From the NCBI GenBank assembly GCA_004369045.1, contig ML213506.1, positions 932,264 to 996,263 of the forward strand: a DNA stretch of 64,000 nt, in the 5' to 3' direction. A program made the translations under genes and the position numbers. Each line of letters starts with the position of its first letter. The first letter of the stretch is position 1. Below, one piece after another: positions 1 to 64,000 of this stretch. The notes beneath the pieces are model-generated. The model made no database searches. It was not told where the DNA came from and saw nothing but the letters and a program-made list of their open reading frames with translations. The stretch is from Heliocybe sulcata (lineage: Eukaryota > Basidiomycota > Agaricomycetes > Gloeophyllales > Gloeophyllaceae).

Positions 1-1
1 T

Positions 2-1093
2 ACCCAACCAAGGACTGTTACATCTCCAGTGGAGACAGCTCAACTCCCGGTCGGCCACCATACTGGCGCTAACAGGAACTCTCCGACCCATGCTACCTCT
101 CCCGAGCCCGAGTCGTCTTTACGTGAAGAGTCTTCTGGTGTTTTACCCGCAGCCGACCTACCTCTTGCGGAGAACGTCTCTGACCCTCTTTCTCCCTCTG
201 ATACGGAGGTGCCTGCACATTCTCGCTCACAGACCGGCGCCGATAGCAACACTGCCCGCATCCCCAGAGTCGGTCTCGGATTCCTACTGCCCGGGCGGCG
301 CCCAGGGGACTGTCCCGCCATCTTCGCTGCACTGGACGACCTCCCAGGCGCCTCTCTCGCTCAGCCGACGTACGAGGCCGACCTCGTTCCTACCCCTCTT
401 CCTCTACCCAGCTCCGAACCATATGTCATATCCTTCGACAGTCCCTCAGGCAGTCCCCACATCCACAGCCCCGACCCGCAAGCATATCCCCACCACGGCC
501 GGCGTCACCCCAACTTCGACGACTATACCCCCCTTGCCCCGCCCGGTCTGCCCCTACCATCTCCTCACCGCCGCCGACGTGCGCCCATCCTGCTACTAGA
601 CGAGGACGACCTCCCGCTCGCCCCTCCTCCCCGGTACAGCCACCGCGACCGCCGACGCGCGCCTCTCTACCTCCGGCGCGACATGGACGCCTACTTGAGC
701 GCAGACCCCGCTGCCATCGACGAGGACCTCCCCATGTACTCCACTTACGACCCGCTGCTCGTCCGAGCGCTGCGTAGCCGGCGGCAGCGGCCGCATATCG
801 AAGGCTTCCAGGAAACCGAGCAAGCGCGCACCCACCATACCGTAAGACCTCCTTCAAGCGCGAACGAGAATGAACATGAAGAGTCTGAATCCCCTGAGGG
901 CGGCCACCACGGCTTCGTGAGATTCATGGGGCGATTGTGTCGGTCTACGGCGCGATTGTGCACCTTCGCGGACCAATCTAGGGATGGTGTTGAGAGTGGT
1001 TACGGGATGCAAGATAGTGACAGGGTCCCGATGGATGTTATTAGGAGGGAATTAGTGAGGCAGGAAGATGATAGATACCATGACCGATACTAG
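2..1093 (+). CDS. Disordered proline-rich protein, 3' part only
   Basis: The reading frame is open from the first bases of the window to a TAG at 1091-1093, so the gene begins to the left and only about 363 C-terminal codons are seen. The translation is rich in Pro, Ser, Asp and Arg, with repeated DDLPLAPP-like stretches (around 600-640) and no recognisable domain or membrane segment. It looks like an intrinsically disordered protein. The region is strongly GC-biased, so several frames are open here by chance; I prefer this one because it is longest and ends with an acidic and aromatic tail typical of a real C-terminus. The in-frame GTG at 29 is not a start. Function is unknown. Confidence 0.5.
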   Translation, partial: TQPRTVTSPVETAQLPVGHHTGANRNSPTHATSPEPESSLREESSGVLPAADLPLAENVSDPLSPSDTEVPAHSRSQTGADSNTARIPRVGLGFLLPGRRPGDCPAIFAALDDLPGASLAQPTYEADLVPTPLPLPSSEPYVISFDSPSGSPHIHSPDPQAYPHHGRRHPNFDDYTPLAPPGLPLPSPHRRRRAPILLLDEDDLPLAPPPRYSHRDRRRAPLYLRRDMDAYLSADPAAIDEDLPMYSTYDPLLVRALRSRRQRPHIEGFQETEQARTHHTVRPPSSANENEHEESESPEGGHHGFVRFMGRLCRSTARLCTFADQSRDGVESGYGMQDSDRVPMDVIRRELVRQEDDRYHDRY

Positions 1094-1296
1094 TGGCATT
1101 GAATGTCACGAAATATGTAGTCCTTATGTCTTGCATTAATGATCATCACATTACTCTCATTTATATTAAGAGCGGTGAAACCAGTATCGGGATACAGCAA
1201 AAGTCTAACATCAAACAGTATTACGGCTACAAGTTGTCCAAGTATCTTCCAAAAGGATCTAAGCATCGGGGTGCATTTGGGACAATCCCACGTATT

Positions 1297-2732
1297 TCAA
1301 CGGCCGGCTCTAGCGAACCAGGTCTTCTGCTGCGCGCATGTAACATTCGTGCAGCCAGGACAGCGCAGGCCCAACTGCAACGATGTGGGCCGTATCTGGC
1401 CTGCTTTATACTTCTTGAGGTGGTCAGCAGCGATATCTGCCAATGCCCGAATGAAGACGGGAGAATCGTTCAAGGACTCGGCTCGGATGACGTCCATGCC
1501 GTGCTAAACGAATCGGGTACTCAGTACCTATTATCATCGAAGAGCAAAATCAGATACATACCTCCCTGGCCTCCTTCGCATACTCCAAGTCCAACTCGTA
1601 TAACGTCTCGATATGATCGCTCGTAAACGCGATCGGGACAAGTACAGCCCTCTTCCTCCCCAGGCGCCCCAAGCCCTTCAACGCATCACCCGTCTGCATG
1701 CCCATCCACGCAGACGGTCCCACTTGACTCTGCCAGACAAGCCGATAGGGATTGGAGTGCCCGAGGCGGTCCATGACGGCATTGACAGATGCGGAGACTT
1801 CGAGGATGTAGGGGTCCCCGCGGTTGACGACCGACATGGGGAGAGAGTGTGCAGAGAAGAGGAGGACTACGGATGAGCGGACGTCTTCGGGGAACTTTTG
1901 GAGTGCGCGCTCGATGTTTTGAGCGACTGCCTGACGTAAGTACAAGTCAGGTCAATCGAGCAGGGTTATGGACCGACAGCCCACGTACCTCGATGAAACC
2001 AGGATGCGTCCCCCACCTGTCTATAACGCTCCACTCTACTTCGTCTCCAATCTCACCAGCGCGCCCTTTCCTGTACAGCTCGTTCAGACTGCTCCCCGTC
2101 GTACTGCAGCTGTACTGCGGGTACTGCGTGAACGCGACCGCCCTTTTCACCCCGTCCGCCTTCATCTCCCTCGCCGTCTCATCCGTCAAAGGCTTCGCAT
2201 ATCGGAACGCGACGTAGCTCTTATGCGGCGCCGTCTCCGGACTGAGCTCGTCCAGCAGGGCAGCCATACCCTCCCCCTGCATCTTCGTGTAGCGCAAGAT
2301 GGGCGAGCCGCCGCCGATGTCAGCATACTGCTTTTCGATTTGCGGCGTCCTGCGCTTCGCGATGAGAGGCGCGAGGTATTTTTGGAAGGGGAGGGGGATG
2401 AGATCGCCGTCCAGGAAGAGGTTTTTGAGGAAGTCGTGAGTTTCCGCAACCTAGACGCCCATCTCATCAGGTTACAGCATGGCAAACACGCGTTTACGCA
2501 CCGTCGAAGGCCCGCCCATGTTCAACATGACAAGAGCTGAGCGAAATCTTTAGTTTATTCCCAGAACTTCCAAACTTTTGCACCATACCTGTCGGGCTGC
2601 AGACGCGTCAGCGTACACTCCCAGTTAACGAGAATGCCCTCACCTCTTGCCACTACGCGATGCATTCTGCACAGTAGCATACGACCGCGCCAAAGCACGC
2701 GTGAGTGCACTGGTCCTGGGTACGGGCGACAT
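1297..2732 (-). CDS. HEM15: Ferrochelatase, mitochondrial
   Basis: Inserts ferrous iron into protoporphyrin IX, the last step of heme synthesis, at the inner mitochondrial membrane. Six exons join in phase: 2644-2732, 2589-2596, 2502-2536, 1989-2450, 1562-1930 and 1297-1503, giving 389 residues, close to the yeast enzyme (about 393). The N-terminus ([20 protein letters not shown]) is a typical Arg/Ser-rich mitochondrial presequence. Family motifs follow in order: [29 protein letters not shown], the Cys-containing [13 protein letters not shown] block, [10 protein letters not shown] with the catalytic His region, and [12 protein letters not shown]. The C-terminus carries CPGCTNVTC followed by QQKTWF, which matches the [2Fe-2S] ligand motif of animal ferrochelatases and is absent from the S. 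cerevisiae protein. Exon 2 is only 8 bases. The start is the only upstream ATG that gives a presequence in phase. Confidence 0.96.
2589..2596 (-). other. HEM15: 8-base microexon of ferrochelatase
   Basis: CCCGACAG on the minus strand is flanked by an AG acceptor (CTGCAG) and a GTATGG donor. It restores the conserved Ser-Pro-Thr before the first beta strand and joins exon 1 (phase 2) to exon 3 (phase 1). Skipping it would break the frame, so it is required. Confidence 0.85.
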
Positions 2733-3598
2733 GGCGGACGGCGTCGAGCGGGAGAACTTACATGATCACCAACGTCCGCTCCTCCGGCTTTGTAGGCGTC
2801 GCCCGCTTTCGTGGTGTCCATTACTCCGAATCGTACGCAGGTCCGGCGCTTGGTCCAATGGGAGACGGAGACTGACAGATTTAGACGTCGTAAGAGCCTT
2901 TATGGGAATCCCACGGTCCGTACGGTCTACAGTGGACTTACGCAAGACGTCCTAATTGGGCTCATGTGGCGGACCATCGCGAGGGGTATTCGTTCAGACA
3001 GAACAAACCAAATAACCCAGAGGCAGCCCAAATATTATCGAAAGATCATACTAGTTGCCCAGGACTAAGAGGCCGCGAGGTAGTGGAAACACGTCAGGAA
3101 CACGGAAGTGATACACACAGGTCGCTCGCTCGACTTCATGCCTTAGACTGTATACATGCACTGGGATGATCGTCAAGCTAAAGTGCGAGCGAGTCAGAAA
3201 CCATGACGTTGTTAACCAAGCGCTTCCAGCAGAGTGCAGATATCTACAGGCTTTTTTCCACTTAGTAACTGAGGAGGCCTATGATAGGTCTGGCGGATGT
3301 CGACGGTGTTTTCTCCGTCCACATGTTTTCTGGAGGCTCATATTTCCGGCGAAGGCGGCTCCACAACCAGACGTGGTCAAAGTAGTTCTCTACAAAAAGC
3401 AACTAGTACAGTTCTACTGTAATAATAAATAAGGCGTGAACGAGCGTGAACAGCGTTACTCCGAAATGCAGCGAAAGCGGACAGCAATAGAAGTCGTACA
3501 AGGTCCTCCAGCCAGGCGAGAGTCCAAATGAGAAGAAAGGGTAGTGTACACTCGTACATAACATAAGCAAATAAATAGAGCATCAAACGTGAATGGTA
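2733..3598. other. Intergenic, no gene recognised
   Basis: This stretch lies between the ferrochelatase start and the 3' end of the membrane-protein gene. It holds only short open frames with no family resemblance. It should include the ferrochelatase promoter (next to 2733) and the 3' UTR of the neighbour (next to 3598). I see no clear TATA box or repeat. Confidence 0.6.
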
Positions 3599-4870
3599 TC
3601 AGATACCAGTGATATTTCGCATAGGCGACCTGACAGGCACTTGCGGAGCAGGTACGTCAGGCTCAGCCTGCAGCATCGGACAGACATGCGGCGGGGAAGC
3701 AGCCATCTCCTCCCTGCTGAGCAGGACAGAGTTCCCGCGAGGCACTATCACCAAGGGTGCCACGGGTGGTAGCGACGTTCGCCAGGGCGTGCCAGATGAT
3801 TGTGTGTAATCGGAGGGAGCAGGAGATGGGGCGGAGGATGAGGGGCCGAAGAAACTCATCATGGAGCTGCCTGCCGTAGCGAAAGTCATGTCGAGCGGAG
3901 CGGCGAACGTCATATGCGGAAGGTCGTGCGCAGGGTGGGGATTGGGAAGGTCATCGTGGAGAGACACGGGGGCCATGACTGGGACGTTCAGATCCATGGA
4001 TAGCGAGCGTGCGTGACTGTTCAATGTCGCAGCGTCCGGGATTGGAGGCAGCTTGCGCACTTGTGCGCTAAGGCGACGGGTCGCCGGCTGCGCTAACTTG
4101 CCCGGTATTTGAATCGGAGGCAATGGTCTGATACCAGTGCTCATGTTCGCCATAGCGACCGTCTCGGATGGTGCATCCGGCATTGGCTGAGGAGGTGCAA
4201 ATCCGGGGACTGGGGGGAGCATTGACTGTCGCAGAATGCGATCGTGGTCTGACGAAGGTGCAGAAGCAGCTGAATAGACGCTCGCCGAGGTGATAGAACT
4301 CGAACGGCTGAGCGCTGCCACGCCCGACTTGAACCGCATCAGAGGCGACTTCGTGCTCGCCCGTCTAGGAGCCGAGTATTTATCATCGGACCCATTGTCC
4401 GATGGTAATGCTGCAGTACGAGTCTTCCAAATAATCTTCGATGGGCCGCGAGAGACTGGGGAAGAGGGCGGAGGGGAAGATGAGTCTCGCAGCAATGGTG
4501 AACGTTGTAGCGAGGACAGCATCTGGAAGTACTTTGTTGAGCCAGTTGGAGACGGTAACGGTGGATCAGGCATGATCTTCGTCATTCCTGGGGGAAGATC
4601 GAAACTGCTCTTCGACTCCAGGCTCAGACGCCGCACCGGTTTCGGGACTTTCTTCTGCGTCTGCGCCTTTCGCCAACGAGACCAGAAGAAGAACCATACT
4701 ATGAGGAGAAGAAGGACGAATGCGACAATGCCGCAGACTATCCCCACAATTATGGGAGTCTCCAATGCGGTCGTGCTTCGTTTCGACAATGTCTGAGAAG
4801 GAATTAGTCGTCGAGCATCGAACAGGATATTGTACGCAGTCACGCTCACATAAATATTGGCAGGAGCCAT
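3599..4870 (-). CDS. Single-pass membrane protein with long disordered tail
   Basis: A long uninterrupted frame gives 423 residues from the ATG at 4870. A short N-terminal part of about 35 residues is followed by a strong transmembrane helix (TPIIVGIVCGIVAFVLLLLI, then VWFFFW) and a basic stop-transfer stretch (SRWRKAQTQKK). The remaining roughly 350 residues are Pro/Ser-rich and low in complexity, including RRLSLESKSSF and repeated RRxS-type sites that could be phosphorylated. This is the architecture of many basidiomycete membrane proteins with a small outer part and a long cytoplasmic tail. The frame stays open a little upstream to a non-ATG codon at 4912, and Cys-rich open sequence continues to about 5100 in another frame. 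An upstream exon carrying a signal peptide and an extracellular domain is therefore possible. Function is unknown. Confidence 0.65.
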   Translation of the reverse strand: MAPANIYVSVTAYNILFDARRLIPSQTLSKRSTTALETPIIVGIVCGIVAFVLLLLIVWFFFWSRWRKAQTQKKVPKPVRRLSLESKSSFDLPPGMTKIMPDPPLPSPTGSTKYFQMLSSLQRSPLLRDSSSPPPSSPVSRGPSKIIWKTRTAALPSDNGSDDKYSAPRRASTKSPLMRFKSGVAALSRSSSITSASVYSAASAPSSDHDRILRQSMLPPVPGFAPPQPMPDAPSETVAMANMSTGIRPLPPIQIPGKLAQPATRRLSAQVRKLPPIPDAATLNSHARSLSMDLNVPVMAPVSLHDDLPNPHPAHDLPHMTFAAPLDMTFATAGSSMMSFFGPSSSAPSPAPSDYTQSSGTPWRTSLPPVAPLVIVPRGNSVLLSREEMAASPPHVCPMLQAEPDVPAPQVPVRSPMRNITGI

Positions 4871-6795
4871 GCTCGCTAAACCAAACGTTGGGGAGGGCAC
4901 CAAGGCGGCCACGGACGGCCTTTCCCTACGAACTCAGTGTCGGGGAGCGAGAGTGGAAGAAAGCTGACTGCCTCCGCACCGCAGAGACTGATATACATCG
5001 CACTGGACCACCCGCAGATTCCGGCATCAAATGCTCCATAACCGGCGGGCTTCCTTAACGCGATGCAACGGAATGTACAGCCTGACCGTATCCACCGCTC
5101 ACACATCTCGCTGCGGTGGGTGGCAGTTGAACTGTGTGGCTGTGGTCAGATGGCGCTTCGGATCACGCTTTGCCTTCCTCTTTTGGGTCCATTTCCTTTT
5201 GATGCGTATGTATCCGAGGCGGGGACTCGCCAACGATCAACTGGTCCTCAGGATTCAACACTATATAGGCGAAGATAACATTGCATCATGCGCATCTCTG
5301 ATAGCTTCGTCTCTGGACTGAATATTCGTCCGCTTCTCCTGCTGTACCCACATATATACGACAACTCGTGGTACGTAACTCGTTTCGAATGTGGGACCGA
5401 CGCTATTAAAGAAACAGTGAATATTAATCTGGCTCTCAGGGACTTCAGCATTCTGAATACAATAATATCGTAACCTCCTGAAACACTGAAATGACGGACT
5501 CTGCGGCCAGCATCCGACGGGTTCGCTTACCTCGTCATTGCGATCAATAGCGGTGCTTTGCGGCCATTAGATACATCAAGTACCCATCGAGTAAGTTGCC
5601 CGACTCCACTAGCGTGAAGCTGACGATTCCGGGTGTTTGAGATTGACCGGCCATGAGCCCGCTTCGCCTGCTACGTACAGTGTCACCCAAGTTCCTCCGG
5701 TCTCCAGTGCATTGACGGAAGCAAAGGACTTTTTCTCCTAGGAGCTAGTGGGCTTGTTTCTCCCAGGGGGCCTCCGAATAACTGTCCAAGTCTCCATAAT
5801 TCGTAGCGGAATGCTGTCCTACTACGCGAGACGTGCCAGAGATGATGGCAAAATGGAGGTCGTCCATCGTTAGCTGACAACCTCGCATATTGGTGGTCCC
5901 TCCATATATATCCGGCTCCGTGCACGAAGTTGATTTCAGCTTAGTGCGCTGGAGCAGAAGTGTACGGCCTGTGTGCCTATCCGGAGGCTGGGATTTCTCC
6001 AATTTCCCCACCGTATGCGGCTGTCCAGAGACCTACTGTTGAACAGTCGAGTATACGGAATGGCTCCTCCTGTCGACACTCCGAATCCACGGATATCATT
6101 CTCTGAGAACGTCTTCACTTATGGAGAGCAAACTTTCCTGAAGCTCGACAAGCGTGCACTCGGAGGCTGATGCTAGACTGCTCTCTTACTGACTCCTGAA
6201 TCGGTTCAGTATTCGGAATGGCTCTTCCTGGCGACACTCCAATTTCGCATGAATCAATTACATTGACGACACCTTCAGTTGTGGAGGGACCGTGTCTCGC
6301 AAAAGTCTGCAATTGTGCAACGGCACAATCGCACGGCCTCGATGACTGGCGGTCAGAGACCTCAAAAGCTGGGGCCTGCATCCAACGAACCTACTGAGAT
6401 TAGATCTGCGGAAGCACCTCCTTCTGCGTTCTCCGGCGATTCGATCTTCGAAGGCTACAGCGTCCAGTCTGGAGCTCTTCTCCAGCGCGTACCTGGGTCT
6501 CATTAGGAAGACCTCCTTCTCATGTCAAGGTATGGAACCTGAGCTTATTGAGCCGCGTGCGAAGCTTCTTTCGATTTGCCCAAGATATTCCGGAGGCCAT
6601 GTGATCCTTCCCTTTCCCGGTGAACAGCTTGTGCGACAGACAGCAAGAACCAGAAACCCGTGAGGGCAGCTTCAAGATTAGCACAAAATTACATGGGTAT
6701 GTCGAGGTCGTTAATGATAGCTCATACGGTTACAATGGCACTGCTGGAAGTCCTCCAATGACGAATGGTCTAGTGTAGTAGGCGAGAGCGCACAA
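4871..6795. other. Intergenic with a diverged direct repeat
   Basis: No intact gene is recognised. The first 200-250 bases may hold a 5' exon of the membrane protein (Cys-containing open stretch at about 4990-5100, minus strand). Around 6050-6300 there are two related copies of a short sequence, listed separately. The rest has only short unrelated open frames. Confidence 0.5.
6047..6300 (+). repeat. Diverged direct repeat, two copies about 155 bases apart
   Basis: Copy 1 begins at about 6051 and copy 2 at about 6208. Both contain ACGGAATGGCTC/TCGGAATGGCTC followed by YTCCTGNCGACACTCC, about 36 of 39 positions alike, and similarity fades over the next 50 bases (CTTCACTTATGGAG versus CTTCAGTTGTGGAG). 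In the plus frame both read V-Y/F-G-M-A-P/L-P-V/G-D-T-P. This could be a decayed repeat-containing gene or an old local duplication. Confidence 0.55.
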
Positions 6796-8150
6796 TCAGA
6801 GCAAGCAAGCAGTGGAAAGCGCAACTGCGAGAGCGATCAAGCATGACCAAGCTCTTTGCAAAGGCGAATCCAACCCGCCCAGTCTGACAGCAGCGCTAAC
6901 TTTCGAGCCGGTCAAGTTGGACGGCGAAGTGCTGCCCCAGAGACGGAAGTTCCGGAAATATGTGTGAGTTGTTTCGGGCGTAGCCCATGACGAGTCGCTG
7001 CCTGTAGGAGAGAATGGTTACGCGGCTGCGCAAGGAGGTGGTGCAAGAGCTAACGTACCTCCAAAGAATGTCCTACGAAATGATGCCTCCGCTCAATGCA
7101 GGGAAGCCATATGAGGAGAGATCCACTCACGACAGATATAACCCCCCCGCAGTCACGGCATTGCTACTTCGCAGCTGAAGATTCTGCTGAGAGATAGCGT
7201 GGACGTCGTTGTAACTGAGTGGAAGCGTAGCGTGAGTCCACAGAGGGTTGTTCCGGGATGACTGAGATGCAAAAACATACTATAGCGCCACAAAACCATT
7301 GGCCACATCTATGGGATTATTCAATTGCACAAGAAGGGTGATTCGATTCCATCTATACCACCATGATTAGACCAAAATTTGCATTTCCGAAGCGACTACG
7401 CACTGTCCGCTGGCGAAGCTGAACGCTCCACGGTCTATACTTGTACCGAAGTCAGAGTTGCAAATGATATCGCTATCTTTGCATAGGCCATTCGTAGTTG
7501 GCATATAAGCATAGACTGCATGCAATCAGTCTCAGAGCCACAGCAAACACTGTCAGTGTCCACTCACTCTCGCCCTCGCCGTTCTTCCTCCACATAAGCC
7601 TTGTGCTGAAGCAATCAGATCCGTCCGTAGCATTGCTGCCTCCAGAGCATCCGTCTGGGTTAGGCCCGCCCCTGAGCCCAGGGAGCTTTCCACCTTGTAC
7701 CCAGTCGAACCCAGAATCGAAAGCTACCTCGTACGACACCATCATGGACAAGAGGGTAGATGAATCTGAAGTGTTCCAGAGAGAGTATAGCTGAGCGCCT
7801 CCGGTGTCATGGGAGAAGCTCCCGCTCGGATAGGTGACCTGCAGGACTGGCCCGGATGCCACGGGGTCGCTGGAAGCTCCAGGGGTGGTGTCGTTTGGGA
7901 AAGGATCGCTGACGAACTGCAGGTCGGAAGCACCATTCTGTATCCGGCCTTTGCTCAGTCCCCAGTCGGAAAGAATGAATGACTGGGTATCCGAATTGCT
8001 CTGAGTTGCGGAGGGGAACGGTATGCTCGTGCTTGAGCTCATTGAGTATTGCGACGCTAGTGCGTCTGCAGCGACTAGCTGAGCATTGGAGGCCTTGACC
8101 GTTAGAAGTCCATAGCAGATAGCAGATAGCAGGAGTTCTCTATGAATCAT
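6796..8150 (-). CDS. Secreted polysaccharide lyase family 14-like protein
   Basis: Six exons join in phase: 7568-8150, 7404-7515, 7281-7352, 7131-7214, 7059-7072 and 6796-7001, giving 356 residues. The N-terminus (MIHRELLLSAICYGLLTVKA) is a signal peptide. The body shows the pattern I associate with fungal PL14 proteins: GGKLPGLRGGPNPDGCSGG, a CFSTRLMWR block, GEIYAYMPT, a Cys pair (GLCKDSDIIC), GQWNRITLLVQLN, and VALYYNDVHAIS. PL14 enzymes are known to cleave polyuronates such as alginate or glucuronan by beta-elimination; the fungal substrate is not certain. The C-terminus ends in a hydrophobic run (SCLIALAVALSTACLL) with no charged tail, suggesting a GPI anchor at the cell surface. Exon 5 is only 14 bases. 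The PL14 call rests on motif memory, not on a search. Confidence 0.85.
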
Positions 8151-8509
8151 AACTGGCGGTTGGGAAGGAGTTGCAATGAGATTCAGACCGGATAGCCCGT
8201 CGTCGTGCTCAGCTCAGACTCAGTCGTTCCGCGTTGGATGTCAGACCAGCATCCACCGAATGCGTTCGACTAGCGAAGCAATGGTAAAGGGAGAGAAAGA
8301 GGGATGTTATCCTGCCAAGCAAGGGCTCTAGTATTACTACTATAAGCAAGGCGCTTGGCAGAGCGCGACGAAACAAAATCATGGGCGCTTATTGAATTGC
8401 GTGGCTTAACTCCCGCCACACTGGTACTTCGTTCACAGGTCGCTGCTGGCAACGTCCACGAGCTTTCTAAGCTACATATTGGATTTCTTGCATACATGAA
8501 TGCTGAGAC
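8151..8509. other. Divergent promoter region, PL14-like gene and AVT2
   Basis: This 359-base gap separates the divergent starts of the lyase (8150, minus) and the transporter (8510, plus). It contains only short open frames. A tandem AGCAGAT repeat lies just inside the lyase gene at about 8114-8131. No clear TATA box is seen. Confidence 0.5.
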
Positions 8510-10668
8510 ATGATGCTCGGTCGACCTAATCGAGAGAGGGGACAAGAGGGGGAAGGAGAGGTCAGGCAGCCGCTGTTGCATGACCAGGAATCTGCCGACG
8601 ACGACAGGACACTCTTCGCAGTTGCCGACGACGAATTTGAAGATGAAGATAGTCTTCTACGGGAACAGGAAGATGACAGAAGGTCGCATTCCGTTAGATT
8701 CAACGAGGAGGTCCATGTCATCGCGCCTCCTCTACGATCGACTAACCAGAGTCGAGAAACTGGTATGGCATTCGGCTCTTCTAGGCAGACCCTACTTCAC
8801 CCTGGATTGTAGCTTATGAGCTCGACTCGGATGAGTTGGATGAAGAATATACCGAGCAGCTTCGTGATGGCCACACGTCCTCCGGCTCCAGAAGAGGCTC
8901 AGCGCAAAGCATGCCACTCCTCGTGGGTTTGTTGGACGCGTCTGCAGTGCGGAGTGGTCTTGAAGTCGCCATACCCCTTCATGAAGACAACTTGGTTGGT
9001 GCTGTAACGAACGGCCAGATAGATTTGGAAGAGCTGGCTGCTAAGAGGAATGCGGGTGGGGGACTACTCGATTCCATAGCGAACATGGCCAATTCGATTC
9101 TTGGGGCAGGTAATGCCCGTGTAACTACTCGGTTAGCAATAGCAAGTAATAAACGCTCATTCGTGTCTTCTAGGCATAATTGGTGCGACAGATCCTTCGC
9201 CTTGAATTATTGGACCTGATAGGCTTGTCGTGAAGGTTTGCCTTACGCAATGAGGCAAGCTGGCTTGATTACGGGGGTCATTCTCCTGGTCGCGCTTTGC
9301 GCAGTCACGGACTGGACCATTCGCTTGATCGTTATTAATGCGAAGATGAGTGGCGCGACTTCTTATATCGACATAATGAACCGCTGCTTTGGCTCGAGCG
9401 GCCGAGCAGCGGTCTCATTCTTCCAGTTTGCATTTGCGTTCGGCGGTATGTCTAGATAGCCTTCTTTGGGGCTTACTCTAACCCGTACCTTAGGAATGTG
9501 TGCTTTCGGAATCATCATAGGTTGGGTTGTGTGCCTCCTATTCTATTCATGGCTGATAATATTCCTTGTAGGTGATACGATACCTCATGTCATACGCTCA
9601 GTCTTTCCCTCGCTGTCGACTATCCCGGTCATCTCGCTGCTGACGAACCGACAATTCGTCATCGCATTATGCACCCTCTGTGTCTCCTACCCGCTCTCCC
9701 TCTACCGCGACATCCACAAGCTCGCCCGAGCATCCGGCCTCGCCCTCCTTGGAATGTTGGTCATCGTTGCATCCGTCATGATCAAAGCGCCGGAGGTAGC
9801 GCCGGAGCTGAAGGGAGACCCTGACCAGCGATTTACGATCATCGGTCCAGGCGTATTCCAAGCTGTCGGCGTTATCAGCTTCGCATTCGTCTGCCACCAC
9901 AACTCCCTCCTGATCTACGGGAGTCTGCGGACGCCCACCCTCGATCGATTCTCACTCGTGACTCATATATCCACTTTGCTATCACTGGTGTGCTGTTGCA
10001 CACTAGCCATATCCGCATATTTACAATTCACCGACAAGACCCAAGGGAACATCCTCAACAACTTTTCTGGGGTGCGTGAATATAAGTTTAGATTAAATTT
10101 GATTTCCAGGACTTATGTTGATGCTCCGGCAGAGCGACTCTCTAATCAACCTAGCGCGGTTTTGTTTCGGTCTCAATATGTTTACGACTCTCCCTCTAGA
10201 GTTGTTTGTCTGCAGAGAGGTGACCTTTCTAATCACCGCTCCTGATAGTGTGCCTCACAACAGATTAGACAGTCGAACAATACTTTTTCTCACACGAGCC
10301 TTTCAATCTGCAACGGCATGTCCTATTCACCACTAGCATTATCGTGGCGTCTATGTTCAGTAAGCGATATCTACTGCCATCACTCAATGTCAAAACCTAA
10401 CTCTCATGTTGCCATAGTTGCCCTCATTACCTGCGATTTGGGCGTCATGCTCGAGATAACGGGCGGAGTATCCGCAACGGCGTTGGCCTACATCTTCCCA
10501 GCTGCCTGCTACCTGAAGCTAACGGACGCCCAAGTTCCTTGGTATTCTCGTAAAAAACTCCCTGCGTTCATCTGCGCAGCATTTGGCGCGACTGTCCTTT
10601 GTATGTCCTTATTCCTCGCTTTAGGCAAAGCATGGACTCCAGAAGGAGGTGCCAAAATCTGCATGTAG
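8510..10668 (+). CDS. AVT2: AVT2-type vacuolar amino acid transporter
   Basis: A secondary amino acid transporter of the AAAP/SLC38 family. Nine exons join in phase: 8510-8762, 8813-9109, 9174-9182, 9236-9445, 9494-9520, 9572-10071, 10133-10219, 10269-10359 and 10418-10668, giving 574 residues. The first 160 or so residues are acidic, hydrophilic and probably cytosolic. Then comes the first helix with MANSILGAGIIGLPYAMRQAG, and later DWTIRLIVIN, GIIIGDTIPHVIRSVFP, YPLSLYRDIHKLARAS, VISFAFVCHHNSLLIYGSLR and LARFCFGLNMFTTLPLELFV. These align closely with yeast Avt2 rather than Avt3/4, including the CHHN and DTIPHV blocks. About 11 membrane helices are expected. Exon 3 is 9 bases and exon 5 is 27; donor 5 (GTTGGG) is weak. 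Vacuolar or other endomembrane location is inferred from the family. Confidence 0.93.
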
Positions 10669-10782
10669 CAGTCTCAGAGTCTCCATTATGTGAAGCTTGG
10701 ACTAATATATATGATTGGACTTCATGTAACGGACATGGACATTGCTATGCAGGAGCTAAACATGAGATGTAATATATCTTAT

Positions 10783-12690
10783 TCAGACCGCAGTAGCCGC
10801 CTTGAGACCAGGGACCTCGTCGATGTTCTCTATCAGACGCACTCCCTTCGCCGTACTCTCTGACGCAGACAGGGGAGTGACCACGAGGTGCTTCCATGTG
10901 TGCCAGATGCGGCCAACGCGATACACGGGTTTTTGCTCATATTCCAGTCCAGCTGGATCACAAACGAGGAGCCATACGGCGTCATAACCTCCCGCTAGGT
11001 AGAGCTCATGATTAAGGTCTGAAGGGAGCATGACGAGAACCAACTCACCTCCAGGAACGCCTCCTCCAATGACACCAGCCTGAGCGACACAAGCATCGAG
11101 TAGGCTTGTTTGCTCGGGTGGCTCGATGGGCACATCGGAGAGTTTTCCCATCTGACGCATCTTCGACCGGATATCCTGAGAGAAAATCAAATCAGAATGT
11201 GAACATGGATCTTGGCGTGGCAGGACGGACCTGAGTGATCTGGTGAGTTTGGTAGAATGCCTCCACGGCTGCTCCTTCCGCTTTTGAAGTATTGGGGTTT
11301 GCCAGCCACTACGAGCAAGTATTTGAATAATGAGACCGGTGAAGAGTCAGCTGTTCTGACCTGGAGCGGCTGCAAACTCGATATCCACCTAACGGCGGCA
11401 GTGTAGGCTTTGGGATTTTGCGAGTGCAGCTCCGATAGTTTGAGCAGCTCGGAACATAGTGCCTGGTTTGTCTTATTCAGATCCTCCCATAGTTGATGTG
11501 CTACATACGACAGGCATGATCAGCACGGTGAACTCTCAAAAGGCTGGATAAATCCCACTAACAGGCTATGCTGTCGGCCGTGCGCCACTTGAGGACCTTA
11601 CCAACGAGCGAGGGTGTGTCGCTTCCCGCGTCGACATCAGCTAACATGAGGCGAGTGAGAGGCGGTAGTTTGAAGGGTTCGACGCGATAATCCCATGCTT
11701 TGTTGGAAGGGGAGATAATAGGTAGCAATGTCAGCGACGACTGAGGCCAACATCACATTGAGCAACGCGATGCGTTCAGACGAATCCAAGGTACATACCG
11801 AGTCCTCGCCCATCAATAGCTGTATGACGTCCGGCTTGAATCTGGTATACACCTGACTGCCGAATACAGCCGCGGCGACATCAAATCCGCTTCCCACTTT
11901 TCCCTGGGCATAACAATGGATGTATTGCGCAAGATTGTGCGCTAGCTGCCTGTCAGAGTTCGTCATCACATCATCTTCCTGCAGAAGCGCCGTCCTAGGT
12001 ATAACAGAGAACTGAACCAGGAGAGCAGACACTAAAGAAGTTATGAGGGCGGCGGAGGATCCTAAGCCGGTCTTGTGAACTTCGGGGAGACGAACGCCTG
12101 TCTTGCCGAACGGAGTGAGTTTGGATAGCGAGGCAAACACGGGTTCAAGCCCCAGAGCTTGAAGCTACGGTATATGGTTAGGGTAGAGCAGGGTATACCA
12201 TGAGAACAAGAATCGAACCTGGGCTCGTTGGGAATAGAAATCATTATCTCCTACAATGGCAATGTCCAGGCCTCCTGACAGCACTTCCTTGAGGGCAGGT
12301 GCACCACGGACTTCTAAGGCTAAGGACAGCGTGCGGTGGAGGGCAAGATGTACGAATTTGTTCTTCGAGGAGGAGGACCCAAGTCTTGCAGCTGGTATGA
12401 ATAGTCTTGTCGGACATAAGGCGAAGTTAGTCTCACTCGTTTGATGTCTGCTCTATCCGGACAGCGTTCTCGTCGACTTGGACCGTATAGATCCACGTCG
12501 CATCCACAAACTGGGGAGACCGCACCCGGATCCGATATGCGCCACGTGCGTCACTAGCACCTTCTCCTTGGATTATAGTGTAGAAGCGAGCTGAAGTCGA
12601 TACGACGACGCCAGAGTAAGCAGGGTCGAGGACGAGATAGCCTCCTGCGAGCAGGACTTTGCCCGGAGACGAGACGACTGTGGTGGCCAT
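10783..12690 (-). CDS. ERG8: Phosphomevalonate kinase
   Basis: Phosphorylates mevalonate 5-phosphate to the diphosphate in the ergosterol and isoprenoid pathway. GHMP-kinase features are clear: SSPGKVLLAGGYLVLDP at the N-terminus (12600-12690), VHKTGLGSSAALITSL, the ATP-binding glycine/serine loop (near 12060), GKVGSGFDVAAAVFGS (near 11880), and a C-terminal GGVPGGE...LAGGYDAVWLL block (near 11000). I place the start at the ATG at 12690 (MATTVVSSPGK); the frame further upstream lacks an ATG. There are several introns. The region 11200-11640 is finely split and I did not resolve every exon there. It converges with AVT2, with about 115 bases between the stop codons. Confidence 0.92.
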
Positions 12691-15511
12691 GGTCGGAAGC
12701 AAGAGCAAACTCGTTCGAATGCTACGGTTCTGAGCTTCGAGTCACTGACTCGAAGGCTTTGTATCAGTGCTGTAGACGCTCGTAAAGGGTCCATTGCAGG
12801 AAGTATATAGCTCTCATGGGAGCTTGGACCTGATTAGCGGCCGCTGACTTTGAAACAAACCGAGCAGCTTATTGTTGTCCTCAGCTTCCTCTTCGGGCGC
12901 CATAAGTGCGGCGTTTACTATTCCGAGCTTATGGGACGGAAAGCCCTGAAATCATGATCAAACCTCCCCGTTATTGGATCTTAATGCATTACTGAAGTCT
13001 CGAGAAGTTGGCACTGGAACATATTGTCCTCCTGCTGGGACGCCTCGTCCCAATATTCGGAATCAGAACAGCATCTACCCCGTGTGGTGCCGACGTAAGT
13101 AATCTACGGGATAGAAGCCGCTGTATTGATCTGTTGTCTAGAATGTCAGGATGCGAAAGTATGTCACGAACTACCGCATAAAACCTCTCTTGCCATTCCC
13201 TCGGCATCGGTATAAGCCAGCTGGGGTACAGGCATCCCAGAACAGTGATAATAAATCATGCAAAGCAGTACGTATTCCCTGGCCAAGCCTTGTTGACCTC
13301 TGATTAGGTTTTAAACTGCTCCGGTGAAGTGAACTACGTGTGGTCTTGGGCTCAGCCGAACTTCTCGGTCTTCTCGACGTGATGTGGTTGCTGTCGGAAC
13401 ACCCCGCTTGTGATCCTTGTACCACGGAGATACCATGCCAGGACATGGCACTGTCTGTATGCTGGTGTGAGAGACTGCTGTCTTGTTCTTAGATATTGCC
13501 GTTAGGACAAGGCCATAGAATCCACTCTCGCCCGCACCAGTGGTCTCTCGAGTCTGCAAGCAGGTGCGTCCTCTCATGCCCTGCCGAATGTAGCGGCTAC
13601 CTTGCCCTGTTCTCTCCTGCGCCGCTTTCTTGGCTATACTATCACATTTCTCTGGAACGTAATACAACGTGCGGAGCATGAGGTACCCCCGGAAACTTAA
13701 CATGGTTCCCCTACCTGCCCGAACACTCACATCCTCCTGACTCTCACCCGCCAAAATTCTTCTACCCAAACCTGAAGCTCCTTGCTGCAACCCTCGTCCT
13801 GCTGCGCGACTGATTGTCCGTATTCCGGATGGAAGAGCGAAGCCCGAATATTGCACCCTATCATGACGTGCTGGTCTCACCTGGCGGTTGCTGCTGACTA
13901 TTCACCGCTGTTTATCTGACTGTCGACCGCTCGCTAGCTCGCTTTCTCCGGCGGCCTCTTATCAGTGAGAAGTCGACCGCTACCAGCCTACGTCCAGTCT
14001 CTACTCTGGCATTTGAGCCGCGGCTGCTGCCCAAGACTAGGGGCCTCTCAAGGCAAGCCCCAGGACAACAAGATAAGCCCGTACATGTGAAGCTGTCTGT
14101 CCGAAAGCAGACCACCGCGCCCACTGCGACGCAGCGTCAGCTCAGACACCCCAACAGGCAAGCGGGGACAGAGCTTGTCTACCAATCGCCTTCGTTCGCC
14201 CCCATACCACAAGAATTTTTGGGAAACAAAGGAAGTGTGAAGCTGACGTGATGAAGTGATAGCTTCCGCTTCTGACCCTCTTCGTCCGCTTCTCCATTAC
14301 AGCCTGCCTGCAGCTTTCCCGGCCTCGTTCCTGCTATTGTTCCAACTGCTTTTTTATCACTGGTGGCTCCATTATCGGCTTGTCCATTGAATACTCTGGT
14401 AGTCAAAGTCCCCCTTTACGCGACGCTGAAGCCCTGGTGATATGTCGACAGCAGTCTGTTAAGTGCCGTAATCGGTGCCCTTACTTTCCCTGTTAATAAT
14501 AGGATTGCATGGTGAATGCACTGAAGCTTCCTTTCGATGGCTCCAGGCTGTCCACCCGATGCTTCCACGCTACGATTGATCGAAGGTGTGGTAAGTATCA
14601 AGTCTGGCGCAAAACGACTCCTGAAGGTATTCAATAGGTCTTCTGATGCCAGCCAGCGCTGAGCCATATGAATCTAGACCGTTTCCCTATCATCGGACTC
14701 GCATCGCCATTGCGCTGGAAGCCTAAGTGAATTGTTTACGGCAGAGCAGCATCTCTTGCTGCAGACCACCCTCTGGCGCTGCGGGCTTGCTCTCTAGACT
14801 CCCAATATAGCTGCCTCGTTATGAACTTGGATCCATTGATCCGTCTCGTCGTTGTAGCTGGATTTCGCTGGCATAGCGAACACAATGACCGAGGGGCAGT
14901 TAAGAAAGGGCTCCCACCCTGAAACAAGCTATGAAAGTCACGTGTCCACGCTCTCGGTCTCTCTGCACATGTGGCTGGCAATGTACATGGCGGCATCTGC
15001 ACAGCGGTTCGACTCTATGCAAGCGAGCCACAAAGCCCGGAAACAAGTGTATTAAGTTGTGAGTGTCTAATTCAGAAGACGCAGCATACTCTCTTACTAT
15101 ACCGGACGATCTGATCCTTGTCCTCGACTTCATTAATATTGAGCAGAGGCACTAAACACAATTCATATATAATCAAGGACTGAACAAGGCCCTAACCAGC
15201 AGAGTCACAGTCGCAGCAAATAACGAACGTAGTCCGACTCGGGGCAAGTCTAGCGAATTGATGGCGGATGTTTCCGATGCCCACCGAAGGTTCAAAGCTT
15301 CAAAACGGAGCCTTAGTCTCAACTTTCATCTCATATATTGCTGCTTGACATACGGATACTGGAGTCGAATCTGACTTGCATTACTAAGTCTTAGCGTTTC
15401 TCGAAATTATCTTGTACGCCGCACACCGCTCAGCTGTGCTGGATTACCATGCAGCATGGTATCCTTGCCTGACGTCACTACACCCTGCCCGTCGAGGCTG
15501 TCCGCCGTTGC
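12691..15511. other. Gene-poor interval
   Basis: About 2.8 kb between the ERG8 start and the chitinase promoter. Open frames are present on both strands (the longest is 13311-13880, minus, 189 codons), but none carries a recognisable domain, codon periodicity is not evident by eye, and no spliced combination suggested a family. I see no terminal repeats. Confidence 0.45.
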
Positions 15512-15519
15512 TATATAAA
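15512..15519 (+). promoter_or_regulatory. TATA box of the chitinase gene
   Basis: TATATAAA ends 22 bases before the chitinase ATG at 15542. With usual fungal spacing, transcription would start at or near the ATG, implying a very short leader. Confidence 0.55.
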
Positions 15520-15541
15520 GCCCGTTCTTGCACGCCCCTTC

Positions 15542-17263
15542 ATGTCTGCATACGAACGCGTTCCGACCGAGGACGCGTCCAGTTACCCTCCCCCTTCTTC
15601 TCAGAGCAAACGCACTGCTCGGGCCGGGGGTATAGCCTCACGCAAACTGTTTCTGTATATAGCGCTCCTGTGCATTGTTGCGCTAAGCTCGTACAAAGCG
15701 GGTCAGTGGTCGACGATCAAGCAGATCCCGGACAGGAACGAGAGAGAGCAGGGCGAAGAGAATAACCAGATTGAGAAGCCGCAGGTACCGTCAAACGATA
15801 CAGACGCAGAGATGCATTCCATGAAGAGTGTCGGATAGTAAGTCGAGCCGTGTTCCTGGTTTTATGATATCCGACTCATGTCTCCAACAGTTTCACCAAC
15901 TGGTGTGTCGCGTTATCGTCTCATTTGCTAGGGCGCTGATGGATATGGCAGGGGAATCTACGGACGAAAGTTCCCTCCGACGGCTATTCCAGTTCAAGAC
16001 GTCACGTAGGTTCCTACTTGCCGAATAACAGTCTTGCAGGCTGACGTTAGTCGCTTAGACACATCCTGTACGCATTTGCAGATATCAAGGCAGACGGGGC
16101 TGTAGCTCTGTCCGATCCCTGGTCAGATGAACAAATCCACTACCCCGGAGACTCGTGGAACGACCAGGGCAACAATTTGTATGGGAACTTTAAGGCCATC
16201 TACAAACTGAAGAAAGCCCACCGTCATCTGAAGCTACTTTTGTCTATCGGTGGATGGACGTACTCCCCGAAATTCCATCCTGTCGTGGTATCGCCGGAGC
16301 TAAGGCGAAAGTTTGCGGAGACATCCGTGCGGCTTCTGGAAGACTATGGTTTAGATGGCCTGGATGTGGATTATGAGTACCCTAGCAATGGGGAGCAGGC
16401 GAGAGGGTACGTTGAATTGCTCAAAGAAATGAGGCACGCGCTGGACGAGCATGCGAGGAAGAAGGGAATTAACTACCGATTCCTGCTCACTGTTCGTGAT
16501 ATTTTGCTGGGAAAGAACGTGAAGCTGACGGAGAGCGCTAGATCGCATCACCCTGCGGACCTGATAATTACAAGAAGCTGCTCATGAAGGAGATGGACCA
16601 GTACCTGGACTTCTGGAACCTCATGGCCTACGACTACTGTGAGTCTATCATGAGTTCTCCATTTACGACATTATCTTACTCGTTGCTGTAGCCGGCTCAT
16701 GGGACCAAATCGCAAACCACCAGGCCAACGTCTTCGGTGGTCCAATTAGCACGTCGGAAGCCGTGCAATACTATGAATCTCACGGCGTCCCTCGCCATAA
16801 GATGGTGATCGGCTTACCTCTCTATGGACGCTCGTTTATGAATACCGACGGCCCTGGTCACCCCTTCTCCGGCATCGGCCAAGGCACCTGGGAGCAGGGC
16901 GTGTACGATTATCGTGCTCTGCCCCTACCAGGCGCGCACATGTTCAGGGACGAGCGAGCGCTTGCGAGTTGGTCCTACGACTACAGCAAGAAGGAGATGG
17001 TGAGCTTCGACTCCGAGGAGGCTGGCAGATGGAAGGCGGAGTGGATAAGGAGGGAGGGGCTCGGTGGCGCAATGTATTGGGAGCTGAGTGGGGATAAAGG
17101 AGGGACAAGGGAAGGAATGGAGGGCGGACCCGGGAAGGACCCCCAGCCGGGGCAGAGCTTGGTGAGCACTGTGAATAGGGTGCTTGGGAGCCTGGACGGG
17201 AGCGAGAATTGGTTGGTCTATGAGGGTAGTAAGTTTGACAACCTGCGCAATGGGATGGAATGA
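15542..17263 (+). CDS. GH18 chitinase with N-terminal membrane anchor
   Basis: Hydrolyses beta-1,4-GlcNAc chains with substrate-assisted catalysis. Six exons join in phase: 15542-15837, 15891-15902, 15952-16005, 16059-16491, 16542-16638 and 16692-17263, giving 487 residues. The N-terminus has no cleavable signal; a helix at about residues 36-51 ([16 protein letters not shown]) preceded by basic residues suggests a type II membrane protein with the enzyme outside. The GH18 barrel follows: [37 protein letters not shown], the catalytic [10 protein letters not shown] (Glu near residue 227), [23 protein letters not shown] and [10 protein letters not shown]. No chitin-binding module is seen. Exon 2 has 12 bases. 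A likely role is cell-wall remodelling at the hyphal surface. The intron at 16492-16541 is needed to recover the conserved ASPCGPDNY block. Confidence 0.94.
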
Positions 17264-17337
17264 AGTGGACAGAGAGGATGTACAGAGATTGTTGTGGCCA
17301 TTGCTATCATATACTATATAACCGGCGAGGTCAGTAA

Positions 17338-17424
17338 GCATTAATGGGATAGTGGTAACCTCAGTCGTTGCCACTTCAATCAGGTCGTCTCGACTGGCCG
17401 CGAGTTCGATTCTCGCTTAATGCA
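17338..17424 (+). tRNA. tRNA-Gly (anticodon GCC) with a short intron
   Basis: The acceptor strands GCATTAA (17338-17344) and TTAATGC (17417-17423) pair perfectly and are followed by discriminator A. The D arm reads TGGGATAGTGGTAACC. The T arm is GCGAG-TTCGATT-CTCGC. The anticodon stem AGTCG/CGACT encloses TTGCCA, a gap of about 16 bases and a T, so anticodon GCC with an intron after position 37, the usual eukaryotic site. Without the intron the length is about 71 bases. The arm layout resembles yeast tRNA-Gly(GCC). An A-box-like and a B-box-like (GTTCGATTC) element are internal, and a TTTT run follows about 15 bases downstream for Pol III termination. Confidence 0.85.
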
Positions 17425-17760
17425 TAAGAGTTATCTCTAGAAAGTTTTCCTCCTCTATCCCAGAGACTCATATGTGGAGTGCGGAGTACTCGAGTTCGGA
17501 GATCCTGTATCCCCAAGTTGTTGCAACGTTGATGCGCGGCATGCTTAGGTAGAGCGCAACGCACTATGGATAGGAGATGACTCTGGCGCTCATTTGCATT
17601 AACACCTCATGCTGCCTGGTCTGCGGGCATAATATGCTGTACAAGCGTGTTGGAAGCGAGTGGCGAGAGCAGCATGGTTGCTCCGCGCAGCTGCCAGGCG
17701 CGACAGCCCAAATTACATCTTGTTGTTACCCTTTCTCTGCTTTGTCTCTAACCATCAACT

Positions 17761-19489
<1,729 letters not shown>

Positions 19490-22400
19490 GTCTCCCACAT
19501 TACTCTGCCTCCTTCTTTTCCTGGTGTCTGTTTCGCCTTCCCGCGTTAACGCTTGCCTTCGACCTTTCTTTTCGTTTCTTCGCTGTCCTGGCGTCGAATT
19601 GCGGCAACCGTTGTTTTGCAATTCACCTTCAAAAGCAAACGGGTATATCGTCTGTTCGGGCCCAACACCTGGGGTTCATCCTTGCTTTCCAAATGGTTTT
19701 AAACGGCCTCTTCTAAGAGCGGCCATGGAAGGCCGGCTTCAATATTCATCTTCCAACTTCTTGCAAGTCTATTTGTGATGAGGCGGGCTCACTAATTCCG
19801 AGGCTATCGAATGATCGTAACCGTGCATGGTGTTTGAATTTCATCTTGACACTGTAGCAGACTTCTCCCCTTTGCTCCGTCATTTGTATTCTTTCCCTCT
19901 TGTACCTTGGACAGTTCTTCGGTTCCCGTTTATGATTGCTCCCCTGCCACGGAATCTGAGCCAGAACGCTGACAACCTTCCGCTCCGTAGTACGTCGCGA
20001 CCCAGCTCCAGTCGGCGAGACCCCAACGTCCTGGATAATTCCCCCGCCAACGAATCCCCTCCTAGGACGGACAGCTAATTGCCGTGCACGACGGGTGCAT
20101 GCTCGCACGCGACTATTCTTTCCTTCATTCGATGCTGCTTGATTGAAGTGCCGGTCTTTCGTCATTCTATCCTGACCGATCCCATACAGATACCGCAAAA
20201 TATCAGTCGCTCTATTTTGTTTTGGTGGCCATTTAGACACTGCGTGCTGGTATGGACTAGCCTCGGATTCAGAGGAGTCGAGTACCCCCTTGTGTACGTT
20301 AGGGAAAGAGATACAGTAATTTTAGCATACCGTGCCACGGTGCCCGAGAACTATATCCGTTTGATGGGGGAATATATACTATAGCGCGAGGTGGCGGGCG
20401 GGCAACAAGGATAGCAAGGCTCACGCATTGGCCTCATGTTCGCATTACTGCATGACAGTAGCTACCTCAACATCAATGAGGAGGGGCTTACGCATAACGG
20501 TCAGGGAAGCATTCGAACTTGGACTATGTCCACAACCTTACACAAACTCTACTACTAAAGCTTCCGGACGAAGCCGAGAAGATACGCATGAGAGTTTCAA
20601 TACTTAAGCTTAGGGGACCAGACCGCAAGAAGATCGATGCCGGGGGATCTTCCCGAAGGTTGAGTCTGTACGACAGAAGATCGACGGGCAGCCCGGCTGT
20701 GTGGCGGCATTAGAGTGGCCGAGTCCGAGGTCGACAGCGCGGTCAAGAACTTGACTGTGGACGACCAGAAGCCGTTCAAGACCAATACTTGCAGTGCTCC
20801 GTCCCTGACAACAGATCACGATACGTAAGCATGATCCATTATCAACGCAGTGTTACCATGTATGCAAATTAGCGTGTATCGATTCTGAGCAGTCGGGTGT
20901 CAAGCTGGAAGGGGATTAACTTGCGATGAATTTGCACGTACTGCGATCATTAGAATACTGACATGGTGATGCTCAATCTTGACGAGCGCAGCTCTATGAG
21001 TTTAGCGCGGCCGTCGAAAGGAAGACTTTGGCATCCCGCTAGTCAAGGTATACCCCGCTGGCATAGCCAAGCCGGGGGGAGCGTCCAAGTGGGCAAGAGA
21101 TCTAAGGAGGCTAAATCGCGCCCATGGGCGAGGGAAATGGGCGACCGAGCAACAGCCGTGGCACTGTCTTTAGTGACGTTCTGCCAGCGGTTGATCACGT
21201 CGAAAACGTCCGACATCCAGGAAGAACGCAATATTTGGCATACTCGAGGATCGCGGTGAGGATTGGACTCCTGTACATCGGATATATATTGCCAGAAGGG
21301 ATCTGGAGATTGTGACCGTTATATGAAATTCGTGCTGCGTTTGCGGTAAATGAGTAGTGACGCAAGAAAATATCAGACATACGGAATAACATCGCCACCA
21401 TATCTGGTCCAGCTTGTACCTCGGGGTGAGCTGTGGATGACGCAGGATATGCGCAATTCCGCAGGCACGGCGTCCATAAGGTGTCCCCAGCACGAGGATG
21501 TCACCAGGACGTTATAAAAAGCGCGGTTTCCGATGGACAAGAAGGTACAATGATGGCCAGAAACACCGAGGCTACCAGGGTCACCGTTGTCAGGACTGGC
21601 AATTAGATCGCTCTCTTCAGCGATACCGGTGTTTATGGGGCGACGTACCAGAATAATAATTGCAGCACATACTACTGGGGAATGCCCAGGTATCCGTGTG
21701 GCGCTCTGCAGACCACATTGCAGAGCAATGACTTCCGCCGCAAGACAATATCTGGATACTGTTTGGGTCCTACGGACGATCGTCCGATGCTTGCCAGGCA
21801 GCGGGTCCTCTAGTAGGCCACATCACCACCCTTAATCCCGTGCTGGTGCCCTAGAGTTCGTGTTGCGAAGATCTCGGATTTCCCAGTCCAAGGCAAGTCA
21901 GCTGGTACTTCTTCCTCGACAAGGGGATAGCCGGGTCATAGTGCTACGCCGGGTAGTGGGTCAAATCACGCTTGAAGTATCGGAAGGTATGCGAAAATTT
22001 CAATGACATTGATTTGCCTTATTCCAGTGGGACTCGGTGGAAGAATCATGGATAAAACGCCTGAAGTGGATATGCCGCAGGGTCAGCCTTCGGCGTCTTC
22101 CGTTTCGACCCGATCGTACGCTCCACAGCGAGGCTCCACCGGTTGCAGTATAACGTTGGAAATCCATTGCCAGTCCAGGATCTTCATTGCCGAATGGAAT
22201 GTTCCTGGTCTAATCCCTGACCAAGGAGTTCCGCGCTTCCGAGGAAGATCGCAGTGTGGCCGGCGAACTCTATCGTGGGCAGTGTCGTCCTAAAACCCAA
22301 GGAGCCTAGTATCCTGAGCAGATATGGCAGATAAAGCAAGGACCCTTCAGTATATAGAGACCTCTTGCGGAAGGCCAGCGGCAGTCCGGATTCACTCCAG

Positions 22401-23516
22401 GTTCTTGACGGCATTCCGGGCGTCCGTGAGAGCCTGTTGAAAAACTTGATGGATATCCCCAGGGGCTCGTTCTAGCACAGATTGAGTTGTGTCCTGACTA
22501 GGGATGTCCGGTTCGTGGCTGGGCCACAGTTGTCCCGCGCGAATAGCGGTGCAAACTCGTTGAAAGCAACTCAGGTGAAAGAGAGCAAGTCCAGAGGCAA
22601 TCCTTGTGTCGAATCCGTCTATCCAAGCTCAAAATATATCGGTGCCCGAGGACTCGGCATAGGAGCTGCAAGAACGAGATACGTGATGGTAGTAATCGTC
22701 TTGAAGCAACCGTCCCGATAGCTGTTACACCACGGACTGAGTAGGGCTAGACCAGCAGCCATGAGGTACGATGGCAGATGGGCGCCTGCCGGGCATCCTG
22801 ACCACGGCCCTCGCATGTTCGCGATTAAATCCCATCCAGGACTCTTCGAATACCCGTAGAAGCAACTTCAGCTAGAAGTGACGGTTGTTAGAAACAGGCT
22901 ATTCACTTGCGTGTCACTGCGTGGATAGCGGGGTGCTTGTCGTCATCCATAGCTATGTGGCGTGCACCACATCGGCCAACGTGTTGATGGCTATTGCTAG
23001 ACGTGCAGTGATAGCCAATAATACCAGTAGTCGTTGCCCTGAGCTACCTTGATACGAGGATGCCCTTATCCTCATGGACTGAGCGCAACATCAGAGGCAC
23101 TTAGACAGAAAATTAGCATTTTGGTTGGAGTTTAAAGTAGAACACATACAATAATATTTCAGCCATGGCATTAATACGAGATGAAGCGGTAATGATATAG
23201 TCGAAGTTCGGTCTTTTTCGAGTCGCCATCTGTCGGCATTAGACCTTCGGGAGCATACAGAACGATGCCGGTGGATCCGTACACTGGACAGAGTGCCGGG
23301 AAGCGTGCACTTCTGCGCTGGGACTCTGAATAGTATACGAGCGCTGAGCATTGGTAGGTAAAAGATGCATAGTCGAGATCTGAACTTGGAGAGGCATGGG
23401 CGTAGCGTCGCTCACGAGTACTGATTGGAGTTAACTTCGTAGAGAGGCATCGCAGACCAGACCGCGACTTCTCACTATATGGGTGCCTCCTAATCGAGGT
23501 GTCTTTCCCACGACCA
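19490..23516. other. Gene-poor interval of about 4 kb
   Basis: No gene, RNA gene or intact transposon could be supported. The open frames (the longest is 19746-20240, minus, 164 codons) have no recognisable domain. The first few hundred bases are probably the 3' UTR of MKK1 and its flank. T-rich tracts occur around 19490-19600. Decayed mobile-element sequence is possible, but I cannot assign it to a family. Confidence 0.4.
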
Positions 23517-24145
23517 ATGTCTTCCGCCACCATAACGACGACCCAGACACGGTCAGGGTCGAAAGTCTCTTTCTCGTGCTTGACGCCGAATAATCTGGGC
23601 ACAGTACGGAAGCTGAATAGTGTGCTCTTCCCCATCAAGTACAGCGACAAACTTTACAAAGACATTCTCTCCCCCGAGCTAGAAGATTTCTGCAGACTTA
23701 GTGAGTGGCATGAGCGACATTGACACCCCAAATGGTGCTGACCAGCTCAGTCTATTACAATGATATCCCTGTCGGTATTATCTGTTGCAGACTAGAAAGT
23801 CAGTCAGATGGCACTGTCAAGCTATATCTTATGACGATGGGGGTCCTGGCGGTAAGCTGTCTTTATGCTGCAGCTGCAGCTCCATAAGTTTTAACGCTGT
23901 TCACGTAGCCGTACCGCTCGCTCGGGTTAGGATCTAAGGGTCTTCAAGCGATCTTGTCGGCTGCAGCAGCAAGCTCGAAACCTAAAATCAGTCACGTGTA
24001 CCTTCACGTTCAGGTATCCAATACCGCGGCGAAGCGTTTCTACGAACGACATGGCTTCACGGAAGTACGAGTGCAGGAGAACTACTACAAGAAGATTACA
24101 CCCCGTGATGCCTGGATCCTCGAAAAGGCCATCGAACATGTTTAA
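23517..24145 (+). CDS. NAA50: N-alpha-acetyltransferase 50 (GNAT family)
   Basis: Acetylates N-termini of nascent proteins starting with Met plus a hydrophobic residue; family members associate with the NatA complex and support sister-chromatid cohesion. Three exons join in phase: 23517-23700, 23751-23851 and 23909-24145, giving 173 residues, the normal size. Motifs: LNSVLFPIKYSDKLYKD (compare animal LNQVIFPVSYNDKFYKD), IYYNDIPVGIICCRLE, LYLMTMGVLAPYRSLGLGSK with the acetyl-CoA loop (R-x-x-G-x-G), and YLHVQVSNTAAKRFYERHGF. The start is the ATG at 23517; the frame upstream has only GTG. It is an isolated gene in a poor region. Confidence 0.95.
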
Positions 24146-24482
24146 CGGCGTCATAGCTGTCAATCCCTTTGTCTTGCCTTTCAGTGGTGCTATGTATCAG
24201 GCTAGCCTAAGTAATTCCAGGTATGGTCCTTTATATCAGGCTGCCCAGCGCCGTAAACTCGGTTATCCAGTATTACTAGTGCTCTCATCTATGCTAGTGA
24301 TACAAATCATTAGGTTGCGCGTATTAATAACTGGCAGGTGATTCAAGAAAGCGAGATAGCAGGAGCAGCGCGACTACGACGTACAATATGTTACAACAAG
24401 CAGAAAATTTCCTCTAAGCAGTACTGGTGAGATCTTCGTTATATATCTGACACCCTGACGCAATTAACTTGAGGATGTCGAT
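24146..24482. other. Convergent 3' flank
   Basis: This 337-base stretch lies between the NAA50 stop and the zinc-finger gene stop. It holds both 3' UTRs and no further gene. Confidence 0.55.
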
Positions 24483-25303
24483 CTAGTATGCTTCCTCTTG
24501 TGTGCCGCAGGCTTTGACCAGCTATCGATGATCTTAGTTATGCGCCTGACGCCGGGGAGCGCGGGGGATCTCACCTGGTGTCGCTTAAGTGCGTCTTTTC
24601 TTGTGAAGGTCTTCCCGCATCCGCCATTGCACAAGAACGGCTTCTCTCCCGTATGGGTGTCTCGATGACGTTTCAGATCGTGCTGCCGATTGAATGATAG
24701 TGCACACATGTCGCATGAAAAGGGTCTTGCGGGTGAAGCTGGGTACTGCTCTCCGGCGCGTCCTTGGGCGTACGATACCTGCGGCGCATAAGGGGATGGA
24801 ATGGAATGGGTTTGGTGGCTGTAGTCCTGAGGTGTGTTATATGCTCCGTGCGAAGGGGACTGCGCCGCTGAGAGCGAGTACGACCGGGAGTGGTTATGGG
24901 GAGACCGAGTGTGTGACGACTGATAATTCTGCGCAGATACAACTCCCCGGCCGGATGCATGTTCTGCTTGACCGTTGTGAGACGGCATTTGCTGCGTCCG
25001 AGGTCGCCCATATGCATCGGCGTACGGAGATTGTTGGGCGGCGAAGTATGATCCATCTTGGTAAGCAACCGGAGATGTCCCTTCCTGCGCGAATGCAGAA
25101 TTATACGGAGCGCTGTATTCTTGCCCAGTGGCTACGTAGCATTGTGGCGAATGTGCATGACTGTACGGCGAGGTGGGAGATGAGGCGTATGCGGCTTGGC
25201 TCGCGGATGAGGGATAGCCTTGTGCGTACTGACTAGCGTTAGCCCACTGGCCAGCGTAAGTGGCGCTTTCGGATGGCTGAAGACTGCGGCGGTGGTGGGA
25301 CAT
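24483..25303 (-). CDS. C2H2-type zinc-finger transcription factor
   Basis: Two exons join in phase, 24575-25303 and 24483-24521, giving 255 residues. The first 190 are Ser/Tyr/Gln/Pro-rich and disordered, like an activation region. Finger 1 is FSCDMCALSFNRQHDLKRHRDTH (about residues 194-216), then the linker TGEKPF, then finger 2 CNGGCGKTFTRKDALKRH. The second exon completes finger 2 with QLVKAC, so the fourth ligand is a Cys (C-x3-C-x12-H-x5-C). Without splicing the frame would run on into a basic tail and lose this ligand, which supports the intron. It resembles small basidiomycete two-finger factors. Target genes are unknown. Confidence 0.85.
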
Positions 25304-28300
25304 AAGGTTCGTTGGAGCGAAAGGGGTTGGCTGAAGGCCCGGTCATGAAAGCAGGCCCTTCATAAAGCAGTCGGGAAAGGCGCTAATGGTCGGCATCATT
25401 ATAGGCGGACACCTCCATGGGCGAGACAATTCGGTCGAATGATTGCATCAAATGTCAAGAAACAGTATGCACCCGGCCTGGTTCTCCATTCACTAATCCC
25501 CAAGGCCGGAGACAAGTTAAGCTGCCGGGTACGTACCACGGAGGCCTATCGAGTAAGGTGTTGGCTCCAGCAATGATCAGGGATTTCGGAGAACGGGTCT
25601 GTTGGCGGCCGTGCATCTCGGCCCAAGGCTGTGTCCCCATAGCAGGCTAGCTGCCCCTGGTTTGCCCAAGATGAATACGCGGGGAAGATGAGTCAGTGAC
25701 AATTGTGGCGCCTCGCCAGGTACTAGAAGCCGAAGATCTTGGATACGGGTCTCAACAGATGAGCGTGCGGACCCATCTTAAGATTCATATAGCTATGTAT
25801 GTGCTGATAAAGTTCTTAGCTCGCTTCAGGGACAGGTACTTCAGGTGCATGATGCCGGACCTCACTGCTAGTAAGTCGGGGTCTCGCTGCTGCGCGTACC
25901 CCTTCGAATTATATCTCCATGACATATAGTCCTAAATCTTGATGCTCGGTAGAGACTCAGGGCCACATACGGGAAGACAAGAAAGGCTTAGATGCCGGTG
26001 CCCGTCATCCTCCAGTTCATGTTGGTAACCATGGCTGATATTTCTATTTTTGGTCTAACCTCCTGATGTCATTTTGTAGCAATCATCGCTCCTGCGGTCA
26101 ATGGACTTCCTCGTACTTGTGACCTCGAGAGGCAGAAATAGCCTGAGATCCTCTTTAAGACCCCGCTTGGCATCCCTATTCAATGCAGGTGCGCACTCTT
26201 GCTGACTGTCCGCAACTGTGGTCTCGAGGATATGCAGATATCACTGGAAGTCCGGGAACCGATCCATTGGACTGTTGCGATAAGCGAATCGTTTGTGGCG
26301 CTTCGGACGCAAATTCTTTATCTCGATGTTCCGAGATATGTGCAGCTATACGATCAGCCAATCCCACTACACACACCACCATACAGGAGAAGCCACTGTA
26401 AGTTTGCTGCGTCCATGTTCTTCTGGGCATTTATTCAATCGGCAGCTGCTTGATCTTAGAGTCCATCAGGGGCTCCCAGAACTTGGACATTACCCTATTA
26501 TGCACCCCCAGCATGTCTTTAAGTTTGGTCTTAGCACGTCATTCACTGCGGCACCAAGCCGGCGCCTGTCACCCGACAACATCCATATAACGGCATTCTT
26601 CCCGAACCATCTCCGACTTGCAGGTGCTCGACGCTGCGACTATAATCCCAGACTTGGTTGGTTATCTGAGAACGCCAAGAATCTGCGGGGTATCTGACAC
26701 CGTCTGCTGGGAATCATACCTTGATGCATTTGCAGTCTTAGATCCTAGCCTTGGGTGCTACTGCCACATTTTAGCGTGAGCTCGTAGTCACCCGATGGTT
26801 TCACGATGACTGCCTGTGAAGTGTTGACGAAATCGCTGCACGACAGGCCAGGACCATCATGTCGACTCTAGCGCGTCTTCTACGCAGGCATTATCTTTGC
26901 TCCTCCTGTAACACGCATCATCCAGGTAATCATTACTCGACCTCGGAGCCGAATACTGAAGGAAGTCTCATCACTGCCCGGGACGAGAGCCTTGCTCAAC
27001 AGTGCATCATGCTACGGCATCGTCTGATCACCGTTAGTGTGTCGCTAAGCGTCAAGAGGTCCCATCGGCGTCCGGTACCTGGCTTGCATCATGGTATAGT
27101 CGTCAGAGCGATGCCCTTCTGATGTCAACTAGCTTGACTCGTATGTCGCCATTATGCCGGACAGCTGGAGGTTATTTGAAGGTTCGGTAAAGCCTCTCCA
27201 CTTGGTCGCCGTACTGCCTCCGAAAGCGATAAGAGGCTTGCATTCATCTTATGTCTACCGTGCGTTGCAAACTTATTCCTTCATCCACAGAACTGAACTT
27301 TCGGACAGATTTTCTATGTACGATAATCTCGGCTGGATTCTTGAGCTTGGGTCTGAGTTCCAGCGTGACTTCTGCGTACAGGCGCTTCGAATTCCTGGGG
27401 CTTCTCAGATCTATGCTCTGATCTTCTCTTTGGGTATTTTTGGTCAAGTCCGAAGCTCATAAGCTTCATTGCGGGCGGGGTGAAGTACGAACCCTAGTCA
27501 CTGCTACTAGCAGCCAGTATCGAGGTTCGGCTTCTGCCCCCGCTAAAATCTGATCCATATGATTCAATGCCGTTTGGAATATGTCCTTTATGTCCCAATG
27601 CACCAGTTATATTTAGCGTTAGCATACAGACTTACCTCTCTGGACTCTGACTTTCCGAGTGCTTGCTAATATTGCGTACTCACAGGAGGTCCCCCAAGGC
27701 TGCCGGTGCACGGTATACGTCAGGTCTGGCACCTAGTACGTGGTCTTCAAACTGCTTCATTGATATTGCTATGGGGAGGACATTCTGACCTGTTTTACCA
27801 GGCGTGCTCCTGAAACGTCCTTAAGGATGAGACAGTTTCACGGGTCTAGACAGAGACCAGTGAGTCTTCCTCCTATCACTGGTGTTTCAAGGTACTGCCC
27901 AAGTCGAACAAGGCGCCCCGGGACATCGTCATGTGCTAGCTCCCCGGTTCTGAAAGACCGATGCAGGCTGACGAGGCATAGTACCTACGGGTGTTTCTCT
28001 AGGGAAGTGCTGGCGCTAGGCAACAACGGAGCGACAGTGACAGCCCGCAGACGCCTGGCTTAGGAGTATTGGGTTCTTCAAGGTTTCGACCTGCTGTTTG
28101 TGAGTCTCCCTTCTTCAGCTATTCTCAATTCGGTCTTACAGAACATGGCGCACTCATGAGGCTGTCTACACTGCGCATGTTGGGCGCAGGTTCCTGCAAG
28201 ATCGGACAACCCATGGTAGTAATGTTGCATGAGTCATGTCGCATGACCCTTTGGAATACTGAGGTATATCTTCCCCCGTTCAGTTGTCACCTTTATAGAC

Positions 28301-30089
28301 CCTTGCTACCCATAGTGACGCGCCTGTTACACCATTCCATATCAGGGATGTCTTCCGCATTACCCCGCTCGCGCGCTCGTGGTTAATCCCACTTATTCCC
28401 TCCCCCAGTCAAAACATCCCCATCCGCGCCTTTGACCTGCCCGAGCTGTGCACACTGCCAGTGAACACATGATTCAACCAGCCTGAAGATGAAGTTAATG
28501 ATATGTCCTAGGGCGGCATGAAACTGATTGCGTTCTCAGGCCTGTGGGCGGCTTAACAGAACGGCGAGTACCGCTCGGGACTACCGGACTAGCTGGCTGA
28601 TTCTGGGTTCGTTGGCGCAGAGGTACCCTCCGACAGTCGGGCACCGTGTCAATCTCTTTTCTCGCGGCTGTTCAAATATTCACTTTCCCCCTTTTGGGCA
28701 ATACAGCGTTCCCGGCAGCTTCTGTTCTCAGAGTAATTCTTCGGAGCATGAAGATCGCCTTTGAGTTGCGAGTTCACGCCGAACTCTCCGGAACAGACGG
28801 GCTGCGGACACTCACACGGAGCGGTGCCTTGAGGACGAGAGCAAGGAAGAAGACTATCTCCAAGACGCTGACGCCGGTACTGACAAGACTTGAAATGTAA
28901 GTTTGATGATCAGGCTTTATCTTGGTACTGATCTGTCGAGTTAGACCGCCTTCGACGCGCGGTTCCGTTACTATGCCGCGGGCTGTCGATAAGGATGTAT
29001 CCTTGCGCTGGAGCCTAAGACCAAGATGGCTAGGTGTCGGGGCCAACCGTCTGGAGCTTGTACACAAACTGAATCTCGTGCATTTAGAGCTTATATCTGG
29101 CTCTTTTGTGGGTACCGGGGGTTCTTGCCCTGGGACATTCTTGACGTGAGCGAGGAGCAGCGAGTACCATAGCATATCCAATTAACTGCCGCTGCCCAGC
29201 CCCAATGTGGGTGAGCGCTGGAATACTAGTTGAGACGATGTGGCTTATCCGAAATTTCATAGAATCCTCCCTTTGCAGCGGATGGACCGGTCGACGCTTT
29301 CATAGAGGAGGAAGGCCACCGCATCCTTCGATTCTCTAGAGGAGCGTACTAAAGCTCAGCGATAGCAGCTCAACCCTCTCGCTATATGCCGTACGGTACC
29401 TGATCCTGTCATTCTCGTCGCGGAAGGGCGTAATGCAAGCTGGCAGTACCGGTGCCTGGCCTGACTGCCGGGATGCCTACGGGAACTTCTCTCTGCTCCT
29501 TAGCGCATCTACGACCGACAGGAACGTTGAAGAGATTGAGGCCAGGGTCCTGATCGTATAGACCGTCTCTGCGACGCCCTGTGCCACACGCCTATGCCTA
29601 CTTACTTCGCGCCAATCTGAGAGGGACCGCCGACGCCTGGAACCCCAGCTTGGTCAATTGCGCGGGTGACTACCCTGACCGAACTTAAGAAAGCTCCAGC
29701 TCAGTTCTATCAGCAGCCTCCTTTCAATTCAGATGGCCGAACAGCTGCGAAGGGATATCAGCGGCTGTTTGTACGCCTGTACGCCACTCATTGTTTCTCG
29801 CGTACAGGATGCTGCCGAGGGCATGGTTCTGTTCCGCTGAGTAGGCGGCGTGGTCACAATATGTCAAAGCCGGCCGCGTGCTGGTATGTACATTCGGATC
29901 TTCAAGCCCACATACCTATTTCAGCAAGCTCACTAGGATTTGAGACGATGATTTGCTGCCCATCCTCCCCGAGGCCTTTCTGAGAGATCTCCTCCTTCGC
30001 ACGGGACATGATTGGCTAGCCACTTGAATGGTTCCTTTCGCCAACATTAATTGAAAGGGGGCTCTTTACCCCACGGGTGAAATAAGTCC
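25304..30089. other. Gene-poor interval of about 4.8 kb
   Basis: This is the largest stretch without a recognisable gene. Open frames are short (the longest about 135 codons, both strands) with no family resemblance, and no spliced gene suggested itself. I see no long inverted or direct terminal repeats by eye. It could be old decayed sequence, but no family can be named. Confidence 0.4.
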
Positions 30090-31770
30090 CTAAGCACCGA
30101 GGACACTTAAGACAGCCTGTTTCATACAGAGACAAGACTCTGCCTGCTGGTCTGTCTCCCCATGTCTGGTCCCGATGACACTATCGACGCTCTCCCTAAG
30201 AGTTCCGTCCTGAAGGATCTTTGGCCAATCCGCATCCCGATCTTCGTAAGGAAGGCCACCTTGTAATTTCCCATACGTCAGCACCATATCGAATTTCACC
30301 TTGGACAGTTCTAATGCTGAACCCTGTATCCTTCTATCATGGGGCCTTTGGACCAACTGGAGAATCTCCTTTGATGGAGGCAGCGCAAATTTGCTGACTA
30401 TAATATCAGGGGCAGCATTGGTCTCCGCAGGCTTCGGGTTTTGGGGTACGTCTTCTCCAGTTTGGCCACCTCGTCTCCGCGCTCGCGGCTGGATGCGGTT
30501 TTGAGGCTTCGAGGCACTAGGTATGCGGGCGGAATCAACCGAAGAGCTAGTCGCAAGGAACTTCCGGCACAATGCGAGTCTGAATGTAGCTGCGGCGAGG
30601 GAGTCTGGAAGGATCGAGAGGAAGTCCGAGAACGCTAGACCGTCTTGCGCAATTAATCGTGCGAAGACGGCGTTTGTGAAGGCCGCCGCGTCGAAGTAGA
30701 CGATGGAGGTGAGGTCGACTAGCTGGAGCAACGCATTGAGCCGCTTTTCTCCAGTAATATAAGACATAAATGGGACACACCAGGCTCAATAGTCGCGCGC
30801 CAGCCAGTCGCCGTGACGGTTCCCCTTGCTGGAGGCAGTGCATGCCAATATCAAGAGGTTTGTCCGCTTCCCACCGCGCGGCTGTCCCGATCCTTGCAGG
30901 AGGTATCTGGCACAGCAGAAGCGGAGAGTATCGCGCTACGGCACAGAGGGTTAGACTCGGTCGGGGGCTGCGGTGATACTTGCTCACGATGTCCACTAGT
31001 CCCTGTTAGGCTTGCATCTTTCTCAAAGGCTTCGATGAGCCATTCAAGCACGGGCCATGCATCTTTGGCAATGATAGCGGGCGCATCCGTATCCACGGAG
31101 TCAATGTACATCGTATCATCGTCCAAGATGGATTTCTTGCGAGTCTTCATGCCGCTTCTGTCAGACGGGTCCCCGTCAGTCCGCTTAATGAAACCTTCCC
31201 GCAATATTGTCCAGCAGTCCTTGCATTGCGCTATGTTTGCCGCTTCCCTAGAAATAAACGAGTCTTCATCTTCGTCCATCATGTCATTTGTACGGGTTCG
31301 GTCACGGCCTTTCGGAGGCGGGTAGCTGGGTAGAGCATGCAAGAGAGAGTCTGGCGTATTTGTCGCCAGATATGAAGTCAGACATTGCAATGCGGCCTGC
31401 GAAGCGGCGGGATTGGGCAGGAGAGCAGATTTCTTCTGCTTCACTGGAGGTACTTTGCTTGGAGAACCAAAATCGATTCTCACTTTCTCTTTCCCCTTGG
31501 GTTCGCGCGGCGGCGGATACAGTGCGATATACAACAATTGACGTATATGGCTCCTGGGTCGAGACATTAGGCATGAGTCTATTGTCTGGACTCGGAGGAT
31601 CGAATAACTCACGGAGACGGCTTGTATTTGGAAGAGCGTAGCTGCCGAAGCATCGATATTCCGGACTCGTACTGCCCTTCCTCGAAGCAAGCATCAACTA
31701 ATCCTCGCTGATTCTTCGTCATTTCCCTCTCTTCTGGAGCCTTTCCGCCTAAAATTGGGGAAGTGGCCAT
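30090..31770 (-). CDS. Uncharacterised protein, conserved-looking
   Basis: The gene starts at the ATG at 31770 (MATSPILGGKAPEEREMTKN) and ends at the stop at 30090. It has at least three introns; the first, after SSKYKPSP at about 31613, joins to HIRQLLYIALYPPP (31500-31560). An acidic, Lys-rich middle part (31080-31320, containing DDDTMYIDSVDTDAP) leads to AWPVLEWLIEAFEKD, and a C-terminal helical part (30630-30770, LNALLQLVDLTSIVYFDAAAFTNAVFARLI) ends in a charged tail. The EEGQYESGISMLRQLRSS motif near the N-terminus looks like a helical repeat. I do not recognise a catalytic motif and assign no function. Gene reality is supported by intron phase and by the conserved-looking hydrophobic pattern. 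Confidence 0.7.
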
Positions 31771-32085
31771 GACTGTGTTGACTGCTTTGAATGCTTTGAG
31801 CGTCCGACAGCAAGGGATACGATGGCGAAGAATTCGACCACAAAGGGGCCGGCGGCTGCAACGCGTCGACGCGTACCGCGTTTCTTACGCGTTGATTGGC
31901 CCGCTTAGTGGCGGCCTCTGCACCGATGTATACAAGGACTGTATAATAGTACATTCAAATATGCCTTGGTGATGTTACAGGCAGATGAGAGACATGCGAC
32001 TACCTATGAGACGCGAGGCTACCATATACATCATGGCGTTGTACAGGGTAGCGTGAATTGAGGAACGTAGAAGACTCGGTCCTCA
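31771..32085. other. Intergenic between two minus-strand genes
   Basis: This contains the promoter of the uncharacterised gene (next to 31771) and the 3' flank of the dehydrogenase (next to 32085). There is no further gene. Confidence 0.5.
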
Positions 32086-33559
32086 CTACAGCCGCGCCTT
32101 TACGCTGTCATCCTGCCTGATACGCACAATTGCCTTTCCCCATGTCTGCCGCTTCTCGATAGCCACGAGTCCGTCAGGCAGCTTTTCGAGGGGGAAGACT
32201 TCCGAATAGACGACGGGCTTGACACGACCCGACGAGAGAAGGCTAAAAGCGACCAGGATTGTACAGTGATGTACGAAGTCCAAGGGAAGTTGACTCACGC
32301 GATTAACTCCTGCCAGACTTCCGGAACACGGTCACGATCGTTCTCTGACAGAGGCAGGGTGGGTCAATGGATACATCATGGTAGGTCACATCCAGACGGA
32401 CGTACTTGTATAGGCACCCCAGTGGATACCAACAATGGAGATATTCTTCAAGAGGACTAGATTCAACGGTAACTGAGAGAAAATGGGATCAGAATACAAA
32501 GCAAGGGATAGCAACAGGTGGGCGGACCTTCTCAATAGTACCAGCGGCAAACCCGACGACTAGAGCCCTTCCTTTCCATGCTATGCATTTCAAAGAGTCT
32601 GGCAACGAACATTCATAACCACCGAGAAATATGTTTAGATTCTGTCGCGCACCTTTGATAAGTCCGACAGGGTCATAAATCACATCCACCCCCTTTCCAC
32701 CGGTGATTTTCAGGACTTCCTGCTGCCAGCCGGGTTTCGTATAGTCTATCCCAAAGTCTGCGCCTCCATACCGTTTCGAGACATCCAGTTTCTCTTGTGA
32801 CCCTGCTGCAGCAATCACTTTGGCGCCAAGTGCTAATATACTCATCGTTACCCATGGTTCCGAGACGATCGGTTTAACGCGGCTACGTACCTTTAGCTAG
32901 TTGCACTGCCGCAATACCGACTCCGCCTGCAGAGGCTGTGACAAGCACCCACTCGCCTGCGAAACGTGTCAGATGGTTTGGGGCCGGACACTCAAGAGGG
33001 AAGACGCATTACCAGGTTTCAGCTGAGCTCTTCCTACCAACGCCTCATAACTTGTTGGCCAGGTAACGAAAAGGCCTTTCAGCAGCGCATCAGTGATTCC
33101 GGTGACTCGCTTTCAAAGCAGGATGTTTGCAACATACCGGCTGCTTCATCATACGAAATGTTATCAGGAATAGGCAGCACACTGGTCCATGGCGCAGTAA
33201 GCTTCTCCGCGAAAGCCCCTTGGCCAGCGCCGAACACTCGGTCTCCTGGTTTGAGCTTACATCCCTTGGGTATGGGCGAGTTCGCCGAGATGCGACCCGC
33301 GAACTCCGTGCCCAGGACGAATGGCATGGGCGGCTGATTCTGATATTTGCCTTGACATTGGAGAATCTGGTGCAAGATCTATGTTAGAACTGGAATATCC
33401 CTGATCCAGGAGTAAGTAGATACTTGCATCGAAGAAGTTCAAGCCGCCGCTATACACATCGACCAAGACATCCTGCGGTCCTGGCCTCGGTTCCGGGTAG
33501 TCTGTTGTCAGACTTATCTGCGAGGGGTGTGCGTAGCTCTTGAGTACGAAAGCGCGCAT
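32086..33559 (-). CDS. Quinone oxidoreductase-like MDR dehydrogenase
   Basis: A medium-chain dehydrogenase/reductase of the zeta-crystallin (NADPH:quinone reductase) group. The start is the ATG at 33559 (MRAFVLKSYAHPSQISL). The GroES-like fold shows PEPRPGPQDVLVDVYSGGLNFFD, PPMPFVLGTEFAGRI and KPGDRVFGAGQGAFAE. The Rossmann part has VLVTASAGGVGIAAVQLAK (near 32900-32960), VIAAAGSQEKLDVSKRYGA-like sequence with GADFGIDYTK, and GVDVIYDPVG. The ending is VVYSEVFPLEKLPDGLVAI...QTWGKAIVRI. The Cys/His/Glu zinc ligands of alcohol dehydrogenases are not seen, as expected for this zinc-free branch. About six introns split the gene; the length should be near 340 residues. The substrate is unknown. Confidence 0.9.
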
Positions 33560-33836
33560 TGTGGTGGAGATGGAGTTTCACAAGAGCCATTGCCGATACT
33601 GGTGAAGGCCTAAGTATACTCGTGATTCAAGTCGTGGAAGACAACTGCTGCCAATATGATCACGTTCTGTGGGGTACCGGGATTGCCGGAGGAGATGATA
33701 TAATAACATGCTGATTCGACGGATTCGAAAAAGAATAGAATGTCAGGGCTACAGGATAGATGATGCGGGTATGTATAGAGATGCAATGTGGTTCTACAAG
33801 ATTTCATTACTGCTGGCAACACTGGCGCTTTCGTAC

Positions 33837-36800
33837 TCAAGCAAATCCGAAGCCCTCTCCACCTTCGTTGATGGCTAATAACAGCTGCTGCCTTAGCATC
33901 TCGTATGAGGTGTACTGAGGCAAGTCAATCTGGTTGAAACCTGGTGGAAAGCCAGCGTCAACGACATATATACAACGTATGGAAGGTCGTCGCTCACATG
34001 TATGAGCCTGCGGTAACCGATCTGCGTCACCGTACGCCTTGTGGATCGAGAATCTCTGGGTGCCTTGGACGCCCTGCAAATCCGTGAAACCACCAAGCGG
34101 CACGCGGGACGTTCCGGTCGCGAAGCTGAGGACCTTTGCTCTTTCATCCCGATTGAATGATTTGAGTGCTCGCCACCACCACACGATGACAGGATCGGAG
34201 CTCGTATATCCATGATATTCGGTCGCAGCTCGCCATTCATCTACGTCAATATCTGGCGTACCGGAGATAAGCAACTCCAGCTCTTGCTCGTTGAACTATA
34301 TGTCCGCTGTTAGCGCATGAAAACCAAGCGGACAATTGAAGCTACGTACGATCGCTACAAGATCCTTTGGTATGATCTCGTAGAATCCGCCAAGAAGAGC
34401 CTCGATTTGATCCTTTGTGGAGAGGTACAGTCGATATTGCGCAGACAACTGGACGAACTCCTTCTTGTTTTCCTGCGTAACTGGGGTGGAGATGCCGCCC
34501 TCCTTCAACGGAATGACCTTGGTGGTACCAAACTAGAAGAACAAATCATGTCAGCTGCTGTACAAAGCGATGGATCCGTGGACCCACCTCATCCGCTTCG
34601 ACACTGAATGTAAGCTCCAGGGGACTAGGATCGTTCTCCAGGATCCAGCAGAGGGAATTGTAGTATTCCGGATCCACCCATTCCACGTCCCTGTAATCAA
34701 CCGGCTTGCCCAAGATCTGTCGGTACAAGCTCCGAGCAAAATATGCGTCGAGCAACCTCCCGTCATAGATGGCCTTCCCAATCACCCGTCCTACGAATTT
34801 GAAGAATATCAAGTGCTCCGGGTTGATCCACGACCGACTATTGGGCTGGTACGTTAATTTGTCGGCAGCGCAAGGTTGGAACAACGCGTTGTTAGGATCA
34901 AACATCTGCCGCGCCAGGATCTGGAACCACTCGCGAGTAACACCTCCAGCATCCACGCCCTCCTCGTCGTAGAATCGTACGCTGAGCTTGCCGTACTTGA
35001 TTTGATCCCCTGTCTTTCGTTGCAAGTGCTGCACACTATCTTCGAATACCCTAGACCGTCGCACGTTGAGCTGGAGGGTGGTGTGAGCATCCCGGGTATG
35101 AGGGCGGCGGTGCAATTGCTGGTTGAAGTAGTTCCGCTTGTTATCGAAGTCCAGGACACGAGGATTGTTCACCAGGAGGGAGAAGGATCCGCTCATCAAG
35201 GACGGATTGTTGCGGACCATCAAGTTCAAGACTTTGCGGTGAGCATCTGTGAACGCAATAAACAGGTCTTCCATGGACTCTCGAGCTGTGGACGGAGAAC
35301 GAGGAGAGGTAGTTCCCCGAAGCAACCGCGCATTGCCTTGCCCAGCTGTTTTCGGCCCTACGTACTTGCATACGACCATCAGCGACTCGATGAGCGGCAA
35401 GAGGACCGTAGCTATGTGTTCAAGCTCCTGCCGCTCCTCGATGACGGACAGGCAGTCGCCAAGGCGCCGCCAGAGGGGCGTGAACCGGAATGACTCGTAG
35501 ATACTCTGAACCTTCTCCTGATCTGTCTCGTTTATGGCACCGGTGCGGGGCGAATACATATAATCGATGGTCTTCAGCACGCGAAGCAGTTTCGCCTGAT
35601 CTGACGAAGCTGAAGCAAATTTCGATGCTACTGGGCTGCCCAGCACGTCGACCTCTGCACCTGCAAGCACTTCTGCCAGAGCGTCCAGGTCTGCATACAA
35701 CGACTGGCCAAGTTCCTGCGCTCGGGATCTCAACTCTTGCGCAATCACTTCCCTTGCATCCGGAATTGATGACAGATGCTGAATGAGCGCCAGGCTCTGC
35801 TGGAAAGTTCGTCCTGAACATTCGCCGGTGGTTAATATATTGACAACCAATCGCAGAACAGCGTGAGGAATTTGGGGAGGGTTTGCCAGCAGCATCTTCT
35901 CTTCTGGAGTGGGGTCGGCGATAGACTGCGGTTTTGCAGCTTCCTGTTCACCTGAAGCAGCGGCTGAAAGCAGATATAAAATTGAGTGTCCGTCGTAGTA
36001 TTACGATGGTAGAAACTTACAGTCTGATGTCGTTTCTGCCTGCACTGCGGAGCCCTGTCTTTCGGAAGCGTTTGGTGCCACGGCTGTCGTCGATCCTTCC
36101 TGGGCAATCTCAGCTTCACCAGAATCAGGGGGCTTCTTGTCGGTGTTGCTGAGACTGGTAAGTGGCCTTGTAATTGTCGCAAGTAAACCGACGACAGATT
36201 CCATGATTGTTGGAGTTTTGAGAAGGGACTGCCTATCCAAGAGTCCAAGAAGCAAAACAATGGGATAGTATGTCTGGGAGTTTTGCTTTTCTTTGCCTTT
36301 CCCTTTCTTGGACCCGGCTTTTCTCAGTCCCATAGGCAGCTCATGTTCAGTCAAGAAGAACAGCGGGAAATGCTCGTTGGAATTCACGATGAAGGTAAGA
36401 GCATCGAGGCATCGTTGAGCGATGACGTCGGGGACAGCTTCATGCTGGGGCAGGAGAGAGCTGAAATAATCTGAGGGCACCCTTTGCTTTCCGGTACTCC
36501 TTGGTGTTTGTTGGGAAGGCGACTTCGCATTGCGGAAAGACATCTGAGAGAAACTTTTGTCGACAGCGGAAAGGTCTCCAGAACCGTCCTGGAGAATGTT
36601 TAGTAAGAGGTTGAAGAGCTCTGTACGAGTCTTCGAGTTCTCGCATAGGTTCACCAGGACCTGGAACAAGAGGTTCTTCTTCAGCACATGCGGGAAGAAC
36701 AACAGGCGCGCAAGAATAACGACGCCCGATTTGTCCAGCAACTGTATGGCGTCACGCGGTGCGGGAGGTTTACGGACTGCGGGTGTTCGGTTTGTCGTCC

Positions 36801-39800
36801 GAGGAGCGTTCTGCGCCGGGGGTCGACGATGGAAGGCTTCTCTGAATGCACCAGCTTCAGCAATCATGTGAGACGGCAGCGTCTGTAAAAATCCGTCATC
36901 CTGATCCAGTAATACAGCTTGCCGCAAGTTAGCATCAAGACTAGCTATGATGCTTGCTGCGTCCATCTCCGCCGGAGCGGCCGGTGGTCGCGATCCCTCC
37001 TGTGCTTGCCGCACTCTCTCCATGTTCTCCTGTTGGATAATCTCTGCGCGGATCTCGGGAGGCAAGGCATCAAGGAACTCCGGACTGATTTGGGAATCAG
37101 TAGGTCGTTCGACTCTCGCAGCTCGCTGCTCGCGAACATGCTGGTTCAGAACTTCTTCCCGCATGTCGTCCGGAAGCGCTTCGAGGAAAGTAGGATCTAT
37201 GCCGGTGTCCGTGATATCGACCGCGCTCCCATGGATCATGACAGTCACCCGTTCTGCAGTAGCCGACGCTGCAGCTTGAGAAGTAGTGGCTTCAGGTGCA
37301 GGGTTGCCCTCACTACGCTGCTCTGCCTGTGCAACCCCGACGGACGAAGCATCACCGGGCTCGTTGGGCACGTCAGCCATCTCAATGTCAACGTCCTGTG
37401 GGATGGCAGGTTGAGCAGAGTCAAGGACTGTGGATCCAGACGTGGCAGCCTCCTGGGATGGTTGTCCGGAGTTTTGCCCCTCGGTGCCCTGTCCCTGTGC
37501 AAGACGCTCTTTCTCCTTTCCAGCCTCCTCCTCCTTTTTAGCCTCCTCCTCCGCTCTAGCTTGTGCTTCACGCTGCCTTGCCAGTACCTCTTCCTCCTTC
37601 CGCTTGTTCTCGATCGCAGCAGGGAGAAGAGCCAACAGAATGTGGTTTGCCAACTTATTCAGACGGTCGGACACGGACTTGCCGTGAAAAATCTTGGCTT
37701 GTTCCGCCCAGCGCTGTACGGTGAGCAAAGGTTCGAAGTCGCGAGCTCTCGAGCGACCATCTCTTGGCGCTCTGTCGAGTCTCAAAGAAGCCGAAAGTCC
37801 ACCGCGGGGATGCCGTTGCAGTGGGCCGCGATCGACGTTAAGGACGGCGCCATTAAGTCGGATTTCTTGAGGACCACCAGCACGGCCGGGTGCAAGAACG
37901 TGCTGTATCAACTGAATGGCACCGCCTCCAATGACATCCTCGATTGTTTGGATGAAGTCGCCATAGCCGTTCCCCAGTCCGCGATGAGGCCGACGGGCTC
38001 CCCTCGCTTGGAAAGGAAGGCGATTAACAGGCGGAGAGCTGTCGAGTAAAAGAGGATGAGTGATCGCTTCCGGAGCAGAGGCTCCCATATTGCCGATTCT
38101 TCCGAAGATGGTCATGTCATCGTTGGCTACTGGATACGAGGTTAATACTGTCGAAATTATCAATATTCATGCAAGACTTACTCCCGCGACGACGACCAGC
38201 CCGGTCACTTCCAAAGAGCCACCCTGGAGCCGCCACGAGGTTCGCAATAGCAGGGTTGAAACCGAAGACATCGTCGGCAACGGGCTGGTTCATGTCGTCA
38301 GCCTCCAGAATGCCGATCTCATCGTAGCTGCAAAAATGCTCAGATCGATAGATAGTAGGAATGAGAGATGCTCACTTATCGCCCATAGAGATAGCATCTT
38401 CTTCCTCGTCGAGTTCCTCGTGAATCACGGGGATGTTCCCTGTGCATCGTGGGCATCTATCACATATGCTACAGAAAGCCAACATACCTTGGACGTCCTC
38501 TTCGTCGCCATCCTCGGCAATATCAGCTACATCCTCGCCAGCAGGGACATCCTAAGAGGCAAACGATGATCAGGGAGCAAAGAGAAGTCTGGCAGACTGC
38601 TTACCTGCCAAACGATCTGTGCGTCGTCCTCTTCTTCACCTTCATCTTCCTCACCTTCATCTTCATCTACCTCCGCGTCATTCTCGACTAATCCTTCCTC
38701 CTCATCTTCCTCGGCGTCTTCCCAGCCGCCTTCGGACGCGTCGCTCTCGTTCTCCAGTTCTTCGTTCTCTTCATCCACTTCATCCTCAGAGGTGTCTTCA
38801 CTACCGGTCTCATCGTCCCCGAAGTCCATCTCTATGTCCTCATCCTCATCCTCATCCTCTTCATCCATATCATCCTCCGCGGAGTAATGAACATCCTCCA
38901 TTTCCTAGTGTACTTCAATAATCCGAAAGAGAACGACTAGCCTATTGCACTCACCCCGCCGTACCTATTACAGGACATGAGTTAATTAGGACGTACTGCG
39001 ATGGATGACTGGACTTACATGCCGAGAGAAGAGTTCCTGTAGAGATCTGGGGTCTCTTCCCGATCCAGTCGGTCCATACCTTCATCTTCGTCAGAAAGAG
39101 GCTCTTCCTCAATTATAGCCTTGTCATCACGTGTATCCTTGTTCTTATCCGAGGCTCGACTCATTCGGATGGCGATCTTGGACCTGGTACCCATAAGAAG
39201 GAAATCGATCACTCTTAGTGAATATACACTCACAACTGTTCCAAGGGACGTAGGAGAGCAGTCACTAAACCTCGGACATTAGGATAGTTCAGGTCGACCT
39301 CCCCCAGTGCATTCGTCAGCGCCGCCACGAAGTTTTTCTCGAGCATGATCTTGCCAATGTGAGTAGGGCTCTCGTCTTGAGACTTTCGAGTACCGGTATT
39401 GAACCGCACAACAAGCAGGCGATTGCAAAGATCAGCCAGAGCCAATAGACGGCCGTACCGTAGATCAACAGGTTCGGGACCGGGAAGATCCCGGATAGCT
39501 CGGCCTATAGCCTCGATGACAGTTTTGCGAGTCGTGACCAGATCCTGCGGAATCTCCTTTGTGTCTTCCCCAGAGAAAGTATCTACACAAAGTGCAACAA
39601 CAATAGACATTGCCCAGTTGCAGAGCATGATGCGTTTGCGAGCATCCACACCTGGCTGAGGCTGTATAGTGCCAAAGGAGATCAGGTCAGAGAGAACGAA
39701 ATTGAGGGCGGCGACTTTGTGCTTGTTACCGTGCTCCTTGCTCGGCGTCTGCCCGCGTCGCTTTGGGGAATAGGAGAGGAACGCTGTTTTGCAAACGTCG

Positions 39801-42800
39801 TACGAGAACAGCAATTCTGTCAGGCATTGAATCAAGAAGCACGAGTAACCACTATCAGGTTGACTCGAGTCTCCGGATTCTTTTGCTGTCTCCGTCTCGC
39901 TTAAAGTCGCAGCTGCAGCCTGCGTGGATTCACTGGTGGATGAGCGTGCAAGGCTGGCGTCAGCTCGTTGTTCACCAGCAGGCTTGACTGCATGTTGCAA
40001 TTCTGTGATGAGGAAGTGGACCAACGGCTCGACGAGCGTGCCCCCAGGAGCCGCGCCACCATCGCCCACAGGATCTACTTCCATGGGCACCGGGGTAGTT
40101 CCCTGATTTGTGCTGTGGTTCGTCGCGCTTTTGTCCTCGCCAGGTTTAAGACTGATCTGCCGCACTGTGGAGAAGGGCTGCGAGAGCTGGCATATGGAGG
40201 ATGTCACCTTCAAGAATATCTCCGGGTCACGTAGCGCCAGAGAACTGCATTGTTTCAGATAGCTGCCGACATCCACGACGCGGGTGCGGGGGTGAGATAA
40301 GAATCGCTTGATCTCTTGGCGCATAATGTTCTGCAAAACAGCGGGGTCCTCGATGATGTGACGGATAATGAGTGTAGTATAGGATCGCAAACCGGAGGCA
40401 TGTTCACCGGAGGGGTTGGCCTTGAGGTGCTGCAGGATAAGAGACACGCCATCTCGCCGGACAAGTTGTACCGCTAGTCCATGGTCACAAGTGAGCAGTA
40501 CCAGCAGCCTTGAGACTGAGAGTAGCTCATCACGGGGGAGGCTTGTTACGGCGAGAAGTCGAAGGCAGAAATCAAAGAGCATAGTCTTTGCATCTGAGTA
40601 GTCAGGCCCAGCTGTGAGATTAGCCTTATTGATAGGTTCACCTTCCTTGGGTAAAGCAATAGTAGCGGGCTCCTGGGCCAAGACCAGCAGAGCTTCTACA
40701 ACCAGTAGATGGGACGCCAGCCATTTGGGAACAGGTGGATTGGTGCTGTCGGAGCTTGTAGGTTGGTTTGACAAAAGCAATGCCAAAAGGGTGTCCATTA
40801 GATCTCTTCCTCCGTCAATAGCCTTCGTAACTGTCGTCGGAGACTCATTGAGTACAAGGGCCAGAAGACGACATCGAACGCCAAGAGGCTGTTCTTGAAC
40901 ATCATATGCTTGAGGGGAGAAGCGCTTTATATCATCAATCACTTGACGGATAGATTCAACCTGGTAGCCTTCTGCCCCGCCTATGAAAGCACTGCGCACA
41001 TCGAACGTGAGGGATGGGTGCTCGTCTACTAGGCGGAGGGTCTGACGACCCATCTGAGCTTTCAGAGGTACTCGCGCTTCGTCCAACTCCTTCCTCCATT
41101 CCTGCGCAGTCTTGCGCAGAACATCAGGTGGCTCGGCTTGGGGAGGATCCGCCTGAGTTACATTGGTACCAGGAACGTCCGAGTTCGACGTACTTCCGCT
41201 CGAAGAACCATCGGCCACAGACAGGGGGTTTGCATCCATCGGCGCGTCCTGAGCCGCGGGAGGGATGGGAGCTTCATTAGGCTCGGGATCTGGTGCGAAG
41301 GGAAAGGGATGGGCGAGAAGCATTTCCGTAGCGGCGTTCACATTGTTATGTGCGCGCATCAAAGCGCGCTCAGCGGCAGATCTGGGGAAACCCATATCCA
41401 TAATTTGCCGGACGCGATTGTCGTCCACTACAAATGTGCGGGGAGCAACGTTCGATGGCACCGGTCCTCCAAGTTCGGCAAGGTCAACGAGCTCTTCATG
41501 TTCACCATTTACGATCTGCAAGATGATTTGCACGATAGTCTTGCTCAAGCTTATCGGAGGGAAGGCAAGCCAGGGGGCCTCCCATATCTCCCGCATCAGA
41601 GGCGTAACGGCCAAACGAAGTCTGACCAGGAAGTTATGCGGCTCAAAATACTCTGGGTCCGTCTCTTGTTTGTCGCGCGTGATGGCAAAAGCGGTTTGAC
41701 CAGAATCAAAGAGAGGTTTCGAGGACACGAGCGGCAGCAGCAGGTGCAGTGCCACTTTGAATCCACCATAGGCAGGTACCAAATCCCGCTTCACAGCCTC
41801 TGAGGTCTGGTCGCCCTTAACGGCCGCGTCTGCTATGGTCGGGATCAGGTCGCGGCAAATGGTGAAGACTGCTTCAAGTCCTCCAGCGCGATAGAAAGCG
41901 ATTAACAGCATCGTGTGAAGAGTGCTCTGCGAAGCTCGATCTGTTCACTAAATGTTAGTCAGACGTATCAGGACACTTAGGGAACTCACCATCAATTAGT
42001 AAAATGGCCATTAGACCAAGCATGACCGTATAGTAGGCGAAGGCGGACGGTTTGTCATCTGAAATCTCTCGATAAGCTTCATGTTCCGGAGTGCAAGCAA
42101 AAGAGCGGACCCAGTGGTTTAGGCTCCAGATGCTTAAGCATGACGTTGGCCACTACAGACGCAGCATCCATGATCAGTTTCTTCTGGACAGGGTCCGGAT
42201 TCCGTCTCGTGTAGAACATCTTGACGATGGCTGAAGTCGGGTTTAGGGACGACAGATAATCACTTGGAAATGCGACTCACCCGAGAACAGCGGAGACAGC
42301 GAGCTCGGAATCTGCTTGAGCAGATGATGCAGAGCCTTAGCATTCTGATCCCGAACAGTATCCTTTCCGTGAGTGTCCTTGCCAATGTTCGGGCCCTCTG
42401 GTTGATCTGCCCGAGCTCCATCCTGAACTCCCATTCCATTTGCCGGTGGGAGCATGCCGTCATCGTCCATCAAATCGGGGGACCCGCGAGGTGTCCCTTC
42501 ATCCAGTACGGAATCGGACGGACTAGAGGCAAGGTCGACCCCTTTCGATGCGAGGCCGGCCTTGAAAATGATGTTCTCCCATACACAAGCTCGATGCAAA
42601 GCGCCCAGCTCTGGCACGATCTCCGGAGAACCCCGACCCATCAGAATTTGAAGGAAACCTGATGTCGCGCGGGTATGAGCATAGCTCGCCGTTGCATATA
42701 CTTCTGACAGCAGTGTAACCCGTGTGTGCAGAGTCACGAGATCCCGGAAGCGCCCGTTGGCATCCATAACTTCTTCATCTATTGGTACGCCCCTGGTTAA

Positions 42801-45800
42801 TAACTATAGGCCCCGGGAGCATATGAAGAGACTCACGAGTGATCTCGACCATCGACAAGGTCTTCGACTTGTCTCCAGTTGTGTCCCAGAAATCTTTGGT
42901 CTTGTCCAAGGACTCTTTCACCTTCTTAGCCAGGAAAACGAGAGCATCGTTAGGCGCAGCTTCACCCATAGTCCGAATCACTTGGACTAAAGAATCCGAC
43001 GACACGCTGTTGGCGAAGTCGTATGGCAAACAAGGGAGAGCCGTTAGCCGCAGCAGTCGCTCCATTCCATCCGTGGAAGAGATGAAATCTCTACAATGCG
43101 GCGTGTGCTGAAAGAGCCCTTCCAGGAACTGGGGAGAAACATGAGTAACAGACGTGAGACGTATGAACTGCCGCTCGTACCCTGCCCACTACGTCAATGT
43201 AGTGCACGATAATGTTATCATGGGACTTTGGAATCGATTCATCCGAGTTGCTCGCAGACTCAGGCGACGTAGTGGTGGCGGTAGTAGTAGTAGTAGTAGT
43301 CGGCTCAACTTCCATCGATGACAACCCCGTGTCTTGAACCTCAGCCGCTTCCGTCGGCGCAGCATCGCTCGAGACGGGAGATAGCCCATACCAAGGCCTC
43401 AGGTCATCGGGCACAACATAAGTGTTCCCTAGATCTTCGATCTTCCCGAGTGTGGCCTTGATCGCCTCGAAGACAGGCTGCTTAAGCGAGGGATGATGCC
43501 GGATCAATTCATCGATCGCAGAACCTATGAGGACTGAGTTCTCCTTGTCCTGTAAGACCTTCAAGTGCCGATCTGAGGTGAAGACCGAGAATAGACCGGG
43601 GATAATGGTTGGTCTCGCGGCGAGCTGATCTTGACCAGCTTGGTTCAAGCAAAGAGCTCCGATAGCGTTCGGGATCGCTTGGATGACCTGAGGAGCCAGT
43701 AAGTGATGTCGCACAGCACGTCTCAAAGGGCCCAAACTGCCGTACCTCAATGATCGGCTCAATTCCCGCATCGACTGCCTTGTAAAACGCCTCAGGCAGT
43801 CCAGCCTCTTGGATCACTGCGAGAGAAGTGGGCTCATTGTGTACGAAGGTAGACATGATGTTGATCGCTGCAGGCATCACGTTAATATGAAAACCACAGG
43901 ATTACCGGAGTCAACGAACCGATGGGGAGGACACTGGGACCGAAAAGAATTCGGTTCTCAATGATTTTCTTAATGGACTTGAGGACCGAGGAATCAATGA
44001 GGCCACGGAGACCCTCTGCAGTACCCGATGACTGCATCATGCGATGCAGTGATCGCAGCAGATGTTTGAGAACCGCGGCCCGGGTCACTGACATGTGTCC
44101 TGGAACTGGTTAACAGATAATCGAGCAAGCTCATCCGAAGAGAACCTACCATATGACTTGGTTATGCTGCTGCCGTCTAAGCGGCCATATTCCTTGATGT
44201 CGAAGTCGACTTCATGCTGGTGATCTCGAGTCTCAGCACCCGATAAGTCTGAAATAATAGCGGACTTACCTCGACTCTGTCCACGAGAACGTCGACACCA
44301 CGATTGTTACAGAACAACTGGAAGGCGTTACTGAACGCATACAGAACGTTGTCGACGAGCTGCATGGTCTTCGAGACAACGGGAAGTCGTTGTGGCAGCT
44401 TGTTCTCGATGATCTGTATCAATAGCGGCACGAGACCCGCGCCTACTACCATGTTGCCGCCAGCCGAATGGGATGCAATAAAGGTAACAAAAGACAGCAG
44501 CCCGTCGACAAACGCGTGGGGAAGCGTGGATTCAGGGTTTGCAACGTCGTTGACTGTCTTACGCAACAGCGCCATCAATATTCCATGATTCACACCTGCA
44601 TTGACTGCAGCAAGGACTTCTTGAATCTTGTTTCGATATCTGGCTATCGAATCGAGCGCGGCTATGGCGGCCATCTGTACTGGAGCCGGGACGCCGCGGT
44701 CAAGCTGGAGCAGCTCAGCGATGTGTGTGATGATGTCCAGTTCGTATAGGAAAAGAGCTGCGCTTGCTTGCGACTCTGAGTGGGTGTGGCAGAAGATGCC
44801 AATGGATAGCAGCCGGGCGATCACTAGCTTCTCGCGTTCAGCCTCGCGACCAGAAGCGAGCACCTGTGCCGAGCGGATTCGGCACAGGAGCTCGAACTTG
44901 TCGTCGTCAGGCATAGCGTATGTCTCCATCGCGTCAGCGAGAATCTCCATGGCAGGCTTTGAATCCAGAGTTTGGCTGTCGATGTGAACATGGACAGCGC
45001 CAGAGGTTGCAGAGCTGGTCGATGCCACTTGCGCCTTGCGAGGTGTCTGAGGTGTGAATGGATCATTGTCCTTTTCCTTATCCAAGTCCTTCTCGTCCTT
45101 CTTGTAGAAAGTGAAGTTCACTTCTCGGGCTTCAGACGGTAGATCGCCTATGCGAGCCCTTCCGGTGGCGCTCACTAGGTCTACTAATCCGACGTCATAC
45201 TCCCTGAGATTTGGCCAGCGCTTCGCAAGAGACTGTAGGCGTGGGGTCGAGATGTGCAACGCTTGTGCCACTGATGGCTGCGCAGAGTATTGTTGAGCGG
45301 GACGTAGCAGCAGGTTCAGAGCGAGAGCCAATATATCGAGATCCGCAGTCAACAACAGACTGTTTAAACGCTGTAACAGATATATTAACGGAAGCGATGC
45401 AGCAGAGAAACCACGCACGTCGTAGGAGCTGAATATCTTCCTGTTCGTAGAATTCTCCAATAGTAATCTCTCAAATCTTAGAATCTCCGCAGTCGTCTTC
45501 TTGGTCCTCGGCGTAAACAAGTTGACCTGCACTTTGTCGATGTGATAGTCGTTGATGACCTCCTCGAGGACGGCGTCAAACTTGTTCAGGACCTTCACCC
45601 ACGCGTTGAGGTCCGAACGCGGCCACTTCCAGCTGTCAATCTCTCCGAGGACCTCGGGCAGGTCCTCGTTGGGTGTATCGTGAATCTTGTTGATGAGTTC
45701 CGCCACTTGCGGATGCTAGAGAGCGGGAGAGATCAAGTCAGGCATGGATTCAGGTGAGACAAAAGGGCGCGCACCGGGGGGGCGGCCCTCCTTGACTTGT

Positions 45801-45813
45801 GCTGAATCTTCAT
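33837..45813 (-). CDS. TOM1: Giant HECT E3 ubiquitin ligase (TOM1/HUWE1)
   Basis: A 12 kb gene with many introns; I estimate about 3,600 residues (yeast Tom1 has about 3,270). The start is the ATG at 45813 ([13 protein letters not shown]), spliced to [13 protein letters not shown] at 45718. N-terminal armadillo-like DUF908/DUF913 regions occupy about 42,250-45,700. A UBA domain ([21 protein letters not shown]...MLLAHP) lies near 41,315-41,435. A very acidic linker is at 38,600-38,900. Ubiquitin-binding UBM-like motifs ([17 protein letters not shown] and [17 protein letters not shown]) are at about 37,040-37,210. The HECT domain covers about 33,837-35,100, with [20 protein letters not shown] (catalytic Cys; its codon is split by an intron near 34,001) and the end [10 protein letters not shown]. 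It ubiquitinates excess ribosomal and other proteins. The large plus-strand open frame at 36,919-38,049 is only a shadow. Confidence 0.96.
43278..43310. repeat. (TAG)n microsatellite inside TOM1
   Basis: About six GTA/TAG triplet units on the plus strand encode a run of six Thr, then further Thr after an Ala, on the minus strand in a low-complexity linker of TOM1. It probably varies in length between strains. Confidence 0.8.
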
Positions 45814-46073
45814 GATCGTTCCAGCGACGAAGCCGAGGAGTCAAGTATCTGGATCGTTCTGCTCGCTACGGCCGACGGTAGTCACAATCAAGCAAAGGGC
45901 TTAGTCGCTCAGATCACAGAGCTGACGCGGTGTCCGCGACGCGCAATAGTATTTTGCTAGTACGACATATTTCCCACGTCTACAAGGGTATTCTCACGAC
46001 TTCGTGACATCACGCGTCGCGTCGAAATGAGACGCGTCTCGGTTTCCTACCATACACTTGGTACACTTGGATT
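45814..46073. promoter_or_regulatory. Shared divergent promoter TOM1/SUB1
   Basis: Only 260 bases separate the two start codons, so the core promoters of both genes must lie here. I see no clear TATA box on either strand. Confidence 0.6.
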
Positions 46074-46693
46074 ATGGCCAAAAGAAAGGCGGAATCCACC
46101 AGCGGTGATGACGACGAGCAGCACGATGAGCAGAGCGGATCCAGCTCTGAAGAGGCGGAAAAACCATTAGCGAAGAAGGCCAAACCTAGCAAGGTGCGTG
46201 TCTGAGTGCGGACTCTTGTCGGTGCTCGGTGTTCACATGGCTCGCTCGCTATTAGTTTGCAGCGCCCAGGAAGACGAAGAAGGCGAACTCCGAGAGTTCC
46301 GATGCTGGTGATGACGATGAGGGCGACGAAGTTGAAGTCCGCACATCGAGAGACGGCGAACAGTATGTCGACCTTGGCAGAAAGAGACGCGCCACAGTGA
46401 GACCCTTTAAAGGTACGCGTATTTCGCTCCTATTTAACGAATTACCATCATGAACAATTATATCTAGGGAAAATGTATCTTGATGTCCGAGAGTTCTACG
46501 GGGATGAAGGAGATGAGAAGCCCGGGAAGAAGGGCATATCCTTATCGTCGGACGAGGTACGATCTTGTGCCTGTTGGGTGCTGAGCGGCGCTTTACAATG
46601 GTTATTTCACAGTGGGATACCCTTAAGAGAAGCATTGCAACTATCGATCGCATGTTCACACAAATTCCGTCCGACTCTAAGCGCCGAAAGTGA
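46074..46693 (+). CDS. SUB1: Transcriptional coactivator PC4/p15
   Basis: A single-stranded DNA-binding coactivator of RNA polymerase II. Four exons join in phase: 46074-46193, 46256-46412, 46468-46556 and 46613-46693, giving 148 residues. The N-terminal 75 residues are acidic and Ser/Lys-rich (regulatory, likely phosphorylated). The PC4 domain follows: EQYVDLGRKRRATVRPFKGK, MYLDVREFY, KKGISLSSDEWDTLKRSI, with a basic C-terminus SKRRK. This matches PC4's signature of a basic beta sheet plus the KGISL...WxxL helix. The exon 2 acceptor is the TTAG at 46252-46255; the later CAG would break the frame. Confidence 0.95.
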
Positions 46694-46876
46694 TCGCGCC
46701 TCCGTACTGGACTGACCTATCCATCCTCTAATTGCTTGGATCTCGACACCTCGCTCTGCTTTCGCCCTTGCTGTCCATAACCGCCAGTCAGATGCAACAT
46801 CGCTGTAAACTACAACAAATGTATCTATCCATGTCCGTCTGCCCACGCTATAGCTACAAGCTATTTCCTCTCAACT

Positions 46877-49410
46877 TCACGCCAGGCCAGCAGCCGCCCT
46901 GTACGCACCCTCAAAGCCTAGTGTCCGCAGGCCTCTCAGCCATGCCATCGTTTTGACTAATTGTGCTTTCCAATCCATAGCCCGCTCTACAATCACGAAA
47001 CTTGTATGAAGTCTCTCATAACGCCTAACGTGGCCATAGTCATCGACCTGACTCCGGCATATTTTGAGAGAAGGGCTCACCACCAGCATGCAAAGTACTC
47101 CCACAGAAGACCTACTGAGAAGAGCCCTCGTTCTCGCATCTGGTCTACAAGACGTCTGCGGTCGTCTGTCCAAACTGCGTACGCGCAGTACTTCGCCATG
47201 ATGAGGAATACGCGTATCTGTGAAACCGCGTCGTCTTCTGTAAGAGGGACCAGGGGAAAGTGATGCCTTACATTGGAGTGAGTAGTCATTAGCGCATGAT
47301 CCAGATTCCTGCGAAAAAAGTCTGTGAGCCGGAAAGATCATTGCATGCGAAAGGATCAGTGCGCACCGAGTCAGATCATTCAACTTCAAGACCATGAGTA
47401 CCCTCCTGGGAACTCTTCGCAGAACATCGAACACAGACAGCAAGATGCCCTCATTACTAATGACAGCCTCCCGAATGGCATCCATCTCCTGCTCAGATGG
47501 AGGGCTGATGTCGAGCATACTCGAAGCCCGCTTGAAGGCATTTTGCTCTCCTCTATCGTCTTCTAGTTCATTCTCTTTCAGATTGGCCCGTCCTGCAAGG
47601 TCGTCAACGACAAACTCGCCCAAGTGCGATAGCTCGCGTGGGCGCTTCAGTCCAGCTTACCAGTGATAGCAGCCTCAAAAACAGGGTACTACGCAAATTA
47701 ATTATCAGCCTTCCCTCCTGCAACTACGTCCCGTGCATACTGACCAAGTCAGGCCCAATGTTCCCGAATAGCTGGGCATACTTGCGACGCTCGGCAATAG
47801 TTTCTGGGGTCGCCTTTGCAATCAGGGCCAACCAGAACTTACTATAATTTATCCGCAAAGACGTGTCAAGGTCGAAGTACAGGCCGTGGTCGAGCAAGAC
47901 GATTTCGAAGTTATATGGCGACTTGGACGTCGAAGGTGCTGGTCTAATGAGAAGATTGCCTGGCAAAGATATCAGCTTCAAGAACGAGGTTCAGTACTGG
48001 GCAGTATACCAGGATGAGGATCCTGCGGGACCTCAGCACAAGGACAGACCTTAACATAGACGAAGTACGTACTGCATGAAACCAGCCATTGAGATGCACC
48101 ATCTGGGCAAATATTCGGGCAAGTTCCAGAGACACCTTGTTCCGGTCGATCTGATGATCTGCGAGGTACCTCAAGTCGTCTACACGACCACCCTGGATAT
48201 ACTCCATGATAAGAACTCGCTTCTTTGCCGTCAGAACCTTGGGAATATAGAGTGATGTCCGGATGTTTTCAAAATCCTTCTCCGCTCGAGCTGCATTGCT
48301 TGCTTCAATGGTAAAGTCCATTTCTTTCGGGAGGTTCTCCCGCATTTCCTCGCCGAGCCAGGTGAACTCGAATTCGGGGAACCAGGACTTGATCCATCCT
48401 GCGCTACGATGAGTATCTAACATGGAATATCGAACCCTCGATTCGTACCGAGGGCCACCTCGACCATATTCATATCGACATCACAAAATTCAGCTAGGTG
48501 GGGATGTTGCAGCTAGTGGGGACAGGTCCAGCGTGTTATACGGATAATTAGAGAGGTTCTTGACAAACCTTGACAGCCACACGCTTCCCAGACTCTGTCT
48601 CACGACCGACATGCACCTGCGCCAAACTGGCCACACCTATCGGCCTCGGGTCAAATTCGTCGAAGATGTCCTCTATACGTTTGCCCATATCCAATAGGAA
48701 CAATCTTTCGAGGTCCTCATATGGAGTCGGTTCACACTGGTCCTGCAAAGGTCTCATCGTACTTGTCCATTCCACTGGCAGGACAACTCTACCTCCAATC
48801 AGACACGCAGCGTAACTTTGGGATAGTCACTCACAATGAAGACATGTGCTGGCCGAGCTTGATGAATATGCCTTGGTGTCTCCATTAGTACTACTCTTGG
48901 ATTTCATGAATGTTTCACTTACCTCCGTTTGCCAATAATGCCCTCAGTACTCTGTGCGCGCTCCGCCTATGACATTTCGAATATGCGTCCTGCTTGGCCT
49001 CCGTAGACGGGTAATTGTGCGAGAACGTCAATTTGTAGTCAACGATACCGCGTACAGCAGCATCTGCACTCCTCCCTCAGTCTCATGCCTGCTCGTACGA
49101 TGATGTACTTACAGGCTACCCTCGAACACCGCACGACTGCCAGAACTGAATGTCGAAACGGCTTGTTCGTCTTGTACCCCACAATCCCCGCGCCTCCCAA
49201 GCATAGCGCATAATAAAGAGCCCACGGATGTCTTCGACCAAGGCTTGCGTCGGGCGAAGTACCGCCAAGGTTAGCGTGAGAGGTCGTGGATGCAAACTGC
49301 CGTGTCTTGTTTAGCGAGAGGCGGGGGTGGCAAAGTGGTTCAGCGAGTCCATGCCGACATCGATGAAGAGGGGAAAGACGAGGGCTCTGCCATCTGCAGC
49401 GAGATATCAT
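46877..49410 (-). CDS. ABC1/UbiB-family mitochondrial kinase-like protein
   Basis: An atypical kinase of the ADCK/ABC1 family, most like the ADCK1 and yeast Mcp2 (Cqd2) branch, whose yeast members affect coenzyme Q distribution and mitochondrial lipids. The start is the ATG at 49410 (MISRCRWQSPRLSPLHRCRHG), an Arg-rich mitochondrial presequence. A hydrophobic segment (ALYYALCLGGAGIVGY) follows. Family motifs: IFIKLGQHMSSL region, LPVEWTSTMRPLQDQCEPTP, DPRPIGVASLAQVHVG (the ABC1 Ala-rich loop position), AVKLQHPHL across an intron, KEMDFTIEASNA, VLIMEYIQGGRVDD, HADPHPGNLLIRP and VLLDHGLYFDLD (D-H-G in place of D-F-G). It has at least six introns. It converges with SUB1, with about 180 bases between stops. 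Confidence 0.9.
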
Positions 49411-49701
49411 GGCCAGACTGGTCGTAGAGACATCCGTGCCAAGTCCCAAGCCGGCATCGTCCGTTCAGTGCAAAGGTTGGAACAAACCCTCCGAAATGAC
49501 GTACCTGCTATTTATGGAGGATCGTACGTCAAAGTTAAGATAATATCTTGCACCAAACCTCCGATGTTATGCCATACAGCCCAAGCTACATTTGCAAGAA
49601 AATTGTATCTATTTATTGCAGATACAGAGCAACATGGCAGTGGTACAGATGAAGAATGAGACGATGCGGAGATACTACAGAGGTAGGTACAGTGGGAAAT
49701 G

Positions 49702-52148
49702 CTAGATGCGAGAACCACCGCTGCCTCTTTTACTAATCATTGAAAGACGATGCGACGATAGCGCATCCTCGTTCTGGTGCATCGCCTCGGCGTACCTGGA
49801 TACTTCGTCAGACCGTAGCATATGAGATGCCATACGGCGGACTTACAGCAGCTTATATCGGACAAGTTCACCTTCTAGCTCCTCGTTTTTGAGCCTTGAC
49901 ATCACCAGCTGGTTCTGGCGTCACGAGACTTAATTCAAGAACACAACAGAGATTACCGGGCAAATAAAAGACTTGCCAAAACTTCAACATGCTCCGTGTT
50001 CAATTGCGCTAGGCTGGATTCCAGATTCTTCCTGTATTGTTGAGTACAATCAACGGACTTCACTCGCAGCTGTGTGACAATCTGGACATACACTTGTGCA
50101 GATAAGTTCCTATTGCTATTCCGCAATGCGTCTAATTCGAGCGCATGCGCATCGCGGGCGCGGCACATGTCCTCGTACTCGTGAGCATAGGCGTCCAACA
50201 TGAATGGGGTTATTTTCATAGTCATGGAGTCCTGGACGAACTCGTTGGTTCGATATTTCGGTGCCTTCCCCGATTCTCCTTCAGAGGAATGGTTGTCGTC
50301 CTGTATCTGATGAGGGACAAGGAATCAGGTAAGTGCGAAGTCACTAGGAGGTGCATCACTAGGACAATTACAAACCTGGTAACGATCGAAGACCTTAGTA
50401 TTCAAGAAAGCGAGGATTTCATCAAACTTGAGGGATAGTAGTTTCTCCTCATTCTTGGCGAGAAGGCAAAGGCTGAAGCTAAATATCGCCTCGATACCAT
50501 TGGCTAAGCAGTTATCGAATATTCGAAAGACAATGTCTAGAGGGAACCTGACGATCTTTGAGTGTCCAACGAACACGACATGAAAATATGAGTACACACC
50601 GATAGCTGAATAGCGTCAGGAACCACTGCGAGCAGAACATACTCGACTTGATACCTTGCCGCAGGAAGTGGATATGAAGCACGGGCAACATCTCCTCTAT
50701 CAAACGATCAAACTTTACGACGTCACCGATACTCTTCGCATGTCCGCATTGATCATATGCAGCCTACCTGGAACTGCACAGGAAAAGATCAACCTTGCTT
50801 TAACCAAGGACGCCGCCACTACCGGCGCTTACCAAACGTTGTTGCAGTTTGGGCATTTCTGGGAGGAAATGGCCACGGACGTCATAGGAGTACATTAGCC
50901 GTACAAGGAGGCAGAATGCTTCTTCGTCCGGCATCTAGATAGCATTAGACACAGACAGCTGATTGTGATAGATGATCATACGTTGAGGAGCAGGATTGCT
51001 ACCACAAACGGTAGTCCTTGGCAATACCCGACTTGCGGATCATACCTTCTTCCACCGTCAGAGAAACTCCCGGCGACAACGTTCATCTTACAAAGAGTAC
51101 GCCTTCAAGACGTTGAACAGATTCTCCTGTCCGATACCCTCTCCATCCGTGAAGAACGCATGATGGGGAAACGTTCTACAAAACGGTGTTGTACGGTCAA
51201 CATGCATCACGCAGATCAACCTGCGAGAAGACAATTACCTGCCCAGATCTCGCGAGATAGCCTTTTCATGGGGGCTGCTCTCCTTCAAAAGCTTCAGGTA
51301 CGTAGCTTCTAGCTCGGGATCCTTGGAGGCCGACCTGCAGATATCTCAGCCTCTAAGACATTCTCGTCTGACCTTGACGTTTACATTAACTGCCAGACCA
51401 TACCCCTCAGCGTGTTGGGAATTCCCTTCTCAATAGCAACAGCTAGTTGGTCGGAATGCTCGGATGCGTATGCCTGGTAATCTGCACAAGGGAGCTATGG
51501 GTGGGTCCCAGAAAGATTAATGAGAGCATACCAGAAACAACCAGTCCCCAGAAGTCTTCATCGAGTCAGTTCAATACTGGGACTCAGTGAGGAGGGAAGC
51601 TGCATACCCCAGTCAATCAACTCCTCGGACGTTTCCCTCTCCGCTTCCTGATGCCGTTCATGATGTAACCGCTGAAACTCCTCCTGAAGTTTATGCTGAC
51701 CCTCTAAGCTTATTCGTTTCGTCTTTGGATCGTCTTCGTCTCGCACTCGCTTGAATTCCATACTGGATCGGATAATAGAACGCGCGGATGCATTCGAGCC
51801 AGATTTCTTGTGCAAAGTCTGATCCACAAGAGTAGATGATTCGGAAGGTGCTACGGTCTTCCTCCGATCATCGTCGCCAGGTAGTGGGATGGACTCTACG
51901 GATCTTAACGTCTGCACACTAGACCGAGCACTGAGGGGCACAGTGGAAAAACGAGCGTCGTCCAGACCCACATCGTTGAACTCCGAATCCGCAACAGAGC
52001 TCCGGACAGACGGCGGGCATGGCTGGTGGCTGTCTCGAGGCGACAAGAGTGAATCCAAAGAGTCTGAGTTTGCCATCACGACGGTGCCAGTACTGTCATC
52101 GTCTTGAGTCTCGGCTGCTTCTTTTCCTGCATGATGGCTCTCCGACAT
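49702..52148 (-). CDS. TBC-domain Rab GTPase-activating protein (Gyp5/EVI5-like)
   Basis: Stimulates GTP hydrolysis by Rab GTPases in Golgi-to-surface traffic. The start is the ATG at 52148 (MSESHHAGKEAAETQDDD) and the stop the TAG at 49702-49704. The first 190 residues are disordered and Ser-rich. The TBC domain runs from about 51,540 to 50,330: IEKGIPNTLRGMVWQLMSAS, ISRDLGRTFP with the arginine-finger motif I-x-x-D-x-x-R, VGYCQGLPFVVAILLL with the glutamine finger, then FPLDIVFRIFDNCLANG. A C-terminal coiled coil (MCRARDAHALELDALRNSN, then NQLVMSRLKNEELEGELVRY) matches Gyp5 and EVI5. The final exon begins at about 49,815 and encodes YAEAMHQNEDALS. Several introns are present, not all resolved. 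Confidence 0.92.
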
Positions 52149-52343
52149 GGCTCAGACTAGATGCAATAAGAAATATGACAGAAAACACCGCGAGCCAGCG
52201 ACAGTGATAGACCAGAGGATATAGAGGAGCGGTAGGTTTGTAATTAGCCCCGGTGTATACAAGAAGCCACACGTGCATTGAGAAGGCCTCGATTGTCCGG
52301 CATGTTTACTTGCTGTCTGCGCCACAACTTGTTTCAATCCACC

Positions 52344-53933
52344 ATGTCAGAGAAAGACGCGCAAGAAATCGACCAGCTGATGGACGACGAGTGGATGGAC
52401 GACGACGACGACCCAAATGTCTTCAAAGTGCGCGGGGCATTAGAGGTTGCTCAAGGGAACATGCTTACCACCCAGGAACTACACAGTGAGTACTGCTACC
52501 TGCATCTGTCTGTTTGTCTAATTCACATCTAATTAGGGCTCATCCACGAAGGTCAGATTGACCTGAATCCCGACTACCAGCGAGGTTCGTCTTTGTCCAG
52601 ATCCCAAGTTTCATCAATATTGATCAGGTTGAAGAGGTGGTGTGGCCTGAAACTAAACAGATACGCCTCATCGATTCACTATTTCGCAACTTTTATATCC
52701 CTCCTATTGTCTTTGCCGTCAGACCCGATGAGGATGGAGAGATGGTCCGGGTATGCGTGGACGGGAAGCAGCGCTTAACGTCGATTCAGAAGTTCTTCGA
52801 CGGGCAAGTACGTCTTGGGCCACCCCTGTCACTCGCTGTCTGAGCAGAAGCCTGCTGACCCCATCACCCGTAGATACCTCGTGCGTTTATATCTACCTTT
52901 CAAGCGGATGACATACCCATACATCCCATTAGACAAGGATCCTGCGACAGGTAGAAGTTGGTATTATACTTCGCCAGATAATCTCAGGAGCTCTCGTCTT
53001 GAGGTACCAGAGTACTACAAGAAAGTGTTTGCGTCCAAAACAATTATTTGCGGTACATCGTATTTGTCTTGTCCTGGCCGAATACTCACTTGACTCCGCC
53101 AGCCGAATACCGCAATCTGACACCAGCGATGGAACGCGAGATCTTCCAGAGAGTTCAACTGGGTATGGCGCTCAATGCTGCAGAGAAGTTGCAAGCCATT
53201 GCTTCTCCCCGAGGACAGTGGATCTCGCAACTGCAGACCAAATGGGTCATACCCGATACCGGCCTGGCCTCCGTACTCGACTGGGATATCAGACGCGGCC
53301 GAGATTTCCAAAACTTTGCCTCGATGATATACATTTGCGATAATCTCCCTGCCACCCACACTACCCCAACGCCCCAAAAGCTGGAGAACTGGCTTGCGAA
53401 TGAGAGCTCACCACCGCCTGCGTTCAAGGATTCCATCGAAGAAGTTCTTACGGAGATGTGGTACATTGCGAGCACACCGGCTCTATCCTTCTGTTTCAAG
53501 AAGCCGAAGGAGCGGGTGGCGCCCGTCGAGTTCGTATTCATTGGTGCGTTATCTCTCCTTATCCGACTATACTAGGTAACTGATTGAATTGAAATCGTAT
53601 GGTCCAGGTGTCCTGTTGTTCCTTACACCCCAGGCCGAGCACGAAGAGCGCGCTCAGCACATCTACAACATGCGAAAATACATCCGCGACGAGTTCCGCG
53701 ACGTCCGGAACAACAGCAAGGTAGTCAAAGCGCTCTGGGCGTACCTGGAGCGCAATCTGATTGGTGCGACTGGTGCTCGGAAATTGAATGATGGACAGAG
53801 AACGCGAGGCAGCTTGGGTTCGGTTTCGAAGAGGCGAAAACAGCAGGCGAGCTCCGAGGGCGATGACTCGGATGATTACAGCAGCTACAGGCAGAAAAGG
53901 GGTACACAGAAAGCTCGGCGTGGACGGCGATGA
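52344..53933 (+). CDS. DUF262-domain protein
   Basis: Seven exons join in phase: 52344-52485, 52537-52584, 52635-52807, 52874-52880, 52933-53052, 53103-53543 and 53608-53933, giving 418 residues. An acidic N-terminus (DDEWMDDDDDP) precedes the DUF262 (ParB-like) core: GQIDLNPDYQREVVWPETKQ, RLIDSLFRNFYIPPIVFA and CVDGKQRLTSIQKFFDGQIP, the DGxQR signature. A helical middle (LTPAMEREIFQRVQLGMAL, LDWDIRRGRDFQNFA) and a Lys/Arg-rich tail (SKRRKQQ, KARRGRR), probably a nuclear signal, follow. In bacteria this fold is the NTP-dependent nuclease half of GmrSD-type restriction enzymes; fungal members have no settled function. The C-terminal DUF1524 HNH nuclease found in many bacterial partners is absent. 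Kozak context CCACCATG supports the start. It is divergent from the RabGAP gene (195 bases). Confidence 0.88.
52874..52880 (+). other. 7-base microexon of the DUF262 gene
   Basis: ATACCTC lies between CCCGTAG and GTGCGTTT. It supplies Ile-Pro-(His) between DGQ and KDPATGRSWYY and is needed for phase, since exon 3 ends in phase 0 and exon 5 starts with two bases of a codon. Confidence 0.8.
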
Positions 53934-54097
53934 ATCCTACGGATGGTGACATGTTGAAGAAGTTTGTATCGGACATACAACTCATGCGGCAGGTACATAA
54001 GGGCTGCGTTGGGTCGGGTATGTGAATTGGTGACCCCGACGCTCCTCCGTGTATTAATACTACATGTACATTAAAGTATTGTACTCTTGTAGTGTCG

Positions 54098-55674
54098 TTA
54101 ATTTATCCCATCATGATGGAACACTCTTTGTTGGGTATCGAATTGCGACACGTCTTGCGCTGATGTAGGAGATTTGCAAATTGTTAGGTGAGGTGCAGCA
54201 AAACCTTCCGTCCCGAAAGTCAGTTGTAGTTACAACTCATGGTACGAAGGTCGGACATGCCCTCACCATGCAAAAAGAGGCGACTTCTCCGAGAATCGTG
54301 TACAACGGAAGTAATGCCAGAGGCGATGGAGCCATCATCTTCGAATACCTACATTGGCTCGGGCATCAACGGAGGCATCGCATGCAAACACACAGTACGG
54401 ACCTTTTCGACTCTATACTTACGAATCGAGCGATCGTTATGAGCAAGAGAAATTTGGTGAGCGGACGAAGGGGCTTTGATTGCAGGATTGATGAAGTGTT
54501 TGAAACGAGTCCAGAGCACTCTCGGGAACCCTAAGACCATGGATGAGTGACTCTCTCCTACGGACCTAAAGGCGTTTGTATTACCAGCTACCCATAGAGT
54601 CCCATCCCAGTCGAGAGCAATATTATCTGAGAGGCGGTCTGAGAGAACGCGCGCATGATATATAAGCCATAATGTCGCGACCACTTGAGACTGACCCAGT
54701 GGTATAACATCCTTCACAAGGAGGGTATCATCTGGCTGTCTCTGCATGACGCGTAGCTGGGGAGCAGCGCTGCTTGCAACGTAGTAGGTATCGTTTGCAG
54801 CTCGCGTAATGCCATTTGGCCCTGGAAGATTCTTCGCAGCGTGTTTGCACCCTGTATCGATCTCGCAGTAGCCTACTGAAGCCAGCGGCCAGCCGAAGAA
54901 CGCTTCCAGATGTCGTGACTGCAAGATATGGGTCAGCAATCAGACACTAGAACGGAGTTGGGAACCACCTACAAATCCTGTCTTTGAGCCGTGATCATTC
55001 GTAAAGTAGAAGCTGCGGCCCGTAGACGAGCCCGCGATGTCGTTAGGTGTCTTGATAACTGGATGTTCGATTGTCATAATATGCTGAAGAATGGACGAGC
55101 CAGCCGACGTCTTGAATATCTCTACACTCGAGTCGGCACCATGCACCTTCGGGTCCAAGTCACCGAGTGGTCTTCGGTGGTTTACCAAGTAGACAAATAG
55201 TTGGTTGGCATTAGACGCAGATGGCACAACGTCCATCCCGTGTAGGGACATGTCGCGACGGAAGTCATACCCTCGGAACTGCAGACGAGTAATCCTGGAG
55301 GTAATGGGGTCGTATACGGCTACATGGTCCTCCCGCGACATTCCCTCCACATTGAAATTGGATATGGCGGGAGTCCAGTGCGTCCGGCTGGACTGCGTAG
55401 AGCATGCGAGATACAGCAAGCCGGTGGCTTCATGAAGTACAATCTCTGCATTCCCGCAAGTCACCTCGTGCAACTCGACGACTTGTGGACTGGTGCACTC
55501 ACTCTCGCAAGCCTGCAACTCAGGCACAGTCCGACACTGCGTATTCCCTGTGGGCTGCAGCTGCCGGCCCACTCCCAGTATCCGCAGACGGGGCTTTAAG
55601 TGTGCATGGTAGACAACGGTCGCCGAACAGAGAGCAATAAGTGCCGTGACGGCGAGTGGGTATATGCGCATCAT
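54098..55674 (-). CDS. Paraoxonase/arylesterase-like beta-propeller
   Basis: A calcium-dependent six-bladed beta-propeller hydrolase related to serum paraoxonase and SMP-30. The start is the ATG at 55674 (MMRIYPLAVTALIALCSATV); the N-terminal hydrophobic helix is a signal anchor, as in paraoxonases. The body shows CGNAEIVLHEATGLLYLACS, DHVAVYDPITSRITRLQFRGY, SLHGMDVVPS, LFVYLVNHRRP, SSVEIFKTS, KTPNDIAGSSTGRSFYFTNDHGSKTG (Asn/Asp calcium ligands), LPGPNGITRAANDTYYVASS and NIALDWDGTLWVAGN. The C-terminal part (54180-54360) reads VFEDDGSIASGITSVVHDS...RLFLHG, then by my splice FAAPHLTICK and the stop at 54098. If that last intron is wrong, a TGA at about 54,230 ends the protein earlier. Substrates (lactones or aryl esters) are inferred from the family. 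Confidence 0.87.
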
Positions 55675-56308
55675 ACTGAAGCTGGAGGACACGGGGATTC
55701 GGCTACGTTGACCGCTCTGCGACCTGCATATTATACTGGATCAAAACATTGAAAATGCACGAGGATCCGCGAGTGGCAAGGAAAGGACCCGCAGGCTGCA
55801 GCGTGACGGTCTTCTGGTCCGGCACGGCGAGGTATCGTGCCTCGATGGTGCGAAGAGAGCGCGCAACTCCTTTCGTCGCGTCTCCTTTATAAGGACGCGA
55901 GCTCTCCCTTAAGCTCCTCATTGTCGCGCACATCCTCGGATTCCTCGCCGGTCACTTACTGCTTCCGCGAGAGGATACGCATTCGCATTTGATTTACTGA
56001 CACCCCGGCTATCTAAGAGCTCCAGCGCGGGACCTTTTAATTACGATCCTCGCTAGTCAATCGTATCTTCACTGCAATCGTGACGCGACGCCTACTTGCC
56101 CGGCGTTTCATTGTTCGCTTCCTGCACCTATAGCGTCAGCGACATTCACCACAGCTTCTTCTGCAAATCAGCGGAACGATAGCCGGAGGTTACGCACTCA
56201 GTCGCCGACTCTGCACAAAGACCCAAAGCATGTCGCTTGTAGCATAGCGTCGCGTGGAGATTTTATAGAGAATACAAGTGAGAAACGTAACTACAGCATG
56301 CCAGAAGT
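55675..56308. other. Intergenic, arylesterase promoter and RPS2 3' flank
   Basis: No gene is recognised in these 634 bases. A TTATAAAGG-like element on the minus strand at about 55,886-55,894 lies some 210 bases upstream of the arylesterase ATG and could be its TATA box, if the leader is long. Confidence 0.45.
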
Positions 56309-57190
56309 CTAGTAAGCCTTCTTGCCCGCGGTAAGCTGCAGGTGAGCAGAGTGCTCGTCGTAGGGGACCTTGGACAATGGGATCTCGCGCCACAGGTCGG
56401 GCGTGAGGAATGCGTATGTTTTTGTGATCTAGGAAATCATGAGCACAGATCCCGCATCGGAAGCTTGGGTGACTTACAGCCATGAAAGTAGCCTTCAAGA
56501 AGTTACCCATCGTGGCAGTCGAGCCCTTCGATGACGTGTAGACGTCCTCGACACCAGCGAGCTGCAACAGGCGCTTGGATGCCGGCGCGGCAACAATACC
56601 GGTTCCGCGAGGCGCGGGGATGAGACGGCACATAACGGAACCACTCTTGCCACTGACTTTCGAGGGCACAGTGTGGGGCTCTCCGAGCTTAGCACCCCAG
56701 TAACCTCTCCGGACCGGAATGACAGAGAGCTTGGCGAGGATGATAGCACCACGGATCGCAGTAGCGACTTCCTTTGCGCACTTGACACCCAATCCGACGT
56801 GACCGTCGAAGTCGCCGATAGCAACGAATGCCTTGAAACGTGTACGCTGACCAGCACGGGTCTGCTTCTGGACGGGCATGATCTTCATAACTTCGTCCTT
56901 GAGCTTGGGCAGGAAGAAGTCGACGATCTGGTACTCCTTCACGGGCAGGGAGAAGAGGTATATTTCCTCCATGGACTTGATCTTGCCGTCCTTAACGAGA
57001 CGGCCCAACTTGGTGACAGGGACCCTATACGTCCCGTTAGTATCCAGTACTTCGGTAGGTACATTGACACCACGTACCACTCCTTCTCCTCGTCCTTGCG
57101 GCCACCACGGCGAGGTCCGCGACGGCCCCTGCCACGGTCACCACCACGACCACGCCCGAATCCACCACGTCCGCGTCCAGCGTCAGCCAT
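56309..57190 (-). CDS. RPS2: Small-subunit ribosomal protein uS5 (RPS2)
   Basis: A 40S ribosomal protein at the mRNA entry side. Three exons join in phase: 57078-57190, 56478-57024 and 56309-56428, giving 259 residues. The N-terminus is the typical RG-rich arginine-methylation region ([21 protein letters not shown]). KEW joins across intron 1 to [15 protein letters not shown], followed by [14 protein letters not shown], the S5 signature [40 protein letters not shown] and [18 protein letters not shown]. The last exon encodes [13 protein letters not shown]...YDEHSAHL. All features match the eukaryotic family. Confidence 0.98.
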
Positions 57191-57915
57191 TTGAAGTCGG
57201 GAGAGAGTTACTGCAACAAAGCGTAAGCCGATACCTCATGTCGAAGACCAGGATTCCATTAGCGCCGCCTCATCCATCCAAGTTTCTAGCAACCAATCCA
57301 TCCGCCCAAACTTCGACTCAGATCCCAGAATTTCTCCCAGACATCCATGACCACTCTCTTCAACGGTGAGGACAACCCAGCGATGCGAAATGTACTCACG
57401 TCTTGAGGTACGGGAGAGTCGTGCGTTGAAGCTCGAACTTAGTCGATAGGACCAGTAAGAATCGCGGCAAAGACCGGACCGGGCGATACTATCCGTGAGA
57501 ACCGGAACAATCTCCGGATACTTTGTGGACCATTGTGGCGGACAAGTGGCACTTTTTATTCTCTTTTTGCTCCCGGACAGCTCGTAGCCATTACTATAAT
57601 TTATTTAACTTGCTGCAAGACCTGCAGCTGTACCCTCAGATTTCCAAGAGAATCTGAACATGTCCGATGGTCCGAAGGGATAAAGTTAGCGTTGGAGTCG
57701 ATAGGCAGAGACTGCGCCACGAGGCTTATGTAATGCACATGCGGCAAATATAAGATCTGGTCGCAAGGTTTCATAGCCCCAACCGCTGACCGAACGCCCC
57801 GTGTTGCCGCACTCTGTCTGTGAGTCCACGATGAATCTCCTGTCGAAGCCGTGCATTGCTCAAAAAGCCGATACTTACAGATCCCGCGCTCAATTCGCAA
57901 CGAAGTTGGCACCTC
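57191..57915. other. Divergent promoter region RPS2/antizyme
   Basis: 725 bases separate the two start codons. Pyrimidine-rich tracts occur near the RPS2 side. No further gene or clear TATA box is seen. 5' UTR introns are possible on either side. Confidence 0.5.
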
Positions 57916-59005
57916 ATGTCGAATATTATAATGTCGAATTGTACCAAACCGCAATCTAGTCTTTGCCCCACGTATGTCGTTCCGTTGTTCAGACTGATGC
58001 TTGCGTACTGACATTCCACTTACAGCAACGGCCGTCAAGCCGTTGGGGATGGGGCTCTCTCCTTTGACGCTGCGCCTAGTGTTCTCGCCGTCTGCCACAT
58101 GCAAGGCGCCGACGACCTCTACTACTACTCTACTACGTTCTCTGGCGGACCCGGGGTAGGTGCTTACTGCCTCGATATCTTACTCATCGCTTACCTATCG
58201 GCCAATTTAGTGGCGTTTTTGACATCCCTAACGAGAAATGCCCTCCTGACCGAGGGTCGTCGGACTGGGTGACAGACAGTCCGGCGCGTATCTTCTCTAC
58301 CTCTCCCGTTTCCGACCGATCATCTATCTTTTCCTTGCCTGAAGCGGAATACTTCCCGAAAGCCGTGGTATACCCGCCGACACCCCCGCCTGAAGATGTA
58401 CACACCGCGCTGAAGTCGTTCTCGCGTGTACCAGCAGCAGTAGTAGCCTCACCTCAAGCAATCCGTGGCAGAGTGAGCGCGCCCGTCGAAGAGTTGATAA
58501 CCCCGCCCCTTACTCCGGATGATGGAGAAGAAGGTGATGGCAGCGTCTCAGCGATCAGCGCTAAGCAGTCGAATGCTGCTTTAGATTTCCTGACTGTTCT
58601 GTTCCCTCGCAATGGTCTCAGTGCTTTGCCATATGCCAAGAGCGTCTCCATCTCGGCTCCTAATGGGGGAGCGACGTTCGATGGGGTCGTTCTGGAGTTA
58701 CCGGACAAACCGAAGACTTTCTATGTCAATGGCCGTAATGCTGACAGCGTCAACTTGAGGGAAAGGTACGTGATCCACACCGATCTCAAGTATATTGGAA
58801 GCTCAATCGTCTGCACAGCATCACTGCACTCTTAGATCTAGCCGACGAGCAATTGCAGTGCTCAGCGCTGATAATCGCACTTGAGCGTGCCTCCCCAGTA
58901 TTGGGCGACCTGCTGCATGCTTTGATGTATGTTGGTGGCACAGTTGTTACCAAACCTCCCTTCCAGGCAGACCCCGCGTTCGTGCTGGTTGGGTTGGAGA
59001 TTTGA
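57916..59005 (+). CDS. OAZ1: Ornithine decarboxylase antizyme (+1 frameshift)
   Basis: Binds ornithine decarboxylase and targets it for proteasomal destruction when polyamines are high. ORF1: 57916-57971, 58026-58155 and 58211-58219, ending at UUU before the stop TGA (58220-58222). ORF2 starts one base later: 58221-58765 and 58819-59005. Together they give 308 residues, with one base (58220) skipped. ORF1 reads MSNIIMSNCTKPQ..., ...YYYSTTFSGGPGWRF; ORF2 begins DIPNEKCPPDRGSSD. The C-terminal domain shows the antizyme fold: TFYVNGRNADSVNL, then SITALLDLADEQLQCSALIIAL and LMYVGGTVVTKPPFQADPAFVLVGLEI. Intron phase fits throughout apart from the frameshift itself. A second in-frame ATG at 57931 is an alternative start. 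Confidence 0.9.
58217..58223 (+). promoter_or_regulatory. OAZ1: Programmed +1 frameshift site TTT-TGA-C
   Basis: ORF1 reads TGG-CGT-TTT-TGA (58211-58222). Slipping one base forward gives TTT-GAC-ATC-CCT-AAC and enters ORF2. Antizyme genes of animals and fungi need such a polyamine-stimulated +1 shift; the best-known site is UCC-UGA, and UUU-UGA is the version I recall from nematodes. Confidence 0.8.
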
Positions 59006-59389
59006 GCGGGCTAGCAGGTTTCGATTCAGTAGGATGACAAGGGCGCTCGGACAGGATGTCCTTTACATACTTTCTTGGTTGCATGTTTCGGTCGGTTAAC
59101 CTCTGTACGTAGTTGCGGGGATGTATCTCATGCTTCTTTGTACCCATGCTGTGCGTCTTTGTGATGCGCGAGTGATGCACAAGGCTCTTCGCTTGCTCTC
59201 CCTCCAGCATGTTGTCTGGGGTGTTCTTTGTTCTTTCGAGTCATGGCAACAGTGCCCCTTGCGTTTGACAGCTCTTTTACGTTCTGTCGCGCTGCTGCGT
59301 GTATATAAAGGCCCCGAGGATCAAGGCAGGAGGATATCTACCAAACTGTCCCGGCGACCTAGGCACCCTGTCCGAGTCCTACGATTGTA
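59006..59389 (+). other. Antizyme 3' flank and Smr-gene promoter
   Basis: This 384-base gap is T/G-rich, with a TATA box at 59302-59309 for the downstream gene. No other gene is seen. Confidence 0.55.
59302..59309 (+). promoter_or_regulatory. TATA box of the Smr-domain gene
   Basis: TATATAAA lies 81 bases before the ATG at 59390, a normal distance for a fungal promoter with a 30-50 base leader. Confidence 0.6.
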
Positions 59390-60426
59390 ATGTCTATCCT
59401 AGGGCAGATATTCAATGCCTTTGTACGGTTGCTGTGCGGCGACCAGCCACAGCAGCAGCCTGCAACTGAGCAGCAACCTCCGTACAAACCACCTAGTCCG
59501 AGGCCACAACAAGGACGGCCACCAGAGAAACCACATGCTCCATCCCCTCCTCGTCCGCACGGCCATGTAGTACGTTCACACTTAGCCAGGCGGAGTGGAA
59601 TCACAGTGCTGACTTGTCTATGGCTATGTAGAACCAGAACCAGATCAACCAGCAGAATGAGCACTACGTGAGCTTGCGAGACCGTGCTCGGGAGGAGGGC
59701 GCGCAGATGGCGAAGTGCTTCGAAGAGAGCAAGGCTGCATATTCTAGTGGTGATGGTGCACGGGCCAAGGAACTGTCGAATGAGGGACACAGACATGAGG
59801 CGGAGATGCATCGTCTGAATGCGCAGGCGAGCGAATGGATCTTTATTGGTGAGTATACCATGATACGGACACAGAGTACAGAGGTGACACTGACCGGCTC
59901 TATGCGTAGAGAACAACAAGGTATGCTATATTGAGGCCGTCCTTCCAATCTCTACTAAGACTGCCTCGCAATCCAGGACAGTCAACCGGGCGAAGTGGAC
60001 CTGCACGGGTTGTTCGTCAAGGAGGCCATCTCTTACACAGATCGTGCCATTCAAGACGCTCGAGGACGAGGAGAGTCCGAGATACGCCTCATCGTCGGTA
60101 GGTGACTTGTCCTTCGATCCTGAAACGTGGTAATCAATGTTTTTCGCATCTAGGCAAGGGTCTGCACTCTCCTAATGGTATGGCAAAATTAGAGCCAGCT
60201 ATAAAGGATTTAATGCAAAAGTACGTTCATTTCGAAGATCTAAGTACGCTCTTACCTGACTTGAGGATGTCCCAGACATGGTTTGGTCGCGGAGTTGGAT
60301 CCCCAGAACTCTGGCGTGCTCATAGTTGATCTTGACGGACAGAGCAAGGGACGAGGACCAGTGCTTGGCCCAGAAGAAATCATGGGCAAGCTGAAGTCAG
60401 ACCGAGAGGGTTGTGTCATCATGTAG
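59390..60426 (+). CDS. DUF1771-Smr domain protein
   Basis: Six exons join in phase: 59390-59566, 59632-59848, 59910-59920, 59977-60097, 60154-60220 and 60276-60426, giving 247 residues. A Pro/Gln-rich N-terminus precedes a DUF1771 helical hairpin (LRDRAREEGAQMAKCFEESK...YSSGDGARAKELSNEGHRH) and an Smr domain: VDLHGLFVKEAISYTDRAI (the LDxHG motif), LIVGKGLHSPNGMAKLEPAI (the TGxG-like loop) and GLVAELDPQNSGVLIVDL. Smr domains bind RNA and in some proteins (Cue2, NONU-1) cleave it; the yeast DUF1771-Smr protein YPL199C has the same layout. Exon 3 is an 11-base microexon. An RNA-related function is inferred from the family. Confidence 0.9.
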
Positions 60427-61002
60427 TCGGACGCATACATTGCAGCGACCGTCGAAGCAGTTGTACGTATAGAGTTTCCGCCGGTGGGGCCATGGAGGTG
60501 GTCTGTATATATTGCGATATTTCTTGGATCCCTCTCATGAAGACATTTCTGACGATAGAGCCGGGCTCAGCTCTGCACAGGTACCTGCCAGACTCCGCAA
60601 TTTCTCGCCGATTTCGCATCCGTTCGCTAACCCTCATCTGCAGATCGGCCTTCTGGACCGGCTGCGTATTTATACATCGTCCGCTTGAGCAATTAGATCT
60701 GATATAACTTCAAGAAGCGTCAGCCGAAGGTCTTGAGAAGGCAACCACCATCTGCAACAGAGCATCCCCCGCGTCAAGTTATGCCCCATCTGGTAATATT
60801 CTATACTTATTGCTAAACTCAAACTCACAAGCTATGAAGGCTTGTTCGGGCAATGTTGGGACCGACTACTCATCTTTCTCTCAGCTACATATTCATTGCC
60901 CGTGTTGAACGGTTCTGCGGTCGAGCTCCTTCTCCGATACTGTTAGGCCGAGGATCCGGTCGTTGACCATACCCATCTTTGCCGAACTACTGGTCTTTCG
61001 CG
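60427..61002. other. Intergenic, no gene recognised
   Basis: 576 bases between the Smr gene and the oxidase. A 98-codon frame (60411-60707) overlaps the Smr stop and has no family resemblance. Confidence 0.5.
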
Positions 61003-63576
61003 ATGGCTCGAATCCGACTTCGCATGGCGATGCTTTCGATAGGCTTTAGCACTCTCTGCCGGAGCGTTATCGCAGATGCGACGCCAGATGCATGGCGGTC
61101 TCTTAACAAAACTGTGGGGGATAGGCTCCGTACGGGCATCCCAGTATCCCAGTTCTGCTTTTCTGTCGTGAACGGCCAGCAAGCCGCAGTTAACCAGACA
61201 GCATGTGCCGAAGTAGAGCAGAACTATCACGATCCTCTGTTTCGGGTCAGCAACTATGGTGCATGGATGCAGGTATGTCTGGTTAGTACCCTCATCATAC
61301 TGAACTGACGTGAGGGTCATGGGCACTAGCCACAGTGGGAGACCTGTCAGAGGACAGCGGAGCAGTGCCTGCTTGATTCCATCCGGCCAACTGATCCCCG
61401 TGCCTGGACATCCTACAATTGTTCGCAGGGCTCCATATCGCCGTACTATGTGAGACCACTATCCGTTACTTTCACGTACGAGACAGCGTAACCTAGCACT
61501 GGTCAAAGATCGAAGTGCAGAATGCTTCAGATGTTCAAGCAGCTTTCAAGTTTGCCTCAGCTTTCGGTGTTCCGTTGAGCATCAAGAATACTGGTCACGA
61601 CTACAAAGGTAGAGCAGGAGCCAAAGGATCGTTGGCTCTATGGGTCTGTCTCTTGTCGTTGAATTGCCTATAAGTATGCCACTGATCGTCCGCTCGTAGA
61701 CGCACAGCTTGAAAACGGTATCATTCCTGCTTTTATGAGGTTTCGTGCGGCTTTGCTCAGATGCGTGACAGATTTCTTACAACGCTAAGTTCATTCCGGA
61801 AGGATGCTCTACCAGCTATAATGCGATGACTATTGTTGTGAGTCTCGCATATGATGTCACACTTCCCTGTACGAATAACTAAGATCATGTCGAAGGCTGG
61901 CGTTGGCTGGCAGGATGTTTACCAGTTCGCAGACGAGCAGAATGTAACGATTGTGGGCGGTTATCATCAGACCGTCGGCGCAAGCGGCGGATGGGTTATG
62001 GTCCCGGTCAGCGTTCACGATGATCGACTCTTCACTTTAACTCATAATGATGCCACTGCACAGGGCGGAGGACATAGCATCCTGTCGCCGAACTTTGGTT
62101 TGGGTGTCGACAGAGTGGTATGTAGCCCAGAATTCGCCTTACTCGTATGACATCTGACAGGTTTGCATCTACATATATAGCTGCAGTTCAAGGTCGTCAC
62201 TCCCGATGGCGTTTACCGAGCAGCGAACAAATGTCAAAACTCTGATCTCTTCTGGGCTCTACGAGGTGGCGGCGTGTTACTCTCCAAGTATATGCCAACT
62301 CAGGGATGTCATGGACACATGATTCACTAATATATCTTGTGAAGCGCTGATATTGCCTTCAATGCCACTTCGACCAATATGTTACCTGGCTCGAGGTCGT
62401 CACCGAGCATTCCTTACAGTGGGGACGGGATGGATGGGGCGGCCACATCGCAGTAAGTGTGGCCCGTTCTCTCTGTACTACTGGCACTCATGAGTTTGCC
62501 TTCAGGGCCCCTTGCTCATCCACGTCACTCCCAAGTTGACCTTGACTGAAGCACGGAAGTCGGTGACTCCGGCTATTGAATATGCACTGTCTCAGAACGG
62601 TACGGCCACTGTTGAAACGTTGACGTGGTGGAATTTTTTTCAGAAATACGTGACTGGGGCACAGGCGGTACGTCTCATGAGGCTTCTCAGGATTCTCGCA
62701 ACCGAGTTGAATGGTTCCTTGTTCAAGTCTGTCGGGACCGGCAATATTCTGGGGACCCGGCTCATCTCAGTCAGCCTGTTTGAGACAGCACATGGTCGAG
62801 CACAGATCATGCAGGCTCTGTCCGTCGTTCTCCAGTACGCGAATCAGTACATTGTGGCCGGTACACCACTGCTGTACGACTACAAAAATGGGACAACTAG
62901 CGTCACTCCTGCGTGGAGGAACGCGCTCTGGCTGGTGGGTGAACTCCGAGTGTTTGATTGGGGAGTTTGCTTACTCCAGCTGCTGATTAGATGAGTTTCC
63001 ATCAAGTCATCAACTTCAATGACACACTCGCTATGAAGAAAGACAAATATGGTCTTGTCACGAACATCACACAGCACATGCGGGATATATCGCCCGGATC
63101 TGGGGCATATTTTGTAAATTTTCTGATCATCCTTGCGAAGAAGATACTCTGAAACCTTCTTCTTGAATAGAACGAAGGCGACGTCTATGAACCTGATCAT
63201 GCAAGTATGTGGTTTTTTGTACTCGTCAGTTACCGACATAATATACTTATATGATATTTTTGAGCGTCGTACTGGGGTCCCAATTACCCTCAACTCCTGC
63301 GCATCAAGGAGAAGTAGTGAGTGCAGACGATCATTCAGCTTGATACCACAATAAGCGTCTGAGTAGCGATCCAGAGCATCTCTTGGACTGTTGGCAGTAT
63401 GGTAAGTCTTACCTTCGGTACCATGCTGTGGGAGACACCTCAACTTTGTGCAGTTGGCTGGCGTGGCGCAGATGATAGCAGATACAAATGCTACGTGTAA
63501 CCATGAACAGGTAGTCATAGCACCTAACACGCTAATAGGTTGGGGCGTGTACCAGATATACAACATCATCACCTGA
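61003..63576 (+). CDS. Berberine-bridge-like FAD oxidoreductase, probably damaged
   Basis: A secreted flavin oxidase of the BBE/PCMH family. The start is the ATG at 61003 ([20 protein letters not shown], signal peptide). Recognised blocks: [20 protein letters not shown] with the FAD-linking His region (61560-61620), [113 protein letters not shown] and [21 protein letters not shown], stop TGA at 63574-63576. It has ten or more short introns. Between 62,260 and 62,410 the usual GGGTFGVV segment after RGGG is missing, and FNATSTN and WLEVV lie in different frames with no intron to reconcile them. Either the gene is decaying or the sequence has an error there. The substrate is unknown; these enzymes often oxidise sugars or aromatic alcohols. 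Confidence 0.75.
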
Positions 63577-64000
63577 GTCGCTCGTTGAAAGACATTTTGC
63601 CTGCTCATCTCCTTTCTCCGGCGTGCGGAGCCTTGCCATACTGCAGCGTGACCATGTCGAAGAGCCAGTACAGGGTTTCTGGCGATCCATATCCAATTCA
63701 GCTTGCACTTCCCACTCTCGACGTGCTGCAAGAAGTCTGAGAGGATTGTATATCGTGTGTGCACTCGGGAAAGCCCACACTTATCCTGCGGTGGATAAGT
63801 GAGCTGGCATGCAGGTGTACTGCATGTCGGCTGTGGAAGTGACGAGAGTAGGACTTCCCATTCGACTTGAAATCGTTTGCTTTGTCGACGAGCTGACGGG
63901 AAACAACCACCAGGCTGTCCACTATATGGCCCATCCAGAAAATACGGGCTGCAGTTCTTCCTTCAGGCATTTGTTAACCGAGCAGCAAGTGCGCCATTCC
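63577..64000. other. Right flank, no gene recognised
   Basis: The final 424 bases contain only short open frames without family resemblance. They probably hold the 3' UTR of the oxidase gene. Confidence 0.45.

Follow-up and report, generated by a model that had tools for sequence, protein, structure and literature searches.

A Heliocybe sulcata antizyme gene with an Agaricomycete-type UUU-UGA frameshift cassette and introns located within two of its predicted elements

Positions 57916-59005 (plus strand) of the window, which is the whole stretch of 64 kb analysed here, carry a gene that almost certainly encodes an ornithine decarboxylase (ODC) antizyme of the Agaricomycete type, in which polyamine-stimulated +1 slippage at a UUU-UGA site would yield an antizyme of 308 amino acids. 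The gene, its two frames, its domain and the layout of its elements are established at the level of the sequence, and the assignment to the Agaricomycete type is supported by the frameshift cassette. Frameshifting, the polyamine response and the roles of the nascent peptide, module A and the 3′ structure have been published for Coprinopsis cinerea, and by analogy they would apply here.

The gene was modelled with four exons and three GT-AG introns (Table 1); the start codon and all introns are read from the sequence. In the spliced model the zero frame from the first ATG encodes 65 amino acids (ORF1), has SGGPGWRF as its last residues and stops at the TGA of the shift site. If base 58220 is omitted a single protein of 308 amino acids results, of which the spliced ORF2 product accounts for 243. 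Spliced translation showed that both frames are intact apart from the break at the shift site. Four of the seven AGs were tried as acceptor of intron 3 (58818, 58835, 58841 and 58858), and only 58818 gave the full-length end. Intron retention was rejected as a way to join the frames: with all introns kept the zero frame stops within intron 1, and keeping intron 2 alone (55 nt) leads to an early stop and a frame that is not that of ORF2. The sequence ATGTCGAAT is present twice in frame at the start of ORF1, at 57916 and 57931 (57916-57939), which results in two possible start codons.

Table 1. Predicted features of the antizyme gene, in positions of the window.
Feature	Position	Strand	Description
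exon 1	57916-57971	+	ATG 57916, second in-frame ATG 57931; includes 5′ stem bases 57965-57971
5′ RNA stem, 14 bp	57965-58055	+	fold of the spliced mRNA; 57965-57970 pair with 58050-58055, 57971 and 58026-58032 pair with 58039-58046
intron 1	57972-58025	+	GTATGT...TTACAG, 54 nt; modelled from GT-AG and frame
exon 2	58026-58155	+	remainder of 5′ stem (to 58055), codons −15 to −5 (YYYSTTFSGGP)
intron 2	58156-58210	+	GTAGGT...TTTAG, 55 nt; separates codon −4 from codon −3
exon 3	58211-58765	+	TGG CGT, then shift site, then ORF2
shift site	58217-58222	+	TTT 58217-58219, ORF1 stop TGA 58220-58222; +1 frame restarts at GAC 58221
AAAT	58236-58239	+	adjoins first 3′ stem
two abutting stem-loops	58240-58286	+	6 bp (58240-58257) and 10 bp (58258-58286); predicted fold
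intron 3	58766-58818	+	GTACGT...CACAG, 53 nt
exon 4	58819-59005	+	end of ORF2, stop TGA 59003-59005; completes ODC_AZ domain

The original prediction had described an antizyme that is split into a zero frame ending at TTT-TGA and a +1 frame starting at GAC. These coordinates hold, and comparison of the spliced ORF2 product with Pfam identified the antizyme domain ODC_AZ (PF02100) with 45.5 bits (cut-off 24.2) and an E-value of 7.8e-12. The match covers residues 144-229 of the ORF2 product and profile positions 7-93 of 114; it spans the junction of exons 3 and 4, which falls near residue 182, and lies in the +1 frame that follows an ORF1 ending in UGA. A Pfam scan of the exon 3 part of ORF2 alone gave no match, which is likely due to the domain crossing this junction. 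The Pfam scan of the 65-aa ORF1 product was likewise without a match.

The UUU-UGA of the Agaricomycete-type cassette is found at 58217-58222. The surrounding sequence TGGCGNTTTTGAC occurs once in the 64 kb (58211-58223, when at most one mismatch is tolerated), while 0.21 occurrences are expected, and 19 of 100 shuffled sequences contained it at least once. Its uniqueness by itself is thus thin evidence, and it is the joint layout of the elements that argues against chance. Codons −4 to −1 are GGG TGG CGT TTT; the C. cinerea cassette has the same GGG, UGG and CGU at −4, −3 and −2, followed by UUU (PMC4505036). Module A, with its boundary set after PMC4505036, comprises the seven nucleotides G|UGGCGU and is interrupted by intron 2. 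The peptide YYYSTTFSGGP is located at codons −15 to −5, the position of the published nascent peptide, and its residues SGGP (codons −8 to −5) are those tabulated for C. cinerea in PMC5009743, so that the four comparable residues of the eleven are all identical. The Agaricomycete-type cassette also includes a conserved Ala-Val dipeptide in ORF1 (PMC4505036). ORF1 carries two Ala-Val pairs (QAV and LAV) here, either of which may be the counterpart of the published dipeptide.

A 14 bp stem is predicted upstream in the spliced mRNA, with a bulge of three nucleotides (58047-58049) and with its 3′ end (58055) 106 nt before the UUU (58217). Its folding energy is −26.1 kcal/mol (z −3.84), and none of 200 shuffled sequences folded as well. 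One fold with three additional outer pairs places the stem 93 nt from the UUU, and two other folds are without those pairs. The published 5′ stem of Agaricomycetes has 14 bp, is located 106 nt upstream of the shift site, has a stability of at least 30 kcal/mol and contains 29 invariant bases (PMC4505036). Length and spacing thus agree with the Heliocybe stem, which is somewhat weaker than the published one.

Downstream of the shift site, the predicted 3′ stems begin 19 nt after UUU_U, that is, 20 nt after UUU. According to PMC4505036, the 3′ structure consists of two contiguous stems that start 19 nt downstream of the shift site, and every examined Basidiomycota sequence with this structure also contains AAAU. 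That count appears to start at the four-base UUU_U, because the minimal cassette of 30 nt is the sum of 7 nt (module A), 4 nt and 19 nt. The AAAU and the two contiguous stems at +19 therefore agree with the published layout. A difference was found in loop 2, which has 9 nt in the predicted fold (58268-58276) and 7 nt with six invariant bases in PMC4505036. The 3′ element has a folding energy of −26.8 kcal/mol (z −1.85), and 9 of 200 shuffled sequences were as good; taken alone, it would be only modestly more stable than shuffled sequences.

In view of the agreement of the codons and of both spacings, we judge it very unlikely that chance, a sequencing slip or decay accounts for the site. Since the shift site is located within a run of five T (about 58215-58220), an assembly error with an extra T in TTTTT, or a decayed gene, might mimic a frameshift. 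However, the same break at UUU-UGA was published in 2015 for all 34 Agaricomycete sequences examined, as well as for the one Dacrymycete (Yordanova et al. 2015, PMC4505036; sequences lacking the conserved 5′ region were excluded from one of its analyses). In addition, the flanking codons and spacings agree with the published cassette and both frames are otherwise intact, and we regard an assembly error or a decayed gene as having a negligible probability. The sequence thus supports the proposal that this is a basidiomycete antizyme with a +1 shift at exactly this site. The suggestion that the site evolved independently or is specific to a lineage is borne out in part: its use is lineage-wide in the published set, but it is not newly revealed by this gene (PMC4505036, PMC9604110).

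It had also been claimed that the flanking introns keep phase only if base 58220 is skipped. This is true for the modelled introns, but 33 alternative single introns (12 GT-AG and 21 GC-AG) join the two frames without a shift on paper. They were obtained in a limited enumeration in which one intron of 35-200 nt replaces intron 2, with donors at 58040-58225 and acceptors at 58060-58330. In six of the 33, bases 58211-58223 stay in the mRNA but are translated in a different frame, and the other 27 delete some or all of these bases; by construction, none gives WRF followed by a stop at the TGA. Since the reading of 58211-58223 is changed or deleted in all 33, each of them abandons the published cassette. 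Judged by its donor, the most plausible combines donor 58156 with the acceptor GAG at 58235. This intron is in frame and free of stops, would yield ...GGPG-KCPP... and would remove the shift site, either in the main mRNA or in a minor isoform no longer subject to polyamine control. GAG is a poor splice acceptor, whereas the three introns of the model have CAG, TAG and CAG at their 3′ ends. Splicing at these positions would moreover delete UGGCGU, UUU-UGA and the spacer, all of which fit the published layout. We therefore consider it highly improbable that the frames are joined by splicing.

Under the preferred reading, +1 slippage at UUU-UGA, a ribosome would hold tRNA-Phe on the UUU in the P site with the UGA stop in the A site. 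At high polyamine levels the tRNA-Phe would shift by one base in the 3′ direction and re-pair with the overlapping UUU (58218-58220), GAC would be read next and the 308-aa antizyme would be made; without the slip, the 65-aa ORF1 peptide would be released. The slip rate and its response to polyamines would be raised by the nascent peptide (codons −15 to −5), module A and the 3′ double stem-loop, and the 5′ stem might be a further stimulator. The antizyme would bind ornithine decarboxylase and direct it to the proteasome, so that rising polyamine would increase slippage and antizyme, decrease ornithine decarboxylase and thereby lower polyamine again. For Heliocybe sulcata, we only infer the slippage of the tRNA, the role of the 5′ stem and the turnover of ornithine decarboxylase.

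Two of the introns are located within predicted elements. Intron 1 falls in the 5′ arm of the 5′ stem, between the seventh and the eighth base pair, and intron 2 is inserted after the first of the seven bases of module A. Both elements thus exist only in the spliced mRNA. In an intron-rich genome, introns may simply happen to fall at such positions. A stop codon far upstream of an exon junction can trigger nonsense-mediated decay, and the exon 3-4 junction (intron 3) lies 543 nt downstream of the UGA that ends ORF1, so translation without a shift could trigger this decay. Splicing and mRNA decay might then form a second arm of the circuit, in which unshifted ribosomes would induce decay, low polyamine would reduce both the shift rate and the amount of antizyme mRNA, and an isoform using acceptor 58235 would be independent of polyamines. 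We put this forward tentatively and regard it as unlikely. The main text of PMC4505036 contains no occurrence of intron, splic or exon, and a link between splicing or decay and fungal antizymes was not found addressed in the open-access literature covered (listings, the openings of abstracts and passages of PMC5009743). That introns interrupt two regulatory elements adds a small, testable detail to the published cassette. A gene finder might split or mis-splice such a frameshift gene.

Searches for relatives of the antizyme covered several collections. A PDB sequence search with the C-terminal 110 amino acids and with the whole ORF2 product gave no antizyme chain, and an Rfam scan of 57500-59400 with E-values up to 1 gave no match. 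For the C-terminal 110 amino acids, five pattern matches were found in viral contigs and 127 in genome contigs, and none was confirmed in either set. When the surroundings of the shift site were searched as a degenerate DNA pattern, two viral contigs and three bacterial genome contigs matched. These five matches were rejected as chance matches: all five are in another frame that is open over about 170 nt, AAAT is absent directly after the match in all five, and tblastn of the loci with the 308-aa product gave a best E-value of 0.98. As the viral and genome contigs provided no antizyme orthologue, conservation across species rests on PMC4505036.

The gene for ribosomal protein uS5 (RPS2) is located at 56309-57190 on the minus strand, divergent from the antizyme gene, with 726 nt between the two start codons; its domains are PF00333 (E-value 4.4e-28) and PF03719 (E-value 7.8e-20). 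If the promoter region between RPS2 and antizyme is shared, a growth gene would be tied to polyamine control. Downstream of the antizyme gene, at about 59390-60180 on the plus strand, a protein with a DUF1771 and an Smr domain is encoded (spliced by eye). Further away, at 34549-45715 on the minus strand, four open reading frames carry HECT, UBM, UBA, and DUF908 plus DUF913 domains, respectively (10 of 24 open reading frames were scanned). Together they resemble what we take to be one large ubiquitin ligase gene of the TOM1/HUWE1 type.

Antizymes of animals and of S. pombe contain the ODC_AZ domain and likewise use a +1 shift at the ORF1 stop, with UCC-UGA as the site in S. pombe and most animals, and the antizyme shift site of nematodes is also UUU-UGA. 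Pseudoknots are strongly represented among the 3′ signals of the animal and S. pombe antizymes (PMC4505036). The UUU-UGA antizyme cassette is already known as a published and experimentally tested system: according to PMC4505036, the elements of mushrooms had been identified in 10 species by an earlier study that it cites, and frameshifting of the C. cinerea cassette was measured in HEK293T cells and S. pombe and is stimulated by the nascent peptide (codons −15 to −5), module A and the 3′ structure (PMC4505036). According to its authors, the elements seem to make the site sensitive to polyamines. The Heliocybe sulcata gene is a further instance of this cassette, and its spacings support the published layout. 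The antizyme of Ganoderma lucidum, GlAZ, is similarly encoded in two open reading frames with a site given as "TTTGA" (PMC9604110); its short and full products have 66 and 333 amino acids, compared with 65 and 308 amino acids in Heliocybe sulcata.
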